The notes beneath the pieces are model-generated. The model was not told where the DNA came from. It did no database searches and saw only the letters and a program-made list of their open reading frames with translations. 64,000 nucleotides of DNA, from assembly GCF_015169395.1 (NCBI RefSeq), contig NZ_CP063458.1:2542001-2606000 (forward strand), written 5' to 3'. Made by a program: the position numbers and the translations under genes. Each line of letters starts with the position of its first letter. The first letter of the stretch is position 1. Of the stretch, positions 1 through 64,000 are shown in pieces. The DNA is from Humisphaera borealis. GTDB lineage: Bacteria; Planctomycetota; Phycisphaerae; Tepidisphaerales; Tepidisphaeraceae.

Positions 1-2
1 TG

Positions 3-581
3 TTCGTCGTCTACGCCATCTACCGCAACGCGTATCACGAAGGCTTCATGCTCGCGAGCCACGAGCTCGACGTGAAGCTCGGCACCATCAACACCTTCAT
101 CCTGCTGTTCAGCAGCTTGTGCGTGGTGTTCGCCGTCCACAGCGCCCGCACGAACAACAGCAAGGGGATCGTCTTCTGGCTGATCGCGACGATGGTCTTC
201 GGGATGGCGTTCTTCATCGTCAAGGGGTTCGAGTGGAACCACGATTACCACATCGGCCTGGTTCCCTGGATGAAGTGGGACCCCGCCTTCCTGGCCAACG
301 TCAAGATGGGCGACGAAGTCCATGACCTGAACTTCCAGGCCCGGATGTTCATGATTCTCTACTTCGTCATGACCGGCACCCACGCCGTCCACATGATCGT
401 CGGGATGATCATCCTTGCCGTGCTGGCCTACAAAGCGAAGAAGGGTGCCTACAACTCCAAGCGGTATACCTCGCTCGAGAACGGCGGCCTCTACTGGCAC
501 TTTGTCGATATCGTCTGGGTCTTCCTCGTGCCGACCCTCTACCTGATCGACCTTTACAACCGGACCGGCGGCGGACACTGA
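3..581 (+). CDS. coxC: Cytochrome c oxidase subunit III (5' partial)
   Basis: Subunit III of a haem-copper oxygen reductase, an integral membrane subunit that supports the catalytic subunit I. The reading frame is open to the left edge, so the start lies outside the window; an internal ATG at 48 is not the real start. Several membrane helices are visible, with the family hallmarks [10 protein letters not shown] in a late helix and [14 protein letters not shown] near the C-terminus. The gene ends GGGH and is followed by the subunit IV gene on the same strand, so this is the tail of a cox operon whose subunits I and II should lie upstream. Confidence 0.95.
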
Positions 582-597
582 AGTCGGCTTGCGCCGA

Positions 598-745
598 AAT
601 GACGAATGACGAAAATCGAATGGCGAATGAATGTCGAAGGTTCAATGACAAAGGCCTAGGGGCCGGAACCGTAAACCATCCCGATCGTCCTTCGAGCTTG
701 GGAATTGGAGCTTCATTCGTCATTCGCATTTAGTCATTCGTCATT
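598..745. repeat. Low-complexity stem-loop T1
   Basis: The gap between the two cox genes holds an imperfect inverted repeat. The left arm (598-631) is built from the word GACGAATG repeated with variation; the right arm (712-745) is its near complement (CATTCGTC words). About 80 nt separate the arms. It lies just 3' of coxC. Function unknown; an mRNA-end or attenuation structure is possible. Confidence 0.75.
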
Positions 746-787
746 CCTCCCCGATGCCCGATTAGGCCTTACGCTCAACTGATACCC

Positions 788-1291
788 ATGAGTCACGACA
801 CCACACACTCGAACGCAGCCCACGGCCACGACGATCATGCCGAACACGCCCACGGCATTACCGGCTACATCGTGGTCTTCTTCGCACTCATGGTGCTGCT
901 GGTCGCCACGGTGCTGGTGGCCTACGTCCACCTCGGCGTGTTCAACGTGCCGGTGGCGTACGGGATCGCGGCCCTCAAGGCCGTCCTGATCCTCTGGTTC
1001 TTCATGCACCTGAACGAACAGACCCGCCTGGTGCAGGTTTTCGCGTTCGCGTCGTTCGCCTGGCTGCTGATCTTCCTGATCATGATGTCCGGCGACTACA
1101 TGACCCGCGGCATCCTCCCCCGCGCCGACAAGCTGACGACACTCCGCAAGGTCGATTCCTTCGAGGCACAGAGCGGCTACTACCGCAACCTGCCCCCGGG
1201 CGAACCGAGCCATCGCACCCACGCCGCCGCCGACCACGGCCCGGCCACGCAGCCGACGACCAAACCGACCGCCGGGCACGCCGAGCACTGA
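788..1291 (+). CDS. Cytochrome c oxidase subunit IV (CyoD/COX4-type)
   Basis: A 167-residue small oxidase subunit with three helices (about residues 28-50, 57-77 and 85-105), typical of bacterial subunit IV in caa3/bo3-like oxidases, which helps assemble or stabilise the complex. FFMHLNEQTRL between helices 2 and 3 fits the family. The N-terminus is unusually His-rich (HSNAAHGHDDHAEHAHG), and a further His-rich tail of about 50 residues follows the last helix. Both look like loose metal-binding segments, which is inference. It follows coxC at 206 nt across a stem-loop. No clear Shine-Dalgarno site is seen. Confidence 0.85.
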   Translation: MSHDTTHSNAAHGHDDHAEHAHGITGYIVVFFALMVLLVATVLVAYVHLGVFNVPVAYGIAALKAVLILWFFMHLNEQTRLVQVFAFASFAWLLIFLIMMSGDYMTRGILPRADKLTTLRKVDSFEAQSGYYRNLPPGEPSHRTHAAADHGPATQPTTKPTAGHAEH

Positions 1292-1336
1292 TCGCAGGAC
1301 AATCCTTCATCGACGACTACTTCAATTGACGACTCC

Positions 1337-1364
1337 GGGCCGGCGACTTTCGCCGGCCCCTTTT
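1337..1364 (+). terminator. Rho-independent terminator of the cox operon
   Basis: A perfect 10-bp stem, GGGCCGGCGA (1337-1346) with TCGCCGGCCC (1350-1359), a CTT loop and then CTTTT. It lies 46 nt after the subunit IV stop codon. Confidence 0.85.
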
Positions 1365-1403
1365 CGTTTACCGGTCGCGATCGTCGGCAAATCCCGGTTT
1401 AGG

Positions 1404-1432
1404 TTGACACAACTTCAGGCGCTGGTTAGCTT
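1404..1432 (+). promoter_or_regulatory. Candidate sigma-70 promoter for the MFS gene
   Basis: TTGACA at 1404-1409, a 17-bp spacer, then TAGCTT at 1427-1432. The -35 matches the consensus perfectly and the -10 is weak (3 of 6). It sits between the cox terminator and the MFS start, giving a leader of roughly 110 nt. Confidence 0.4.
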
Positions 1433-1549
1433 TCGGCCCACGCGGTTCCGGGCGGCGGACGGGCGATCCGTCGCTCTGCGACGAACACTCGGCTACGGGA
1501 TCGCATTTCCTGCCGGCGCTACCGGCGACCCATCTTTGGAGAGAAACAC

Positions 1550-3241
1550 ATGGCAGCTGTTCAACCGGCCGTTCCCCTCAACTATGCCGGGGCCGAGCCG
1601 TCCCGCGCCGATAAGATGCTCTTCTGGGGCTGTTTTATCGCGCTGATTACCACCGCGTTCGCCTTCATCAGCCGAATGTTCCTGCTCAACACCTGGGCCA
1701 AGGAGTTCGGACTCGACGGTGCACAGGTGGGCAGCCTTGCCGGCATCGGCATCTGGCCGTTCGCCGTCTCGATTATTGGCTTCTCGCTGATCATCGATCG
1801 CATTGGCTACAAGACCGCGATGATCATCTCGTTCCTCGGTTACGCCATCTGGTCCGTGATGGGCGTCAGCGCCTACTACGTGTCGGCCGGCGGTGACAAG
1901 CAGACGGCCTACCAGCTTCTGTACTGGGGCTCGCTGATCCTGGGCCTCTCCAACGGTACGGTCGAGGCATACATCAACCCTGTCGTGGCGACGATGTTCA
2001 GCCACAACAAGACCAAGTGGCTCAACATCCTGCACGCCGGCTGGCCGGGCGGCCTGGTCCTGGCAGGCCTGACCATCATTGCGATCGATACCAAGGGCGG
2101 CATCCCCTGGAGCGTCAATCTCGGCATCATCGGTATCCCCGCGATCATCTTCCTTTTCATGCTTCTTCCGCGGAAGTTCCCCGCCCAGGAGCGCGTCGCC
2201 GCCGGCGTCTCCTATCGCGAGATGCTTGCCGAGTTCGGCATCATGGGCGCGCTCGTCGTCGGGTTCCTGGTCGTTCTGCAGCTCATGGAGTTCTTCAAAG
2301 GCGTCTCTGCATTCCAGGGCAGCGACGGCCACCTTGCGATCTGGGCCAAGGGCATCTTCATTGCGATCGGCATTGCCATCGTGGCCGGCTTCGCGGGCTA
2401 CACGAAGTCGCTCGGCCGCGGATTCATGTTCGTCATGATCATCATCATGATGCCGCTGGCGACGACTGAAATCGGCACCGACGGCTGGATCACCGGCATC
2501 ATGGAAGGCGCCCTGCACGGGTACCATCCGGGTTGGGTGCTGGTGTTCACTTCGGCAATCATGATGGTGCTTCGCTTCTTCGCGGGCCCGATCATTCACT
2601 CGCTCTCTCCGCTCGGTCTGCTCGCTCTCAGCGCAGTCCTCGGGATTGTCGGCCTGGCCTCGCTCAGTGTGGCGGGCAGCGTCGTGGCCATTTTCGCCGC
2701 GGCGGCCCTCTACGCCGTCGGCAAGACCTTCCTCTGGCCGACGATGCTCGGCGTCGTCTCCGACCAGACCCCCCGCGGCGGTGCACTCACCCTGAACGCA
2801 CTCGGCGGTATCGGCATGCTCGCAGTCGGCGTGCTCGGCTTCCCCTACATCGGCACGCTCAAGGAAGCCAAGAAGATCGACGCGGTTGCCGCCACGCCGG
2901 CCGCCCTGTCCGTCCCAGGCCTGGTCAACAACGGCACGCTGAGCGACTCCGTGCTCGGCAAGGATCACGCGATCCAGATCATTCCGTACTCGGTGGTCGA
3001 CGACAAGAAGCTCACCGCCGCAACCGCCACGCTGTCGGCCGAGAACCAGGCGCAGATCAAGGCCGCCGCCGATGCCAGCGCGCAGAAGGCATTGCTGAAC
3101 ATGGCCGTCTTCCCCGGGTTCATGCTCCTCTGCTACCTGCTCCTGCTCGCCTACTTCAAGAGCAAGGGCGGCTACAAGGCAGTCCAGTTGACGGCCGACG
3201 AAACGATCGCCGCTGGTGCCAAGGGCCCGTCGGAGTACTAG
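1550..3241 (+). CDS. MFS transporter, substrate unknown
   Basis: A 563-residue major facilitator protein of the inner membrane with about 12 helices, longer than the usual 400-450. The start ATG has GGAGAG about 8 nt upstream. Conserved-looking segments are NPVVATMF and LHAGWPGG in the middle of the N-terminal half, loosely like the FHS (fucose permease-like) branch. A soluble stretch of about 70 residues lies before the last helix (about residues 435-520), and the C-terminus is cytoplasmic. It is a single-gene unit, with a candidate promoter upstream and a strong terminator downstream. Substrate cannot be assigned. Confidence 0.8.
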
Positions 3242-3313
3242 GATTGTTTTCGCGGGTCGCCGGCCATTGCGCGATCTGACCGCGGCAACGCCCCGCCGCA
3301 TCACACAACAGTC

Positions 3314-3350
3314 AAGCCCCTGGTGCCTTTGCCGGCACCAGGGGCTTTGC
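3314..3350 (+). terminator. Strong rho-independent terminator
   Basis: A perfect 14-bp stem, AAGCCCCTGGTGCC (3314-3327) with GGCACCAGGGGCTT (3334-3347), a 6-nt loop, followed by TGCTTT. It closes the MFS transcript 73 nt after the stop. Confidence 0.85.
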
Positions 3351-3359
3351 TTTAACAGC

Positions 3360-4199
3360 GGCATCGGCATCACAACGGAATGGTTGATTCGGAAAGCCAT
3401 TCGTCCAACTCTCAGGAAGTACCGTTCCGGCGATCGAATCGATGTTCAACAGGGTTGCCAATGGGTTTGATTTGGGAAATTCGATGTTTCTGCGCGCCGG
3501 GCCCCTGTTTGACGCCGCTTTCGTTTTGGCGTGCGGTGTCATGCCAGTTTTGTATTCCCTGCGGACGGGGCATGACACTGCAACACGCTTCCCGCACGCT
3601 TCGCTCGCGACGGGTTTCACTTCGCCAATTGCTAACTGCCGGGCCCAGTCTCGAAACCCTGTCTGTGTGCCATGCCCACGCCCGTCAGGCACTCTCGAAT
3701 GTGGCGAGTACTCCCGCGTGGGCATGAGCGAGCGACGCGATTTCGACACCTCGCATGCCCACGCGGGAGACGGCCCTGGATCTCGAATACCGGACGGCAG
3801 CGTGGGCATGGCACACGAAGTTCCGTTCTGAGACAGAGCCTAATTCCCCTTCGATCACCCAGAAATCGACCGGAAAACGGGCCGAGCGGCAACATCCAAG
3901 CACCAAACATTATACGTACAGATACTCGCCGGGCAAGATAAATCCCCGGAACACTCGTCCTGAACGCTTTCGAACCTCAGTCGCCCCGCCGAGGTCCAGC
4001 ACGTCAAACGGGTGAAGACATTCAGCCACGTTTGGTCCGCGATCGCCGGCGGGGTGATCGCGTGCGTCGGACCGCCGTCGAAAGTTCCTTGACACCGGCG
4101 TGCCGCAGCGTTGGAGTGTCGCGCTGATACAGGGCTGGCCGCGCCGGGGATCTATTCACCGAACGCGTGCGGCCGGCACCTTGCCGAAAGGATCTCCTT
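3360..4199. repeat. Gene-free stretch with nested palindromes
   Basis: About 840 bp with no ORF I can support; the frames that stay open here resemble no family and overlap each other. It holds a 10-bp perfect inverted repeat (GTGTCATGCC 3536-3545 with 3569-3578). It also holds a nested element: an outer 16-bp perfect pair (3665-3680 with 3801-3816) encloses an inner 16-bp perfect pair (3711-3726 with 3754-3769). Outer and inner arms share the core CATGCCCACG. The end of the stretch should carry the promoter of the next gene. Confidence 0.7.
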
Positions 4200-5504
4200 A
4201 TGACCATTCGCTTCACCCCTGCGGGCATCACGGTTGCGATCGCCCTGCTGATCTGCGCCGCCGGCCGTCCTGCCGTCGCTCAGGACAAGTACACGATCGG
4301 CCTGAACGTCCAGCCGGGACAAAGCTGGACCTTCGATAACGCGCTGGATTCGACGATGAACATCAAGACCTCGGCCCAGGGCCAGGTCAACAACGTCGAC
4401 AACGGCATGGCGCAGAAGCGCGTCGGCACGATCACCGTGCGCGACGCCGTCAACGGCCGACCCTCGGCGATCACGGTCGCCTTCGGCAAAGAGTGCAGCA
4501 GCAGCATCAAGGCCAACGGACAGGAGCAAAGCCCGCCGTTCCCGCTGGCGGGACAAACGGTCACTCTCAAGATGGGTGCCGACGGGACGTTCTCCCATGA
4601 CTTTAAGGGGAACCTGGATCCGGCCGTGGAGGCCGAACTCAAGCAGATGGTCGAGTTCGACGGCAGCATGTACCCGCCAGGGCCGGTCGCCGTCGGCGAC
4701 GAGTGGGTGCCACGGGCCACCAAGCTTAAAGAGCAGCTTCAGCTCGCGCCCAATGACAAGCTCGACATCAAGTGCAAGTTGCTGGCGGTGGGTGCCATCC
4801 GTGGCATTAAGACCTATGACATCTCCGCCACCGGATCGGTCACCAAGGCGCAGGACGGCATGCAGATGACGATCCGCATCGGTGGCGTCACGCAGTTGGA
4901 GTTGGGATCAGGATTGCCCGTGCAGAACGACGTGGTAGTGGCGATCGGCATCACCGGCGCTCAGCAGGCCCCCGGCGCCGACGGCCAGCCGGTCGCGGTC
5001 ACCATCAACGGCACTGGTCAGGTCAAGATGACCGGAATGGCGATGCCGAAAGAAGGCTTTGGCGGTGGTGGCCCGGTCGCCGTCGGCCCCCCTCCCGGCC
5101 CCGGCCCCCAACCGAACCCGCTCGACCCGCAGCCCAACCCGCTCGACCCCAAGCCACCAGTTCCCCCGGTTCCCGGCCCCAAGCCCAAGAACCCGCTGGC
5201 GGCAGCAGAAAGTCCGTTCACCGGCTCATTCAAGGGTCGTCAGCTCTCGGCCGAGTTCAAGATCGACGACGATAAGATGACCGGCAGCATCAAGCTGGGA
5301 CCCAAGAGCTTCCCGGCGGTCGGCAAAGTCGAAGGCGCGAAGCTGGTCGGATCGTTTGAAGCCGACGGTGCCAAGTTCGAGTTTGTCGCCACGCTGGAAG
5401 GCACGACCCTCAGCCTCGACAGCGAGGGGAACAAATACACCCTGCAGAAAGATGCCGCGGCCGCCCCAGCGCCGCCGTCCAAGCCGAAGAACCCCTTGGA
5501 GTAA
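4200..5504 (+). CDS. Secreted protein with proline-rich linker
   Basis: 434 residues. The ATG at 4200 is preferred over an in-frame ATG at 4167 because it follows AAAGGATCTCCTT and starts a clear signal peptide (MTIRFTPAGITVAIALLICA, cut near AVAQ). Residues about 25-285 form a beta-rich domain with no recognised family. A Pro-rich linker (about 298-345, repeats of NPLDP) leads to a small domain of alternating strands (about 350-420). The C-terminus is PKNPLE. Likely exported and envelope-associated. I cannot assign a function. Confidence 0.75.
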   Translation: MTIRFTPAGITVAIALLICAAGRPAVAQDKYTIGLNVQPGQSWTFDNALDSTMNIKTSAQGQVNNVDNGMAQKRVGTITVRDAVNGRPSAITVAFGKECSSSIKANGQEQSPPFPLAGQTVTLKMGADGTFSHDFKGNLDPAVEAELKQMVEFDGSMYPPGPVAVGDEWVPRATKLKEQLQLAPNDKLDIKCKLLAVGAIRGIKTYDISATGSVTKAQDGMQMTIRIGGVTQLELGSGLPVQNDVVVAIGITGAQQAPGADGQPVAVTINGTGQVKMTGMAMPKEGFGGGGPVAVGPPPGPGPQPNPLDPQPNPLDPKPPVPPVPGPKPKNPLAAAESPFTGSFKGRQLSAEFKIDDDKMTGSIKLGPKSFPAVGKVEGAKLVGSFEADGAKFEFVATLEGTTLSLDSEGNKYTLQKDAAAAPAPPSKPKNPLE

Positions 5505-5627
5505 TGACGAATGGCGAAAAGCGAATGACGAATGAAGTACCAATGAGCCACAAGACCAAGGCGATCGCGATTTCGTGATTTTGTCATTGGGATTTCACTC
5601 GTCATTCGCATTTCGCCATACGACATT
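5503..5627. repeat. Low-complexity stem-loop T2
   Basis: Left arm 5503-5546 (GACGAATG/GGCGAAAAGC words) and right arm about 5583-5627 form a long imperfect inverted repeat with the same vocabulary as the element at 598-745. The TAA stop of the preceding gene (5502-5504) overlaps the start of the left arm. Confidence 0.75.
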
Positions 5628-5685
5628 GTCAATCTGAGGTCGCCCCGGCTTTACCTGACAGCGTCAATCCCTTACCGTCGCCGTC

Positions 5686-7659
5686 GTGTCAGTTGCCACG
5701 CTGTCGTCCATCGAGAAGATCCTCGGCCACAAGTCGCTCTTCGACCACCTCGATCTCAACATCGAGCTGGGAGAGCGTCTCGGCCTTGTCGGTTCCAACG
5801 GATCCGGCAAAACCACTCTGCTGCGCATCCTGACCAGCCAGATGCAGACCGACGGCGGGACCGTTGCGCTCGCGCGCGGCACCAAAGTCGGCTACCTGAC
5901 GCAGGACCCGACTTTCGACGAGACCAACACCGTCATCGACGAAGCCGAGCTCGCCTTTGCCGACCTCCACCAGCTTGCCCATGACATGCGCGACCTCGAG
6001 CATGGCATGGAGCACGCCACCGGCGACGCCCTCGACAAGCTGCTGGAGAAGTACCAGAACGTTCAGCACGACTTCGAGCTGGCCGGCGGGTACGCCTGGC
6101 ATCACAAGCTGGAATCGACGCTCCTGGGCGTCGGCCTGGAGCGGGAACACTGGGAGAAGAAGGTCAGTTCGCTGTCCGGCGGGCAGAAGTCGCGCCTGGC
6201 ACTGGCCAAGATCCTGATCGCCGAGCCCGACCTGCTGCTGTTGGACGAGCCGACGAACCACCTCGACCTGATCGCGATCGAGTGGCTGGAAAACTACCTG
6301 CTCGCGTTCCGCGGCGCGGTGCTGATCATCAGCCACGATCGCTACCTGCTCGACCGGCTGGCAACGCGCATCCTGTGGCTCACCCGCGGCAAGCTCAAAA
6401 GCTATCCGGGCAACTACTCGGCGTTTATCGTGCAGAAGGAACACGAAGAACTGTCACAGCAGCGCGCCTATACCGAGCAGCAGGCGGATATCGAAAAGCA
6501 GAAGGAGTTCATCCGCCGATTCGGCGCCGGCCAGCGGTCGAAGGAAGCCAAGGGCCGTGAGAAACGGCTGAACCGCCTGCTCATCAGCGACCAGGTCATC
6601 TCCGCGGTTCAGAACCAGAAGTCGGTGTCGATTAACCTGAACACCGACCAGCGGGCCGGCGATCAGGTGTTGCAGCTGCGCGAGCTGAACAAGGGGTTTG
6701 GCGGGTCGAAGCTGTGGGACATCGAAAAACTCGACGTCCGCCGGGGCGAGCGCATCGGCATCATCGGGCCCAACGGATCGGGCAAGACGACGATGCTGAG
6801 GGTGCTGCTTGCCGACGACACCGCCGACAGCGGCACACTCAAGTGGGGCGCGAACCTCAACATCGGCTACTACGACCAGCGACTGGGCCTGGACGACTTC
6901 GACCCCGAAAACACGGTGATGGACGAAGTTCTGGGCAATCGCCAGTTCAACGAGCGGCAGTTGCGCGACGTGCTCGCGACCTTGCTGTTCCGCAACGAAG
7001 ACGTCGAGAAGAAGGTCGCCGTCCTGAGCGGCGGCGAGCGCGCCCGTGTACGCCTGGCGCAGTTGCTGCTCGACAAGCCCAACGTGCTGGTGCTGGACGA
7101 GCCCACGAACCATCTGGACATCGCGTCCTGCGAGGCGCTGGAGCGCACGCTGCGGGATTTCGCCGGCACGATCATCTGCGTGAGCCACGACCGGTACTTC
7201 CTGGATCACGTGGTGACGCGCCTGTGGGTGATCGAACCGCCGGACGTGGTGGACTTCGACGGGCGCTACAGCGACTGGGTGAAAAAGCAGGCCGCCGCCG
7301 CTGCCGCCGAGCAGCAGCGCAAGGCCGAGGCGACCAAACAGAAGAACAAGCAGGAAGCCAAGCCGCAGCCGGTCCAGAACAAACAGGCCGCGCCCAACAG
7401 GCAGAACAAGTACCCGCCCAAGCCGCAGGAGAAGCGCACCGACAACCCGTACCTCCGCCCCTTCGGCCGGCTGACGATCAAGGATATCGAGCAGCAGATC
7501 ACCGAGACCGAGATCGCACTGGCGGATTGCCAGCAGGCGTTCAGCGACCCCTCCATGGCCCGCGACCAAAGCCGGTTGCGGTCGAAGCAGAAGCAGGCCG
7601 ATGAGCTCGCGAAGAAGCTGAAGCAGTTGGAAGAGGAGTACTTCCTGCGCGGGGAGTGA
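5686..7659 (+). CDS. ABC-F family ATPase (Uup-like)
   Basis: 657 residues with two fused ABC ATPase domains and no membrane segment, so a soluble ABC-F protein that acts on the ribosome or nucleic acid rather than a transporter. Domain 1 has GSNGSGKT (36-43), LSGGQ (163-167) and DEPTNHLD (187-194). Domain 2 has GPNGSGKT (near 361) and LSGGE (near 447), followed by DEPTNHLD. The inter-domain arm contains a charged helical linker. The C-terminal 120 residues are a Lys/Gln-rich linker and coiled coil ending QLEEEYFLRGE, as in Uup. The start codon is GTG. A stand-alone gene. Confidence 0.92.
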   Translation: MSVATLSSIEKILGHKSLFDHLDLNIELGERLGLVGSNGSGKTTLLRILTSQMQTDGGTVALARGTKVGYLTQDPTFDETNTVIDEAELAFADLHQLAHDMRDLEHGMEHATGDALDKLLEKYQNVQHDFELAGGYAWHHKLESTLLGVGLEREHWEKKVSSLSGGQKSRLALAKILIAEPDLLLLDEPTNHLDLIAIEWLENYLLAFRGAVLIISHDRYLLDRLATRILWLTRGKLKSYPGNYSAFIVQKEHEELSQQRAYTEQQADIEKQKEFIRRFGAGQRSKEAKGREKRLNRLLISDQVISAVQNQKSVSINLNTDQRAGDQVLQLRELNKGFGGSKLWDIEKLDVRRGERIGIIGPNGSGKTTMLRVLLADDTADSGTLKWGANLNIGYYDQRLGLDDFDPENTVMDEVLGNRQFNERQLRDVLATLLFRNEDVEKKVAVLSGGERARVRLAQLLLDKPNVLVLDEPTNHLDIASCEALERTLRDFAGTIICVSHDRYFLDHVVTRLWVIEPPDVVDFDGRYSDWVKKQAAAAAAEQQRKAEATKQKNKQEAKPQPVQNKQAAPNRQNKYPPKPQEKRTDNPYLRPFGRLTIKDIEQQITETEIALADCQQAFSDPSMARDQSRLRSKQKQADELAKKLKQLEEEYFLRGE

Positions 7660-7715
7660 AGGACGAGAGCAACTCTCGTGGCTTCTTGACGTCGAATCAT
7701 GTGCCGGGGCGATCT

Positions 7716-7802
7716 GGTGCCACGGGTCGCCGGTACTCCGGAGACCCGTGTCTTGGCACGACTCGCGCACGGGTCTGCGGAGTACCGCCGACCCGTGGCA
7801 CC
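7716..7802. repeat. 87-nt nested palindrome, family D copy 1
   Basis: Arms 7716-7740 and 7778-7802 pair over 25 bp with one mismatch, and inside them AGACCCGTG/CACGGGTCT pairs again. The core contains GGTACTCCG. An element of identical length and near-identical sequence lies at 63832-63918, and relatives lie at 36736-36829 and 45881-45975. It sits between the ABC-F and lgt-like genes. Confidence 0.85.
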
Positions 7803-7831
7803 GAAGACGTTCGCATCGCGGTGGATCCCGC

Positions 7832-8653
7832 ATGACCTTCCCCGTCTACATCCACCTGTTCGGCGTGACGCTTCACCCGCACACGGTGTTTGAGATTCTG
7901 GCATACGGGTTGGGGTCGCGGCTGTTCTTCTTCCTTCGCAAACGCTCCGCCGGCCGCCAGCCGTCACTACCGATCGAGAAGACGCTCCTGCTCCTCTGCG
8001 GCTGTACCGTCGGGGCGCTGCTGGGCGCCAAGCTGCTGGCGCTGGCCGAGAGCTGGCGAGAGATCTCCGCCGCCGCCGCGGCCAACCCGTTGGCCTGGGT
8101 CGCCGGCAAAACGATCGTCGGCGGCATCCTCGGCGGGTGGATCGGCGTCGAGATCGCCAAGAAGCTGACCGGCGTCCGCAAATCCACCGGCGACACGTTT
8201 GTCTTCCCCCTCATCCTCGGCATCGCGATCGGCCGCGTCGGGTGCTTTCTGACCGGGCTCGAAGACCACACGCACGGTAACGCGAACGCCCTGCCGTGGG
8301 CGGTCGATTTCGGCGACGGCGTCCGCCGACATCCGACACAGCTCTACGAAATTGCCTACTTGGCGACCCTCGCGATCGTGCTGGTGCTGCCTCCGGTGCG
8401 ACGGCTGTGGTCGGTGCCGGCCGGCCAGGTTCAGTCCGGTCGATTGTTTCGCCTGTTTGTCATCGGATACCTGTCGTTCCGGTTTGCGATCGAGTTCATC
8501 AAGCCGACCGACAAGACGCTGTTGGGCCTGAGCGCGATACAATGGGCGAGCCTGCTGGCGGTAGGATGGACCGCCGTGCAGTTGCTGCGTAAGCGGTCGC
8601 CGCAGGCGATCGATTCTTCGCCGTCGGCGATCGAAAGGGGTGCCGCTTCGTGA
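7832..8653 (+). CDS. Prolipoprotein diacylglyceryl transferase-like protein
   Basis: 273 residues, inner membrane with about 7 helices. The ATG at 7832 (MTFPVYIHLFGVTLHPHTVFEILAYGLG) is chosen because the 28 codons upstream of it come from the palindrome. The Lgt fold is recognisable: an N-terminal helix with Tyr, a central GRVGCFLTG block (about 145), PWAVDF, RHPTQLYE, and a C-terminal FAIEFIKP block. True Lgt has R-x-G-N-F-x-N-x-E; here Asn is Cys, and the following loop reads LEDHTHGN. It may therefore be a paralogue that acts on another lipid acceptor. The stop overlaps the next start. Confidence 0.75.
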   Translation: MTFPVYIHLFGVTLHPHTVFEILAYGLGSRLFFFLRKRSAGRQPSLPIEKTLLLLCGCTVGALLGAKLLALAESWREISAAAAANPLAWVAGKTIVGGILGGWIGVEIAKKLTGVRKSTGDTFVFPLILGIAIGRVGCFLTGLEDHTHGNANALPWAVDFGDGVRRHPTQLYEIAYLATLAIVLVLPPVRRLWSVPAGQVQSGRLFRLFVIGYLSFRFAIEFIKPTDKTLLGLSAIQWASLLAVGWTAVQLLRKRSPQAIDSSPSAIERGAAS

Positions 8654-9063
8654 AGGACGAATCCGATCCGACGCCGGGCTATGATGTGAGCGGCCCGCCG
8701 GAAAAGCCGCGCCGTCCCAAGCCGGCCTACCCGCTTCCGTACGCAAGAACGCGAGACTACGAACCCGACCGACTGCCGTTCGGCTGGTCGCCTTCGAGTC
8801 ATTTCCTGGCGGGGATGGGATTGGGGGTGCTCATGTCGGTGGTCGCCTGGCGGACCGCGTATCAGTTCAAGCTCATCGGCACCGACGGCAGCCTCTGGAT
8901 TGCCATGGCTCTTGTGATGTTCGCGGTCAAGCTCACCATCGGCGTGGCGGGCCTGTGCCTACCGTGGTGGCGGATGGCCGGAGCTGGGATGCTGACGTCC
9001 ATTTCATTGGGATCACTCATCTGCGGTGGCGCGTTGTTCGCGACGGTGTGCGGCGGACGATAG
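8650..9063 (+). CDS. Small membrane protein, tandem family member 1
   Basis: 137 residues from a GTG that overlaps the TGA of the Lgt-like gene, so probably translationally coupled. A 55-residue hydrophilic N-terminus (Pro-rich, ends PLPYARTRDYEPD) precedes three predicted helices. The last carries RMAGAGMLTSISLGSL. The next two genes share this motif and layout, so the three look like tandem duplicates. Function unknown. Confidence 0.65.
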   Translation: MKDESDPTPGYDVSGPPEKPRRPKPAYPLPYARTRDYEPDRLPFGWSPSSHFLAGMGLGVLMSVVAWRTAYQFKLIGTDGSLWIAMALVMFAVKLTIGVAGLCLPWWRMAGAGMLTSISLGSLICGGALFATVCGGR

Positions 9064-9077
9064 GAACGGGAACGTCA

Positions 9078-9506
9078 ATGAATGACCCACCTGACAGCGC
9101 TCCTGCGACCTCCGCCGACCCTATTCCACCCGAGCCGCCATCGGTCGAATCATTTGAACCCGTCAGCGCCGAGATCGTTGAATCACAGAGGGAATCTCAC
9201 CCGCTGGACTACGCCCCTCGTCCCGAACGTGTCATGATCGAGCGGATCGACCCCGATGACCTTGTGGGGCCGGGGGGATCCTCGTGGAGCTTCTTCCTGG
9301 GCATGATGGCGGCGTTTGTATTCGGATACTTGGCGTTCGCGATCCCGGGGGGCTCGTTTGCGTTGTTCAGCGTCCTGCTGATAACCCCACCACTGGTGAT
9401 GCTCGGCTGGCGGACGACACGAATGGTCGGCGCCGGATGGCTCACCAGTGTCGCCCTGACGGGGCTCACCGTGATGGCGATCTGTGGCGACCACAAATGG
9501 TCATGA
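9078..9506 (+). CDS. Small membrane protein, tandem family member 2
   Basis: 142 residues. The ATG at 9078 is preferred to an in-frame ATG at 8955 that lies inside the previous gene; AACGGGA lies just upstream. A Pro/Glu-rich N-terminus of about 70 residues containing HPLDYAPRPER is followed by three helices, the last with RMVGAGWLTSVALTGL. HPLDYAPR here and PLHYAPVYP in the next gene are matching pieces of the tail. Function unknown. Confidence 0.65.
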   Translation: MNDPPDSAPATSADPIPPEPPSVESFEPVSAEIVESQRESHPLDYAPRPERVMIERIDPDDLVGPGGSSWSFFLGMMAAFVFGYLAFAIPGGSFALFSVLLITPPLVMLGWRTTRMVGAGWLTSVALTGLTVMAICGDHKWS

Positions 9507-9568
9507 TCCGGGTAGCCTTCCGCGATACCGTGCCGAACCGACAACAGGCCGCGTGAACGAAGCAGCCG

Positions 9569-10051
9569 ATGAACAATGATCCCAACAACGACGCCGCTGA
9601 GCTAAACGCCACTGATCCGGCAGACCCTCTGCCGTCCGAACCGATTCCGGCAGAGACGCTCGAAGCCGACAACAGCGACGCGACCGCGAAACTAAGGCAG
9701 TCGACCCCACTGCACTACGCACCTGTTTATCCGGCACAAAAAGGCGGTTCGATTGGACAGCTCGGCTATGCCCGCCCGGGCACGTACCGCCGCAAGAACG
9801 AAGGCTACCCCGCCGCCATGTTCGTCCTGGGGATGGTGGCCCCCTTCGTGTACGGCTGGCTGGCGTTTGTCGTACTCAGCAGTTTCCGCGCCGACATCGG
9901 CGGTGCCCTCGTGGCATTGTTCGTTCTCGTCGTCGCGCCGGCCGTGATGTTCGGCTTTCGGGCGACGCGCATGGTAGGGGCCGGCTGGATTACCAGCCTG
10001 GCGTTGGTGTTCCTGATACTGCTCGCCTTGTGCGGCGGTGCATTTCGATGA
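9569..10051 (+). CDS. Small membrane protein, tandem family member 3
   Basis: 160 residues. A hydrophilic N-terminus (PLPSEPIPAETLEADN, then TPLHYAPVYPAQ) is followed by three helices: about 90-108, 112-133 and 138-158. The last has RMVGAGWITSLALVFL. Layout and motifs match the two genes before it. It lies 62 nt from the previous member and 26 nt before the radical-SAM gene, so possibly one transcription unit. Confidence 0.65.
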   Translation: MNNDPNNDAAELNATDPADPLPSEPIPAETLEADNSDATAKLRQSTPLHYAPVYPAQKGGSIGQLGYARPGTYRRKNEGYPAAMFVLGMVAPFVYGWLAFVVLSSFRADIGGALVALFVLVVAPAVMFGFRATRMVGAGWITSLALVFLILLALCGGAFR

Positions 10052-10077
10052 ATTGACACGGACGTCGGGAGCGACCA

Positions 10078-11547
10078 ATGCCAGACCGCGACTACATCTT
10101 CTACGAACTCACCAGCAGCCTCTGCGCCACCTGCCTGCGCAAAGTCGAAGCAAAAGTCATCCTGCAAGACGGCAAGGTGTTCCTGCACAAATGGTGCCCG
10201 GAGCATCGGTTTCAGAAGGTGCTCATCAGCACCGACGCCGAGTACTACAAGCTCTGCCGCCAGACGCTCAAGCCGTCGCAGGTGCCGCTGCGGTTCAACA
10301 CGCCGATCAAGTACGGCTGCCCGTACGACTGCGGGCTCTGCCCGGATCACGAGCAGCATTCGTGCCTCGCGATCATCGAAGTCACCGACCAGTGCAACCT
10401 CACCTGCCCGATCTGCTACAGCGAGTCGTCGCCGCAGCGGCCGACGCATCGGTCGCTCGAACAAATCGAGTTCATGCTCGACTGCGTCGTGCGGAACGAA
10501 GGAGAGCCCGACGTCGTGCAGATCTCCGGCGGCGAGCCGACGATCCATCCGCAGTTGTGGGACATCCTCGACGCGGCCAAGCGGCGGCCGATCAAGCATC
10601 TGATGCTGAACACCAACGGCATCCGCATCGCCGGCGACGCCGACTTCGCCCGGCGGCTGAAGGACTACCAGCCCGGCTTTGAGGTCTATCTGCAGTTTGA
10701 TTCGCTCCGCGCCAAACCGCTGCTTGAGCTGCGCGGGCAGGACCTGCGCGACGTCCGCCGCCGGGCGATCGACCGGCTGAATGATCTCAACCTCAGCACC
10801 AACCTGGTCGTCACGCTGAAGAAGGGCCTGAACGACGACGAGATCGGCGAGATTCTCGATTACGCCGTCGCGCAGCGGTGCGTGCGCGGCGTGACGTTCC
10901 AGCCGATCCAGTCCGCCGGGCGGCTGGAGCAGTTCGACCCCGCTACCGACCGCCTGACGCTCGGCGAAGTGCGGCAGCAGATCCTCCGGCAGTCGTCGCT
11001 GTTCCGCCCGCAGGATGTGATCCCAGTGCCGTGCCACCCGGATTGCCTCGCAATGGCGTACGCGCTGAAGTGGAACGGGCAGGTGCTGCCGATCAGCGGC
11101 GAAGTAGACCCGAGCATCTTCCTGCAGACCGAAGGCAGCACGATCGTTTACGAACGAAACCCGGCGCTGAAGGAACGGCTTTATACGATGTTCGCCAACT
11201 GCGGCTGCGAACCGCCGGCCGAGGGATCGCCGACCAATGGCGTATCACTCAAGCAGTTGCTCTGCTGCCTGCCGACGGTGCCGCTGCCCGACTCGGTCGG
11301 CTACGAGAACCTGTTCCGCGTGATCATCATGCAGTTTCTCGACCCCCATAACTTCGATGTGCGCAGCGTGAAGAAGAGCTGCGTCCATATCGTCCACACC
11401 GACGGGCGGATCATCCCGTTCGATACGTTCAACCTGTTTTATCGGGACGGCAGGGAGCGCGTGCTGGAGGAGCTGCGCTCGGGCCGAGGGGCAGAATCGC
11501 CAGAAAGGCTCGTCAGCCTTACTCGTTCGGCAGCACCGGAATACTGA
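10078..11547 (+). CDS. Radical-SAM protein resembling archaeal tetraether lipid synthase (Tes)
   Basis: 489 residues. The radical-SAM cluster motif is C106-x3-C110-x2-C113 (CNLTCPICY), followed by QISGGEPT (SAM binding) and LNTNGIRIA. The N-terminus carries extra Cys: C16 and C19 (SLCATC), C40 (KWCPEHR) and CPYDCGLCPDH (C81, C85, C88), as in the Tes/MJ0619 family, whose extra cysteines bind more metal centres. The end (KKSCVHIVHTDG, IPFDTFNLFYRDG) also matches. Archaeal Tes joins the ends of two lipid chains. By analogy this enzyme may couple alkyl chains in membrane lipids, which is inference. It overlaps the next, convergent gene by 29 bp. Confidence 0.85.
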   Translation: MPDRDYIFYELTSSLCATCLRKVEAKVILQDGKVFLHKWCPEHRFQKVLISTDAEYYKLCRQTLKPSQVPLRFNTPIKYGCPYDCGLCPDHEQHSCLAIIEVTDQCNLTCPICYSESSPQRPTHRSLEQIEFMLDCVVRNEGEPDVVQISGGEPTIHPQLWDILDAAKRRPIKHLMLNTNGIRIAGDADFARRLKDYQPGFEVYLQFDSLRAKPLLELRGQDLRDVRRRAIDRLNDLNLSTNLVVTLKKGLNDDEIGEILDYAVAQRCVRGVTFQPIQSAGRLEQFDPATDRLTLGEVRQQILRQSSLFRPQDVIPVPCHPDCLAMAYALKWNGQVLPISGEVDPSIFLQTEGSTIVYERNPALKERLYTMFANCGCEPPAEGSPTNGVSLKQLLCCLPTVPLPDSVGYENLFRVIIMQFLDPHNFDVRSVKKSCVHIVHTDGRIIPFDTFNLFYRDGRERVLEELRSGRGAESPERLVSLTRSAAPEY

Positions 11548-12061
11548 TGCCGCGCGGCGTGGGCGGCGCGTGCTCGACCGCCAGTTCAGGGACGTCTTCC
11601 AGGACCTCCACCATGGCGATCTCGTCGCAGCCGTCGCGCTTGGGGCAACGGACACAGTCGCTCCAGACTTTCAGCGGCAGGGTTTCCTTGTCTACCACCA
11701 CGAAGCCGAGCTTTTCGAAGAAGCGCTGCTCGTACGTCAGCGACATCAGCTTGCGGATGCGAAGGCGGCGCGCCTCGTCAACCGTCCACTGCACGAGCTT
11801 GGAGCCGATGCCCTTGCCGCGCTGGCTCTGATCGACCGCCAGCGACCGCACCTCGGCCAGGTCAGCCCAGATGATGGTCAGCGCGACGCAGCCGACGACC
11901 TGCGGCCGGCCGTCGGGGCCGGCAATCTCGTAAACGCCGAAGTCACGCAGGTCTTCGTAAAGCTGCGCGAGGCTCTTGAACAACATCCGGCCGAACTCCG
12001 CGTGGGAGTTGATGATCTGCTGGATGCGGGGAACGTCAGTGATGTTGGCGGGTCGGATCAT
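11519..12061 (-). CDS. GNAT N-acetyltransferase, short ArgA-like
   Basis: 180 residues, one GNAT domain. The acetyl-CoA loop is QRGKGIGSKL (about 81-90), after VRSLAVD; RFFEKLGFVVV is the usual late strand-helix. The following KVWSDCVRCPKRDGC segment, with three Cys, is typical of the short stand-alone N-acetylglutamate synthase-like proteins that lack the kinase-like domain. Probable role: first step of arginine synthesis, though other amine substrates are possible. No arginine genes adjoin it. Convergent and overlapping with the radical-SAM gene. Confidence 0.75.
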   Translation of the reverse strand: MIRPANITDVPRIQQIINSHAEFGRMLFKSLAQLYEDLRDFGVYEIAGPDGRPQVVGCVALTIIWADLAEVRSLAVDQSQRGKGIGSKLVQWTVDEARRLRIRKLMSLTYEQRFFEKLGFVVVDKETLPLKVWSDCVRCPKRDGCDEIAMVEVLEDVPELAVEHAPPTPRGISIPVLPNE

Positions 12062-12197
12062 GTTGCTTTTCCGCGATCATAGCACCCCCGACACAATCCC
12101 TCGCCGGATCACGACGATGAATCAATCGGCGATTGCTGATACTTTATCGGCCAGGCGATCGAATCATCTCATACGACTTGGCGGAAGGAGTGTTCAG

Positions 12198-13655
12198 ATG
12201 GTCCGGCGAAAAAGAGCATGGCTTCTCGCGAACGCGGCAACAGTACTGGCAACGGCAGTCGCCGCAGGCGGCACGGCGGGCGCCTCAGAAGCCCAATCCT
12301 CGACCGACGTCGCAGACAATCGGCGACTGATCGAGGAGATTCAGGGCCTCCAGGAACGCATTGCCGAACTCGAACGGCGCAGCGCGACGAACGCGAGGGA
12401 TTCGCAGCCTCACGCCGACCTCGCCGACGCGCATCGCGTGGACCGCACGATTGCCGACGTAGTCGCCGACGCCGAGCGTCGCAGCCACCTGTCTCTGGAA
12501 GGGTTCACCGCCGGCTACAGCGGCGGACGATTCGTGATCCAGAGCGAGGACGGGAACTACCTTTTCAGCCCGAGCGCCCTGGTTCAGTTCCGCTATGTCG
12601 CCAATTTTGCCGACGGCGTCAGCTCCGACGGCGACGGGTCCTTTGAATCGGGCTTCGAGGTCCGCCGGCTTCGACTCATGTTCGAAGGCAACTTCGGCTC
12701 GCCAAACCTGTCCTACTTTTTCCAGTGGAATACCGGCGTCAATGGCGGCGCTTTGGTGATGGATCAGGCGTGGGTGCGCTATGCGTTCGCCGGCACACCA
12801 TTCGCCGTGCGGTTCGGCGCGTACGTCAACGGCTGGGACCACGAAACGGCCGTCAACATCGGCAGGCAGTTGGCCGTCGATCGGTCCGTGGTGAACTACG
12901 TCTTCTCGACCGGCGTGACCGGCGTCGAGAACTATGTCCAGGGGATCGAGTTGCAGTATCAGGCGGTTGATGAGTGGCGGGCGAGCGTGATGCTCCACGA
13001 CGGATACCTCTCGCGCAACACCAACTTTCAAAACCAGGCGGCCACCGCACCGGCGATCGGGATCGTCAATCCCGGTGGCGGCACCGCCGGCCGATTCGAA
13101 TACAAGCTCGCCGGCGACTGGCGCGATTACACCGACTTCACCGCCCGCGGGACGAAAAAGGACCTGCTGGTGGTCGGCGGCGGATTCAACTTCGACACCG
13201 CCGACAACCTCAATGCCCTCATGTACACCGCCGACGTGCAATGGGAACCGTCTTCGGTGCGGGGCCTGAGCGTTTACGCGGCGTTCGTCGGGATGTCGCG
13301 CGACTTCCGATCGGTCCCCGCCGGCCAGACCGGCTCGCCCAACGACTGGGGCTTTGTCGCCCAGGCGGGGTACGCGCTTTCGCCTGCATGGGAAGTGTTC
13401 GGCCGCTACAGCTTCACGAAACTCGACGACGCCGGCCCCGGCACACTCGGCAACGCGGCACGCGTGAATGACACAATTCACGAGATTGCCGCGGGCGTGA
13501 ATTACTACCTGATGGACCACGCGGCGAAGTTTTCGCTCGATGTCCTGTTCCTGCCGGAAGGGTCGCCGCTCGACATGCCCGGGATCGGGATCATCGCGCA
13601 GCCGACGGCAGACCCACAGGCGGCGATCCGGGCGCAATTTCAGTTGGCGATCTGA
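12198..13655 (+). CDS. OprP-like outer-membrane porin
   Basis: 485 residues. The ATG at 12198 follows GGAAGGAG at 12183-12190, a strong ribosome site. A signal peptide (about 1-30, ends GASEAQ) is followed by a coiled coil (NRRLIEEIQGLQERIAELER, about 38-58), which may trimerise or bind peptidoglycan. A beta-barrel of the phosphate-selective porin O/P family then begins near FTAGYSGGRFVIQSEDG and includes FEVRRLRLMFEG. It lies 117 nt upstream of an SsuA-like binding protein, which suggests it lets the transporter's anionic substrate cross the outer membrane. Substrate is inferred. Confidence 0.85.
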   Translation: MVRRKRAWLLANAATVLATAVAAGGTAGASEAQSSTDVADNRRLIEEIQGLQERIAELERRSATNARDSQPHADLADAHRVDRTIADVVADAERRSHLSLEGFTAGYSGGRFVIQSEDGNYLFSPSALVQFRYVANFADGVSSDGDGSFESGFEVRRLRLMFEGNFGSPNLSYFFQWNTGVNGGALVMDQAWVRYAFAGTPFAVRFGAYVNGWDHETAVNIGRQLAVDRSVVNYVFSTGVTGVENYVQGIELQYQAVDEWRASVMLHDGYLSRNTNFQNQAATAPAIGIVNPGGGTAGRFEYKLAGDWRDYTDFTARGTKKDLLVVGGGFNFDTADNLNALMYTADVQWEPSSVRGLSVYAAFVGMSRDFRSVPAGQTGSPNDWGFVAQAGYALSPAWEVFGRYSFTKLDDAGPGTLGNAARVNDTIHEIAAGVNYYLMDHAAKFSLDVLFLPEGSPLDMPGIGIIAQPTADPQAAIRAQFQLAI

Positions 13656-13673
13656 GCAGACAATTTCACTACA

Positions 13674-13748
13674 ATTCCAATAGGAATAGATGCTGTATCT
13701 TGACAAATAGACCAAGGCAGGCTATTTACCTTTTATTCAGATAGGAAT
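13674..13748 (+). promoter_or_regulatory. Promoter with palindromic operator sites before the ssuA-like gene
   Basis: An AT-rich island in a GC-rich region. TTGACA (13700-13705), a 17-bp spacer and TATTTA (13723-13728) form a candidate promoter. It is flanked by two similar inverted repeats: ATTCC-AATA-GGAAT (13674-13687) and ATTC-AGATAG-GAAT (13735-13748). The half-site TAGGAAT occurs in each. The pair around the promoter looks like a repressor operator; a sulfur-responsive regulator would fit the downstream genes, which is inference. Confidence 0.6.
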
Positions 13749-13772
13749 TAGGTATCTTAGAGGAACCCTTTT

Positions 13773-14810
13773 ATGCCTCGGCTTCGCCTTCCCATCGTTC
13801 TCCTGTCGATCGCATTCCTGGCCGGTAGCATGGCGTGCAAGAAGGATGGCGGGGCCTCCGGCCCGTCCGCCACGCCACCCGCTGAGGTGCGGCTGGGCTA
13901 CTTCGCCAACTTCACCCACGCACAGGCGGTGCTGGGCGTATCTTCGGGCGACTTCGAGAAGGCGGTCGCGCCATCCAAGTTCGGCACCAAGATTTTCAAC
14001 GCCGGCCCTTCGCTGATCGAGGCCCTTTTTGCCGGCGAGATCGACATTGGCTACATCGGCCCTGGTCCTGCTCTCAACGGCTATGCCAAGAGCAAGGGGA
14101 CGAAGGTTCGGATCATCGCCGGCGCGGCGAGCAACGGCGTGCTGATCGTCGCCCGTCCTGACGCGGGGATCAACGACCTTAAAGACCTCGTCGGCAAGAA
14201 GATCGCCACTCCCCAGTTCGGCAACACCCAGGATATCGCCGCCAAGCAGTACTTCCGCGACGTTCTGAAGCAGAAAGACCTGTCCGGTGTGATGGCCGTC
14301 CCCAACGCCGAGCAGGCGTCGATGATGCTTCGCAAGCAGGTGGACGCGGCGTGGGCCCCCGAGCCCTGGGGTTCGCTGTTGATCTCCCAGGCCGGCGCCA
14401 AGCTGATCGCGGAGGAAAAGTCCCTCTGGGCCGAAGGTGCATTCGCGACGACGGTCGTTATCACCACGCCCGAGTTTCTACAGAAACATCCGGATGTGGT
14501 CGAAAAGGTATTGGGCGTTCACGTTCAGTGGACCGACAAACTAAAGGCCGACCCGACTGCTCAGTTGCCCCTGCTTGAGGCGGCACTGTTCAAACTGACG
14601 AACAAGGGTTTGCCCGCGGGCGTGCTGGCGGCATCGGTGAAGACGACCAACTTCACCGAAGACCCGCTGCCCCACACCTTCACGAAGTTCGCCCAGTGGG
14701 CTTACGACCTGGAGTTCTCGAAGGAGAAGACCGATCCGGCGGCGATGTTCGACACGGCGATCGTGAAGAAGGTCCGGGAAAAGGCCACCGCCGCCTCGCC
14801 GGGAAAGTGA
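13773..14810 (+). CDS. ABC transporter substrate-binding protein, SsuA/TauA-like
   Basis: 345 residues with AGAGGAA 7 nt before the ATG. The N-terminal signal ends in SMAC, a weak lipobox, so it is probably a lipoprotein. The NMT1/SsuA fold is seen in VRLGYFANFTHAQA, AGEIDIGYIGPGPAL, NDLKDLVGKKIATPQFGNTQ and VDAAWAPEPWGS, motifs of binding proteins for sulfonates, taurine or nitrate. First gene of a binding protein-ATPase-permease set (SsuA-SsuB-SsuC order) behind a porin. The ligand could be sulfonate, nitrate or a related anion; sequence alone does not decide. Confidence 0.88.
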   Translation: MPRLRLPIVLLSIAFLAGSMACKKDGGASGPSATPPAEVRLGYFANFTHAQAVLGVSSGDFEKAVAPSKFGTKIFNAGPSLIEALFAGEIDIGYIGPGPALNGYAKSKGTKVRIIAGAASNGVLIVARPDAGINDLKDLVGKKIATPQFGNTQDIAAKQYFRDVLKQKDLSGVMAVPNAEQASMMLRKQVDAAWAPEPWGSLLISQAGAKLIAEEKSLWAEGAFATTVVITTPEFLQKHPDVVEKVLGVHVQWTDKLKADPTAQLPLLEAALFKLTNKGLPAGVLAASVKTTNFTEDPLPHTFTKFAQWAYDLEFSKEKTDPAAMFDTAIVKKVREKATAASPGK

Positions 14811-14902
14811 TTGCTGGCCAAGGGATCGCCGGCAAAGTGACCGGCCGACCCGATCCGTCTTCGTCGTCTTCTTGCTTCTGAAGGCCGCTGCAGCGTAACG
14901 CC

Positions 14903-15832
14903 ATGGATGTCGAGATTCTGGAAACCGTCGGCCGCACCACCACTGTCGCTCCGCCGGCCAGTGCGCGCCCGTCCGCAGTCGGTCGCGGCGGCGAACTGGT
15001 GTTACAGGGCATCTGGAAGATGTTCGGCGAGGTCGGCACCCAAGGACGCCAGACCGCGCTCCGCGACATTCACCTGACCTGCAAACCCGGCGAGTTTGTC
15101 GTCGTGGTCGGTCCGAGCGGTTGCGGCAAAAGCACGCTGCTGAACATCGCCTCGGGCATGATCCGCCAGGACGCCGGCGGGGTTCTGCTCGACGGCGTAC
15201 CCAAGAGCGTGCCCGGCCCCGACCGGGCGATGGTCTTCCAGGACCACGGCCTCTTCCCCTGGCTGACGACGGCCCAGAACATCGGATTCGGCCTGAAGAT
15301 GATGGGCGTGCCGCGCAGTGAGCGCGAGGACCGCGTGCAGGACGCACTGGATATGGTCCACCTCGGGCAAACCGGGCGGAAACTCGTCCACGAGCTGTCC
15401 GGCGGCATGCGGCAGCGCGTCGCGATCGCCCGGGCGCTGGTTATGGACCCCAAGGTCCTGCTGATGGACGAACCGTTCGCCGCCCTTGATGCCCAGACCC
15501 GAACACTGCTGCACGAGCAGTTGCAGGAAATATGGTTGCGCACCAGCAAGACAATTCTGTTTGTGACGCACTCCGTCGGCGAAGCCGTTCGCCTGGCCGA
15601 CCGCATCATCGTTCTGCATGCCCACCCGGGCCGCATCCGACGGGAGATTCCCATTGAACTCGGTCACCCCCGAAACTTCGACCACCCCGACCTTGCCGGT
15701 CTCGTCCACCTCGTCCGACGCGAAATTGAAGAAGAGGTCAACCGTATCAACGCGGAAGCAGGCGATCCGTGGAAGCCTCAAACGCCTGACGATCTGGATG
15801 CTGCTTATCGCAACCTGGGAGGCGGGATATAG
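14903..15832 (+). CDS. ABC transporter ATP-binding protein, SsuB/TauB-like
   Basis: 309 residues. Walker A GPSGCGKST (about 72-80), Q-loop MVFQDHGLFPWLT, signature LSGGMRQRVAIARAL, Walker B LLMDEPFAALDAQTR and the switch His in VTHSVGEAVRLAD. FPWLT after the Q-loop and the C-terminal arm match the nitrate/sulfonate/taurine importer ATPases. The N-terminal 30 residues are a Pro/Ala extension. Its 3' end overlaps the permease frame. Confidence 0.93.
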   Translation: MDVEILETVGRTTTVAPPASARPSAVGRGGELVLQGIWKMFGEVGTQGRQTALRDIHLTCKPGEFVVVVGPSGCGKSTLLNIASGMIRQDAGGVLLDGVPKSVPGPDRAMVFQDHGLFPWLTTAQNIGFGLKMMGVPRSEREDRVQDALDMVHLGQTGRKLVHELSGGMRQRVAIARALVMDPKVLLMDEPFAALDAQTRTLLHEQLQEIWLRTSKTILFVTHSVGEAVRLADRIIVLHAHPGRIRREIPIELGHPRNFDHPDLAGLVHLVRREIEEEVNRINAEAGDPWKPQTPDDLDAAYRNLGGGI

Positions 15833-16619
15833 GCTCATCGGGTGGAACACGCTCGTGTTCCCCGCACCCAGCCAGGTGCTCGACGGCATGCTGAGCCTGA
15901 TGTCGGTCGAAACCCGGTTCGGCGACCCCCTGCGTGCCAACTGGCCCTGGCCGGTTAGCGAGACCCGCCCGTTTACCGGGGCGTGGTACGAAATCCCGCT
16001 GATCGAAGCCGTCCTTTCCAGCCTTGCCCGGCTCACCGTCGGGTTCACGATCAGCATTGCCATCGGCGGACTGATCGGGGCGGCCTGCTGGCGCTACAAG
16101 TGGTTCGATGAATTCATCGGGCCCGTTCTGCTCGGCGTTCAAACGCTGCCCAGCGTGTGTTGGGTGCCGCTGGCGATCCTCATCATGGGGTTCAAGGAAT
16201 CCGGCATCCTTTTCGTTCTGGTGATCGGCAGCTTCTCGGCGATCGCGATTTCATTACGCGACGGGCTTCGGGCGATCCCCCCGCTCTATCAGCAGGCCGG
16301 CCGCATGATGGGCGCCAACGGACTGAAGCTCTATCGCCACGTCCTGCTCCCGGCGTCGCTCCCGGCGCTGGCAACCAGCCTGCGTCAGGGGTTCAGCTTC
16401 GCCTGGCGGTCGCTCATGGGTGGCGAGCTGATCCTGAGCCTCTCGCCCCACGGCCTGGGTCATCGGCTGGAAATTGCCCGCAACCTCTCGGCGGTCGAAA
16501 CGGTGGTCGGCCTTCTGATCGTGATGATCATGATTGGCATGCTGGCCGACCGGCTGGTCTTCGCGCAGATCCAGAAGCGCGTCTCCAAGCGGTTCGGATT
16601 CGCGGCTGCGGGAGAATGA
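15726..16619 (+). CDS. ABC transporter permease, SsuC/TauC-like
   Basis: Inner-membrane permease of the same importer with about 6 helices. The EAA loop is QQAGRMMGANGLKLYRHVLLP. FPAPSQVL after helix 1 and QTLPSVCWVPLAILIMG are typical of SsuC. The start is uncertain. The frame is open from an ATG at 15618 inside the ATPase gene, but that overlap (215 nt) is too long. TTG at 15726 gives a normal short cytoplasmic N-terminus, and ATG at 15798 would cut into helix 1. Either way the gene overlaps the ATPase gene and is probably translationally coupled to it. Confidence 0.85.
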   Translation: MKKRSTVSTRKQAIRGSLKRLTIWMLLIATWEAGYRLIGWNTLVFPAPSQVLDGMLSLMSVETRFGDPLRANWPWPVSETRPFTGAWYEIPLIEAVLSSLARLTVGFTISIAIGGLIGAACWRYKWFDEFIGPVLLGVQTLPSVCWVPLAILIMGFKESGILFVLVIGSFSAIAISLRDGLRAIPPLYQQAGRMMGANGLKLYRHVLLPASLPALATSLRQGFSFAWRSLMGGELILSLSPHGLGHRLEIARNLSAVETVVGLLIVMIMIGMLADRLVFAQIQKRVSKRFGFAAAGE

Positions 16620-16650
16620 CCTGCACCCGCGTAGGAGCTTCTACGCCGGT

Positions 16651-16756
16651 GCCGATTAGCGGTCGCACCGAAGGTGCACTCCTCGGCACTTCCCTGCTGA
16701 TCCTGCTCCCCATCAATCGCGACCCGAGTGCACCTTCGGTGCGACCGCTAATCGGC
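16651..16756. repeat. Perfect 31-bp inverted repeat, family R copy 1
   Basis: Arms 16651-16681 and 16726-16756 are exact reverse complements over 31 bp, with a 44-nt loop. The core is TCGCACC-GAAGGTGCAC. It lies between the convergent permease and VOC genes. It is related to the elements at 23601-23676 and 24804-24830. There is no T-run, so it is not a textbook terminator, but its place between convergent stops suggests a transcript-end role. Confidence 0.9.
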
Positions 16757-16814
16757 GCGATGGGACACGGCGGGGACAAGCGAACCTTCGGTTCTGCCGC
16801 TAAAAAGGTGACAC

Positions 16815-17630
16815 TCATTTCGCGAGCGTCGCGACCAGTCGCCAGACCAGGTGCGGGCTCAGCGGACGCTGCTGGGTGGTGTTGAACTCGTCCACCAGCT
16901 TGTCGAAGCGTTCGGTGTAGGGGAGCCGGTCGCGCTTGCCAATGTCTTCGCCGAGCATGTCGCGAAGCCGCTGCTTGTCTTCAGGCGACACTTCCGGCGG
17001 ACGGCTCCGGGCCTCACCCAGCTTCGGGAGCTTGCCGCCCTTTCGAAGGTTCAGCAGTTGACGCCATACCTCCTGCCGCGTGGGCGATGGGTCGAGTTGG
17101 CTTGTGTAATCCTTGTAGAGCGTCTCAAAATGCGGCGTGTAGGGCAGATCGTCGGCGGTCCGGCCGAGCGCTTCGTACGCTTTGATCAGCGCGTCAGGCT
17201 TGCCTCGCGACTTGGTGTCGGCTTCCACCCCCGCAAACAGCGCCCCGGGTGCCTTGGCGTCCTCCGCGACGGCCTTGCCGGCCGACTGCTCGGTGGTGCG
17301 ATCGATGATCAGCAGGACCGTTCCAAAAGGGTCGCGCACCGTGGCCCGATAGCCACGCGCGGCCTGCTTGGGCGCGGAAATGAAATGCAGCTTCAGCTCG
17401 GCTCGCCGGGCGAAGAGGTCGCGTACGTCGTCGACCAGGTAGTAGGTGGCTTCGGCAGGAAGGTCCGGATCGGTGTGCAGCAGCAGTTCGGAGCCTTCGT
17501 CCCCGAGTTTGAAGGTCGCCAGCCGACCGTCCTGCTGGATCAGCGTCATCCCCATGACATCACGGTAGTAGGCAACCGCCGCCGGCAGACCAGGCACACG
17601 AATGAAGATTCGGTCGATTCGGCGGAGCAT
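16815..17630 (-). CDS. VOC (glyoxalase-fold) protein with two C-terminal repeats
   Basis: 271 residues. Residues 1-112 form a VOC half-unit (IFIRVPGLPAAVAYYRDVMG, then RATVRDPFGTVLLIID). After a linker come two copies of an alpha-helical repeat: LPYTPHFETLYKDYTS... VWRQLLNLRKGG (about 162-200) and LPYTERFDKLVDEFN... VWRLVATLAK (about 236-271). The repeat is Tyr-Thr-x2-Phe then VWR. Enzyme activity and ligand of the repeat are unknown; the VOC part could bind a metal but lacks an obvious full ligand set. A single gene that ends near a 31-bp hairpin. Confidence 0.8.
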   Translation of the reverse strand: MLRRIDRIFIRVPGLPAAVAYYRDVMGMTLIQQDGRLATFKLGDEGSELLLHTDPDLPAEATYYLVDDVRDLFARRAELKLHFISAPKQAARGYRATVRDPFGTVLLIIDRTTEQSAGKAVAEDAKAPGALFAGVEADTKSRGKPDALIKAYEALGRTADDLPYTPHFETLYKDYTSQLDPSPTRQEVWRQLLNLRKGGKLPKLGEARSRPPEVSPEDKQRLRDMLGEDIGKRDRLPYTERFDKLVDEFNTTQQRPLSPHLVWRLVATLAK

Positions 17631-17640
17631 AATGCGGTGT

Positions 17641-17764
17641 CACTGGTCACTGGTCATTTGTCATTTGTCACTGGTCACTGGTCACTGGTCACTGGCTGAC
17701 TATCACGAAGCGCAAGTGACGCCGTGCTGCCGCGTGTGACAAGTGACAAGTGACAAGTGACAAA
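17641..17764. repeat. Low-complexity stem-loop T3
   Basis: Left arm 17641-17695 is tandem CACTGGT/CATTTGT words of 7 nt; right arm 17736-17764 is tandem GTGACAA words of 7 nt. The two are complementary. It lies between two minus-strand genes, ending 7 nt from the stop of the dehydrogenase gene. Confidence 0.8.
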
Positions 17765-17770
17765 GAACGA

Positions 17771-18736
17771 TCACGGTGCCGGATACTTGGCCGTTTTACC
17801 CGCGATCACGCCGACCACGTCTTTCACCACCCAGCTCATGTTCTCCAGCGCGGTGTACGTCCGGGCTGCCAGATGCGGGGTCAGCAGGACGTTGGGAATG
17901 CCGAGCAATGGAAAATCGGGCTTGGGCGGTTCGGGGTGGAACACATCGATCGCGGCACCGGCGAGCCTGCCGCCGAGGATCGCATCGGCGACGGCGGCGG
18001 CATCGAGCACTTCGCCGCGGCTGGTGTTGATGACAATCGCGTCGGACTTCATCATCGCCAGTTGTTCGCGGCCGACGAGATTCTCGTTTCCCGGCAACAT
18101 CGTCACGTGAATGCTCAGGATGTCCGCCTCGCGATACAGCGTGGCCTTGTCCACCGCGGTCGCTGGGAAGGTCGGCGGGTTGCCGGTCGCGTTGAAGTCG
18201 ATCACGTCGTTGTAGATCACGCGCATGTCGAACCCGCCGGTGGCGATGTGCCCGACACGCCGGCCGACGCGGCCCATTCCGAGGATGCCGATCGTCAGTT
18301 CGTTCAACTGCCGGCCGCGGACGGTGTTGCGGATACGCTTGAACTCCTTCGGCTCGTAAGCGGCGTCGCGGAAAAAGTTCCAGGGTCGCAGCAACTGCAA
18401 CGCATAGCCGAAAACGAAATCTCCGACGGCAAGCGTGTTTGCGTCGGGCGTGTAGACCACTTCCACGCCCCGTCGGCGGCACGCCGCGACATCGATGTTC
18501 TCCAGGCCGACCCCGCCACGGCCGACCACCTTCAGCTTCGGGGCCCGCGCCAGCAGCGCGTCATCCACCCGTGTGTAGGTTCGAACGACAAGACCCTCGG
18601 CATCGGCGATGTGAGCTGCAAACTCAGGCTCGTCGGCACCAGCCTCGATGACATGAACATTGTCCCGAAGCCACTGGAGGGGTGTCGGATCGGAGCCTTC
18701 GGTGACGATGACTTTGGGTCGGGTAAGTGAGGGCAT
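17771..18736 (-). CDS. D-2-hydroxyacid dehydrogenase (phosphoglycerate dehydrogenase-like)
   Basis: 321 residues, NAD-dependent. The Rossmann motif is GILGMGRVGRRVG (about 149-161). Catalytic features of the family are NTSRGEVLDAAAVADAI with the active-site Arg, HVTMLPGNENLV, and HLAARTY carrying the catalytic His. VGRGGVGLENID resembles SerA. It lacks the C-terminal ACT region of long SerA proteins. It may make phosphohydroxypyruvate for serine synthesis or act on another 2-hydroxyacid. A serC partner is not next to it. Confidence 0.88.
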   Translation of the reverse strand: MPSLTRPKVIVTEGSDPTPLQWLRDNVHVIEAGADEPEFAAHIADAEGLVVRTYTRVDDALLARAPKLKVVGRGGVGLENIDVAACRRRGVEVVYTPDANTLAVGDFVFGYALQLLRPWNFFRDAAYEPKEFKRIRNTVRGRQLNELTIGILGMGRVGRRVGHIATGGFDMRVIYNDVIDFNATGNPPTFPATAVDKATLYREADILSIHVTMLPGNENLVGREQLAMMKSDAIVINTSRGEVLDAAAVADAILGGRLAGAAIDVFHPEPPKPDFPLLGIPNVLLTPHLAARTYTALENMSWVVKDVVGVIAGKTAKYPAP

Positions 18737-18779
18737 AGTGTTCGGGAATGCGCCGCCTTCGCGGCCGGTTGGGGGTCGA

Positions 18780-19232
18780 TCAGCGGCCCTGGGGGGCGTC
18801 GGGCTCCGCAGATGGTGCCGTCGCGGCAGCAGGCTGTGTCGCCGAGGGGATCTGAACCTGCAGAAGCGCGCCGCCGCCGTTACCGACGTACAGCCGTTCG
18901 CGGATCACCTCTCGGTCGTCGCGACGTCCGACCACGGCGTACACGCCGTGTTCGACAAGGACGACCAGTTGATACTTGTTCGCCGCCGACATGCGGTCGT
19001 GAAAGACGGGGTCGCCGTCGGCATTGGAGACGACCACATTCACGCCTTCGCAATTCGCATCGCCCCGGATGAACAGTGCGGCATTCGGAAACTGCACGTG
19101 CATCCAGCGCCAGCCGACCAGCACGACCCCAACAACAATCAACACGATCGTGCCAGCGACCGCCACGCGCGCCAGCCATGGCGGCATCGTCTGTGGCTCG
19201 AGGGGTTGCGGGGTTTCCTGTTCATTGGCCAT
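18780..19232 (-). CDS. Membrane-anchored small protein
   Basis: 150 residues from ATG at 19232; the longer open frame upstream is ignored because it has no helix or conserved look. One membrane helix at about 21-43 (VAVAGTIVLIVVGVVLVGW) is preceded by a short cytoplasmic tail. The outside domain of about 80 residues is strand-rich (VNVVVSNADGDPVFHD, YQLVVLVEHGVYAVVG), and the tail is Ala/Pro-rich. Function unknown. It lies head to head with the metal ATPase at a distance of 194 bp, so they could share a regulatory region. Confidence 0.6.
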   Translation of the reverse strand: MANEQETPQPLEPQTMPPWLARVAVAGTIVLIVVGVVLVGWRWMHVQFPNAALFIRGDANCEGVNVVVSNADGDPVFHDRMSAANKYQLVVLVEHGVYAVVGRRDDREVIRERLYVGNGGGALLQVQIPSATQPAAATAPSAEPDAPQGR

Positions 19233-19426
19233 GCGTGCCGGTCCATTATTCTGAATCGCCTGGTAACCGCAAACGGGAGGCGCGATCCTAATCGCCCCAC
19301 ATTGCCCCACGCGGTGCGGCGGTCGCATGGCGTCGCTACCGCCGCAGCGTGCCCGCCGGTGCGCCCAAAGCGCGTCCGGTATCGATCCCATGGAATGTTG
19401 CGACCGATTGAACGACTATAGGTATC

Positions 19427-21667
19427 GTGCAAAGCTCATTGACCATCCCGCCCTGCTCCAATCCGACATCCGATACGCCCGCCCCCGGCCACCACGCAAC
19501 GCTGCACCTTCCTGTCGAAGGCATGGTCTCTCCCCGCAGCGAGCAGGCGATCGAGGCGGCGTTGTCACGCCTGCCGGGCGTCACGGGAAATGCGTCTTAC
19601 GCGAGCAAATGTGTAACGGTCGAGTTCGATCGCAGGAACTGCGCGATCGCCGATATCGTCGAGCGGCTCGACTCCCTGGGGCTGCGCGTTCTCTCCAAGG
19701 AACAGGCCGCTGCACGGCAGCAGGAGCCCAACGCAGATGAACCCGTGCCGCCCCGCGGCTTTGCAAAGCGAATGGTCGCCCGGCTCTGGGCCCACCCGAA
19801 GCTCACGCTCTCCGGCATCGGCGCGATCTGCCTCGCGGGGGCATGGATCACGCACCTGGCCGGCGGACCGACCGCGCTGCGCATCGCGCTCTCGCTGGCG
19901 TGCTACCTGCTCTGCGGGTGGCACACCGCCCGCAACACCTTCCAGACGCTGCGGCTGCTGCGGTTCGATATCGACGTGCTGATGTTCGTTGCCGCGATCG
20001 GGGCGGCGGTGATCGGGCACTACGAAGAAGGGGGCATGCTCCTCCTGCTGTTTGCCCTGGGAAACGCCGGCGAAGAAATGGCGATGGACAAGGCCCGCCG
20101 CGCCATTCATGCCCTGGCGAAGCTGGCCCCGGAAACAGCCACCCGCCGGGATGCCTCGGGCGTCGATCAACTGGTGAAGGTTGAAGAACTCCGTGTCGGC
20201 GACCGTGTCGTCGTCCGCCCGTTCGACCGTGTACCGGCAGACGGCGTCGTGCTGGAAGGGTCCAGCAGCATCGACCAGGCACCCATCACCGGGGAATCGG
20301 TCCCGGTGGATAAGGCGATCGACTCGCCGGTGTTCGCCGGAACGATCAACGGCGAGGGCCTGCTGGTCGTCGCCGTCGGCAAACTCTCATCGGAGACGAC
20401 GCTCGCCAAGGTTGTCCGACTGGTGAGCGAGGCGCAGGCGACCAAAAGCCCGACGCAGCTCTTTACGGCCAAGATCGAGTACTACTACGTGCCGCTGGTG
20501 CTCGTCGCGACGACACTGCTGATCTTCATCCCCCCGCTCGCCGCGGGCGCCAGCTGGGCGACATGGTTCTATCGCGCGATGGCGTTCCTGACCGCCGCGT
20601 CGCCCTGTGCGCTGGCGATCGGTACACCGGCGACCGTGCTTAGCGGCATCGCCCGGTCGGCGCGGATCGGCGTATTGATCAAGGGGGGCGTTCACCTGGA
20701 AAACCTCAGCCGGGTCCGCGCCATCGCGCTGGACAAAACCGGCACACTCACCCGCGGTCACCCCGCGGTAACCGATGTTGTCCCCGTCGGGCAGGCCGCA
20801 ATGACCGCAGACGCCTTGCTGTCGCTCGCGGCGGCGGTCGAAAAATCGAGCAGCCATCCGCTGGCCCGGGCGATCGTGGATGAAGCGACCGCCCGAAAGC
20901 TCCAGGTTCCCCCGGCCGACAACGTCGAGCAGATTCCCGCCCGCGGCATGACCGCGCTCGTCAATGGCGTGGCAACCCGGGTGGGAAAGCCGGCGTGGGT
21001 GTATGAATCGGCCGCCCCCGACGCCGACCTGGCACGGCTGATCAAGGAAGGCAAGTCGATCGTGGCGGTCGGCGCGGGCGGTGCCGCCGTCGGGCTGATT
21101 GCCCTGGCCGACGAACCGCGAACCAGCGCCGCCGAGGCCGTCCGGCGTCTGAAGTCGCTCGGCATCGCCCGCGTCATCATGCTGACGGGCGACAACGAGA
21201 CGGTCGCCAACGCCGTCGGGAAGGCCGTCGGCATCGACGAGATCCATGCCGCGCTTCTGCCCGAAGACAAGAGCCGCCTGATCAACGAACTCCAGGCGCG
21301 GTACGGCCCGATCGCCATGATCGGCGACGGTGTCAACGATGCCCCGGCGATGGCGCTGGCGAGTATCGGCGTGGCGATGGGCGGGGCTGGGACCGATGTC
21401 GCCCTCGAAGCCGCCGACATCGCACTCATGGGCGACGACCTGCTCCGCCTGCCCGATGCGATCGGCCTTTCACTGGCGAGCCGGCGCATCATCAATCAGA
21501 ACCTGGTCATCGCGCTGGGCGTGATCGCCGTCGTCGCCCCGATCGCCGCGATGGGCCTCACACCACTCGGTGTGGCCGTGCTGCTTCACGAGGGTTCGAC
21601 GATCGTGGTCGTGCTGAACGCGCTGCGGCTGCTGAGGTGGAAACCCGACGACAAGAAGTCAAAATGA
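19427..21667 (+). CDS. P1B-type metal ATPase, probably P1B-4 (Co/Fe/Zn efflux)
   Basis: 746 residues from GTG. ITGES in the actuator domain, DKTGTLT (Asp at 436), HPLARAIV, and GDGVNDAPAMA mark a metal-exporting P-type ATPase. The membrane motif is SPC (392-394), not CPC, and a late helix has HEGST (721-725). SPC plus HEGxT defines the P1B-4 group (CtpD, CoaT, PfeT), exporters of Co, Fe(II) or Zn. The N-terminal metal-binding domain is present but its CxxC is replaced (GMVSPRSE, 32-39), so it cannot bind metal through that pair. The TGA stop lies in a stem-loop arm. Confidence 0.9.
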   Translation: MQSSLTIPPCSNPTSDTPAPGHHATLHLPVEGMVSPRSEQAIEAALSRLPGVTGNASYASKCVTVEFDRRNCAIADIVERLDSLGLRVLSKEQAAARQQEPNADEPVPPRGFAKRMVARLWAHPKLTLSGIGAICLAGAWITHLAGGPTALRIALSLACYLLCGWHTARNTFQTLRLLRFDIDVLMFVAAIGAAVIGHYEEGGMLLLLFALGNAGEEMAMDKARRAIHALAKLAPETATRRDASGVDQLVKVEELRVGDRVVVRPFDRVPADGVVLEGSSSIDQAPITGESVPVDKAIDSPVFAGTINGEGLLVVAVGKLSSETTLAKVVRLVSEAQATKSPTQLFTAKIEYYYVPLVLVATTLLIFIPPLAAGASWATWFYRAMAFLTAASPCALAIGTPATVLSGIARSARIGVLIKGGVHLENLSRVRAIALDKTGTLTRGHPAVTDVVPVGQAAMTADALLSLAAAVEKSSSHPLARAIVDEATARKLQVPPADNVEQIPARGMTALVNGVATRVGKPAWVYESAAPDADLARLIKEGKSIVAVGAGGAAVGLIALADEPRTSAAEAVRRLKSLGIARVIMLTGDNETVANAVGKAVGIDEIHAALLPEDKSRLINELQARYGPIAMIGDGVNDAPAMALASIGVAMGGAGTDVALEAADIALMGDDLLRLPDAIGLSLASRRIINQNLVIALGVIAVVAPIAAMGLTPLGVAVLLHEGSTIVVVLNALRLLRWKPDDKKSK

Positions 21668-21765
21668 ACGCCAAGACGCCGAGTTGCGAAGGACACAATC
21701 CAAGGCAACTCTTTGCGTCTCGGCGTCTCGGCGTTCAATCCTGCCACCGAATGAAGGTCTCATCA
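21664..21765. repeat. Stem-loop T4, first copy of a two-copy repeat
   Basis: Arms 21665-21683 and 21719-21737 pair over 19 bp with one mismatch (words GACGCCGAG/CTCGGCGTC). The first three bases of the left arm are the TGA stop of the metal ATPase. The loop and right flank (CCAAGGCAACTCTT, then TCATCAT) recur at 48697-48800, so this is a dispersed repeat of about 100 bp. It lies between convergent genes. Confidence 0.85.
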
Positions 21766-21774
21766 TCTCGCCGC

Positions 21775-22287
21775 TTATTTCGCCGGCTTGACGACCAGGT
21801 CCTTGACGTACACCTTGCCCTTGGCCATGCCCAGCACGAACCCGACGCGGTTCTTCATCGCGACGGTTTCGGTCGCGGTAAACTTCGCCTCGTATTCCTT
21901 CCATTCCTTGCCGAGGGTCACTTCCTCGTCGAGCCCGACCAGGTGCCAGTCTTCCTGGTCGATCCCCGCCTGCACGCGGACCGCGCGCTCGACATCCGAC
22001 TTGGCCTTGAAGGTGACGACGTACTCGGTGTTGTCCTTCAGCTCGACCGGCGTCTGGAACGCCTGCACGTGCCAGTCGGTGCCGTCGTCCTTGGTGACGT
22101 CGAACACGATTGCGCCGTCGGCGGCGCTGATTGCGGCCTTGGCTTCCTCGTGCTGTTCGAGCCGCCAGTTCTTCACCTCGGCCGTCGGCTTGAGAACGTT
22201 CTTCGCATCGGCCGCAGGTTTGGCATCGGCGGCAAACAGGGCGGCCGACAATGCCAGACACGAAAACAGTGAGATCGCGCGAATCAT
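21775..22287 (-). CDS. Secreted carbohydrate-binding-like protein
   Basis: 170 residues. The ATG at 22287 is chosen over longer frames because it has GGAGG 5-6 nt upstream and starts a signal peptide (MIRAISLFSCLALSAALFA). The mature part is a beta-sandwich of the CBM4/9 or galactose-binding type: NWRLEQHEEAKAAIS, DDGTDWHVQAFQTPV, LKDNTEYVVTFKAKS, KEWKEYEAKFTAT, RVGFVLGMAKGKVYVKD. This matches domains that bind sugars in secreted polysaccharide enzymes. It has no catalytic part. Ligand unknown. Confidence 0.75.
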   Translation of the reverse strand: MIRAISLFSCLALSAALFAADAKPAADAKNVLKPTAEVKNWRLEQHEEAKAAISAADGAIVFDVTKDDGTDWHVQAFQTPVELKDNTEYVVTFKAKSDVERAVRVQAGIDQEDWHLVGLDEEVTLGKEWKEYEAKFTATETVAMKNRVGFVLGMAKGKVYVKDLVVKPAK

Positions 22288-22458
22288 GGGTTCCTCCGAG
22301 AAATGCGAATGTCGCGGCGGCACGCCACGACGATAACTACCGCTCGATCTTATTGGATCAGACTTCGCCGGGCCATGCACACAATTGGCACCCTAGGCCA
22401 CTTCCGCCGGACATCGGTCATGGCAGCAGCAACGAGGTTGTGCTACGATCCCGCGGAC

Positions 22459-23578
22459 ATGAGTCTGACCCACGACAACCTCCCCGTTGCGATCGAAAAC
22501 CTTTCGGCCCGGATCATTGCGATCCGGGACTCTCTTTGAGTTGCCTGCAAAACAGGCTCGCAAAAAAGAACTTGAAGACAAGATGAACGCCACCGACTTC
22601 TGGGACAACCAGGAGACGGCCAAAGGCATCGTCACGGAGTTGAAGGGCCTTAAAGCCCTGATCGACCCGATCGAGTCCGCGCTGCGCGACCTCGACGATG
22701 TCCGCGCGCTCTACGAACTCGGCAGCGAGGCCGGCGATCAGGATTCGCTCGTCGAAGCCGACCAGCTGCTTACCAAGCTCGAAGCCCGCGGCGAGAAGAT
22801 CGAACTGCAATCGCTGCTCGACGGGAAGAACGACGCCCGGAACTGCTTCTTCACCATCCAGGCCGGCGCCGGCGGCACCGAAGCCCAGGACTGGGCCGAG
22901 ATGCTGCTGCGGATGTACCTGTACTTCTTCGAACGCCGAGGCTGGGACGTGTCGGAACTCGACCGCCAGTACGGCGAGCAGGCGGGCATCAAGAGTGTCA
23001 CCCTGCACGTGAAGGGGCTGTACGCGTTCGGCTATCTGCGGGTCGAGGCCGGCGTTCATCGCCTGGTCCGGCCGTCGCCGTTCAACGCCCAGGGCAAACG
23101 CCAGACGAGCTTTGCCGCCGTCAACGTGGTCCCCGAGTTTGACGCGGCCGGCGACGGCGAAATCCCTGAAGGCGACTTGGACATCATGGCGTTCGTTCGG
23201 GCCAGCGGCCCGGGCGGGCAGAACGTGAACAAGGTCGCATCGGCCGTCCGCATTACGCACATCCCGACCGGCCTGGTCGTCACCTGCTCGGTCGAGCGCA
23301 GCCAGCAGCAGAACAAGCGGCTGGCGATCAGCATCCTGCAGAGCAAGATCGAGGCGTTGGAACTCGCGAAGCGCGACGCCGAGATGAAGGAAGCTGTCGG
23401 CGATCCCAAGGGCGCTTCGTGGGGCAACCAGATCCGCAATTACGTGCTCGACGACCGCCGGGTGAAGGACGTCCGCACCGGCGTCGAAACCAGCAACGTC
23501 GAGAGCGTACTCGACCGCGGCGAACTCGACGATTTTGTGGACGCCGAGCTGCGTCGTCGCAAGCTGACCAAGAAGTAA
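22459..23578 (+). CDS. prfB: Peptide chain release factor 2, with programmed +1 frameshift
   Basis: RF2 releases peptides at UGA and UAA. The gene is in two frames. Codons 1-26 run from ATG 22459 to CTT at 22534-22536, then in-frame TGA at 22537. Skipping T22537 continues with GAG at 22538 to the stop at 23578, giving 372 residues. CTT-TGA is the classic autoregulatory prfB frameshift site, with a GGGA stretch upstream as a weak Shine-Dalgarno-like element. SPF (206-208) recognises UGA, and GGQ (252-254, in SGPGGQNVNK) catalyses hydrolysis. Residue numbers match E. coli RF2 closely. A single gene ending near a hairpin. Confidence 0.97.
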
Positions 23579-23600
23579 GCCGATTCAACCCACCGCCGTT

Positions 23601-23676
23601 TAGGGGTCGCACCGCAGGTGCACGTCTCGCCGACTTGCGCAGCAAAAAAAGACGTGCACCTGCGGTGCGATCGCTA
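23601..23676. repeat. Inverted repeat, family R copy 2
   Basis: A perfect 21-bp core (23607-23627 with 23650-23670), extended to 27 bp with two mismatches. The loop contains A7. It has the same design as 16651-16756 (TCGCACCG..GGTGCAC core) and lies between convergent prfB and the next minus-strand gene. Read leftward, the loop gives a T-run but no stem precedes it in that direction. Confidence 0.85.
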
Positions 23677-23688
23677 AACAGCAGACCT

Positions 23689-24771
23689 CTATTTCACATC
23701 AAAATACTGTCGAACCAGATCGCGGTACGCGGCGGGAACGCGCCCTGACTGAAGCTGTTCACGCGCGGCTTCAGCGTTGGCCGTCCAACGTTCGCTCTGC
23801 CATGGGGCGATCGCCGTCTTGACTCCAGCACTTCCGGTGGTGCCGCCGCTTGGTGTACCGGCGGTCGCTGTCGCGGTGGGGTCTGTGGTGGATGCGCCTG
23901 AACCGCCTACGCCTCCCGACGGGCGCGTCCCCGGCTGGCCGTTGTTCGAAGCGGTTTCGACTGCGGCCCCGGCAGGTTTGGTGTCGGCCGCAACGGACTT
24001 GACGGATGTTTTCGCGGAGCCGCTCCCGGTACCCGAGGTCTGCGGGTCGGCGTTGGTGTTTCCCTCGCCTTGCGGCGTGGCCGCAACGGCCGGGCTCGTC
24101 GCCGGGCGGGTTCCCGGTGCGTCGTCGTTGCCGGCCGTGCCAAGAGGGTTGCGGTCTTCACCCGGGTTGCGACCGCCGGCGGCCGGCAACAGCGGCGATT
24201 CGGGCGCCAGGACCAGCAGCGGACGCGGTGGTGATGTCTTGTTGCTCGCAGGCTGGGCGGAAAGTTGAGACGCCGCATCCCCGCGCCGGGCGGATGTCGT
24301 GAGCAGGGCAAAGGTGAGTGCGGCCGCCGCCGACAGGCTGATGCCGCCCCAGGCCCGCGCGCCGAATCGCCTAAGCACCACCGCGGATGCCGACAACTCG
24401 CCACTACGGCGCTCGGCGATGCGCAGTACAGCCGCGGCAAAGGAGTCGGTCGGGTCGGCGTGGGCGAGCGAGGCGGCGGTGGCGAACAGGTCGTCGGTAT
24501 CGAGCTGACGATCAGCCCGGATTGCCACCGCGATCGTCGACGGGCGACGCAAGAGACCCCACAGCAAGCCGCAGAGCGCCCCCACGCCCAGCGCCGCAAG
24601 GCTCACGGCGAGACTGGGACGGCCTTCATTCCAAAGCAGCGCTGACACCGCGATCGCCACCGCCGCGCCGCCCAGCAGACCGATCCCCGCGGTCTCTGCG
24701 AAGCGCAACGCTTTGCCGCGACGATCGAGCGATCGGAGCAGGCGGTCGAGACTGGGGGTTGGCTCGAACAT
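23689..24771 (-). CDS. Membrane protein with long disordered Thr/Gly/Pro-rich region
   Basis: 360 residues. Two helices near the N-terminus (about 27-47 and 52-74) follow a short basic segment, and a third lies at about 142-160. A helical segment between them (IRADRQLDTDDLFATAASLA) is cytoplasmic. Residues about 165-320 are low complexity (Ala, Gly, Thr, Pro, Asn). The end (SERWTANAEAAREQLQSGRVPAAYRDLVRQYFD, quoted in part) resembles the tail of planctomycetal proteins found in MoxR/BatA gene sets. No such genes adjoin. Function unknown. Confidence 0.65.
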   Translation of the reverse strand: MFEPTPSLDRLLRSLDRRGKALRFAETAGIGLLGGAAVAIAVSALLWNEGRPSLAVSLAALGVGALCGLLWGLLRRPSTIAVAIRADRQLDTDDLFATAASLAHADPTDSFAAAVLRIAERRSGELSASAVVLRRFGARAWGGISLSAAAALTFALLTTSARRGDAASQLSAQPASNKTSPPRPLLVLAPESPLLPAAGGRNPGEDRNPLGTAGNDDAPGTRPATSPAVAATPQGEGNTNADPQTSGTGSGSAKTSVKSVAADTKPAGAAVETASNNGQPGTRPSGGVGGSGASTTDPTATATAGTPSGGTTGSAGVKTAIAPWQSERWTANAEAAREQLQSGRVPAAYRDLVRQYFDVK

Positions 24772-24803
24772 GGGTGGATGGCTGCGTGCCGGTCAGCGAA
24801 AGG

Positions 24804-24830
24804 CGTGCACCTGCGGTGCGACCGCTAAAC
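24804..24830. repeat. Single arm of family R hairpin
   Basis: The sequence CGTGCACCTGCGGTGCGACC (continuing CGCTAAAC) matches the right arm of the element at 23601-23676, with no partner arm here. The two copies flank the 23689-24771 gene. Confidence 0.7.
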
Positions 24831-24916
24831 GTGGGCATACGAAGGCTATACGAGTTTCGGCCGGAGTGCCTGAAGGTGTGCAAATCTCGACCACCAGGAC
24901 AACGCGGGAGGTCCGA

Positions 24917-25600
24917 TTACTCGCAGTCGCCGTCCCGCAGCAGGCAGAGGCGTTCGCGGAGTTCGTTGACGGTCTGGCGGACGTCGTCCAGATGGGGGTT
25001 GATCGCCAGCGCCTTCTCGTAGCATTTGAGGGCGGGGACCAGTCGTCCGTCGTGGGCGTGGCAATGGCCGAGGCCGGCCAGCGCGCCGAAATGGAAGGGC
25101 ATCAGTTCGACCGCCTTGCGGCAATCGCCGACGCAGTCTTCGAATCGTTCCAGGAGGAAGTTGGCGATCGCCCGCTGGTTGTAGGCCTCGGCGAACTGGG
25201 GGTCGAGTTCGATCGCACGGCTGAAGTGTTCGATCGCGTGTTCGGTATCGCCGCGACCCAGGGCGCGGGTACCGCGGCAGACCTGGTGGTTGGCATCGGG
25301 CGTGCCGGAGCGAAACCAGACCGACCACATCGCGTGCTCGGCCATTTGCGCGACTACGGGGTCTTCATCGCCTAGCAAAGGGACGAGCTTCGTCAAGCAG
25401 CATTTGGCACCGACCAGCCCGAATGCCAGTGCGGCCACTTTTCGCGCGTCGCAGTCGGCAGAGGCGAACAGGTCGGCGATCTGCTTGTGATCCCACCGCG
25501 CCTGGATCATGTCGACCATGCCCGACAAATCCTGCCCGCGCAAGTACGGTTTAATGGCGGAAACGAAGTCGGTGGGGTTGATGTGGGCGGAAGTAGGCAC
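24917..25600 (-). CDS. HEAT/TPR repeat protein
   Basis: 227 residues from GTG. The N-terminal 90 residues are helical with a HEAT-like unit (RKVAALAFGLVGAKCCLTKL, then LLGDEDPVVAQMAEHAMW). Residues about 106-215 hold about three TPRs: RGTRALGRGDTEHAIEHF, AYNQRAIANFLLERFEDC, GLGHCHAHDGRLVPALKC. Such proteins are scaffolds. Partner unknown. No signal peptide, so cytoplasmic. Confidence 0.8.
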   Translation of the reverse strand: MPTSAHINPTDFVSAIKPYLRGQDLSGMVDMIQARWDHKQIADLFASADCDARKVAALAFGLVGAKCCLTKLVPLLGDEDPVVAQMAEHAMWSVWFRSGTPDANHQVCRGTRALGRGDTEHAIEHFSRAIELDPQFAEAYNQRAIANFLLERFEDCVGDCRKAVELMPFHFGALAGLGHCHAHDGRLVPALKCYEKALAINPHLDDVRQTVNELRERLCLLRDGDCE

Positions 25601-25712
25601 GTCGGTGGAAGTCTATGCGTCCGGAAGGTTCGTTTCCGCCAGTACGACAGGGAAATGTGCTTTACTGACCCTGTCCGGCTTAAAACAAGACGGAAAGTAT
25701 CGGCTATCAGGT

Positions 25713-25982
25713 TCACGGGCCTCGGTACCCGCCACCTGGCTTACGGTTATTCCGGATATCTGCGGTCGGGTCGCCCGACGCCTGGGCGGCAGCGGCGGCC
25801 TCTGGCGTGAACGGACTGGCGTAATAACCCCTGCGCTCGGTGGACGACGTGCCCAATGGCCGAGGGACGTAACCGGTTTCCAGCGTGCTGTTGCAACCCA
25901 TCAACGTGAGAAATGCGATCGAGATACCCGCCGACATGCTTCGGCGGCCGGGCCAATACTTCCAAGAATCAGTTGAACGCAT
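25713..25982 (-). CDS. Small putative lipoprotein
   Basis: 89 residues. The start at 25982 has GGAGGAAAGG about 4-14 nt upstream. A basic N-terminus and hydrophobic run end in LMGC, a lipobox-like site (Cys about 30). The mature part is short, Gly/Ala/Pro-rich and ends KPGGGYRGP. No family recognised. It may be an envelope lipoprotein. Confidence 0.55.
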   Translation of the reverse strand: MRSTDSWKYWPGRRSMSAGISIAFLTLMGCNSTLETGYVPRPLGTSSTERRGYYASPFTPEAAAAAQASGDPTADIRNNRKPGGGYRGP

Positions 25983-26116
25983 TGCGTCCTTTCCTCCGTT
26001 GTTGCACAGGTTCCTTCCGCTGGCGGGATTCTAGCCCCTGTCAGGCCCAGCGTCGACCACCCCGGTCGGGTTCGGCACTGTGAAGCGGGCACCCGGACTG
26101 CTACCCTCCGGCAGCC

Positions 26117-26875
26117 TTGACCACCGACCACGCTCAATCCCTTCGTTGCGAACTCACCGCCGAGGCCCGGCTTCTTCGCACCCGGCTCCTGGCGCGGATT
26201 CACCGCGTCTATGAAACCGTCACAGAAGATCGGCAGATCGGGGCCTCTTCCATCTCCTTTACCCGCATCAAGGACCCGGACCGGGTCTTGGACATGGTCG
26301 TCGAAGAATGCGACCGGCAGGAACGCGTCAGCGGCGTACGCCTGGAAGACCCGCAACATCTCCCCTACTGGGCCGAGCTCTGGGATTCGGCCGGCGGAGT
26401 GGGGCAGGTGCTTATCGAACAACTCACCGCGACGCCGGGCCGCAAGCCCCGGACGCTCGATCTGGGTTGCGGCATGGGCCTGACGGGGTCCATCGCCGCG
26501 GCGCTGGGCGCACCGGTGCTGATGGGCGACATCGAGACGCCAGCGCTGCTGTTCGCCCGGCTCAACAGCCTGCCCTGGGCCGATCGCGTGCGGATTCGCA
26601 AGCTCAACTGGCAGGCGGACGACCTGGGCGACCAGTTCGAGCTGATCGTCGGCGCCGACATTCTTTACGAGCGAAAACAGTGGGAATTTCTCGACGCCTT
26701 CTGGCGTCGCCACCTGGCGCCCGGCGGGTTGCTGATGCTCGGCGAACCCGGCCGACAGACCGGCGACACCTTTCTCGAATGGGCCCCGGCACGGGGCTGG
26801 CGACTGGAGCGACGCGATCTCAAGGTGCCCACCCGTGAGACGCCGGTCAGGGTATTGAGACTTTGGCGGCCCTGA
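26117..26875 (+). CDS. Class I SAM-dependent methyltransferase, METTL/Nnt1-like
   Basis: 252 residues from TTG. The SAM site is TLDLGCGMGLTGSIAAALGA (about 113-132), then GDIETPALLFARLN. PYWAELWDSAGGV before it and VGADILYERKQWEFLDAF after it match the Methyltransf_16 (lysine methyltransferase-like) family, which methylates protein Lys or small amines. Substrate unknown. It is followed closely by the glycosyltransferase gene. Confidence 0.82.
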   Translation: MTTDHAQSLRCELTAEARLLRTRLLARIHRVYETVTEDRQIGASSISFTRIKDPDRVLDMVVEECDRQERVSGVRLEDPQHLPYWAELWDSAGGVGQVLIEQLTATPGRKPRTLDLGCGMGLTGSIAAALGAPVLMGDIETPALLFARLNSLPWADRVRIRKLNWQADDLGDQFELIVGADILYERKQWEFLDAFWRRHLAPGGLLMLGEPGRQTGDTFLEWAPARGWRLERRDLKVPTRETPVRVLRLWRP

Positions 26876-26898
26876 CCGGGTACGGTACGCTCTGGCAC

Positions 26899-28248
26899 GT
26901 GACAACCCCGCCGGCCGATCTTTCTCCCCGCAGCCATCGCCGTTGGATCGCGTTCATCCTGTTGCTTGCCCTTGCTTTGCGCATCGGCTGGGTTCTGTCC
27001 CGCCCCGCCGACGACGCCTCGCTCGCCGGCTTGCCCGACCAGTCGGAGTATCTCGATCTGGGTCGCAACCTGCTGGAAAGCCGGGGACTTTTCTTCTACG
27101 ACGCCCGATTCCGTTCCACCGTCTACGCGTACCGGATGCCGCTCTACCCGGCGATGATCGCCGCGTGCGGCGGCAGCATCCGGGCGACGCTCGTCCTGCA
27201 GGCCGTCCTTGACACCTCCAGCGTGCTCGCGGCGGCCTGCCTTGCCGCCGGGCTGCTCCCACGCCAGTGCCGCCGCAGAGGCACGTTATGGGCGTCGGCG
27301 GTGGTGGCTGCCAATCCCTTCCTGCTCTATTTCTGCGGCCTGATTCTTTCTGAAACGCTGTTCACCACACTGCTTCTCTGGGGGATGGTCTGCCTGCTGG
27401 CAGGAAGCCAGGGCGGGCACTTGGTCCCTACATCTGATGCAGGCGACCTGCGGCCCTATCGGCCTCGGGCGGGAACACTCCTGTGGCTTTTTGGCGGACT
27501 GCTGCTGGCTTTGTCGACCCTTGTTCGCCCTTCGGCGGCACCGCTGGCGGTCATCATGGGGATTGCCGCGTCGTTCGCCGTGCGACCACTGCCGCGCGAG
27601 GTTCGGGCCGCGTTTCGGCCACGCTGGCCGTTGCCGGTTGCGACGACCATGCTGCTACTGACCGTCGCGACACTCTTCCCCTGGGCCTACCGCAACCAGC
27701 AGGTCCTGGGCACCTGGGTGTGGACGACCACCAACGGCGGCGTAACCGCCTACGACGGTTTCAACCGCGACGCCACCGGCGCCAGCGATCAGTCGGTCCT
27801 GCGCGACCTGCCGCAGCTATCTGCGATGAACGAGGTCGAACGCTCAACGTATCTCTCGTCGCGGGCCACCCAATTTATCCGCGACCAGCCTTTGCGGGCA
27901 CTGGAACTGGCCGCAATCAAGGCCGGCCGAACCTGGAGCCCGATCCCGCTCAGTGCCGATTATGGCAGCTGGACTTATCGATTGATCGGAATGAGTTACA
28001 GTGTCCCCTTGGACCTGCTGGCCCTGGTGGGATTGTTCGCCGCCCCGATTCGCCGGTCGGCAAAGGCGTTCTTGTTCGCGCCGGTTGTGTATTTTACGCT
28101 GGTTCACATGGCGTCGGTGGGATCACTGAGATATCGCGTTCCGGTGGAACCGCTGCTGGCGGTACTCGCCGCGGCGGGTATCGCGGCGATCAGTCTGCGA
28201 CGATTCGGATGGCGGCGGGCAGGCGAGAACGATTCAGAGCCAGGGTGA
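26899..28248 (+). CDS. GT-C family membrane glycosyltransferase-like protein
   Basis: 449 residues from GTG at 26899; an in-frame TTG at 26863 would overlap the methyltransferase gene. About 10-11 helices. The first loop has DQSEYLDLGRNLLESRG (the acidic pair expected of GT-C enzymes), followed by YRMPLYPAMIA. LILSETLFT, RPSAAPLA, FPWAYRNQQVLGTWVWTTTNGG and HMASVGSLRYRVPVEP are landmarks of the ArnT/PMT-like superfamily, which moves sugars from polyprenyl-phosphate to lipids or proteins. Acceptor unknown. Confidence 0.75.
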   Translation: MTTPPADLSPRSHRRWIAFILLLALALRIGWVLSRPADDASLAGLPDQSEYLDLGRNLLESRGLFFYDARFRSTVYAYRMPLYPAMIAACGGSIRATLVLQAVLDTSSVLAAACLAAGLLPRQCRRRGTLWASAVVAANPFLLYFCGLILSETLFTTLLLWGMVCLLAGSQGGHLVPTSDAGDLRPYRPRAGTLLWLFGGLLLALSTLVRPSAAPLAVIMGIAASFAVRPLPREVRAAFRPRWPLPVATTMLLLTVATLFPWAYRNQQVLGTWVWTTTNGGVTAYDGFNRDATGASDQSVLRDLPQLSAMNEVERSTYLSSRATQFIRDQPLRALELAAIKAGRTWSPIPLSADYGSWTYRLIGMSYSVPLDLLALVGLFAAPIRRSAKAFLFAPVVYFTLVHMASVGSLRYRVPVEPLLAVLAAAGIAAISLRRFGWRRAGENDSEPG

Positions 28249-28320
28249 GCGATAGCGCTCGTAGTAAGTTCGTCCGAAGCGGATCGCCGGTGGCGGTTCG
28301 CGGCCGCTGACATTGCACGG

Positions 28321-31300
28321 ATGTCTCGATACTCGCTCAACCCCGACCGCCTGTTCGACCGTCGCTGGCGGGCCGGGCATCCGTTTAATCCCCGGACCGG
28401 GCGTTTCCGCCGGGTGTTGATGGCCGCGCTGCTGGCCCTGCTGTGCGGGGTGATCTGGTCGTACAGCTATGCCACCGACGCCCGCCGCGTCCGGTCGATG
28501 GCCGAGTCCTACCTGTCGGAACTGACCGGCGGCCGCGTGACCGTGGAAGGCGCCTCGCTGTCACTGTTCGAAGGCCTGCGACTGGACGGGGTCAAGGTTT
28601 ACGTTGACGCCGAGTGGACGCGTGCCGACGGGCCCCCCGCCGCCGACGCCCTTCTGTTCTCCGCGCGCACAATCGTCATGCAGTACGATCCGGCGGCGGT
28701 GCTTAAAGGGGAGTTCCGCGCCGACCGGATCATCGTCGAGAAGCCGCAGGTTTACCTGTGCCACGACGTGGCCGAGAACCAGTGGAACTACAACCGGCTG
28801 GGCCGGACGCGGCGTCCGCAGCCCAAACCGCAATCGACCGAACCCGCCCCGCCGCCGGCCCTGCCGGAAATTCTGCTGCGCAACGCCCGCTTCGAGATCG
28901 CCGAGCTCCACCGGGGCGTGGCCAACACGCTCGGACACATGGCGATCGACGGGCAGTTCACGCCGCAGGCACCCAAGGACGGCAGCGACCAGAATCGGTA
29001 CGGCTTCGTCATGCAGAGCCGCGGCCTGTCCGACGCACTGGGCCCGCTGGTCACCGGAACGGTCCACACATCGACCGGCCGGATCATCGCACAGCTCAAG
29101 CAGTTCGAGTTCGGCCTCGATGCCCGCGCCATGCTCCCGACCGACGTCGCGGAGTGGTGGAAACGGCACGAGCTCGGCGGGCGGATCGACGTGCCGGTCT
29201 TCGAGTACACCCCGGGCCCCAAGGGACGCGACGCCAGGTTCCGCATCGAAACCGTCCTCAACGGCGTCACGCTGACCATCCCCCCCGAGGAATGGATGAG
29301 CGCGTCGGAAGTCGTCCGCCGCGACGACACCCGCGCGGCGTTTACGGCCATGCGTTCGGCATTCGCGATCGGTGGGCTCCAGCGCGCCGCCCCGGCCGCC
29401 TCGCCGGGTGCCACGTTGCCGGTGGTGAGCGAGGCATCGAATCCGATCACGCCCGGCACGCCGGTCCTGCCCCCGAAAGCCGGCCCCGATACCGGCGACA
29501 CCGGCCGATCGGCAGCCACGGGTCTGGCGGTCAACCCGGCCGACATCCTGTCGTCTCACCTGGAATCCAAGGCCGTCCAGCTCCGGCAGGTGAGCGGTCG
29601 CTTCGTGTTCACCGAGAACGGGATCGACGTCCGCAATCTTGCCGGTCGCGTCGAGAACAACCTGCTCGAAATTGACGGCCACATCGACGGCTACAACCCC
29701 GACGCGACCGTTTCCATGCGCGTCGCGTCGTCGGCAAGCGAAGACCTGCACATCCCGGAATCGCCGCGATACATCTGGTCGCTCCCCCACGCCGTGCGCG
29801 AGTTCTACACCAAGACCCGCCCCCAGGGCACCTGCCGCCTGCAGCTCGACGTGAAGCGCCCGACCGCCGGCGGCGCGATCGAAGTGGGCGGCCATGTCGA
29901 GCTGGTGGATGCATCGTTCATCTTCGACGAGTTCCCCTATCCGATCCGCCACACCAACGGCCGCATCGAACTCACCCGCGACGCCGCGAACGGCCAGGAC
30001 TGGATCGTGATGAAGGGTGTTCGCGGTCGCGGCGTGCCCAACGGCCCCAACGCCGACCGCTTTCTTGCCGTCGATGGCTGGATCGGTCCGATCGGTGTCG
30101 GCACGCCCGACCCTGGCGGGTTGATCAAGGTTCGCATCGACGACATCGCCACCGAACCGGCGCTACGAGCCGCGTTTCCCGAGGACGTGCGAGAGGCGCT
30201 GGCGCTGTTCGACGCCCCCGGCAAGGGACTGCTCCCGGTCTTCCGCGGCGACGCACTGGTGGAGGTGTACAAGGACATCGGCGCGCCGGGCCTGTTTAAG
30301 GTCCGCGTCGATCTGGACATCAAGGAAGCCGACGGCATGCTCGTCGGCTTCCCCTATCCGCTCAAGCGTGTCAGTGGAAAGGTCCGTGTTCGCGAGGGAT
30401 ACGCCGACATCATCGACGTTCGCATCCCGCACCCCACCGCCGATGTCCGCGTCCACGGAATCGCGGCATGGAAGCTGCCTTCCAACAACTTCCCCCTGGC
30501 GCCGCCGAACCGTCGCACCGACCTAAAAGTCACCGTCCGGGGCCTGCCGATCGATGACACCCTCCTGTCGGCGCTGCCAAAGGAATCGGCCGACTGGATC
30601 GCCAAAACCGGAATCACCGGGCTCATTGACGTAGACGGCGTTCTGCTGGGCGGCATCGGCGGCGAGCCTTACGCACCTGAAGGGCAGGGACCGGCGCTTC
30701 ATTACGACCTGGCGATCAAGCTTTACGACGGGAAGATTCGGCCCCGCGGATCGGACTTCGTCGTCGATCAGTTGACCGGACGGCTTCACCTGACGCCCGA
30801 GAAGCTTGATCTTCTGGAGTTGAAGGGCACGCGCGGCGGAGGTCTGCTGTCGGCGATCGGGCAGGTGGCGTGGGGCGCTTCGCCGCGGTCGTTGCTCGTT
30901 GCGACCGCGCAGAATCTCTCGCTGGACAAGGAACTTTATTCGCTGCTGCCCGCCGACGCGCAGGGTGCCTGGGATGAGATCCGACCTACGGGGACACTCG
31001 ACGGCGAGATTACCTATGCCGGTTTTGTCAGCCCGGCGGAAAGCGATTCGCCGGCCACCCGGCCGTCTTCCGCCGGGGCACAGGAGCGTGTTACGGTCGT
31101 CGATCTCAACGCCCCGACGACCAGTCGCTCCACCCAGCCGACCGCGCTCATGCTGGAACTGCCGGCGACCGCAGGCCGTCCTGCCGTCAGCCGGGAGATC
31201 CCCCTCGGAACGCGCGGCGTGCTTCGCCCGCGCGACCTGTCAGCGTCGATCCGCACCGTGCCTTATCCGCTGGAAAAAGTGAGCGGCGAGGTCGCGATCA

Positions 31301-32480
31301 GTCCCGACCGCGTCGAGTTCCGCCAGATCGCCGCGTCGCACGGGAAGACCAAACTCACCATCAACGGCGACGGCCTGCTCGAACCCGCGCCCGTCTGGCG
31401 ACTGGCGATCACCGCAACCGACCTGCCGGCCGACGCCGAGCTGCGCAAGGCGCTGCCCGACACCCTGGCGACGATGCTCGACTCGGTCAAAGCCGCCGGC
31501 ACGCTGGACGTGCGGCTCGACAAGTTCGTCTACCGGTCGCGGGCGATTCCCGAAGTCGCTTCGACGACCCCTGCTATGCCCGCGACAACGCAACCGGCTG
31601 GCGGCCCGGAACTCGAAATCGTCGGGCGTATCGGCCTGACCGACGTCTCGATGGATGCCGGGGTGCAACTGGAGAAGGTCAACGGCGCGATCAATCTCGC
31701 GGCGATGATTCGCGGCAGCAGGCTCGACTCCCTCAGCGGCAGCCTCGACGTCAACTCGCTGGAGATGGGCGGCCGCCGCGTGAGCGGCCTGGCGGGCCAG
31801 TTTGCCAAGCCCGCCGATTCCCGCGACCTGTCGCTCAGCAAGATTCGCGCCACCGTCGGCGGCGGCGACCTCGCCGGGCAGGTGACCATCAGCTACCCCG
31901 ACGACGGACCGGCGCGTTACGCGGTCTCCCTGTTCCTCCGCAACGCCGACATCCGCGAACTGGCCCGCGAAAACCGCGAAGACCTCTCGGGCACCTTAAC
32001 GGCGAGCCTCGCGCTGGAAGGAGCGTGGGGCAAACAGAACATCCGGCGCGGCCGCGGCGACGTGGTCGTCAACGGAAAAGAGATGTACCGCATGCCGCTG
32101 ATGCTCGGGCTCATGCAGGTGACGAACCTCGCCCTGCCGATCAGCAGCCCGTTCTCGAGCGGCACCGCCCGCTACAGCGTGGACGGACAGAAGGTCACCT
32201 TCGAGCGGATCGAGCTGCGGAGCAACAACGTCGTCATGAGCGGCGACGGCACCCTCGACTTCGACACCAAGCAGGTGCGGATGACGTTCGTCACCGACAA
32301 CCCCGGGGCGTTCAAGATCCCCTTCCTCCAGGACCTTTGGCGCGCGCGCAGCAGGAACTTCTCCGCATTCAGGTCCGCGGCACCGTCCAGGAACCCACCA
32401 TCGAAAACAAGCCGTTCGGAACCTTCACCACGTCGGTCGACGAAGTCTTCAAAGGCGACGCCCCGAAGAAGAAAAAGTAG
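28321..32480 (+). CDS. Giant AsmA-like envelope protein, frame broken near the 3' end
   Basis: About 1385 residues when the frame is repaired. One N-terminal helix (about 31-52) is followed by a large beta-rich periplasmic region of the AsmA/TamB/YhdP-like kind (repeated lipid-groove domains; FVFTENGIDVRNLAGRVENN, LDFDTKQVRMTFV at the conserved end). Such proteins move or organise phospholipids between membranes. The frame is open to 32859, but after Trp at 32338-32340 it becomes nonsense and enters the opposite gene. Reading frame 3 from 32343 restores QQELLRIQVRGTVQEPTIEN and ends KGDAPKKKK at 32480. One base seems missing in the run CGCGCGCGC. Confidence 0.8.
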
Positions 32481-32540
32481 GGTCCGCCTTGGCGGACCAT
32501 TGGCCTGCGACGCGGCAAACGTCCGCCAAGGCGGACCCTA
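32478..32540. repeat. 20-bp inverted repeat, family C copy 1
   Basis: Arms 32478-32497 and 32521-32540 are exact complements (TAGGGTCCGCCTTGGCGGAC). The TAG that opens the left arm is the repaired stop codon of the AsmA-like gene. It lies between convergent genes. Related copies are at 33914-33935 and 60045-60173. Confidence 0.88.
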
Positions 32541-32567
32541 CAATACCCGGATCAAATCGACTCTCGC

Positions 32568-33812
32568 TCAGGGCTTGGCCGCCAGCTTCAAACCGGCCAC
32601 CGGCTTGCCGGCCTTATCGACCAGCCGCGCGCAGCCCTGCCAGTTGTTCGACTCGTTGATCACCTTCAGGATCACCACGTTCGTCCCCTTCTTCAGGGTT
32701 TGGCCGGACGCCTTTTCGGCGTCTTTCTCCAGCGAGCGGCCTTCGGCGAACTTGCCCAGCTCCTTGCCGTTGAGGAAAGCCTTACCCTCGTCGTTGCTGC
32801 TCCAAAGAACGGTGACGTCCTTGATCTCGTCGGGGGCGACGACATATGCGACGGCGTAGACGCCGACGTTGTCCTTGCCTTCGGCGCTCAGGAGGGCATT
32901 GAAGTCCAGGAAGTAGTCGTCGGCGCTAGCGGCCTTCCAGGCCAGTTCCGCGGTGCCCACCTTCACCTTGTCGCCGGCGTTGGGTGCCAGCGACGCTTCG
33001 CCGGGCACCAGTGGCTTGTCGATCGCTTCGCCGCCGGAACCTTCGATCGCGATCGGGCCGAGAATGAGCCAGCTCTTGATGAAGCCTTCCCCGTCGAAAT
33101 CGGCGGCCTTGGCGGCAGCGCCCTTCTTGCCCTTCTTGGCGGGCTTGGCCGGGTCAGGCTTGGCGGGATCGGGTTTCGCCGGGTCCGGCTTGGGGTCGGC
33201 GGGCTTCGGATCGGCCGGCGGGGGCGGCGGCGGCAGCGCGAGCTCTTCGCCACGATTGACGTAGACTTCTGGAATCGCCGACTTCAGTGCCTTGGCACCC
33301 GCGTCGGTCACCTTCGTCTGCCACAGGTACACCCGCTTGAGCTGCTTCAGGCCGGCCAGGCTCTTGAGGCCTTCATCGGTGACGGCGGTGTTGTACAGGT
33401 TCAGGTAAACCAGCGCTTCCAGCCCCTTCAGGCTCGCCACGCCCGCATCGGTGACGGCGGTGCCGTTGAGGTGCAGGTGCGTGAGCGTCTTCAGGCCGGC
33501 GATCGACGCCAAGCCCGCATCGGTCACGCCGGTGTTGTGCAGGTCGAGCTGCTGCACCTTGGGCAGCTTCGCGACCAGCGCCACTTCGGCGTCGGTCGCC
33601 TGCTTGCCGACGATGCCCAGATTGACGGCCAGTGCGTCGGTATCGGCGGCGATCTGCATCACCGCCGCGCCCTTGGCACGCAGCTTATCGACCGCCGACT
33701 GCTGGTCCTTGTCGAGCTTCACTTCCTTGACGTCGGCGGCGAATGCCGGACCGCACGCAATGACACACACCAGGGCGAAAAGAACGCCACGTTCGATCAG
33801 ACCACGTTTCAT
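32568..33812 (-). CDS. Secreted leucine-rich-repeat protein with beta C-terminal domain
   Basis: 414 residues; GGAGG lies about 8 nt before the ATG. Signal peptide (ends GPAFAA). Residues about 75-190 hold about five LRRs of the planctomycetal type (LDLHNTGVTDAGLASIAGL repeated). A Pro/Lys/Asp linker (DPAKP repeats, about 205-235) leads to a beta-sandwich (FIKSWLILGPI ... VTVLWSSNDEGKAFLNGKEL ... GTNVVILKVINESNNW), like a PA14/galactose-binding sensor fold. Probably exported and binds polymer or protein. Role unknown. Confidence 0.82.
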   Translation of the reverse strand: MKRGLIERGVLFALVCVIACGPAFAADVKEVKLDKDQQSAVDKLRAKGAAVMQIAADTDALAVNLGIVGKQATDAEVALVAKLPKVQQLDLHNTGVTDAGLASIAGLKTLTHLHLNGTAVTDAGVASLKGLEALVYLNLYNTAVTDEGLKSLAGLKQLKRVYLWQTKVTDAGAKALKSAIPEVYVNRGEELALPPPPPPADPKPADPKPDPAKPDPAKPDPAKPAKKGKKGAAAKAADFDGEGFIKSWLILGPIAIEGSGGEAIDKPLVPGEASLAPNAGDKVKVGTAELAWKAASADDYFLDFNALLSAEGKDNVGVYAVAYVVAPDEIKDVTVLWSSNDEGKAFLNGKELGKFAEGRSLEKDAEKASGQTLKKGTNVVILKVINESNNWQGCARLVDKAGKPVAGLKLAAKP

Positions 33813-33837
33813 GTCAGAGCCTCCGCTGGAAGGACAT

Positions 33838-33935
33838 CAGATTTCAGATTTCAAATCTCAGATTCGACGTTCGACGTTCGATGTTCGATTCTCAGAACGT
33901 CCGCACGCCTCGCGTCCGCCAAGGCGGACCCTACT
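33838..33935. repeat. Tandem-word segment T5 and single arm of family C
   Basis: Tandem words CAGATTT and CGACGTT run from about 33838 to 33895. They are followed by CGTCCGCCAAGGCGGACCCTA, one arm of the family C hairpin (33914-33933). The last three bases of that arm, read on the minus strand, are the TAG stop of the ThuA-like gene. Confidence 0.75.
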
Positions 33936-34881
33936 GCTTCGCTGCAACCGGCTTTGCCGCGGGCTTGGGTGCCTTCGGCAGTTTCGGCGCCTTCTTGTCC
34001 ATGTTCTGCATGAGGTCGTCCGCCGCCAGTTCGCACTTGGCGCCACCGGCCGGCACTTCCACCTTCGCCGCCCAGAGGATGCCGTTGATCTGCAGCCGGC
34101 GGAAACCTTCCTGGCCCCAGTTCGCGTGGCCATGGCCGCCGGTGTTGACGAACGACCGCCCGCCGTCCGGCCGCTCGTAGGTGAAGCAGAAGACGTCGTC
34201 CATCTCCTTCACGTAGGTGCCTTCCTTGGCCTTGGGGTTCTTGGTTCGCAGCAACGGCGTGATCTTGCCCTGCTCGGCGAAGGTCAGCTTGTAGATGTAG
34301 CCTTCGTTGATGAGCTTGAACGTCGTGACGCCGCGGGTGATCGCGTGCTCGGGGAACTTGTCGAAGGTGACATCCCAGTGACCGCGAGCGCCGGTCTTGG
34401 GGTGGTACGCCCCGCCGAGCCACTTGACAGCCTGGGCGACGTTGTCGGCCGGGTAGTCGATGCACTGGTGGACGTGGCAGATGCCCACGCCGGCTGCGGC
34501 GAGCTTGTCGATCTCTTCAGCATGCGCGATGGTCGTCTGTTTGCCGCCGCCGTCCATGAAGAAGACGACCGCCTTGGCATCCTTAAAGGTCGCGGCGGGG
34601 TCTTTCGGCCAGCCGTCCTGGACCATCACCGGCGCGACGCCGGGGTTCTGCTGGAGCATGCGCATGAACATGGCGCAGCCGGCGAAGTGTTCGTGATCGC
34701 CCGGCGGATGCCCGGTGCCCTGGTCGCCGGCGACGAGCACGATCTTGGCCGCCGACGGGTCGGTCGGCTGTTGCTCGATGGGGACGTTGGAGCGGTCGAA
34801 GGGGTCTTTCGGCGCGGCCGACGCGGCCTGGACGAAAAGCGACAGCGACACAAGGGCGAGACAGGTGAAGCGATGCGGCAC
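33931..34881 (-). CDS. Secreted ThuA-like protein
   Basis: 316 residues from GTG with GGAGG 6-7 nt upstream. Signal peptide (ends ASAA). The body is the ThuA/trehalose-utilisation fold, related to class I glutamine amidotransferases: KIVLVAGDQGTGHPPGDHEH, AVVFFMDGGGKQTTI, GVGICHVHQCIDYPAD, and GHWDVTFDKFPEHAITRG. The usual nucleophile position lies at the GICHVH turn, where Cys is present. Such secreted proteins often accompany sugar-degrading systems in Planctomycetes. Ends in a Lys/Pro tail. Exact reaction unknown. Confidence 0.82.
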   Translation of the reverse strand: MPHRFTCLALVSLSLFVQAASAAPKDPFDRSNVPIEQQPTDPSAAKIVLVAGDQGTGHPPGDHEHFAGCAMFMRMLQQNPGVAPVMVQDGWPKDPAATFKDAKAVVFFMDGGGKQTTIAHAEEIDKLAAAGVGICHVHQCIDYPADNVAQAVKWLGGAYHPKTGARGHWDVTFDKFPEHAITRGVTTFKLINEGYIYKLTFAEQGKITPLLRTKNPKAKEGTYVKEMDDVFCFTYERPDGGRSFVNTGGHGHANWGQEGFRRLQINGILWAAKVEVPAGGAKCELAADDLMQNMDKKAPKLPKAPKPAAKPVAAKQ

Positions 34882-35117
34882 GTTGTTCCTCCGAAGTGAC
34901 TACGATCAGGATAAGCCGGCGCACCGATTACGCCAGTCACCGCAGGACGTTGCACGACATCGCCTCGAAGTTGGCGGCGTGTGCCAACAAAATGCATCGT
35001 TCAACCGCTTTCGGGACGATTCCGGATTGCCTGCGCCATCTGGAGCGGGTATTTTTAACGTTATATCGAAGGAGCGAAACGAGGTTGTAGCCGTGCTGTC
35101 TTTTGCCGGAGTTCCTC

Positions 35118-35954
35118 GTGATTCATCCCGCCGTCTGTCCGATTGGCCGTCGTTTACGCGCACCGCGACCCGGTTTTACACTGGTCGAATTGCTCGTGGT
35201 GATCGGCATCATTGCCCTCCTCATCTCGATTCTGCTGCCGGCGTTGGGCCGGGCACGCGAATCGGCCCGTGATGTCAAATGCCGCAGCAACCTGCGGCAG
35301 GTGTACAACGCCTGCCTGATGTGGTCGAAGGATAACCGTGGCCATTGGCCGCGCGGCGCGAAGGTCGCCAATGCCTCGGGCCTTGCCACGGCCAACGATG
35401 CCGAGCGCTACTACGCCTTCCTGATGATCGGCAACGGCACCGCCGCCAGCTCCGCCGGCCGGGCCGATCTGGACCGGGGCTGCGTCCTCCCGTTTCTCGG
35501 CACCTCGGCCGACGGGCGGCAGCAGATCCTCACCTGCCCCAGCGACGACGGCAGCGACCCGATGCGCCTCGCCGGCGTCGTCCAGGCCAATGCTCTGCTC
35601 CGCAACTTCAGCTATTCGTTCAACGCCTTGATCGACGTGCCGAACCAGAGTTTCGGCGTCAAAAGCAGCCGCGTGATTACCCCGTCCGACAAGATCATGA
35701 TCTACGAAGAGTTCGCCCCCAACGACGGCTGGTGCTCGGGGATGTGGACCGGAAACGCCGCCACCGGCGACCAACCCTCCGGTCGTCACGGCGGCGGACG
35801 CCAGCGCAACACCAGCACCACCGACGTCGGCGGCATACGCGACACCACCGGCGCGGGCAATTACGCATTCTTCGACGGGCACGTGGAGAGCATCGGCGTT
35901 GTCGACCTGATCGGCACGCAGAACCAGATCAAGCACGACCCGGTCTGGAAGTAA
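35118..35954 (+). CDS. Type II-secretion-like pseudopilin, planctomycetal H-x-DG type
   Basis: 278 residues. GTG at 35118 is chosen since GGAG (35108-35111) lies 6 nt upstream; TTG at 35103 is the alternative. The N-terminal prepilin motif is [20 protein letters not shown], with cleavage after Gly and Glu at +5. The rest is [19 protein letters not shown], and a late [12 protein letters not shown] carries the H-x-DG-like tail of this large family. Probably part of a pseudopilus or surface fibre; Planctomycetes carry many copies. A monocistronic gene divergent from the ThuA-like gene. Confidence 0.85.
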
Positions 35955-35995
35955 ACGCTGCAACAGCGCCGGAATCCCCTCTGACCGATACGGCG

Positions 35996-36601
35996 TCAAT
36001 TCCAGCGGGCATTCCTGCCGAACGTCAGGATGACCAGGATGAACAGCCCGTAGCCGCCGCCGATCAACACGATCGGCGCGCCGGCCAGTGTCAGCGCGGT
36101 CCGCTGGCTCCAGGGCGTTCCGATCGCGTTGAGGATCACGCTGCCGGCCAGGATCGCGGCGAGCATCAGCGACACCTTCACAATGGATTTCGGAACTCGA
36201 CCGCCCCGGCTGGCGAGGATCAGCGTGCCGATGAGGTACATCAGCGCCAAGCCGTTAATCAGCCACGACACCAGGAGCAGGACGGACGACAGGTCGCTGC
36301 GGCTGTGAAAGGCGGCGATCGCCGCCGTCCCCACGGCCGTCCAGACGATCCAGGAGATCGCCGCCGCGGCGGGCAGCATGCCCTGGCCGACGCGGTACCC
36401 GTACCGGACGACCGCCGACCCGATCATCCCCGTCGTTGTCGCCCGCCCCAGCGATTGCCGGGCAATCAACAGCGACCCGAGTCCGCACAGGCCGGCAACA
36501 ATCACCGCCCAGACACCGATCGCCGTGACAAGCGTGAACTGATGACCGCACGCCAGCGCTGCGGCCACAAGCAGCGTCCAGATCAGCACCATCCGAATCA
36601 T
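35996..36601 (-). CDS. Polytopic membrane protein, function unknown
   Basis: 201 residues. The ATG at 36601 has GGAG about 8 nt upstream and beats an in-frame ATG at 36643. About six predicted helices, with a basic loop (RQSLGRATTTGMIGSAVVRY) between the second and third. No motif recognised. Ends FGRNARWN. Confidence 0.6.
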   Translation of the reverse strand: MIRMVLIWTLLVAAALACGHQFTLVTAIGVWAVIVAGLCGLGSLLIARQSLGRATTTGMIGSAVVRYGYRVGQGMLPAAAAISWIVWTAVGTAAIAAFHSRSDLSSVLLLVSWLINGLALMYLIGTLILASRGGRVPKSIVKVSLMLAAILAGSVILNAIGTPWSQRTALTLAGAPIVLIGGGYGLFILVILTFGRNARWN

Positions 36602-36978
36602 TTGGAATCTCCGGGTGACGTTCGTCGGAAAAGGTACCGCCAATCGTACCGCCGGCGCTCTCGTGCCGCGCCAAAGACATCTGCTTCGCCCGATAACCGG
36701 TCAGAGAGCAGATTCCTGGCACTGCCCTGTTTTTCGGGTGCCATGGGCTGCGGTACTCCGCTGCCCGTGGCGACGCATGACTGCAGTCAAAGGCCACGCG
36801 CCAGGCGAGTACGCCAGCCCACGGCACCCAGAACTCTCCGACTACGTGAGTTACGCCCCCGATAACCTGTTGGCGATGGCCCGGGCCCGAGCGATCTGTT
36901 CTGATTTCCCCCACGCTTGCGCGCCCTCATTAACCTCACACCCCTCCTGATCGATACTTGCCTCAGGAGAACTACCGC
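36602..36978. other. Divergent intergenic region with family D palindrome
   Basis: 377 bp between the starts of two divergent genes. Positions 36736-36829 form a 94-nt palindrome (GGGTGCCATGGGCTGCGGTACTCCG on the left, quoted in part; ends GCCCACGGCACCC). It is the only palindrome of its kind here that lies upstream of both neighbours. No coding frame supported. Confidence 0.75.
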
Positions 36979-38418
36979 ATGGCCCGCCTTTGTCACGATC
37001 TCGTTGTAATCGGTTCCGGACCCGCCGGACAAAAAGCCGCCCTTCTTGCCGCAAAGCTCGGCAAGCGCGTGGCGATCGTGGACCGCACCGACAGTGTCGG
37101 CGGCGTGTGCATTCACACCGGCACCGTGCCCTCCAAGGCAATCCGGGAAGCCGTGCTCCATCTGACCGGCCTGCGCGAGCGCAGCGTCTACGGCGACAGC
37201 TACTCCGTGAAGCAGTCGATCACCATGGACGACCTGCTCTACCGCTGCCGCCATGTCGTGCGGACAGAAGTGGACGTCATCCGGTCGCAGATGTCGCGTG
37301 CCGGCGCGTCGATGCTGTTCGGCACGGCGTCGTTCATCGACCCCGAGACCGTCCGCATCCAGCGCGAGGACGAAACCACGGAAGTTAAAGCCACCCACGT
37401 GCTGGTGGCGACCGGCACCAACCCGGCCCGGCCGTCGAACGTGCCGTTTACGCCGGGCATCGTCATCGACAGCGACGAACTCCTGACCCTCCCCCGCCTG
37501 CCCAAGAGCATGATCATCGTCGGCGGCGGCGTCATCGGAACCGAATACGCCTGCATGCTGGCCGCGGTCGGCGTGAAGGTGACGCTCGTCGAAGGCCGCC
37601 CCCAGCTGCTCGATTTCGTCGACAACGAGCTGACCGAATCGCTGCAGTTCCGCATGCGCGACATGAAGATCCGCCTGCGGCTCGGCGAATCGGTGAAGAA
37701 GATCGAGATCATCGAATACGAAGGCAAGCCGGTCGTGGAAGCGACGATGGCCAGCAACAAGGTGATCGACGCCGAATGCCTGCTGTACTGCATCGGCCGG
37801 CAGGGCGCCACCGACCGATTGAACCTCCCCGCCGCCGGCCTGACCGCCGACAACCGCGGCCGGCTGAAGGTGAACGAGAACCTGCAGACGGACGTGCCGC
37901 ACATTTATGCCGCCGGCGACGTCATAGGGTTTCCGGCGCTGGCCGCGACGAGCATGGAGCAGGGCCGCCTGGCGGCGAGCCACATGTTCGGCCAGATCAC
38001 CGAAGCCCAGAGCCCGCTGTTCCCCTACGGCATCTATACCATTCCCGAAATCAGCATGGTCGGCCAGACCGAGCAGGCGTTGACCGCCGCCGGCACGCCT
38101 TACGAAGTCGGCATCGGCCGGTACCGCGAGACCGCCCGCGGGCTACTGATCGCCGACCCACACGGGCTGCTGAAGCTGCTGTTCCACCCCCAGAGCCGCC
38201 GCCTGCTGGGCGTGCACGCCATCGGCACCGGCGCGACGGAACTGGTCCACATCGGCCAGGCCGTCATGGCGGCGGGCCTGCCGATCGACTACTTCGTCGA
38301 GAGCGTCTTCAACTACCCCACGCTCGCCGAGTGCTACAAGCTGGCCGCGATGGACGGCATCAACCGCGTGCGAACCCTGGGCATGCACGACGAACCCGGC
38401 GTCGCCAAGGCGGCTTGA
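36979..38418 (+). CDS. sthA: Soluble pyridine nucleotide transhydrogenase-like flavoprotein
   Basis: 479 residues. The ATG at 36979 has AGGAGA about 9 nt upstream. FAD site GSGPAG (12-17), NAD(P) site IIVGGGVIGTEYA (about 177-190), AAGDVIGFPALA, and a dimer domain ending FNYPTLAECYK. In lipoamide dehydrogenase the active disulfide is C-x4-C. Here the segment is GGVCIHTGTVPSKA with Cys44 and Thr49, so the second Cys is missing, as in SthA-type transhydrogenases that move hydride between NADH and NADP. The gene stands apart from any E1/E2 genes. Confidence 0.85.
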   Translation: MARLCHDLVVIGSGPAGQKAALLAAKLGKRVAIVDRTDSVGGVCIHTGTVPSKAIREAVLHLTGLRERSVYGDSYSVKQSITMDDLLYRCRHVVRTEVDVIRSQMSRAGASMLFGTASFIDPETVRIQREDETTEVKATHVLVATGTNPARPSNVPFTPGIVIDSDELLTLPRLPKSMIIVGGGVIGTEYACMLAAVGVKVTLVEGRPQLLDFVDNELTESLQFRMRDMKIRLRLGESVKKIEIIEYEGKPVVEATMASNKVIDAECLLYCIGRQGATDRLNLPAAGLTADNRGRLKVNENLQTDVPHIYAAGDVIGFPALAATSMEQGRLAASHMFGQITEAQSPLFPYGIYTIPEISMVGQTEQALTAAGTPYEVGIGRYRETARGLLIADPHGLLKLLFHPQSRRLLGVHAIGTGATELVHIGQAVMAAGLPIDYFVESVFNYPTLAECYKLAAMDGINRVRTLGMHDEPGVAKAA

Positions 38419-38433
38419 TGACGATCTGAAGTC

Positions 38434-38545
38434 GAACGAAGAATGAAGAACGAAGAATAGTGAACGAAGAACGGGAATCGGAACTCGACGATGGTCGTTC
38501 CCCGTTCCCCGTTCCCCGTTCTTCATTCTTCATTCTTCATTCTTG
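38434..38545. repeat. Low-complexity stem-loop T6
   Basis: Left arm about 38434-38477 is made of GAACGAAGAAT words; right arm 38496-38545 is their complement, CGTTCCC and TTCATTC words repeated in tandem. It lies 15 nt after the SthA-like gene, before ilvN. Confidence 0.8.
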
Positions 38546-38626
38546 ATTTGCTTCCAAGCCACCCCCGCCTTGTGACCCGGCCCGCGTTCCCGTACCATTC
38601 CCGCCCTTCGTTTACCGGGAGCCGCT

Positions 38627-39190
38627 ATGCGTCACGTGATTTCCGCCCTTGTCATCAACGAGCCGGGCGTGCTGGCGAATGTCGCCAACATGTTCTCCGC
38701 CCGAGGCTTTAACATCGATTCGCTGGTCGTCGGGCGGACGGAAGATCCGCAGTACTCGCGGATGACCATTGTTGTCGTCGCCGACGACAACACGCTCGAC
38801 CAGGTCCGCAAGCAACTGGCAAAGCTCGTCCCGGTGGTGGATGTCCGCGATTTCAAGAACGCCGCGTTCGTCGAGCGTGATCTGGCCCTGATCACCGTCA
38901 ACGCGTCGGCCGAGAAGCGTGGCGAGATCCTCGACCTGACGCAGATGTCAGGCGGCAAGGTCGTCGACGTCGCCCCCGAGACGATGATGATCGAGATGAC
39001 CGGCGGCGAGGAAGAGCTCGACCGTTTCGTCGATCTGCTCCGCCCCTACGGCATCCGCGAACTGGCCCGCACCGGCGCCATCGGCCAGCCCCGTGGCGTG
39101 CAGCCCACCGGCAGCTCGGTCGCGTTGCCGTCGGCGAAGCGCACCCGCAGCCTCAACGCCCCCGCGGCGGCGGCGCTGCCGCCGAGCTAA
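38627..39190 (+). CDS. ilvN: Acetolactate synthase small (regulatory) subunit
   Basis: 187 residues. The ACT domain is seen in MRHVISALVINEPGVLANVANMF, RGFNIDSLVVG and the SRMTIVVVADD strand. The second domain is ILDLTQMSGGKVVDVAPETMMIEMTG, matching IlvN/IlvH. It binds valine and regulates the catalytic IlvB, which is not next to it. The C-terminus extends about 35 residues (Ala/Pro/Ser-rich). GGGAG precedes the ATG. Confidence 0.92.
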   Translation: MRHVISALVINEPGVLANVANMFSARGFNIDSLVVGRTEDPQYSRMTIVVVADDNTLDQVRKQLAKLVPVVDVRDFKNAAFVERDLALITVNASAEKRGEILDLTQMSGGKVVDVAPETMMIEMTGGEEELDRFVDLLRPYGIRELARTGAIGQPRGVQPTGSSVALPSAKRTRSLNAPAAAALPPS

Positions 39191-39564
39191 AAGGCTGTGC
39201 GAGAATCGGTGTCGTTGTGGTGCAGCCGTCCCGGCTGCATTGCAGGCGGGACGCCTGCACCACAAGCGGCGCGGTCGCCGAGCTAACGCCTGAATCTGTG
39301 ACAAAAGGCAAATCGAGTCGGGCGTCCGTGACACGGGTTTCCAACCCGTGCTGGTTGCGCTCGAAGGGTCGAAAATGCCCATCCTCAGTGGAACTAATAA
39401 TCTGAGATTCCAGGATTTGAGATCTGAGACTTCAGCTCTGAGATCCCTGAAGTAGTGCCGTAAAGCAGAGGCCTGAAGATTAACGTCTTCTGGCGTTCGT
39501 ACGCACCTTGCACGGGTTGGAAACCCGTGTCACGGACAGCGGCGTGGGATCAGGCAAATCACCC
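39191..39564. repeat. Dense palindrome cluster
   Basis: The 374-bp gap between convergent ilvN and M48 protease genes holds three nested structures: a 19-bp pair (39215-39233 with 39247-39265, one mismatch); a perfect 27-bp pair (39324-39350 with 39511-39537) whose arms are themselves near-palindromes (CACGGGTTTCCAACCCGTG); and between them tandem words CTGAGATTC-like (39401-39450). No coding frame is supported. Confidence 0.85.
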
Positions 39565-40398
39565 CTACTTCGCCACATTCTCCGCGAACCGTGGCTTGAG
39601 CGTCTGGCCCTTCCCCCGCGCCGCCAGCTTGTCGATCATCGCCGACACCTTGGCCAGGCGTTCGTGCTTGCCGGGGTGGGTGCTCATGAGCGATCCGCCG
39701 GACTGATCCAGGCGTTTGAGGAACCGCTCGAAACTGGCCGGGTCGTAGCCGGCGCGGACGATGTAGTGGACGGCTTCGTCATCCGCCGAGAACTCCTGCG
39801 GCTGGGCCCATCCCTGTGACAATAGCGTCTTGCTGAGCCCGTCGGCCCCGGCCCCGAGCTGCTGATCGGGGCTGGCGCTCTTGGCCATCGTCGAAAGCCC
39901 TTCGGCCTGCATGGCAGCCTTGGTGACGTCGAACCCGTGCCGCAGCACGACATGGCCGATCTCATGGGCCAGCACGCCGGCCAGCTCGGCCTCGTCGTCC
40001 ATCTGCCGCAGCGCGCCGCGGGTGATCAGCACAAACCCGCCGGGGGCAGAGAACGCGTTCACCTCGTTCGTTTCCAACACGCCGAAACAGAACTGGATGT
40101 CATCCCGCGGGCAGGCCGAGGCGACCGTCAGACCGACGAGGTTGACGTACTTGTTGAGCTTCTCATCGGTGGAGAGCGGGTATTGCGAGGTGATGGCGCA
40201 GACCGCCGATTCGCCGATCGCCAGCTCGTCCTTCTCGCCGAGCGTCGCCCCCTGGATGGCCTGCCCGCCGCCCTGGATCAGGCCGCCGACGTTCATGTTG
40301 TTGACGGAACAGCCGCCCATGTTGAGCGGCGTGCTCGCGACAACGCCGAGCAAGGCTAGGAGTGATCCGCGGGCAAGGAGGGAGGTTGGTTTGTTCAT
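39565..40398 (-). CDS. M48-family metalloprotease, putative lipoprotein
   Basis: 277 residues; ATG at 40398. The signal peptide ends NMGGC (Cys30), likely a lipoprotein site. Zn-protease motif HEIGH (145-149), and EFSADDEA carries the third ligand Glu202. The order matches M48 peptidases of the BepA/LoiP type, which work on the outer-membrane assembly system. It stands 95 nt downstream of the SH3 gene on the same strand, so probably one transcript. Confidence 0.88.
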   Translation of the reverse strand: MNKPTSLLARGSLLALLGVVASTPLNMGGCSVNNMNVGGLIQGGGQAIQGATLGEKDELAIGESAVCAITSQYPLSTDEKLNKYVNLVGLTVASACPRDDIQFCFGVLETNEVNAFSAPGGFVLITRGALRQMDDEAELAGVLAHEIGHVVLRHGFDVTKAAMQAEGLSTMAKSASPDQQLGAGADGLSKTLLSQGWAQPQEFSADDEAVHYIVRAGYDPASFERFLKRLDQSGGSLMSTHPGKHERLAKVSAMIDKLAARGKGQTLKPRFAENVAK

Positions 40399-40420
40399 CG
40401 CAATGCCGTGGCTTGCAAAC

Positions 40421-40489
40421 GATTGAGGATGGACGATCGAGGATCGCTTTACGCGATCTTCACTTCTCAATCCTCAATTCTCGATTCTC
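40421..40489. repeat. Short stem-loop T7
   Basis: Left arm about 40421-40446 (GATTGAGGATGGACGATCGA words) and right arm about 40466-40489 (CTCAATCCTCAATTCTCGAT words) pair imperfectly across a GATCGCTTTACGCGATC hairpin loop. It lies between the SH3 gene and the protease gene. Confidence 0.65.
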
Positions 40490-40493
40490 AAAT

Positions 40494-40988
40494 TCACCGC
40501 TGAATCCCGACCTTGCCCTGTTCCTTGAACTTCTTCAGATCCGGCTTGGCTTGTTGCCGTAGTGCGACGAGCTTGTCCGGGCCGTCGGTGCGGTAGCCGC
40601 GGCTGCGGGCATAGGTGCCGGCCTGCTCGGTAAGGCCTCGGCCGGCGTTGGCGGCGCTGACGTCGCTCGCCCGCGGCCCGCCGGTGATTGCCGTCAGGTC
40701 GAAACCGCTGGTGTTCCGCTTCACCATCGTCTCAGGAACGTACCCCTGCTTGCCGGTGGGCGTGCGGACCTTGAGCCAGCGGCCAGTCTTGCCGATCACT
40801 TCGAGCTTGTTGCCGGGGGGCACCATTTCAACGGTCGCGGCGTCGGACGCCATGTCTTCGACGACTTCGACGTTCCGCCCTTCGACGGTCACCTGCTCGG
40901 CCAGAGCGACGCCGGTCGACAGACATAATGCCGTGACAGCTGCCAGTGCGGCCAGGCGAAGCCGGTATTGTGAGCGAACGAGAGTCAT
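40494..40988 (-). CDS. Secreted SH3-domain protein
   Basis: 164 residues. Signal peptide (ends GVALAE), then a bacterial SH3 domain (about 31-92): VEVVEDMASDAATVEMVPPG, GRWLKVRTPTGKQGYVPETMV. The rest is Arg/Lys/Asp-rich with no predicted fold. SH3b domains usually bind cell-wall or protein partners, and the neighbouring M48 protease fits an envelope maintenance pair. Confidence 0.78.
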   Translation of the reverse strand: MTLVRSQYRLRLAALAAVTALCLSTGVALAEQVTVEGRNVEVVEDMASDAATVEMVPPGNKLEVIGKTGRWLKVRTPTGKQGYVPETMVKRNTSGFDLTAITGGPRASDVSAANAGRGLTEQAGTYARSRGYRTDGPDKLVALRQQAKPDLKKFKEQGKVGIQR

Positions 40989-41253
40989 GGACGCCTCCAG
41001 CTAGAGATACGGCGTTACGGCACCATTCTTTGAGACAAACGAGTATGCGGTAAGTTGCGGGAAAGCTAAAGGAATCGTGCTACGCCGCATTTGTATCGCG
41101 GTGGACGGCACTGCGCTGCGAACCGCGCTCGGCTGCGCGTCGCGGCTAACCTTGGATCGGTTCAGCTACGTTGAATCGACCGCCCCCGCCCCTAAGATGC
41201 CCGGCTCGCCGGCCGTTGGGACGGCGATTCAGGCTTACGACGAGGCACCACCC

Positions 41254-41814
41254 ATGGGACGTATCGGCACCGCTTTCCGCTCTTTCTTCCGCGCGTTGGG
41301 CAACGCCGAGTTCGCAGAGAAGGTCCGGGCGATTCTCGACGGAAAGACCGACGGCAAGCCCCAGGCGGTCGCCGAACCGGCAAAGATTGCCCCGCCCGCC
41401 AAACCGGTCGAAGTCGCCAAGGCGCCCCCGCAGCGGAGCGAGGCGCTGACGTTGCTTGCCGTCCTCCAGCGCGAGGCCCGGCTGGTGGACTTCCTTAAGG
41501 AAAGCATCGCCGGCTACGACGACGCCCAGATCGGCGCCGCCGTCCGCGAGATCCATCGCGACGCCGCCGGCACGCTGGACCGCATCTTTGCGCTCAAACC
41601 CGTCCGAACCGAAGCCGAAGGCGCAGCGGTCACCGTGCCGGCCGGTTACGACGCCGGCAGGACCCGGCTCGTCGGCAATGTCGCCGGCAGTCCGCCGCAC
41701 ACAGGATCGCTCGTCCACGCCGGCTGGGAAGCGACGAAAGTCGAACTGCCCGAGTGGAACGGCACCGCGGCATCGGCAAAGGTGGTCGTGCCGGCGGAAG
41801 TGGAATTGAAGTAA
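41254..41814 (+). CDS. DUF2760 protein
   Basis: 186 residues. The ATG at 41254 is chosen because DUF2760 starts with MGRIGTAFRSFFRALGN; longer frames upstream are not supported. The domain is clear: ALTLLAVLQREARLVDFLKE, YDDAQIGAAVREIHRDAAG, FALKPVRTEAEGAAVTVPAG and TGSLVHAGWEATKVELPEW. Its role is not established. A Pro/Ala linker lies at about residues 38-66. Confidence 0.85.
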   Translation: MGRIGTAFRSFFRALGNAEFAEKVRAILDGKTDGKPQAVAEPAKIAPPAKPVEVAKAPPQRSEALTLLAVLQREARLVDFLKESIAGYDDAQIGAAVREIHRDAAGTLDRIFALKPVRTEAEGAAVTVPAGYDAGRTRLVGNVAGSPPHTGSLVHAGWEATKVELPEWNGTAASAKVVVPAEVELK

Positions 41815-41964
41815 GTCGCGGCGCGACAGCGCTGTTCAGCGTGGCATGGGCAAGCCTACCCGCTTGCCCGTGGCGATCGCCGTCAGAGGCTCGACAAACC
41901 CGATTGCTGATTTTGTAGTGACTATTCCTACGTCTCCGACGTTTGCCGCTGGAGGAATCGCGAT

Positions 41965-43572
41965 ATGAGGTCACTTACTTTCTGCATCGTCGTTGTGGTT
42001 GGGCTGATCTCATCCGGCGCCTCCGCCGCCGACGCCCCCAAGCCCAACATCCTGCTCATCCTCGCCGACGACCTGGGCTATTCCGACCTCGGCTGCTACG
42101 GCAGCGAGATTCGTACGCCGAACCTCGACGCGCTCGCCGCCAGCGGCGTGCGATTCACGCAGTTCTATAACTCGGCCCGGTGCAGCCCGACGCGGGTGTC
42201 GATCCTCACCGGCCTTCACCCGCACCAGGCCGGCTTTCCAAATCTGTCGGGCGTGATCTCCAAAAACGCCGTCACCCTTCCCGAAGCGCTCAAGCCCGCC
42301 GGCTACAAATCCTACATGGTCGGCAAGTGGCACCTGAGCAAGGCGACCTCGCCGACCGTTCGCGGGTTTGACGAGTTCTACGGCATGATCGGCGGCTACA
42401 ACTCCTGCTGGCAGGAAGACCCGTTCTACAGCCGACTGCCCGAGGGCCGCCAAAAGCGCACGTTCGCCCCCGGCAAGTTCTACGCGACCGATGCATTCGC
42501 GGACTACAGCGAAGACTTCCTCGACGACGGCAAACAGTCCGGCAAGCCGTGGTTCTTTTACCTGGCGTTCAATGCGCCACACTTCCCGCTGCACGCGTGG
42601 GAGGAAGACATCGCGCGGTATGAGCCGATCTACGCCCAGGGTTGGGACAAGATCCGCGCCCAGCGGCTGGCAAAGCAGAAGGAACTGGGGTTGGTCCCCG
42701 CAAGTGTCGAGCTCACCCCGCGGAGCAATGTCCCCGCCAACCGGTTTAACACGCAGACCGGCTGGGCCGACAAGGACAACCCGGCGTGGGATTCACTGCC
42801 CGCCGACCGCCGGGCCGACCTGGCCCGAAGACAAGCCGTCTTCGCCGCGATGGTCGATCGCATGGATGTCGCGATCGGCCGGGTGATCGATCGGCTGAAG
42901 AAGAACGGGCAGTTCGAGAACACCGTCATCTTCTTTCTCAGCGACAACGGCGCCTGTGCCGAATGGGACCCCTACGGCTTCGACAAGTCGTCCAGCGCGA
43001 CCAACGTCCTGCACACCGGAGACGACCGCAAGAAGGTCGGCGGGCCCGACAGCTACATCAGCTACGGCAGCGGCTGGGCCAACGTCGGCAACACGCCGTT
43101 CCGGCTCTACAAGCACTACAACCACGAAGGGGGCATCAACACGCCGCTGATCATCCACTGGCCGGCCGGTCTCAAAGCCAAAGCCGGATCGCTGGTGAAG
43201 TCGCCCGGCCACATCGCCGACTTCATGCCGACAGTGCTCGACCTGGCGGGCGCGACCTATCTGAAAGAACACGCCGGCAACGCCATTCTGCCGATGGAAG
43301 GCGTCAGCCTGGTGCCGCTGATGAACGGCCAGGCGGCCGCGCCGCGGCGGATCTTTGTCGAGCACGAAGGCAACCGCAGCGTACGCGACGGCGACTGGAA
43401 GCTGGTCGCACTGGCCGGCAAGCCGTGGGAGCTCTACAACCTGGCACAGGACCCGACGGAAATGCACGACCTGGCCCAGCGCAGCCCGGAGGTCGTCACA
43501 GAGCTGTCGCGACTGTGGCAGGAGTGGGCCGAGCGGTGCAGTGTGCTGGAAAAGAAGCGCTCCCGGCGGTAA
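41965..43572 (+). CDS. Secreted Cys-type sulfatase 1, catalytic part
   Basis: 535 residues. Signal peptide (ends SSGASAA), then the alkaline-phosphatase-like sulfatase fold. CSPTR (73-77) gives the Cys that matures to formylglycine; PNILLILADDLGYSDLGCYG binds the metal, and GKWHLSKA and FFLSDNGACAEWDPYG complete the site. It cleaves sulfate esters, likely from sulfated polysaccharides. The C-terminus ends LEKKRSRR at an early stop; frame 2 continues into a matching domain (next feature), so this gene is probably frameshifted. No maturase gene is nearby. Confidence 0.92.
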   Translation: MRSLTFCIVVVVGLISSGASAADAPKPNILLILADDLGYSDLGCYGSEIRTPNLDALAASGVRFTQFYNSARCSPTRVSILTGLHPHQAGFPNLSGVISKNAVTLPEALKPAGYKSYMVGKWHLSKATSPTVRGFDEFYGMIGGYNSCWQEDPFYSRLPEGRQKRTFAPGKFYATDAFADYSEDFLDDGKQSGKPWFFYLAFNAPHFPLHAWEEDIARYEPIYAQGWDKIRAQRLAKQKELGLVPASVELTPRSNVPANRFNTQTGWADKDNPAWDSLPADRRADLARRQAVFAAMVDRMDVAIGRVIDRLKKNGQFENTVIFFLSDNGACAEWDPYGFDKSSSATNVLHTGDDRKKVGGPDSYISYGSGWANVGNTPFRLYKHYNHEGGINTPLIIHWPAGLKAKAGSLVKSPGHIADFMPTVLDLAGATYLKEHAGNAILPMEGVSLVPLMNGQAAAPRRIFVEHEGNRSVRDGDWKLVALAGKPWELYNLAQDPTEMHDLAQRSPEVVTELSRLWQEWAERCSVLEKKRSRR

Positions 43573-44029
43573 AGCGGCGGGCGATCAGCGGCAGCCCGCC
43601 GCCAAGCTGGATGCAATCGCCAATCCCCGGATCGCCAACAAGTCACTGACCATCTCGTTCGACGTGACCGCCAGGTCCAAAAGCGGCGTGATGCTCGCGC
43701 AAGGCGGTAACAAGCACGGCTACGCCGTCCGGCTGGACGACGGCAAGCTCGCGTTCGATGTCCGCGTCAACGGCAAGGTGACGACGATCGTCGCCGACAC
43801 CACGCCGGCCGGACCGATCGCGGTCGTCGCAAGTTTGAAAGCCGACGGCGTCATGGAGCTGGCGATCAACGGCAAGCCCGTCGCCGCCGGCAAGGCCGCC
43901 GGGCTGATCCCCGTTCAGCCGGTGGACGAACTGACGATCGGCCGAGACGAGCAATCGGCGGTCGGCCCGTACGATGGGCCGAACCCGCTCGAAGGCGAAA
44001 TGACGAACGTGAAGGTCGTCGCCGAGTGA
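43562..44029 (+). pseudogene. Frameshifted C-terminal domain of sulfatase 1
   Basis: About 155 codons in frame 2, directly after the sulfatase stop, without their own start or ribosome site. They encode a beta-sandwich (ANKSLTISFDVTARSKSGVM, LDDGKLAFDVRVNGKVTTIV, PIAVVASLKADGVMEL, then DELTIGRDEQSAVGPYDG), a tail that I recall being fused to planctomycetal arylsulfatases. Removing one base near 43561 joins the frames as EKKRPGGKAAGDQRQPAAKL. It may be a recent mutation or a sequence error. Confidence 0.75.
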
Positions 44030-44064
44030 CCGTCGGGAAGGGGCCGGGTCGCACGCAATGCGCG

Positions 44065-44186
44065 ATTTCAACACGAAGTCACGAAGGCCACGAAGTAGAC
44101 TAAGAGGATTCGGCCAGCCTTCGAATGCAGCTTCGTCTCTGCTTCTTCTTTGTGCCCTTCGTAACTTCGTGCCTTCGTGTTGAAAT
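44065..44186. repeat. Low-complexity stem-loop T8
   Basis: Arms 44065-44095 and 44157-44186 are complementary (ACGAAGTCACGAAGGCCACG words on the left, CTTCGTAACTTCGTGCCTTC on the right). It lies between the two sulfatase genes. Confidence 0.8.
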
Positions 44187-44331
44187 CGAACTTCCAGGCG
44201 GCACCCTTAGGATCGGTGAACATTGCTACAGGCGTTGGATGCCACCCACACATCGATCGTGTCTTGCCGCTGATGACACGCAATACTCACGCCCTCACGA
44301 GCGTTTGCGTGACAGCCCGTCGGAGGAACCT

Positions 44332-45852
44332 ATGAACGCATCTCGCCCGTCCATGTCCATTCGTGTCGCGGTGCTGCTGGCATTGCTCCTCGCTGCTTCG
44401 TCGCCCGGCGTCGCCGTCGCCGCGGCCAAGCCGAACATTGTCGTCTTCCTGGTCGATGACCTCGGCCAGCGCGACATCGGCTGCTACGGCAGCACGTTTT
44501 ACGAAACGCCGAACCTCGACAAGCTCGCGAAACAGGGTGCTCTATTCACCGACGCCTACGCCGCCTGCCCGGTTTGTTCGCCTTCGCGGGCGAGCCTGAT
44601 GACCGGCAAGTATCCGCAGCGGACGGGCATCACCGATTACATCGGCGCGCCGATGACGCCGCAAGCTTGGAAGCGCAACACCAAGCTGCTGCCGGCACCC
44701 TATTCGGATCGGCTGGCGCACGAGGAAGTCACCATCGCCGAGGCCCTCAAGGCCGGCGGATACGCCACCTTCTTTGCCGGCAAGTGGCACATGGGCCCGC
44801 AGGGCTTCTGGCCGGAAGACCAGGGGTTCGACATCAACAAAGGCGGCGTCGATAAAGGCGGCCCCTACGGCGGGAAGAAGTACTTCTCTCCGTACGACAA
44901 CCCGCGCCTCCCCGACGGCCCGCCCGGCGAACACCTGCCCGACCGCCTGGCCACCGAAACCGCCAAGTTCATCGCCGACAACAAGGACAAGCCATTCCTG
45001 GCGTACCTGTCGTTCTACGACGTCCACACACCGCTGATGGCCCGGCCGGACCTGGAAAAGAAGTACGAAGAAAAGCGAAAGCGGCTGGGGCTCGAAGCCA
45101 AGTGGGGCCGCGAAGGCGACCGCGACGTTCGGCTCGTGCAGGAACACGCCGTCTACGCCGCCATGGTCGATGCGATGGACCAGGCCGTCGGCAAGGTGCT
45201 CGCGAAGCTCGACGAACTGAAGCTGGCCGACAACACGATCGTGCTGTTCACCTCCGACAACGGCGGCCTCTCCACCAGCGAAGGCTGGCCCACCTCCAAC
45301 CTGCCGTTGCGCGGCGGCAAGGGGTGGCTCTACGAGGGAGGCATCCGCGAACCACTACTGATCCGCTGGCCCGGCGTCGTCAAACCCGAAACCGTCGTCC
45401 AAGACGCCGTCAGCGGCATCGACTACTTCCCGACCTTTCTCGAAGCCGCCGGCCTGCCGATGCCCGCCGGCCACCCGGCCGACGGTGTCAGCCTGCTGCC
45501 GCTGTTGAAGGACGGCAAAAAGCTCGCCGACCGACCGCTCTACTGGCACTACCCGCACTACGGCAACCAGGGCGGCGCGCCGGGCACGGCCGTTCGGCAA
45601 GGGGACTGGAAGCTCATCCACTGGTTCGAGGATGACAAGTGGGAGTTGTTCAACCTCGCGACAGATCTGGGCGAAACCAAGGACCTCGCCTCAGCGAATC
45701 CCGACAAGGTCGCCGCGCTCAAGGCCGAGATGGCACGATTGCACAAAGCAACCGGCTCGCTCGACCCGATCGTCAACCCCGCTTTCGACGCGAGCAAACC
45801 CAACGGCCGCGCCGCCAACCGCCCGGGAGCGGCAGCAAAGCCGAAGCGCTGA
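44332..45852 (+). CDS. Secreted Cys-type sulfatase 2
   Basis: 506 residues; the ATG at 44332 has GGAGG about 6 nt upstream. Signal peptide (ends AVAAA). CSPSR (82-86) is the formylglycine site; VFLVDDLGQRDIGCYGSTFY binds Ca2+; FFAGKWHMGP and LFTSDNGGL complete the site. It belongs to a different subfamily from sulfatase 1 (GPYGGKKYFSPY loop), so the substrate probably differs. Tail of about 40 residues (Asn/Arg/Pro-rich). The two sulfatases form a polysaccharide-desulfation pair. Confidence 0.93.
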   Translation: MNASRPSMSIRVAVLLALLLAASSPGVAVAAAKPNIVVFLVDDLGQRDIGCYGSTFYETPNLDKLAKQGALFTDAYAACPVCSPSRASLMTGKYPQRTGITDYIGAPMTPQAWKRNTKLLPAPYSDRLAHEEVTIAEALKAGGYATFFAGKWHMGPQGFWPEDQGFDINKGGVDKGGPYGGKKYFSPYDNPRLPDGPPGEHLPDRLATETAKFIADNKDKPFLAYLSFYDVHTPLMARPDLEKKYEEKRKRLGLEAKWGREGDRDVRLVQEHAVYAAMVDAMDQAVGKVLAKLDELKLADNTIVLFTSDNGGLSTSEGWPTSNLPLRGGKGWLYEGGIREPLLIRWPGVVKPETVVQDAVSGIDYFPTFLEAAGLPMPAGHPADGVSLLPLLKDGKKLADRPLYWHYPHYGNQGGAPGTAVRQGDWKLIHWFEDDKWELFNLATDLGETKDLASANPDKVAALKAEMARLHKATGSLDPIVNPAFDASKPNGRAANRPGAAAKPKR

Positions 45853-45880
45853 ACCCGGATTGTTCGCAACCGCACCCTTC

Positions 45881-45975
45881 GGGTGCCATGAGCTGGCGTA
45901 CTCGCCTGGTGCGTGGCGGCATCCCTGCAGGCACGCCCGGCCACGGGCAGCGGAGTACCGCAGCCCATGGCACCC
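45881..45975. repeat. Family D palindrome, reversed orientation
   Basis: A 95-nt palindrome that is close to the reverse complement of the one at 36736-36829: both share the ends GGGTGCCATG and CATGGCACCC, and GCGGAGTACCGCAGCCC. It follows sulfatase 2 by 28 nt. Confidence 0.85.
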
Positions 45976-46105
45976 AGAAATCCCTACAAGTGCGAAAATT
46001 CTCCGCTACAACGCACTCCCCACCGCCCTGATTACAGGTTGACGTCCACGCCGCATCCGTTAGCGTGTCGCGGGGTCGTATGTTCGACACGCCCGTACAC
46101 ACGCT

Positions 46106-48064
46106 TTGACTACCGCATCCGCCAATACCCAAGCTTCAACCGACACGGCCACCGAACCGGCCACGCCGGACATCCCCGCGCGCTTTCTGCTCCGCTGGAT
46201 GTTCTCGTTCCTCCGCCCCGTTCGCTGGCAGGTCTTCCTCGCCTGCTGCTACCTGGCGGCGTTTTGCGGGGTGGAAGTCCTGACGGTCAACCAGGGCGGC
46301 AAAGCCGTTGACGACCTCAAGGCACTGCAACTGGCACATGCCGACGGCACCTCCACTGTTGCCTCGTTCTGGGATTACCTGGTCACGTCCGACCCGGCGT
46401 CGGTCCGGCTGCGCCACACCGTCATCGGCTTCGGCCTGCTGACGGCGTGCCTGCTGATGCTCCGCTATCTGACGACCGTCTCGCGGTCGCAGATGAGCAT
46501 GCAGATGGTCTACTACATCCGCGAAGCGGTGTACGACAAGCTGCAGCGCGTCGGCTTCGGCTTCCACGACGCCGTCAGCTCCGGGCAGCTCATCAACCGC
46601 GCCCTGTCCGACCTGCAGAACGTCCGCATCTTCGTCGAAACCGCCGTCCTGCTGACGCTGGAAATCGTGCTGATCGTCGGCGGGTACATCGTGCTGATCC
46701 TGACGCTCTCGCCGTGGGTGGCGCTGCTGGCGCTGCTGCCGCTGCCGGTCTGGACTTGGTACATCCTGCGGTTCAGCAAGCGCATCCAGCCGGCCGCCAA
46801 AGCCGTCATGGAGGCCGAGGACAAGAACGTCGCGATCATCACCGAGAACATCGCCGGCGTGCACGTGGTCAAGGCGTTCGCGACCGAAGCCCAAGAGATC
46901 GCCAAGTACAACGCCAACGCCGACGGCTTCTTCGACCGGGTTCGCGGCCGCATTCGGCTGTTCGCCAACTTCCAGCCGATCATCCGCACCATCGCCACCG
47001 CGAGCTACCTGCTGCTGTTCTTCGCCGCCGGCGTGCTGATCATCCAGGGGTCGCTCACCGTCGGGTCGCTGCTGATCCTCGGCGGAGCGATGTCGCAGAT
47101 CCTCAGCCGGCTTCAGCAGGTGTCGGTCATCAACGAGCAGTACCAGAACGCGATGGTATCGGCCCGCCGGCTGCACGAAGTGCTGTTCGCCCCGCCCACC
47201 ATTCCACAGAAGCCCGGCGCGCAGCCCCTGCCGCCGGGGCCGGGCGCGGTGAAGTTCGACCACGTGTCATTCGCCTACGGCAAGGGCAAGCACGTCCTGC
47301 ACGATATCTCGTTCGACGTGCCCGGCGGATCGCTCGTGGCGATCGTCGGGCCGACCGGCGCGGGCAAGACCACGCTCGTCAACCTGATCAGCCGGTTCTA
47401 CGACCCCCAGGAAGGCCGCGTGCTGATCGACGGCGTCGATGTCCGCGATGCCACCATCGAGAGCCTGCGACTTCAGGTCAGCTTCGTCTTCCAGGAAACG
47501 TACCTGTTCAGCGACACCGTCGGCGGCAACATTGCCTACGGCCGGCCGAACCTCAGCGAAGCCGAGATCGAAGCCGCTGCCCGACTGTCGCAGGCCCACG
47601 ACTTCATCACCGCCCTGCCGCTGGGCTACAAGACGATGCTCGGCGAACGGGGATCGTCGCTGTCCGGCGGGCAGCGGCAGCGGCTGGCGATCGCGCGGGC
47701 GGTGGTGACCAACCCGCGCGTGCTGATCCTCGACGACGCGACGGCGGCAGTGGACCCCGAGACCGAAGACCTCATCCGCCGACAGATGCGCCAGGCGATG
47801 AAGGGCCGGACCACGTTCATCATCGCGCACCGCATCAGCACGGTGAAGTCGGCCGACCTGGTGATCGTCATCGAGCAGGGCCGCATCACGCAGTCGGGCA
47901 CGCACGACGTGCTGATGGCGCAGGACGGCCACTACCGCGAGATCGCCGCCGTCCAGTTGCACGGCGACGACGTCGCCCGCGACGCCGAGGGGCAGACGCT
48001 GAGCCACATGGACCGGGTCAAGGGGCATGCACCGGTCGCTCACCCGCCGACGTTGGGAACCTGA
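46106..48064 (+). CDS. ABC exporter, fused permease and ATPase (MsbA/MDR-like)
   Basis: 652 residues from TTG. An N-terminal six-helix permease with a long loop between helices 1 and 2 (about 60-95) precedes the ATPase: Walker A GPTGAGKTT (about 417), Q-loop FVFQETYLFSDTV, signature LSGGQRQRLAIARAV, Walker B VLILDDATAAVDPETE (Asp in place of the usual catalytic Glu) and IAHRIST. LDDATAAVD is DD rather than DE, which usually lowers hydrolysis and is common in heterodimeric exporters. Substrate unknown (lipid or small molecule). Confidence 0.9.
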   Translation: MTTASANTQASTDTATEPATPDIPARFLLRWMFSFLRPVRWQVFLACCYLAAFCGVEVLTVNQGGKAVDDLKALQLAHADGTSTVASFWDYLVTSDPASVRLRHTVIGFGLLTACLLMLRYLTTVSRSQMSMQMVYYIREAVYDKLQRVGFGFHDAVSSGQLINRALSDLQNVRIFVETAVLLTLEIVLIVGGYIVLILTLSPWVALLALLPLPVWTWYILRFSKRIQPAAKAVMEAEDKNVAIITENIAGVHVVKAFATEAQEIAKYNANADGFFDRVRGRIRLFANFQPIIRTIATASYLLLFFAAGVLIIQGSLTVGSLLILGGAMSQILSRLQQVSVINEQYQNAMVSARRLHEVLFAPPTIPQKPGAQPLPPGPGAVKFDHVSFAYGKGKHVLHDISFDVPGGSLVAIVGPTGAGKTTLVNLISRFYDPQEGRVLIDGVDVRDATIESLRLQVSFVFQETYLFSDTVGGNIAYGRPNLSEAEIEAAARLSQAHDFITALPLGYKTMLGERGSSLSGGQRQRLAIARAVVTNPRVLILDDATAAVDPETEDLIRRQMRQAMKGRTTFIIAHRISTVKSADLVIVIEQGRITQSGTHDVLMAQDGHYREIAAVQLHGDDVARDAEGQTLSHMDRVKGHAPVAHPPTLGT

Positions 48065-48164
48065 TAATCGCCTCGCCCGTCTGCCCCGACCCCCGGTAGG
48101 ATAGTGGCGACGTCGGCGGCCCCCGCCGAACACCAAGGGCAGCGACGCGGCACGGAGCGGACCT

Positions 48165-48509
48165 ATGTCTCGAATGACGATAATTGAACGGCAATCAGGT
48201 TCGGTAACGATCCTCGACCTGGCGGGCAAACTCACATCCGCCGAGTGCGGCGGCGCGCTGCACGGCGCGGTCCGCACCGCGATCGATCAGGGCAAGAAAC
48301 GCCTGCTGCTCAACCTCGCCGCCGTCTCCCACATCGACAGTTCCGGTATCGGAGAACTCGTCAGTTCGTACACCACCACCGTGCAGAGCGGCGGACACTT
48401 CAAGCTGCTGAATGTGACGGGGATGATCCACGACGTCCTGTCGCGCACGAGGATGCTCGCCGTCTTCCAGACCTACAGCGACGAACGGCGGGCGGTCGAG
48501 AGCTACTGA
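48165..48509 (+). CDS. STAS-domain anti-sigma factor antagonist
   Basis: 114 residues, one STAS domain. VTILDLAGKLTSAECGGALH, then VSHIDSSGIGELV with the Ser phosphorylation site (SSG), as in SpoIIAA/RsbV. Such proteins release sigma factors by binding an anti-sigma kinase. No kinase gene is adjacent. Confidence 0.9.
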   Translation: MSRMTIIERQSGSVTILDLAGKLTSAECGGALHGAVRTAIDQGKKRLLLNLAAVSHIDSSGIGELVSSYTTTVQSGGHFKLLNVTGMIHDVLSRTRMLAVFQTYSDERRAVESY

Positions 48510-48982
48510 TCGGTCGGCCGACGCATAACGCTTATGCGAGCCGCGACCGTAAGTCGCTCCCTCAGATCCAGGCGCACCGCAAGAGGCCACGCAGGATTCC
48601 ACGCAGAACGCATGGTACTGGCCTCAACGAACCAGACCGGCAATGCCGTCGCCATCTCCGTGAACTCCGCGTGTCCTGTTTCGACAAAAGAGGTGATGAA
48701 CGCCAAGACGCCGAGGCGCCAAGGGCGTCATCCAAGGCAGGGCAACTCTTGGCGTCTTGGCGTTCAAGCCTGGCGCCGTACGAAAGGTTTCATCATTCGG
48801 GTTAGAGGCCATCCGGCGAGCTCCGTGGCTTGCAGATTCTTCTTGCACCGATCCGACCTACCCGTACAATATACAAACATTATGATGCGAGGCGCGCGGG
48901 TGGTCAACCGTGAAATCGGGGTCTCGCGCGTCTCAAATCGTCTTTGATTCACCGCGGCTTCCCGGCCGCGAAAGGGGCTTTT
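48510..48982. other. Intergenic region with stem-loop T9 and an AT-rich promoter patch
   Basis: 473 bp. The second copy of the repeat at 21664-21765 lies at about 48697-48800 (arms 48697-48715 and 48748-48766, one mismatch). A candidate promoter follows: TTGCAC (48843-48848), 16 bp, TACAAT (48865-48870). No coding frame is supported. Confidence 0.7.
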
Positions 48983-49918
48983 ATGCAGTCGGTCGAATCG
49001 GTCGAGTCGGTCGTGGATTCCTTGCGCGGGGCCGCGGTGATGGAGGTGCCTGACGCGGGCGCCGACGGTGGCGCGGCCGATGCCCCACCACGTCCTTCCC
49101 GCGCCGAGCAGTCGCGCATCAACGGCGCCAAATCGCGCGGGCCGACGTCGGAAGCCGGCAAGGCGGTCGCGTCGCAGAACGCCTGGAAACACGGCCTGCG
49201 GGCCCGCGGCCAGTTGCTGCCGGAGGAAGACCCGGCGGAGTTCGCGGCGTATCTCGCCTCGTTCTGCGACGACCTGGGCGCTGTCGGGCCTTGCCAGGTG
49301 ATGCTCGCCGAGCGCGTCGCGGAGATGGCTTGGAAGCTTCGGCGGATGCCCATCATCCGGTCGGCGGTTCTGTACTCGCGCCGGGACAAGCAGCGCGAAG
49401 CCGAAGGCGGGTTCGGCGGAATGGACGACCTGGGCGATCTGATCTTCGAACTTCGCAAAGCCGACCCCAACGGCGGGATCGTCATGCTGCTTCAACGCTA
49501 CGAATCGCAGATCGAACGTTCCATGCAATCGGCACTTCGCGAGCTGCGTATCCTGCAAGGCGGGACGCGCAATCGCGCCGCGCCGGCTCCTGCGCCGCAG
49601 CGGCAGAGCGAGCCGGCGACGTCCGACACCGATAATGCGGCGTCGGTCGAGGACGAATCTCGGGTTCGTTTGGCGGAATCGGAGCGGGACGCGACAGTGA
49701 CTGTCGTTGCGGATTCCGCGGTCGTCGCTGGGATCGCGACGGTTGTGGAACCGACCGCAGCGACCTCACCGACCGCGGCGGCGACCTTCGGTCCCGACGA
49801 CCTGTTGCCGGCGGACGTTGAGTCTCGGGTTCGTTCGGCGGACGGGTTGCGCGGTCGCGTCGCTCCGGTTCGCGATACCCAACTCTGCAGGGGACGCTCC
49901 GCTACGCGTCGCGGCTAA
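48983..49918 (+). CDS. Hypothetical protein with INGAKSRGPTSEAGK motif
   Basis: 311 residues; AAAGGGG lies about 5 nt before the ATG at 48983. The N-terminal part (SRINGAKSRGPTSEAGKAVA, then ASQNAWKHGLRARG) is a widespread conserved segment of unknown function in soil bacteria. A helical region follows (EMAWKLRRMPIIRSAVLYS, LLQRYESQIERSMQSALREL). From about residue 205 the sequence is low complexity (Ala/Glu/Val/Pro). The stop codon lies inside a hairpin (49892-49902 with 49928-49940). Confidence 0.7.
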   Translation: MQSVESVESVVDSLRGAAVMEVPDAGADGGAADAPPRPSRAEQSRINGAKSRGPTSEAGKAVASQNAWKHGLRARGQLLPEEDPAEFAAYLASFCDDLGAVGPCQVMLAERVAEMAWKLRRMPIIRSAVLYSRRDKQREAEGGFGGMDDLGDLIFELRKADPNGGIVMLLQRYESQIERSMQSALRELRILQGGTRNRAAPAPAPQRQSEPATSDTDNAASVEDESRVRLAESERDATVTVVADSAVVAGIATVVEPTAATSPTAAATFGPDDLLPADVESRVRSADGLRGRVAPVRDTQLCRGRSATRRG

Positions 49919-49979
49919 CCATTGATCGCGGAGCGCGTCCCGGGTTCGTTCGGCAACTAGGACACCACCCGGGGGAGCA

Positions 49980-51635
<1,656 letters not shown>

Positions 51636-51721
51636 CCGTCAGAAGGTAAGAATGCGGCGGCAAAAGACAAGAGCCGGGGCATGTTGCGGGGCGGTGCCAC
51701 ACACCCGGGCACGACAGAAGA

Positions 51722-51896
51722 ATCACCACGGAGACACGGAGGCACGGAGGGCATCCCGAATCCGGCGCGCTATCTGATAACGCAAAACACGAGGCACGCT
51801 CAAGGAGAAGGAATACACCTAAAACCCCACATCGTCATCTCGCAGGCAGTGTGGGTCACCCGGTACCCCTCCGTGTCTCCGTGCCTCCGTGGTGAT
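51722..51896. repeat. Low-complexity stem-loop T10
   Basis: Arms 51722-51751 (ATCACCACGGAGACACGGAG, continuing with CGGAG words) and 51867-51896 pair over 30 bp with two mismatches, separated by 115 nt. The same vocabulary (CCACGGAGGACACGG) recurs at 63756-63784. Confidence 0.88.
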
Positions 51897-51911
51897 CCCT
51901 CTTCCGAGCGA

Positions 51912-52625
51912 TCATCCAGGATAAAGCCGAACGCTGCGGAGCATCGGCAGGCCACTGTCTTTATCGGTGTTGGGTGTGATGCGAAGAGTGACTTTGCCGG
52001 CGGGCAGCTTGATCTGGCCGACGTCCACGAGGTGGAACGACGAAGAGCCCCGGCGTCCGCTGACATCGACCTCGAGGTCGGCCGCGACCGTCTGGCCGGC
52101 GGCGGTGATCAGGAACTTGCCGGCGGCGATGCCTTTGGCGCGGTCGGTGCTGTAGCCGGGGATACAGTCGAACGTCACGACGAACGTCCCCGCCTTGGGG
52201 CAGTCGAAGCTCCACTCGGCCGAGTCGGCCGACGACGTCCACCCGCGAATCATGACGTTGGGAATGCGACTCTTCTCGTTGACCGCGCTGCCGGGCCGGC
52301 GGGACGCGTAGTAGCTGGACGAGCCCCGGTTCTCCAGCGATACGCGCGGACCGGCGACCTTCGCATCGGCCGCCGACAGGAACACCACCAGATCGGCATA
52401 GCCGGCGTGCTGCATCGCGGCGATGGACGCGTCGGATTCGCTGGGCAGCTCGGCCGGCGGTTCGGCCTCGACGATGACCGGCCCGGTCGCCGGCCGGGTG
52501 GCGGCGGCATTGAGTTTGGCGAACGGATCGAGCGCGCCCATACTCACCAGGCCGGTGGCAACGGCGGCGATGAGCCCGATCACCAGCAGTCCGGCGGCCG
52601 CGAGAATTGCCATCATCCAACGCAA
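51912..52625 (-). CDS. Membrane-anchored carbohydrate-binding-like protein 1
   Basis: 237 residues from TTG at 52625, which has AAGGAG 8 nt upstream; an ATG at 52706 (longer N-terminus) has no such site. One N-terminal helix (about 5-28) is followed by a linker. The outer beta-sandwich starts near YADLVVFLSAADAKV and includes SADSAEWSFDCPKAGTFVVT and AGKVTLRITPNTDKD. It resembles CBM6-like folds in planctomycetal surface proteins. Probably pairs with the next gene. Confidence 0.75.
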   Translation of the reverse strand: MRWMMAILAAAGLLVIGLIAAVATGLVSMGALDPFAKLNAAATRPATGPVIVEAEPPAELPSESDASIAAMQHAGYADLVVFLSAADAKVAGPRVSLENRGSSSYYASRRPGSAVNEKSRIPNVMIRGWTSSADSAEWSFDCPKAGTFVVTFDCIPGYSTDRAKGIAAGKFLITAAGQTVAADLEVDVSGRRGSSSFHLVDVGQIKLPAGKVTLRITPNTDKDSGLPMLRSVRLYPG

Positions 52626-52778
52626 CGGGATCACTCCTTTGACGTGGTCGTGCTTGACGTGGTCGCCTTGAAGAAGGCATCGACGCGAACGCTTCACGCC
52701 ATGCAAGATTTACCCGGGCGGTCGTGGGAAGTTGCGGGGAAATCGGCTGGTGTAGTTTCGGCGCCGGCGGCAGTCGGT

Positions 52779-54344
52779 TCAATCGTCTTCGACGACGGGA
52801 GAGAGTCGGATTTCGCGGAGATTCATGAGTGTCTTTCCGGCGCCGAGATCGCCGGGCTTGATCACGAGGCGCGTTTTGCCCTTGGAGAGTTTGGCGACGC
52901 CGACCCGGGCGCGGTTGAAGACGTCCCAGCCGCCGGTGTCGGAGACGTCGTCGTTGATTTTGGCGTCGCCGACGCGGAGGCTGAAGGTGCCGCCGTTGCT
53001 CTTGGCGACGCTGTAGAAGATCTCGACGTCGTAGTTGCCGGAGGTGGGCACGTTCACGGCCCACTCGATCGAGTCCTGCGAGCGGTTCCAGCCGGTGATG
53101 GTGGGCTCGTCGCCGGGAACGATGCGGAGAGAATCGCCGTGCAGAATGGCGTCGGCAGAGCGGAGAACGACGGGGGACGAGGAGATGATGTTGATAAAGA
53201 GCAGTTGCCGCCGGCCGGCGATGCCCGCGCCGCCGGGCTCACTGAACGGCGCGACCTGGAGGGTGTGTTTCCCCGGCTGCGGGTTCCAGGGAATGTAGCC
53301 CTTTCCGCGTTCGCCGGCGATGCTGAACGGGCGTTCGGACTCGACGCGCTGGTCGGCTTTGTCGATGGTGAAGCGAACGCTGCGAACCCTGCCGGCGGTT
53401 TCGGCACGGAGGCTGATCGGCGGGAGACTACTGATGTCGAGGGACATGCCGTTGGTGAGCGTGCCCAGCGGCCGGCCGCTCGCGGCTTCAACGATGGTGA
53501 TGGCGCTGATGTCGGGGTGCCCATCGGCGTCGGCTTCGCCGGGGCGGGCGAAGGCGGGCGGCTCGAGCGGGATCAGTTCGATCTTCCGCAGGCGCATGAG
53601 GGCAGACGCCGGGTCGCCGGACGGGCGGATACAGAGGGTGGTGCGTTTTTCGTCGAGGTCGAGGATTCCGATGAACTCGGAGCGGAAGACATCCCACCCG
53701 CCGGTGGGGACGGCGCGGCTGATGAACAGCGGGTCGGTCTTGCGGGAATCGCCCATCGCCAGGGCAAAGTCGCCGCCGGAGTTGGCACCGTTGGCGCGGG
53801 TGAGGACGACGCGATATTTGCCGCGCGGGGGATAGAAGACCCAGGTGGCATATTCTTCGAGGCGCGTCCAGCTGGTGAGGTCGCCTTCGGGAGGGGTCTT
53901 GCGAAGGAGCTTGCCGTGGAGCTTGGCTTCTGCACCGCGGAGGACGATGGTGCCGGGGACGAAGGCCGGCGCGTCGCCACCGACTGCGTTACCCCCGACC
54001 GCCGGGGCGACCGGATGGACGACAGCCTGCGGCGGCGCTACGACGGGAGGTGCGGCCAGCGGCGGCGCGACGAGTGGGGGTACGGCTGGCGCTGCAACGG
54101 CCGGGCGTGCGGGCGTGATCGCCGGGCTGGCCGTCGGATTGGTCGTCGGAACCGGTGCAAGCGGCGACGCGTGAGACGTCGCCGGCGCGGAATTGCCGGA
54201 GGCTGCGGGCACTGCGCCGGTGGCGACCGGAGCGTCATCCGAATGCACGAGCGCGACCTTGGCCGCACCGACCCCGAGGATGACGGCCATCAGCACCGCC
54301 AGGGCGCCGATGACGACGAAGAGCAGGAACAACATTCGCCACAT
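52779..54344 (-). CDS. Membrane-anchored protein with two carbohydrate-binding-like domains
   Basis: 521 residues. N-terminal helix (about 3-25), then a Pro/Ala/Val linker (about 35-125). Two similar beta-sandwiches: one at about 128-265 with ATWVFYPPRGKYRVVLTRAN and TGGWDVFRSEF; the other at about 395-515 with IEWAVNVPTSGNYDVEIFYS and TGGWDVFNRARVG. Between them a third beta region (SLDISSLPPISLRAETAG). The repeated TGGWDVF marks internal duplication. Ligand unknown; likely surface polysaccharide. Confidence 0.78.
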   Translation of the reverse strand: MWRMLFLLFVVIGALAVLMAVILGVGAAKVALVHSDDAPVATGAVPAASGNSAPATSHASPLAPVPTTNPTASPAITPARPAVAAPAVPPLVAPPLAAPPVVAPPQAVVHPVAPAVGGNAVGGDAPAFVPGTIVLRGAEAKLHGKLLRKTPPEGDLTSWTRLEEYATWVFYPPRGKYRVVLTRANGANSGGDFALAMGDSRKTDPLFISRAVPTGGWDVFRSEFIGILDLDEKRTTLCIRPSGDPASALMRLRKIELIPLEPPAFARPGEADADGHPDISAITIVEAASGRPLGTLTNGMSLDISSLPPISLRAETAGRVRSVRFTIDKADQRVESERPFSIAGERGKGYIPWNPQPGKHTLQVAPFSEPGGAGIAGRRQLLFINIISSSPVVLRSADAILHGDSLRIVPGDEPTITGWNRSQDSIEWAVNVPTSGNYDVEIFYSVAKSNGGTFSLRVGDAKINDDVSDTGGWDVFNRARVGVAKLSKGKTRLVIKPGDLGAGKTLMNLREIRLSPVVEDD

Positions 54345-54429
54345 GCCAGCACTCCGGGACCAGGGAACCCAAGGGACTCGCCGACGGTTGCGACTTCGCG
54401 GAAAACGTCGGCGACTGCCATCAGTGCGG

Positions 54430-54449
54430 GTTTCCCCTCAAGGGGAAAC
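54430..54449. repeat. Perfect 20-bp palindrome in a divergent promoter region
   Basis: GTTTCCCC-TCAA-GGGGAAAC, an 8-bp stem with a 4-nt loop, in the 175-bp gap between two divergent genes. Its place suggests an operator or a leader hairpin rather than a terminator. Confidence 0.7.
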
Positions 54450-54519
54450 GGCGTTCGACGCGTTGTGGTAAGTATGTAGCCGATAAGCCGGTCCGTGTTG
54501 GGGGCCTAGAGGAATATGT

Positions 54520-54978
54520 ATGCAGGCCGCCAGCAGAAGCATGAAAAACGTTTCGCACCGGACGTCCATTGTAGCGATGTTCGTGGGGATCGCCGCCATG
54601 GTGGCGGGTCTGGTGTCGCCGGTGCTGGCAGTCGAGCGTGATGGCGGCTCGTCGTCCCGTCCAGAATTCCTGACCGGCCTGGAGACGCCAACGACGCGCC
54701 CGGCAATCGCGATCGAACCCATTCCGGGGCCGCAGGCGGTCGCTCCGGCGGAGCCTGTGCGGGGCTTTTCCGACCTGACTCAGGGCGACGGCCTGGGGCT
54801 GCGGACTCAGTTTCTGGCCGTCGGGTCGACAGTCGCTGAGCCGACGTCGCGCCCGACGACACCGCCCGCGACGGTACCCCCTCCCGGTACCGTGCCAATC
54901 GGACTGATCGGTGGCCTGGCTTTTCTGGGGATCCTTGGGGGCGCGATGTGGTACGTCGTGCGGCAACGCGGACGGTAG
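54520..54978 (+). CDS. Secreted protein with C-terminal helix and Arg tail
   Basis: 152 residues; GAGGAA lies about 5 nt before the ATG. An N-terminal signal (ends SPVLAVE), a Pro/Thr-rich middle, then one C-terminal helix (about 124-147: IGLIGGLAFLGILGGAMWYV) and the basic tail VRQRGR. This layout resembles surface-sorted proteins but lacks a clear PEP or LPXTG motif. Function unknown. Confidence 0.6.
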   Translation: MQAASRSMKNVSHRTSIVAMFVGIAAMVAGLVSPVLAVERDGGSSSRPEFLTGLETPTTRPAIAIEPIPGPQAVAPAEPVRGFSDLTQGDGLGLRTQFLAVGSTVAEPTSRPTTPPATVPPPGTVPIGLIGGLAFLGILGGAMWYVVRQRGR

Positions 54979-55128
54979 CGACAGCGAGCACAGCCGAAGG
55001 GAGCGTTTCGTGATTGGGTGGTACGGGCGGGACAAGCCTCATGATGAAAACGAAAAGGGCATCCTGCCGAAATGCGGCGGGAAGCCCTGGTGTTGCTGCC
55101 GGACATGGATGCCTGCAGAGTCTGCCGT

Positions 55129-55422
55129 TTAGGCGACTGCCACACGGCGAAGGCACTGCTCGTGAAGGCCGAGGGTCAGCGACTTGACCAGGTCTCGAAG
55201 GGCCCCACGCCAGTCGTGGGCCTTGGACTTGCAACCGAAGTCGCCGGCCTTGTCGTGTACGGTCGCCTCGACCATGTACATCGTGCCGCTGCGGCGAAGG
55301 GTGATACTCAGCACAAAGTCGCCGAGTCGCTCGCCAAGCCGAAGTGATCGGCGAAGCCAGGACATGAGCTGCTTGCGCTGAGAGGGTTTGAGAAGGACGT
55401 TTCCGGAGTCGAGCTTGATCAT
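55129..55422 (-). CDS. Possible ribosome-associated (HPF/RaiA-like) protein
   Basis: 97 residues. Alternating strand and helix: VLSITLRRSGTMYMVEATVH, then HDWRGALRDLVKSLTLGLHE, as in the short HPF/RaiA fold that inactivates ribosomes in stationary phase. Length fits. Basic N-terminal half. Assignment rests on pattern only. Confidence 0.5.
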   Translation of the reverse strand: MIKLDSGNVLLKPSQRKQLMSWLRRSLRLGERLGDFVLSITLRRSGTMYMVEATVHDKAGDFGCKSKAHDWRGALRDLVKSLTLGLHEQCLRRVAVA

Positions 55423-55673
55423 GATGCAACTGCTCCTGTGAAAGGTCGGTCCGAGATGTCTTCCAAAGCAATCGACGTGCCCCGCCCTACGACTGGAATT
55501 CTACCGACCCCACAACCCCCCGCAGCGCAAAAAACGCTGGGATCGTTACTGAAACGTCGTCCGGATAAATGGTATCCCCGGCCCCACTTGACACTCGAAG
55601 GACGACGCGCCTTGCCATTAGGCTGCGCAAAACCCGGAATCTTGCCGCGCTGCTGAGCGAAGGGGGAAGCCAG

Positions 55674-56483
55674 TCACCTGCGTTTTTTCCGACGGCGTCC
55701 ATGAGACTGGTTCGAGCCACCGGCACCGAAGCCGGTTGAAGAGGCCGGTGCACCCGAGAGAACCAGTCCGCCGTCGCGCTCGACGTCATCGCCAGGATGG
55801 CCTGTCGTGGCGACAGGATCGTCGGGGAGGTCGGGGTGTGTGGAATCGTCGGAATCGGGGGACGATTCGGGAGTGGCGGTCGTGCCTGAGCTGTTTGCGT
55901 CCGGCCCGGCCTTGGCCCGAAGTGCCAGGATCAGTTCGATCTCGCCGTACGCCCGGTCGAGCCGCTGTGCGATCTGACGATACGTCAATCCCTGGTCGGC
56001 CAGTTCGTAAACATCGGCATGGCGAGGCGGGTCGGCGTCAGGGACGAAGCCGGTCGTCCGGTCGCGGAGCCGGAACGATGGGACATCATCGGCTACCGCG
56101 TCGACAGTGGAGTCGGCACCAGACGGTACGACGCCGGAAGCTGCGACGCCGGACGGTACAGCGGCGTTCGCCTTTGCCGCTTGCAGGGAGGCAATCCGTT
56201 CGTCGGCATCGTGAAGGAGGATCTCCAGTTTCGCGACGCGCGTTTCGAGTTGCGCGGTCATGGTCCGCATCATCTGCTCGTACTCGACGAGCAGCGCGGT
56301 CATGTCGCGTTCCATCGAGCGCTGCTGGGCAAGCAGAACATCGCCAGGCTTGCGCTCCAGCGGATCTTTCTTTCCCTTGCGCTTGGGCCGAACGAAGCTG
56401 AAGTAGATCAGACCGAGAAGTGCGATCGCGATGGCTATCCATTGCGAGCCGCTGGTGGATGTGTCGAGCAGCACTCCGTGCAT
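55674..56483 (-). CDS. Membrane-anchored coiled-coil protein with HTH-like motif
   Basis: 269 residues from ATG at 56483. N-terminal helix (about 13-31: QWIAIAIALLGLIYFSFV), basic stretch, then a coiled coil (about 55-95: RDMTALLVEYEQMMRTMTAQ). A later YELADQGLTYRQIAQRLDRA with YGEIELILALR resembles the DUF6115/DUF2802 HTH-like end. The C-terminus is disordered (Ser/Asp/Gly/Arg) and ends RRRKKRR. Function unknown. Confidence 0.6.
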   Translation of the reverse strand: MHGVLLDTSTSGSQWIAIAIALLGLIYFSFVRPKRKGKKDPLERKPGDVLLAQQRSMERDMTALLVEYEQMMRTMTAQLETRVAKLEILLHDADERIASLQAAKANAAVPSGVAASGVVPSGADSTVDAVADDVPSFRLRDRTTGFVPDADPPRHADVYELADQGLTYRQIAQRLDRAYGEIELILALRAKAGPDANSSGTTATPESSPDSDDSTHPDLPDDPVATTGHPGDDVERDGGLVLSGAPASSTGFGAGGSNQSHGRRRKKRR

Positions 56484-56629
56484 TGTCGCACCAACCCGAA
56501 ACGGATTCGTACATGCCGGCATCCTTGCCGACGCCAATATCGTCTGTTTCCGGCGGTGGCGACGCAAGTACCTTGGCGGGATTTTCTTGCGGAGATCCTA
56601 CAATTTTAGTCGCCGGGTGGCCCGCCATG

Positions 56630-57196
56630 TCAGGCCCGAACGAAGCGGGCCAGCAGTTCTCCCCTGCTGGCAACGCCGAGCTTCCGGTAGATCGCCTTGA
56701 CGTAGACGTGCACGGTATGAGGGCTGACGCCGAGGTGCGCCGCCACCTGCTTTTCGGAATCCCCCTTCAGCAGGCGGTCGAGCGTCTGTTGCATGCGCGG
56801 CGAAAGGCGGACGTTGACGGTGGTCGTCGCAGATTCCTCGGCAGCCAAGGCGACAGCAGGAGCCGGGACCGCGGCATGATCGGATGTCGGTACTAGCCCG
56901 GTGATCCCGGAGGCGGCCCGAATCTGTTCGCCGATCACACGACAGATTTGCGCCAGAAGCTGCCGCTTCTGCCCGATTCCCAGCTTCGCGGGCTCCTCGA
57001 TTCGCGCGATCATCCGCGCCGCAGCCCGCAGATCGCCGATGCGAACCGACGAGCCCATTTGCTTCGGCAGGGCCTTGCGCTTGGCCGCGGGACCGACACG
57101 GGAAGTACTGCCACGGCGTTGACTTCCGCCACGATCGCGGGAGGGCCGACTATGCTTGTCGGCCCTGGGCGGATGATCTGCAGGTCGTCGGGTCAT
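56630..57196 (-). CDS. LuxR-type HTH regulator
   Basis: 188 residues. The C-terminal LuxR/GerE domain is clear: LSPRMQQTLDRLLKGDSEKQ, VAAHLGVSPHTVHVYVKAIY, RKLGVASRGELLARF. No receiver domain: the N-terminal 110 residues are basic and helical (DLRAAARMIARIEEPAK), so input is unknown. It lies 147 nt upstream of the DUF6115-like gene on the same strand. Confidence 0.8.
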   Translation of the reverse strand: MTRRPADHPPRADKHSRPSRDRGGSQRRGSTSRVGPAAKRKALPKQMGSSVRIGDLRAAARMIARIEEPAKLGIGQKRQLLAQICRVIGEQIRAASGITGLVPTSDHAAVPAPAVALAAEESATTTVNVRLSPRMQQTLDRLLKGDSEKQVAAHLGVSPHTVHVYVKAIYRKLGVASRGELLARFVRA

Positions 57197-57810
57197 GGGC
57201 CTTTCCGGCAGCGATCCGGTTCATCTCTTGCGGACGACGGAGCCTTCGTTCGCGGTCGATCGTCGGGACGTACCTGCGTCATAAGCGACTGCGAATCCGG
57301 TAGATGCGAGGTTGGACCGGCGTTGGCGGCGGATGCCGCTTCGGCTGAGGATAACGGCGGTCGAGCGCGTGCGGTCGGCTGTGTTCGCGTCGGAGAAAAT
57401 CGTGTCCTTTTCTTCTTCGAACTTCAATCCCGCACGGATACGATGTGACCGGCCCGGCAATTCGTCACGATCGAAGCGGACGGAAGTCGGACACATCTTC
57501 AAGTTTTTTACGCCGAGTACGCCGCACTGTCGCGGCCCCGAGTGCTCGAACGCAGGAATGCAATTCAGGAGCGATGTACGAGCGACGCCGGGTTCCGGTA
57601 CGTCTTTTGCAGAGTGCCGCCCGTGCGAAATTGCTTGATCGCGAGAGAAACGGAAAGTTCAAGTCGCCGCCTTGCCGATGTTTGGTAGGCGGAAGGATGC
57701 CCGAAGATCGTGGAGCATCGAAGCTCGACGTGCCGCGAGAACGGGATTCCATGACTTGAGCGCTGACGTTCGGCGGCGGACGGCTCGAGCGTGTGAAGGA
57801 GAGGCAGGCC
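57197..57810. other. 614-bp divergent region without a supported gene
   Basis: Several short frames are open on both strands but overlap each other and resemble nothing. It should carry promoters of both neighbours; none stands out. I see no tRNA or repeat here. Confidence 0.5.
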
Positions 57811-58329
57811 ATGAGCGGGTCCAACCAAGCCGTATCTGGGCGGGTCCATCGTTGCGCGCCAAAGGGCGTCCTGAATTGGATACCACGAACAGGGCGCTGC
57901 TCCCGGGCCGCGTTGCTTTTTGCGCTGGTCATCGCCACGGGCGCGTACCCGGCGATCTCTCCCGGGGCTGATTCCCCCGCCGCTGCAATCCATCGCGAGG
58001 CCGGTGCAGTCGCAGCCACGGCCGCGCCGGACAAGGCCCCAAAGGCCGACCCACCGACCGCGACGTCTGACGCACAGGCTCCGGCCTACACACCGCTTGG
58101 TGCACCCAAACGGGTTCCCTTCACGCTCATAGGCGTCGGACCACGCGACCTCCTGAGCGAAAGTCCGCTAGCCACCAACGACGCCGGCGACCTTCCGCCG
58201 TTCGAGTTCCCGGAGACGGCTTCGACCACACCGGTAGCCATCCCGTTTCCGACCGCCGTGCACCTGTTCGTGCCCGGCGCGATCATGGCGATCTACGCAA
58301 CCCGGCGCTTCAAACGGCGACGACGCTAG
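57811..58329 (+). CDS. Secreted protein with C-terminal helix and Arg-rich tail
   Basis: 172 residues. The ATG at 57811 has AAGGAG 9 nt upstream. A signal-like helix (about 33-53: ALLFALVIATGAYPAIS) is followed by an Ala/Pro-rich middle, a segment LGAPKRVPFTLIGVGPRDLL, then one C-terminal helix (VHLFVPGAIMAIYA) and RRFKRRRR. The layout matches the 54520-54978 protein. Possible sorting signal. Function unknown. Confidence 0.6.
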   Translation: MSGSNQAVSGRVHRCAPKGVLNWIPRTGRCSRAALLFALVIATGAYPAISPGADSPAAAIHREAGAVAATAAPDKAPKADPPTATSDAQAPAYTPLGAPKRVPFTLIGVGPRDLLSESPLATNDAGDLPPFEFPETASTTPVAIPFPTAVHLFVPGAIMAIYATRRFKRRRR

Positions 58330-58375
58330 ACCACAGCCCGCGACCGACCGCGCCTTTCACGCCCCGCATCGCCGC

Positions 58376-59938
58376 CTAAAACCCCTCCTGCGCAATTTCC
58401 ACCGCCTTGAGCATCGCCTTGGCTTTGTTGATGGTCTCTTCGTACTCGCTCGCCGGCACCGAATCAGCAACGACGCCCGCCCCGACCTGAACGTCGTACT
58501 TCCCCTGCTGCCAGACGATCGTCCGCAGTGCGATGCACGTATCCATATCGCCCGCCAGGTCGACATACCCCACCGCGCCGGCGTAAGGCCCCCGCCGTGT
58601 CGGCTCCATCTCGTCGATGATCTGCATCGCGCGGATCTTGGGCGCGCCGCTGACCGTGCCCACCGGCAACGACACCCGCAACGCGTCGAACGACGTCATC
58701 CCGTCTTCAAGCTGCCCCGTGACATTCGTCGTGATGTGCATGACGTGGCTGTACCGCTCCACCGTCATCACATCGTCCACCTTCACGCTGCCGATCTTGC
58801 ACACCCGGCCGATGTCGTTGCGGTGCAGATCGACAAGCATGATGTGCTCGGCCCGCTCCTTGGGGTCGGCCAGCAGTTCGGCTTCCAGCAGCTTGTCTTC
58901 GGTCGGGTTCGCGCCGCGCTTTCGCGTACCGGCGAGCGGCCGCGTGGTGGCGACGCCGTTCTCCACCCGGCACAGGATTTCCGGCGACGAGCCGATCAGC
59001 GTGCACGCCGGGCTCTTGAGATAGAACATGAACGGCGACGGATTGATGATCCGCAGCGCGCGGTACACATCCAGCGGCGCGACGGACGACTCCACGCGCA
59101 GCCGCTGGCTCGGCACGAACTGGAAGATGTCGCCGGCCCGGATGTACTCCTTACCCGCCGACACCGCCGCTTCGTACTCGTCGCGGGTCATGTTGCTGGC
59201 GAACTTCAGCGTCGAAGGCGCGGTGGGATCGATCTCGCCGAGTTTCAGCGACGTCGGCTGCTGCAGGCGCGTGACCAGGTCGTCCACGCGGCGGCAGGCG
59301 TCGGCATACGCGGCTTCGATTGAGGCCGCATCCCCCTTCTTCTGCGTGCCGCTTACCGCGTTCTGCTTGCCATCCACGAACGCGTTCGCCACCACCTTGA
59401 TCGTCTTATCGACGCTGTCGAAGATGACCAGCTCGCCGTACAGGCCGAACAGGATGTCCGGCACTTTGCGATCGTCCCGGGGCGGCGCGGGGAGTTTCTC
59501 TCCTTCGTAATAGCGAATGGTGTCGTAGCCGGCGTAACCCACCAGGCCGCCGGTAAAGCTCGGGAGTTTGTGCGACCGGTGGAATCGGCCGGTCGGCATC
59601 AGCTTGTGCAGGTCGGCCAGTGGATCGGTCGTCTGGAACGTGCGTGTCAGCGGGTCGGCGGCTGACTGCAGGCGATGGGTGCCCGGCCGGCTGACCTTGG
59701 CAATACCGTTCGACACTTCGTACACCCAGGCCGGCGCGGTCGCGATAAAGCTGTACCGCCCGATCTTCTCCCCGCCGACAACGCTTTCCAGAAGGAAGGC
59801 GTGATCGTCACGGCCGAGAACTTCGAACGCGCTGACCGGCGTCAACCGATCGGCCAGGAGTTGGCGGTAAACAGGCACGATATCGGCCGACGCGGCCGCC
59901 GCGCGAAAGCCGTCAAGATCAGGAAAGTAACGCCGCAT
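58376..59938 (-). CDS. trpE: Anthranilate synthase component I
   Basis: 520 residues; the ATG at 59938 (MRRYFPDLDGF) is chosen over longer frames. Chorismate-binding fold: GGLVGYAGYDTIRYYE, DIFQFVPSQRL, IINPSPFMFYLKS, GSSPEILCRVENG, PLAGTRKRG, ELLADPKERAEHIMLVDLHRN (quoted in part), GTVSGAPKIRAMQIIDE, GAVGYVDLAGDMDTCIALRT. First step of tryptophan synthesis. No trpG/trpD adjoins. Confidence 0.95.
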   Translation of the reverse strand: MRRYFPDLDGFRAAAASADIVPVYRQLLADRLTPVSAFEVLGRDDHAFLLESVVGGEKIGRYSFIATAPAWVYEVSNGIAKVSRPGTHRLQSAADPLTRTFQTTDPLADLHKLMPTGRFHRSHKLPSFTGGLVGYAGYDTIRYYEGEKLPAPPRDDRKVPDILFGLYGELVIFDSVDKTIKVVANAFVDGKQNAVSGTQKKGDAASIEAAYADACRRVDDLVTRLQQPTSLKLGEIDPTAPSTLKFASNMTRDEYEAAVSAGKEYIRAGDIFQFVPSQRLRVESSVAPLDVYRALRIINPSPFMFYLKSPACTLIGSSPEILCRVENGVATTRPLAGTRKRGANPTEDKLLEAELLADPKERAEHIMLVDLHRNDIGRVCKIGSVKVDDVMTVERYSHVMHITTNVTGQLEDGMTSFDALRVSLPVGTVSGAPKIRAMQIIDEMEPTRRGPYAGAVGYVDLAGDMDTCIALRTIVWQQGKYDVQVGAGVVADSVPASEYEETINKAKAMLKAVEIAQEGF

Positions 59939-60044
59939 GATGGGCAGGATTGTAGGGATCGCGGGGGAAGTGGCTACTGGGGCGATTTGCGCCGCGCCGA
60001 TGCGACCGAACTTTTGCAGACGCGACGGGGCGTCGCCTCCTGTG

Positions 60045-60173
60045 GGGTCCGCATTGGCGGACGCGGGCAACATGCGATTGCGAAGGATATTGACGACGAG
60101 GAAGTATCACGAACGCGAAAAGCCGACGCATCGAACCGAAACATCGAACCGACGCGTCCGCCAAGGCGGACCC
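60045..60173. repeat. Inverted repeat, family C copy
   Basis: Arms 60045-60065 and 60153-60173 pair over 21 bp with one mismatch; the right arm contains the family C core GTCCGCCAAGGCGGACC. The loop is 87 nt. It lies between the trpE start and the end of the YfbK-like gene. Confidence 0.85.
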
Positions 60174-60185
60174 GACGACTCTCGC

Positions 60186-61724
60186 TCACTCCTTCGCCGG
60201 CTGCCCCATCCCCTTGATCTTCCGGGCCAATTCCAGCAGGTTCTGCCGGTCGGCGGCGGGTGCGGTGGCGGTCACGTCTGCCAGCAGCTTGATTGACGTC
60301 TCCAGCAGCGGATCGTTCGACGGATCGGCACGCCGCAGGCTCAGTCCGAGGGCGGCGGCGCCGGCGGCGGCGCGGAAGTCGGGGCTGGCCAGCTCGATTG
60401 CCTGAGCTTCCACCGACACCGGTAGATCCAGTTTTGCCGACTCTGTATCAGGCCCCTGGCGGTACTCGACTGCGACCGTCAAAAGCTCGGTCGTAGTGAC
60501 GATCATCGGCTCACGCTTTCGATACTTGCGTGGCTCAGCGGGTTTGCTCGACTCCGGCAACGCCTGCCCCGTCGGCACCACTTCCAGCAGCGCGGTGAAC
60601 GCCGTGCCCGGGGCGATGACTTCGTGATCGTCGCGACCGGCCCATTCGCCCCAGCTCCGCGGGCCGTTCTCGTACCCGATCACACGGTAGCCGGCGGCGG
60701 CGGCGGGATTGACTTCCACCATCAGCCGAAGGTCGCGCACCAGCGGCACGATACCCGGCGCGAACGGCACGGTCGGCTCATTGTCACCCGGCAACCCCTT
60801 CTTCGGCATCGCGGGCTGATCGCTCGTCCGCACCGCCACCCGGACCAGCAAATGGCCGCTGTTCCAGGGGCAGACGGCGGTTTCGATCGTGGCCGAAACC
60901 GCTTCGGACGATTCCTGCACTGGACCGTCATACTTCAATGCGTTGACCAGTTCGTCCGCCCGCACGCTCTGCGGCGACGGCAGCCGACCCGCCGACAGCG
61001 ACGATTGAACCACCGCCAGCGAACCCTTGCCCTGGATGTGCGGGTAGCTCGGCGTCGGGGGGACAATCGCGAGCGGGAAGTCCGACGGCACGACGAACGC
61101 GGGCTCATAGAACCCGGTCTGCCGCGAGATGATCGCCGGCCAGGGCATGCCGCCGGCCGACGTCTTCAGGATCGGCCAGTCGCTGGCGTCGGTGCCATCG
61201 GAGGGCGCGGCGACTTTGCCGCCCGTCGCCGACGGCGCGTTGGACATCATCAGGCCGTTAAGGATGCCGGGCGTGGCCGGCGTCGAAACGTCGCCGCCGT
61301 TGCCCGCACCCGCTCCACCGCCGCCGGCCGGCTGCAATCGGTTCTCTTTGAAGATCTGCGGAAGAATGCTGGCCATCACCGTCGCGACGATGAGGGTGCT
61401 GGCGGCGACACTGCCCCACAGGCCCCAGTTCCGCCGAAGCGGGATGGGCTCGGGTTGCGGGGCGTCAGCTTCCGCCAGGTGTGCCAGTTGACGCTCGATG
61501 CTTGCGATATGAATCGCCGTCAGCCCGACGTCGGGCTCTGTCTTGAAGGCGTCCGACAACCAGGACGCCGTCCGGCGGACGTCATCCACCGACGCCTGCG
61601 CGGAAGGGTGGGCGGCGAGCAAACGCTCGGCGGCTGCGGCATCCGCGCCTTCGAGCTCACCCAGCGCGTAAGCCGTCAGCAGGGCATCGTCGGTCGGGTC
61701 GAAGTTGTTCGGGTCGGTAGCCAC
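60186..61724 (-). CDS. YfbK-like protein lacking the VWA domain
   Basis: 512 residues from GTG. The N-terminal part (about 10-75) is an anti-sigma-like segment (DDALLTAYALGELEGADAAA), followed by one helix (about 103-125). A von Willebrand N-terminal-like block (SSLSAGRLPSPQSVRADELV), then the segment AVCPWNSGHLLVRVAV that normally precedes a VWA domain, and after a short gap the YfbK C-terminal domain (PLVRDLRLMVEVNPAAAAGY, RVIGYENGPRSWGEWAGRDD, VIAPGTAFTALLEVVPTG). The VWA domain of about 180 residues with its metal site is absent. It sits just downstream of an ECF sigma factor, so perhaps its membrane anti-sigma. Confidence 0.8.
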   Translation of the reverse strand: MATDPNNFDPTDDALLTAYALGELEGADAAAAERLLAAHPSAQASVDDVRRTASWLSDAFKTEPDVGLTAIHIASIERQLAHLAEADAPQPEPIPLRRNWGLWGSVAASTLIVATVMASILPQIFKENRLQPAGGGGAGAGNGGDVSTPATPGILNGLMMSNAPSATGGKVAAPSDGTDASDWPILKTSAGGMPWPAIISRQTGFYEPAFVVPSDFPLAIVPPTPSYPHIQGKGSLAVVQSSLSAGRLPSPQSVRADELVNALKYDGPVQESSEAVSATIETAVCPWNSGHLLVRVAVRTSDQPAMPKKGLPGDNEPTVPFAPGIVPLVRDLRLMVEVNPAAAAGYRVIGYENGPRSWGEWAGRDDHEVIAPGTAFTALLEVVPTGQALPESSKPAEPRKYRKREPMIVTTTELLTVAVEYRQGPDTESAKLDLPVSVEAQAIELASPDFRAAAGAAALGLSLRRADPSNDPLLETSIKLLADVTATAPAADRQNLLELARKIKGMGQPAKE

Positions 61725-61770
61725 GAGTTGTTGACACTCAGTTCTTAGTAGTCACGAGTCAGTCGAACGT

Positions 61771-62607
61771 CTACTGGCTTTCTCTCACATCCAGATGTTC
61801 TCTCAGCGACTTGATCGCCGTGTGAAGGATGAATCCGACGTTCGTCGCCGTGAGATTCATCACTTTTCCGATTTCCTTATAGCTCATTCCGTGCTGGAAC
61901 TTGAGCCTCACGATCTCCTGCTGCCGTGGCGGAAGGTTCTGGATCACTTCCGTCACCCGGCCGAAGGAATCCTCCCGCTCGGCGGCGTCCGTCGGCGATT
62001 CGTACGTCGCCGCGAACGAATCCTGCTGCTCGTCGGTGATAAGCCTCATGCGGCGTTCTTTCCGCTTGACGTCAATCGCCAGGTTGCGGCACACCGTGTA
62101 CAGCCACTCGACCACGTGCCCTTCGATCGCGTCCTGATCCTGATCGCAAAGCCTGAGAAAAGCCTCCTGGACCAGATCACGGGCACGTTCAAGATCGCCG
62201 GCGAGCAGGTGGACCGCATACTGCGTTAGCGGGCGTTCATGAAGTGCGACGGCGCTTCGGACCCATTCGACCCGACGATCGCTCTCGCGGGCGACGCCTC
62301 GAGCCGACATCCGGGATTGCGCCGATCGCGGCTGTGAAGACGGCGACGATCGCATGCTCGACCGGCCAATTTCGGAAGCAGCCCGGACTGCGCCCCCTTT
62401 CGACGCAGCCGGACCGTTCCGTTGTTCTGTCTCGTCACCGGCCGACTCGCCGATAACCATCTCGCCGCCGCCCCCCGCTCCACGAAGTGACCCGGCAACA
62501 CCGGATGCCGGGGATAGCGAACTGCGCTCGGCGTCTGCGCCAAGAGCACCGGCGTCGGCGCGTTCTATGCGCCGTGGCGTGATCCCGCTGGGATCGATCG
62601 GGCCCAT
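61771..62607 (-). CDS. ECF-type RNA polymerase sigma factor
   Basis: 278 residues if started at 62607 (ATG with GGAG 5 nt upstream); ATGs at 62460, 62355 or 62310 are possible because the first 100 residues are low complexity. Sigma-2: YAVHLLAGDLERARDLVQEA, FLRLCDQDQDAIEGHVVEWL, YTVCRNLAIDVKRKERRM. Sigma-4: IQNLPPRQQEIVRLKFQHGM, SYKEIGKVMNLTATNVGFIL. ECF group with an extended N-terminus. It is followed 46 nt later by the YfbK-like gene. Confidence 0.88.
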   Translation of the reverse strand: MGPIDPSGITPRRIERADAGALGADAERSSLSPASGVAGSLRGAGGGGEMVIGESAGDETEQRNGPAASKGGAVRAASEIGRSSMRSSPSSQPRSAQSRMSARGVARESDRRVEWVRSAVALHERPLTQYAVHLLAGDLERARDLVQEAFLRLCDQDQDAIEGHVVEWLYTVCRNLAIDVKRKERRMRLITDEQQDSFAATYESPTDAAEREDSFGRVTEVIQNLPPRQQEIVRLKFQHGMSYKEIGKVMNLTATNVGFILHTAIKSLREHLDVRESQ

Positions 62608-63044
62608 CCAAGCTCCGGACAACGCCACCTCGAGTCTTGTTCCGCCTTCGAACGCCTGTCGCCGAAGTACCTGACGGACAACCGAGACCCGTATTAGGGA
62701 CGAACCAGAAATCTTAACCTTTCGCGGACGAGAGTCAGTCGAAATAGCCGGATTGCGTATTTTTGCCCAAATCATGCGGTAAGAAAACATGCCCACCGCG
62801 CCGCGGTGGGACCCACGGCAGCGCCGCGGGCCGCGTCAAGGGTGGGCTCCGTCTTAAGTGGTGGGTTCCGTCGTCAGTGGCGGGATCACAGATCGGTGCG
62901 CGACGGTCTGTTCGATCCCGAAGTGCGGCCTTTGTTGCAAATCTGTTGAACCGCGTCTTTTGCGTCGCGACGCGCGACCTCTATAATCACCCGTCACGGC
63001 GGCAAGCGTGTGCGCCGTTCCACGGATAGAAAGAGGTTGCAAAC
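62608..63044. other. Divergent region with palindrome and a strong sdhC promoter
   Basis: 437 bp. A palindrome CCCACCGCG-C-CGCGGTGGG lies at 62792-62810. A candidate promoter for sdhC is TTGCGT (62960-62965), 16 bp, TATAAT (62982-62987), a perfect -10, giving a 5' leader of about 50 nt. No coding frame is supported. Confidence 0.7.
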
Positions 63045-63737
63045 GTGTCCACTGCCGCGCCCGTACCCGCCGCCGAGGCGATCTCCGCCGACGCCAATAT
63101 CCGACATTTCCTGCTCCGAAGGCTGCATTCCCTGACAGGAATCATCTTCGGGGGATACATCGTTATTCACCTTCTGGTGAACGCCTCGCTCATTGAGGGC
63201 GCCCGGACCGATGGTGGCGTCACCGTCTTCCAGATCCAAGTGGACAAGATCCATTCGCTCCCGTTCCTGGAAGTGATCGAGACCGTCGCGATCTACCTGC
63301 CGATCCTGTTCCACACGATTTACGGCATCTGGATCACCATCAGCGGCAAACCCAATGTCGCCAACTATCCGTTCGCCAAGAACTGGTTTTATGTCCTGCA
63401 GCGGGTCAGCGCGATGATCCTGGTCGCGTTCATCCTCTTTCATGTCCTGGCAATGAAGGGATTGCTCGGCGATGTGCTGAAATTCGAACCGGTCGCCAAA
63501 GCGACCGAATCCACCCTTCGGCACCTTCGGGCGGCGTGGTGGGTGACCTGGGTTGTGTATCCCGTCGGCATCCTGGCGGCGTGTTATCACCTGGCCAACG
63601 GCTTCTGGACCGCCGGCATCACCTGGGGCCTGACCGTCAGCAAATCGGCGATCAAGCGCTGGGGCTTGGCCTGCGCGGGCCTGTTTCTGCTGACCCTCGG
63701 CTGCGGGCTGACGGCGCTTTTCTCGGCACTGCTGTGA
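63045..63737 (+). CDS. sdhC: Succinate dehydrogenase cytochrome b subunit
   Basis: 230 residues from GTG with AGAAAGAGG about 8 nt upstream. One-chain b558-type subunit of succinate:quinone reductase with five helices and two haems. Conserved His are seen in RRLHSLTGIIFGGYIVIHLL, DKIHSLPFLEVIETVAIYLP, ILFHTIYGIWI, LFHVLAMK and YHLANGFWTAGITWGL. It anchors the SdhAB enzyme to the inner membrane. sdhA and sdhB should follow beyond the window. Confidence 0.93.
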   Translation: MSTAAPVPAAEAISADANIRHFLLRRLHSLTGIIFGGYIVIHLLVNASLIEGARTDGGVTVFQIQVDKIHSLPFLEVIETVAIYLPILFHTIYGIWITISGKPNVANYPFAKNWFYVLQRVSAMILVAFILFHVLAMKGLLGDVLKFEPVAKATESTLRHLRAAWWVTWVVYPVGILAACYHLANGFWTAGITWGLTVSKSAIKRWGLACAGLFLLTLGCGLTALFSALL

Positions 63738-63755
63738 GTCATTGAAGACGCCTAA

Positions 63756-63918
63756 CCACGGAGGACACGGCGACCACGGAGGACGAAGGCCCGAGAAGAG
63801 AGCGACCAACGTTGCGCGATGGCTCATACCTGGTGCCACTGGTCGCCGGTACTCCGGAGACCAGTGCCGACGCGCGACTCCCGCACGGGTCTGCGGAGTA
63901 CAGCCGAACCGTGGCACC
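63756..63918. repeat. Tandem words T11 and 87-nt palindrome, family D copy
   Basis: Words CCACGGAGGACACGG run over 63756-63784, resembling the arms at 51722-51896. Then 63832-63918 is an 87-nt palindrome (arms 63832-63856 and 63894-63918) of the same length and near-identical sequence to 7716-7802. The stretch after it to the window end has no supported gene, though an ATG near 63995 may open the next one. Confidence 0.82.
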
Positions 63919-64000
63919 GGACACGATTCAACCCGCAGGTGCAGCGCCGTCGCGTGAGGGTCGAGGATGACAGTTTTTTTGACGGATGACCGACATGGAC

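Follow-up and report, generated by a model that had tools for sequence, protein, structure and literature searches.

Two enzyme families frame the locus described here. The first is tetraether synthase (Tes, or GDGT-MAS; MJ0619 of M. jannaschii, structures 7TOL and 7TOM, NCBIfam NF045702), which has a four-domain architecture and a rubredoxin site of the form C-X2-C-X20-C-X2-H. The original annotation of MJ0619 as a pterin methylase was discarded in the structural study of the enzyme, which also described binding of bacterial phosphatidic acid and S-C intermediates and proposed that the substrate radical is held at the C-terminal cluster in the form of an S-C bond (PMC9433317). Bacterial Tes homologues have already been reported (PMC8941075, PMC9433317, PMC11868695); such proteins were proposed to act in brGDGT synthesis (PMC8941075), and one survey employed thresholds as loose as E < 1e-30 and 30% identity (PMC11868695). 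Mss, a bacterial membrane-spanning lipid synthase, is a radical enzyme for which a Tes-like architecture has been reported (PMC13274423); we liken it to Tes from its description. The second family is that of the prolipoprotein diacylglyceryl transferase Lgt (5AZB, 5AZC), whose active site lies at the outer face of the membrane (PMC4728403) and whose C-terminus is cytoplasmic (PMC8689077).

Divergent members of both families lie together in the window, by which we mean the whole 64,000-nucleotide stretch of Humisphaera borealis DNA that was analysed. An Lgt paralogue (Lgt2) and a Tes-like radical SAM enzyme (rSAM) flank three small membrane proteins, M1, M2 and M3, on a common strand. The original prediction had placed an Lgt-like gene and three small membrane proteins near rSAM on its strand, and the open reading frames are indeed present at 7748-10051. 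The Lgt2 frame spans 7748-8653 and opens with GTG at 7748; its true start is likely to be at 7832, where the conserved start MTFP is found. The start of M1 and the stop of Lgt2 share 4 bases, and M2 and M3 are 38% identical. All five genes are present in single copy in the complete 7.19 Mb genome, whose nearest relatives are Phycisphaerae and which encodes a separate, ordinary Lgt elsewhere (L084, G000:C1:6753393-6754337). We tentatively read the five genes as a protein-lipidation module with lipid remodelling by rSAM, a reading that we place a little short of probable. Farther downstream, the gene at 11976-13655 has by eye the look of a porin-type outer membrane protein, without a Pfam match, and that at 13773-14810 looks like a gene for an NMT1-like substrate-binding protein; neither is conserved with the module.

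Table. Genes of the Lgt2-rSAM locus, in coordinates of the window.
Feature	Position	Strand	Details
Lgt2, divergent prolipoprotein diacylglyceryl transferase paralogue	7832..8653	+	Pfam LGT, model vs 5AZB, conserved residues
M1, small membrane protein, C-terminal Cys tail ...FATVCGGR	8650..9063	+	Cys codon 9049-9051
M2, small membrane protein, C-terminal Cys tail ...VMAICGDHKWS	9078..9506	+	Cys codon 9483-9485
M3, small membrane protein, C-terminal Cys tail ...LLALCGGAFR	9569..10051	+	Cys codon 10031-10033
rSAM, Tes-like radical SAM enzyme of the Lgt2-linked clade	10078..11547	+	ATG, 489 aa

The relationship of rSAM to Tes was examined at the levels of sequence and predicted structure. The protein comprises an N-terminal HMPTM zinc/rubredoxin (zinc-ribbon) domain and a radical-SAM domain in Pfam, and the PDB contains a single full-length relative, the M. 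jannaschii tetraether synthase (7TOL, E 5e-68; E 1.9e-88 in a profile search). An AF2 model of rSAM (pLDDT 82, pTM 0.85) superposed on 7TOM over 407 residues with a Z of 42.3 and an rmsd of 2.9, as compared with a Z of 19 for MoaA, the next family; the region around C396-C397 was poorly predicted. As modelled, the architecture of rSAM is of the Tes/MJ0619 type. The homology to Tes that had been claimed was thus borne out, together with four metal-site domains.

The identification of rSAM as a Tes itself did not survive. In NCBIfam, rSAM scored 272.7 bits against the Tes model, far under the curated cut-off of 450. Its best-scoring model was that of TrsS, a radical SAM (seleno)protein (NF045646; 317.7 bits), again under the curated cut-off (490); this likeness explains nothing, as we found no described function for TrsS. 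When 248 genomes of the window's class, Phycisphaerae, were scanned with the Tes model, 51 contained a true Tes above the cut-off, all of them in families other than the window's own (L090-L119, L154-L168). The true Tes proteins of the class scored 455-570, as compared with 216-237 for members of the window's family. These above-cut-off proteins are candidates for real bacterial tetraether-type synthases. The tree comprised 70 sequences: 36 Lgt2-linked rows, MJ0619, 19 Phycisphaerae Tes, and others. In this phylogeny, the window's rSAM fell in the Lgt2-linked clade of 36 rows (support 100/99), apart from MJ0619, which clustered with the 19 Tes of the class (87/77); the two sides were split by a branch with support of 96/91, and some of the long branches elsewhere, those of actinobacterial, tandem and haloarchaeal rows, are uncertain.

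The metal-site residues showed what the two groups share and where they part. The rubredoxin site (C9/C12/C33/H36), the N-cluster (C73/C77/C80 and a His) and the CX3CX2C motif are invariant in all 36 clade rows, and Met439 is mostly kept. C338, C455 and C470 of MJ0619, the presumed ligands of the Tes C-terminal cluster, are invariant in 20 Tes sequences but not conserved in the clade, where the residues at these positions are C18/A15, S31/T4 and D22/E14 (36 rows). Tyr459 of Tes is replaced by Ile in 32 of the 36 rows, and the clade has its own invariant cysteines, C319, C396, C397 and C435. The C-terminal blocks had been said to match those of Tes: the block is homologous, but the conserved Tes cysteines are not kept. 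Because rSAM (~30% identical to Tes) scores under the Tes cut-off, falls in its own clade and keeps neither the C-terminal Cys set nor Tyr459, its sequence identifies it as a separate bacterial branch, a distant relative of Tes and not an orthologue. In view of the S-C role proposed for the Tes C-terminal cluster, a re-ligated cluster in rSAM may support chemistry unlike that of Tes.

Could rSAM nonetheless be a bacterial tetraether or diabolic-acid synthase that acts on bulk phospholipids, with Lgt2 and the small proteins as accessory membrane subunits? The Tes fold, the invariant N-terminal and CX3CX2C sites, the binding of phosphatidic acid by Tes and the brGDGT proposal are all consistent with such an activity; the separate clade, the low Tes score and the altered C-terminal residues argue against it. 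Moreover, the rSAM clade occurs in Flavobacterium, Sphingobacterium and Paenibacillus, genera from which we know of no membrane-spanning lipids. A bulk-lipid synthase would also leave unexplained the invariant tail Cys and the loci with Lgt2 only that are described below. We therefore consider this explanation unlikely, and a bulk membrane-spanning lipid the less likely product of rSAM. A literature search for lipid data on Humisphaera returned none. The original prediction of a membrane-lipid module was half right: there is a module, but the Lgt paralogue, the Cys tails and the gene fusions point to protein lipidation rather than to bulk tetraether or diabolic acid. Coupling of lipid chains may nonetheless be the chemistry of rSAM. 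There is a broader caution here: any Tes homologue taken as evidence of tetraethers can mislead, given that true Tes and the Lgt2-linked clade both occur in Phycisphaerae, and surveys at loose thresholds (PMC11868695) could mix the two.

The protein-lipidation reading draws on the recurrence of the module in other genomes. A scan of public genomes yielded 80 loci (81 with the window) from Planctomycetota, Bacillota, Bacteroidota, Cyanobacteriota and others. With the window's Lgt-like protein as BLAST query, an Lgt2 relative was detected in 78 of the 81, or 79 if a split copy in L061 is counted; at L051 and L059, there was no Lgt2 in the stretch examined. This nearly constant Lgt2 context is a further difference from Tes: 15 true Tes loci with flanks had no Lgt relative and no Cys tail (0/7 nearby small membrane ORFs). 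Lgt2 is mostly directly upstream of rSAM, often with overlapping ends, and in three Phycisphaerae genomes, all MAG-based, the two are fused in one ORF (L126, L128, L129), with Lgt2 at ~1-240 and rSAM from ~270 or 306; in one of these genomes, G080, one TGA was counted inside the genome-search match. Among 26 genomes of the window's own family, all 10 with rSAM had Lgt2 and 14 had neither (p 1.2e-5). The order Lgt2, Cys-tail protein, rSAM is also kept at a divergent locus on an M. avium plasmid, where rSAM has 34.6% identity over 63% of the query. Clustering of neighbouring ORFs revealed none that was widely common beyond Lgt2, rSAM and the small membrane proteins. This recurrence supports the proposal that the neighbours form one module with rSAM. 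The enzyme folds are all known; for the three-part module and the rSAM clade, we found no description in the literature searched, which excluded subscription journals and preprints. A role as a defence system was rejected, as PADLOC gave only generic viperin-type radical-SAM matches (40 bits).

Lgt2 genes that lack an adjacent rSAM were informative. All three (G092, G109 and a second copy in G080) adjoin a Cys-tail gene; the second G080 copy has three in tandem, and that of G109 is a 45-aa ORF overlapping the end of Lgt2, the contigs of G092 and G109 being short. Since these loci keep Cys-tail genes, the Cys tail is tied to Lgt2 and not to rSAM.

The small membrane ORFs of the module have almost no common sequence apart from the last helix, and M1-M3 and their counterparts have no Pfam or NCBIfam family. 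That helix consists of a basic K/R patch, ~20 hydrophobic residues, an invariant Cys preceded by small residues, and a short tail; the median distance between the last K/R and the Cys is 20 residues, and the median tail is 8 residues long. By a fixed criterion, 70 of 87 module small membrane ORFs had a Cys tail vs. 16 of 149 flank ORFs, the latter including further tandem members (p 7e-28). This p value overstates the evidence because related loci were counted as independent; more weight should be given to the controls and to the range of phyla represented. Relaxed ORF calling brought the loci with a Cys-tail gene to 71 of 81. Most of the rest stop at contig edges, whereas no such gene was found near L008, L052, L055, L079 or L080 despite adequate flank. 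At six loci of Saccharibacillus and some Paenibacillus (L028, L032, L034, L037, L040, L041), the Cys-tail gene is upstream of Lgt2 and its product has a B-box-like zinc-ribbon N-terminus.

A tail profile searched over the window's genome matched only M1 (E 2e-11), M2 (E 3e-15) and M3 (E 3e-11), the next match having an E of 0.04; a genome-wide sorting tag was rejected on this result. The MYXO-CTERM/myxosortase tags (PMC11980579) are comparable in being C-terminal with an invariant Cys. Their Cys motif precedes the helix, and they occur on dozens of proteins; in the module, the Cys follows the helix, few proteins are linked, and there is no linked protease. The standard lipobox [LVI][ASTVIG][GAS]C fits 1 of 107 tails, and the Cys is near the C-terminus; by lipobox, then, these proteins would not be canonical lipoproteins. 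The basic side is positive in 94% of the Cys tails, and the positive-inside rule predicts that the tail Cys is at the outer face of the membrane. The predicted geometry resembles that of a lipoprotein signal helix shifted to the C-terminus.

Alternatively, the small proteins might serve as structural components of an enzyme complex in the membrane, their Cys ligating metal or forming a disulfide, with an unspecified small lipid as the product. Their diversity outside the last helix is compatible with this role, as are the zinc-ribbon N-termini in some and the presence of only a few per genome. However, they occur as one to three divergent copies in tandem at a locus and have the Cys helix alone in common, a pattern more like that of substrates than of a fixed subunit, and we regard this alternative as rather unlikely.

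If the small proteins are instead substrates for lipidation, Lgt2 is the probable enzyme. It scored 91 bits against Pfam LGT and 42 bits against TIGR00544 (cut-off 118.9), and its AF2 model superposed on 5AZB with a Z of 13.4 and an rmsd of 4.7 over 239 residues. Lgt2 thus shares with Lgt the fold and the signature motif. The equivalents of E. coli R143, Y235 and R239 are invariant in 43 of 43 Lgt2 sequences, and E202 and E243 (or Asp) are also kept. Other positions differ: His103 of the HGGL motif is Val in 32 sequences, Ala in 5 and other residues in the remainder, but His in none of the 43; Y26 is His in all 43; and Y30 is Glu/Asp. Lgt2 also differs from Lgt in being a paralogue that stands beside an ordinary Lgt and is tied to C-terminal Cys helices rather than N-terminal lipoboxes. 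In the ordinary Lgt of the window's genome, the essential His103 is replaced by Tyr and Asn146 by Cys; loss of H103 alone is therefore no proof that Lgt2 is inactive.

The missing His103, the existence of Lgt2-rSAM fusions and the S-C intermediates of Tes might suggest that the direct target of rSAM is the tail Cys or its peptide (e.g., for formation of a Cys-alkyl carbon-sulfur bond), with Lgt2 as a lipid-presenting scaffold, but this appears quite improbable: Cys tails stay beside Lgt2 where rSAM is not found, the tail Cys and rSAM are predicted to be on opposite sides of the membrane, and Lgt2 keeps the arginines that bind PG.

We thus return to protein lipidation by Lgt2 with lipid remodelling by rSAM. 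In this mechanism, Lgt2 would bind a phospholipid via its retained arginines and transfer a glycerolipid to the thiol of the tail Cys, so that the membrane protein would carry a lipid at its C-terminal end. The action of Lgt2 on the tail Cys is probable; we infer it from the predicted location of that Cys at the outer face, where Lgt works, and from the geometry like that of a signal helix. rSAM would sit on the cytosolic side at the Lgt2 C-terminus, a placement that in the fusions agrees with the cytoplasmic C-terminus of Lgt (PMC8689077). Its 5'-deoxyadenosyl radical would attack the hydrocarbon chain of the Cys adduct lipid or of the donor lipid, and the enzyme would couple or otherwise modify that chain. 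That rSAM acts on a lipid chain in a pathway shared with Lgt2 is possible, and we propose it with reserve.

Several lines of evidence favour this scheme. The three parts are linked across phyla, with Lgt2 and rSAM sometimes occurring as one polypeptide; the signal-like last helix of the small proteins tracks Lgt2 even without rSAM; and the rSAM model matches the lipid-binding Tes. Against it stand the Val of Lgt2 at the essential His103 of Lgt, although an invariant His occupies the position of Tyr26, the poor fit of the tail to a standard lipobox, the five well-flanked loci without a Cys-tail gene, and the putative re-ligation of the rSAM C-terminal cluster. For rSAM and Lgt2 to act on one adduct, the lipid chain must reach across the membrane, as the Cys is predicted to be outside and rSAM cytosolic. 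In a more specific and doubtful version, Lgt2 lipidates the outer-end Cys and rSAM joins that lipid to another, producing a membrane-spanning or cross-linked lipid anchor.

If the scheme is correct, a dedicated Lgt paralogue together with a radical enzyme serves in several bacterial phyla to lipidate membrane proteins at the C-terminal end, a process that is in none of the family models used here; culturable Flavobacterium, Sphingobacterium and Paenibacillus would be among the bacteria concerned. The module also lends itself to gene deletion tests in laboratory strains.

Other relatives of rSAM were noted in different surroundings. At two Phycisphaerae loci (L133, L137), related radical SAM genes lie in tandem as pairs without Lgt2; these genes form a separate clade. 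A plasmid of Mycolicibacterium vanbaalenii (L141) encodes a relative that is 40% identical to rSAM, with no Lgt2 alongside; its neighbours are a methyltransferase, CcdA, a disulfide oxidoreductase and a second radical SAM gene. On plasmids of Haloarcula and Salinirubellus (L142, L143), a Tes/TrsS-like radical SAM gene lies directly before a methyltransferase gene, beside DUF547 and redoxin genes.
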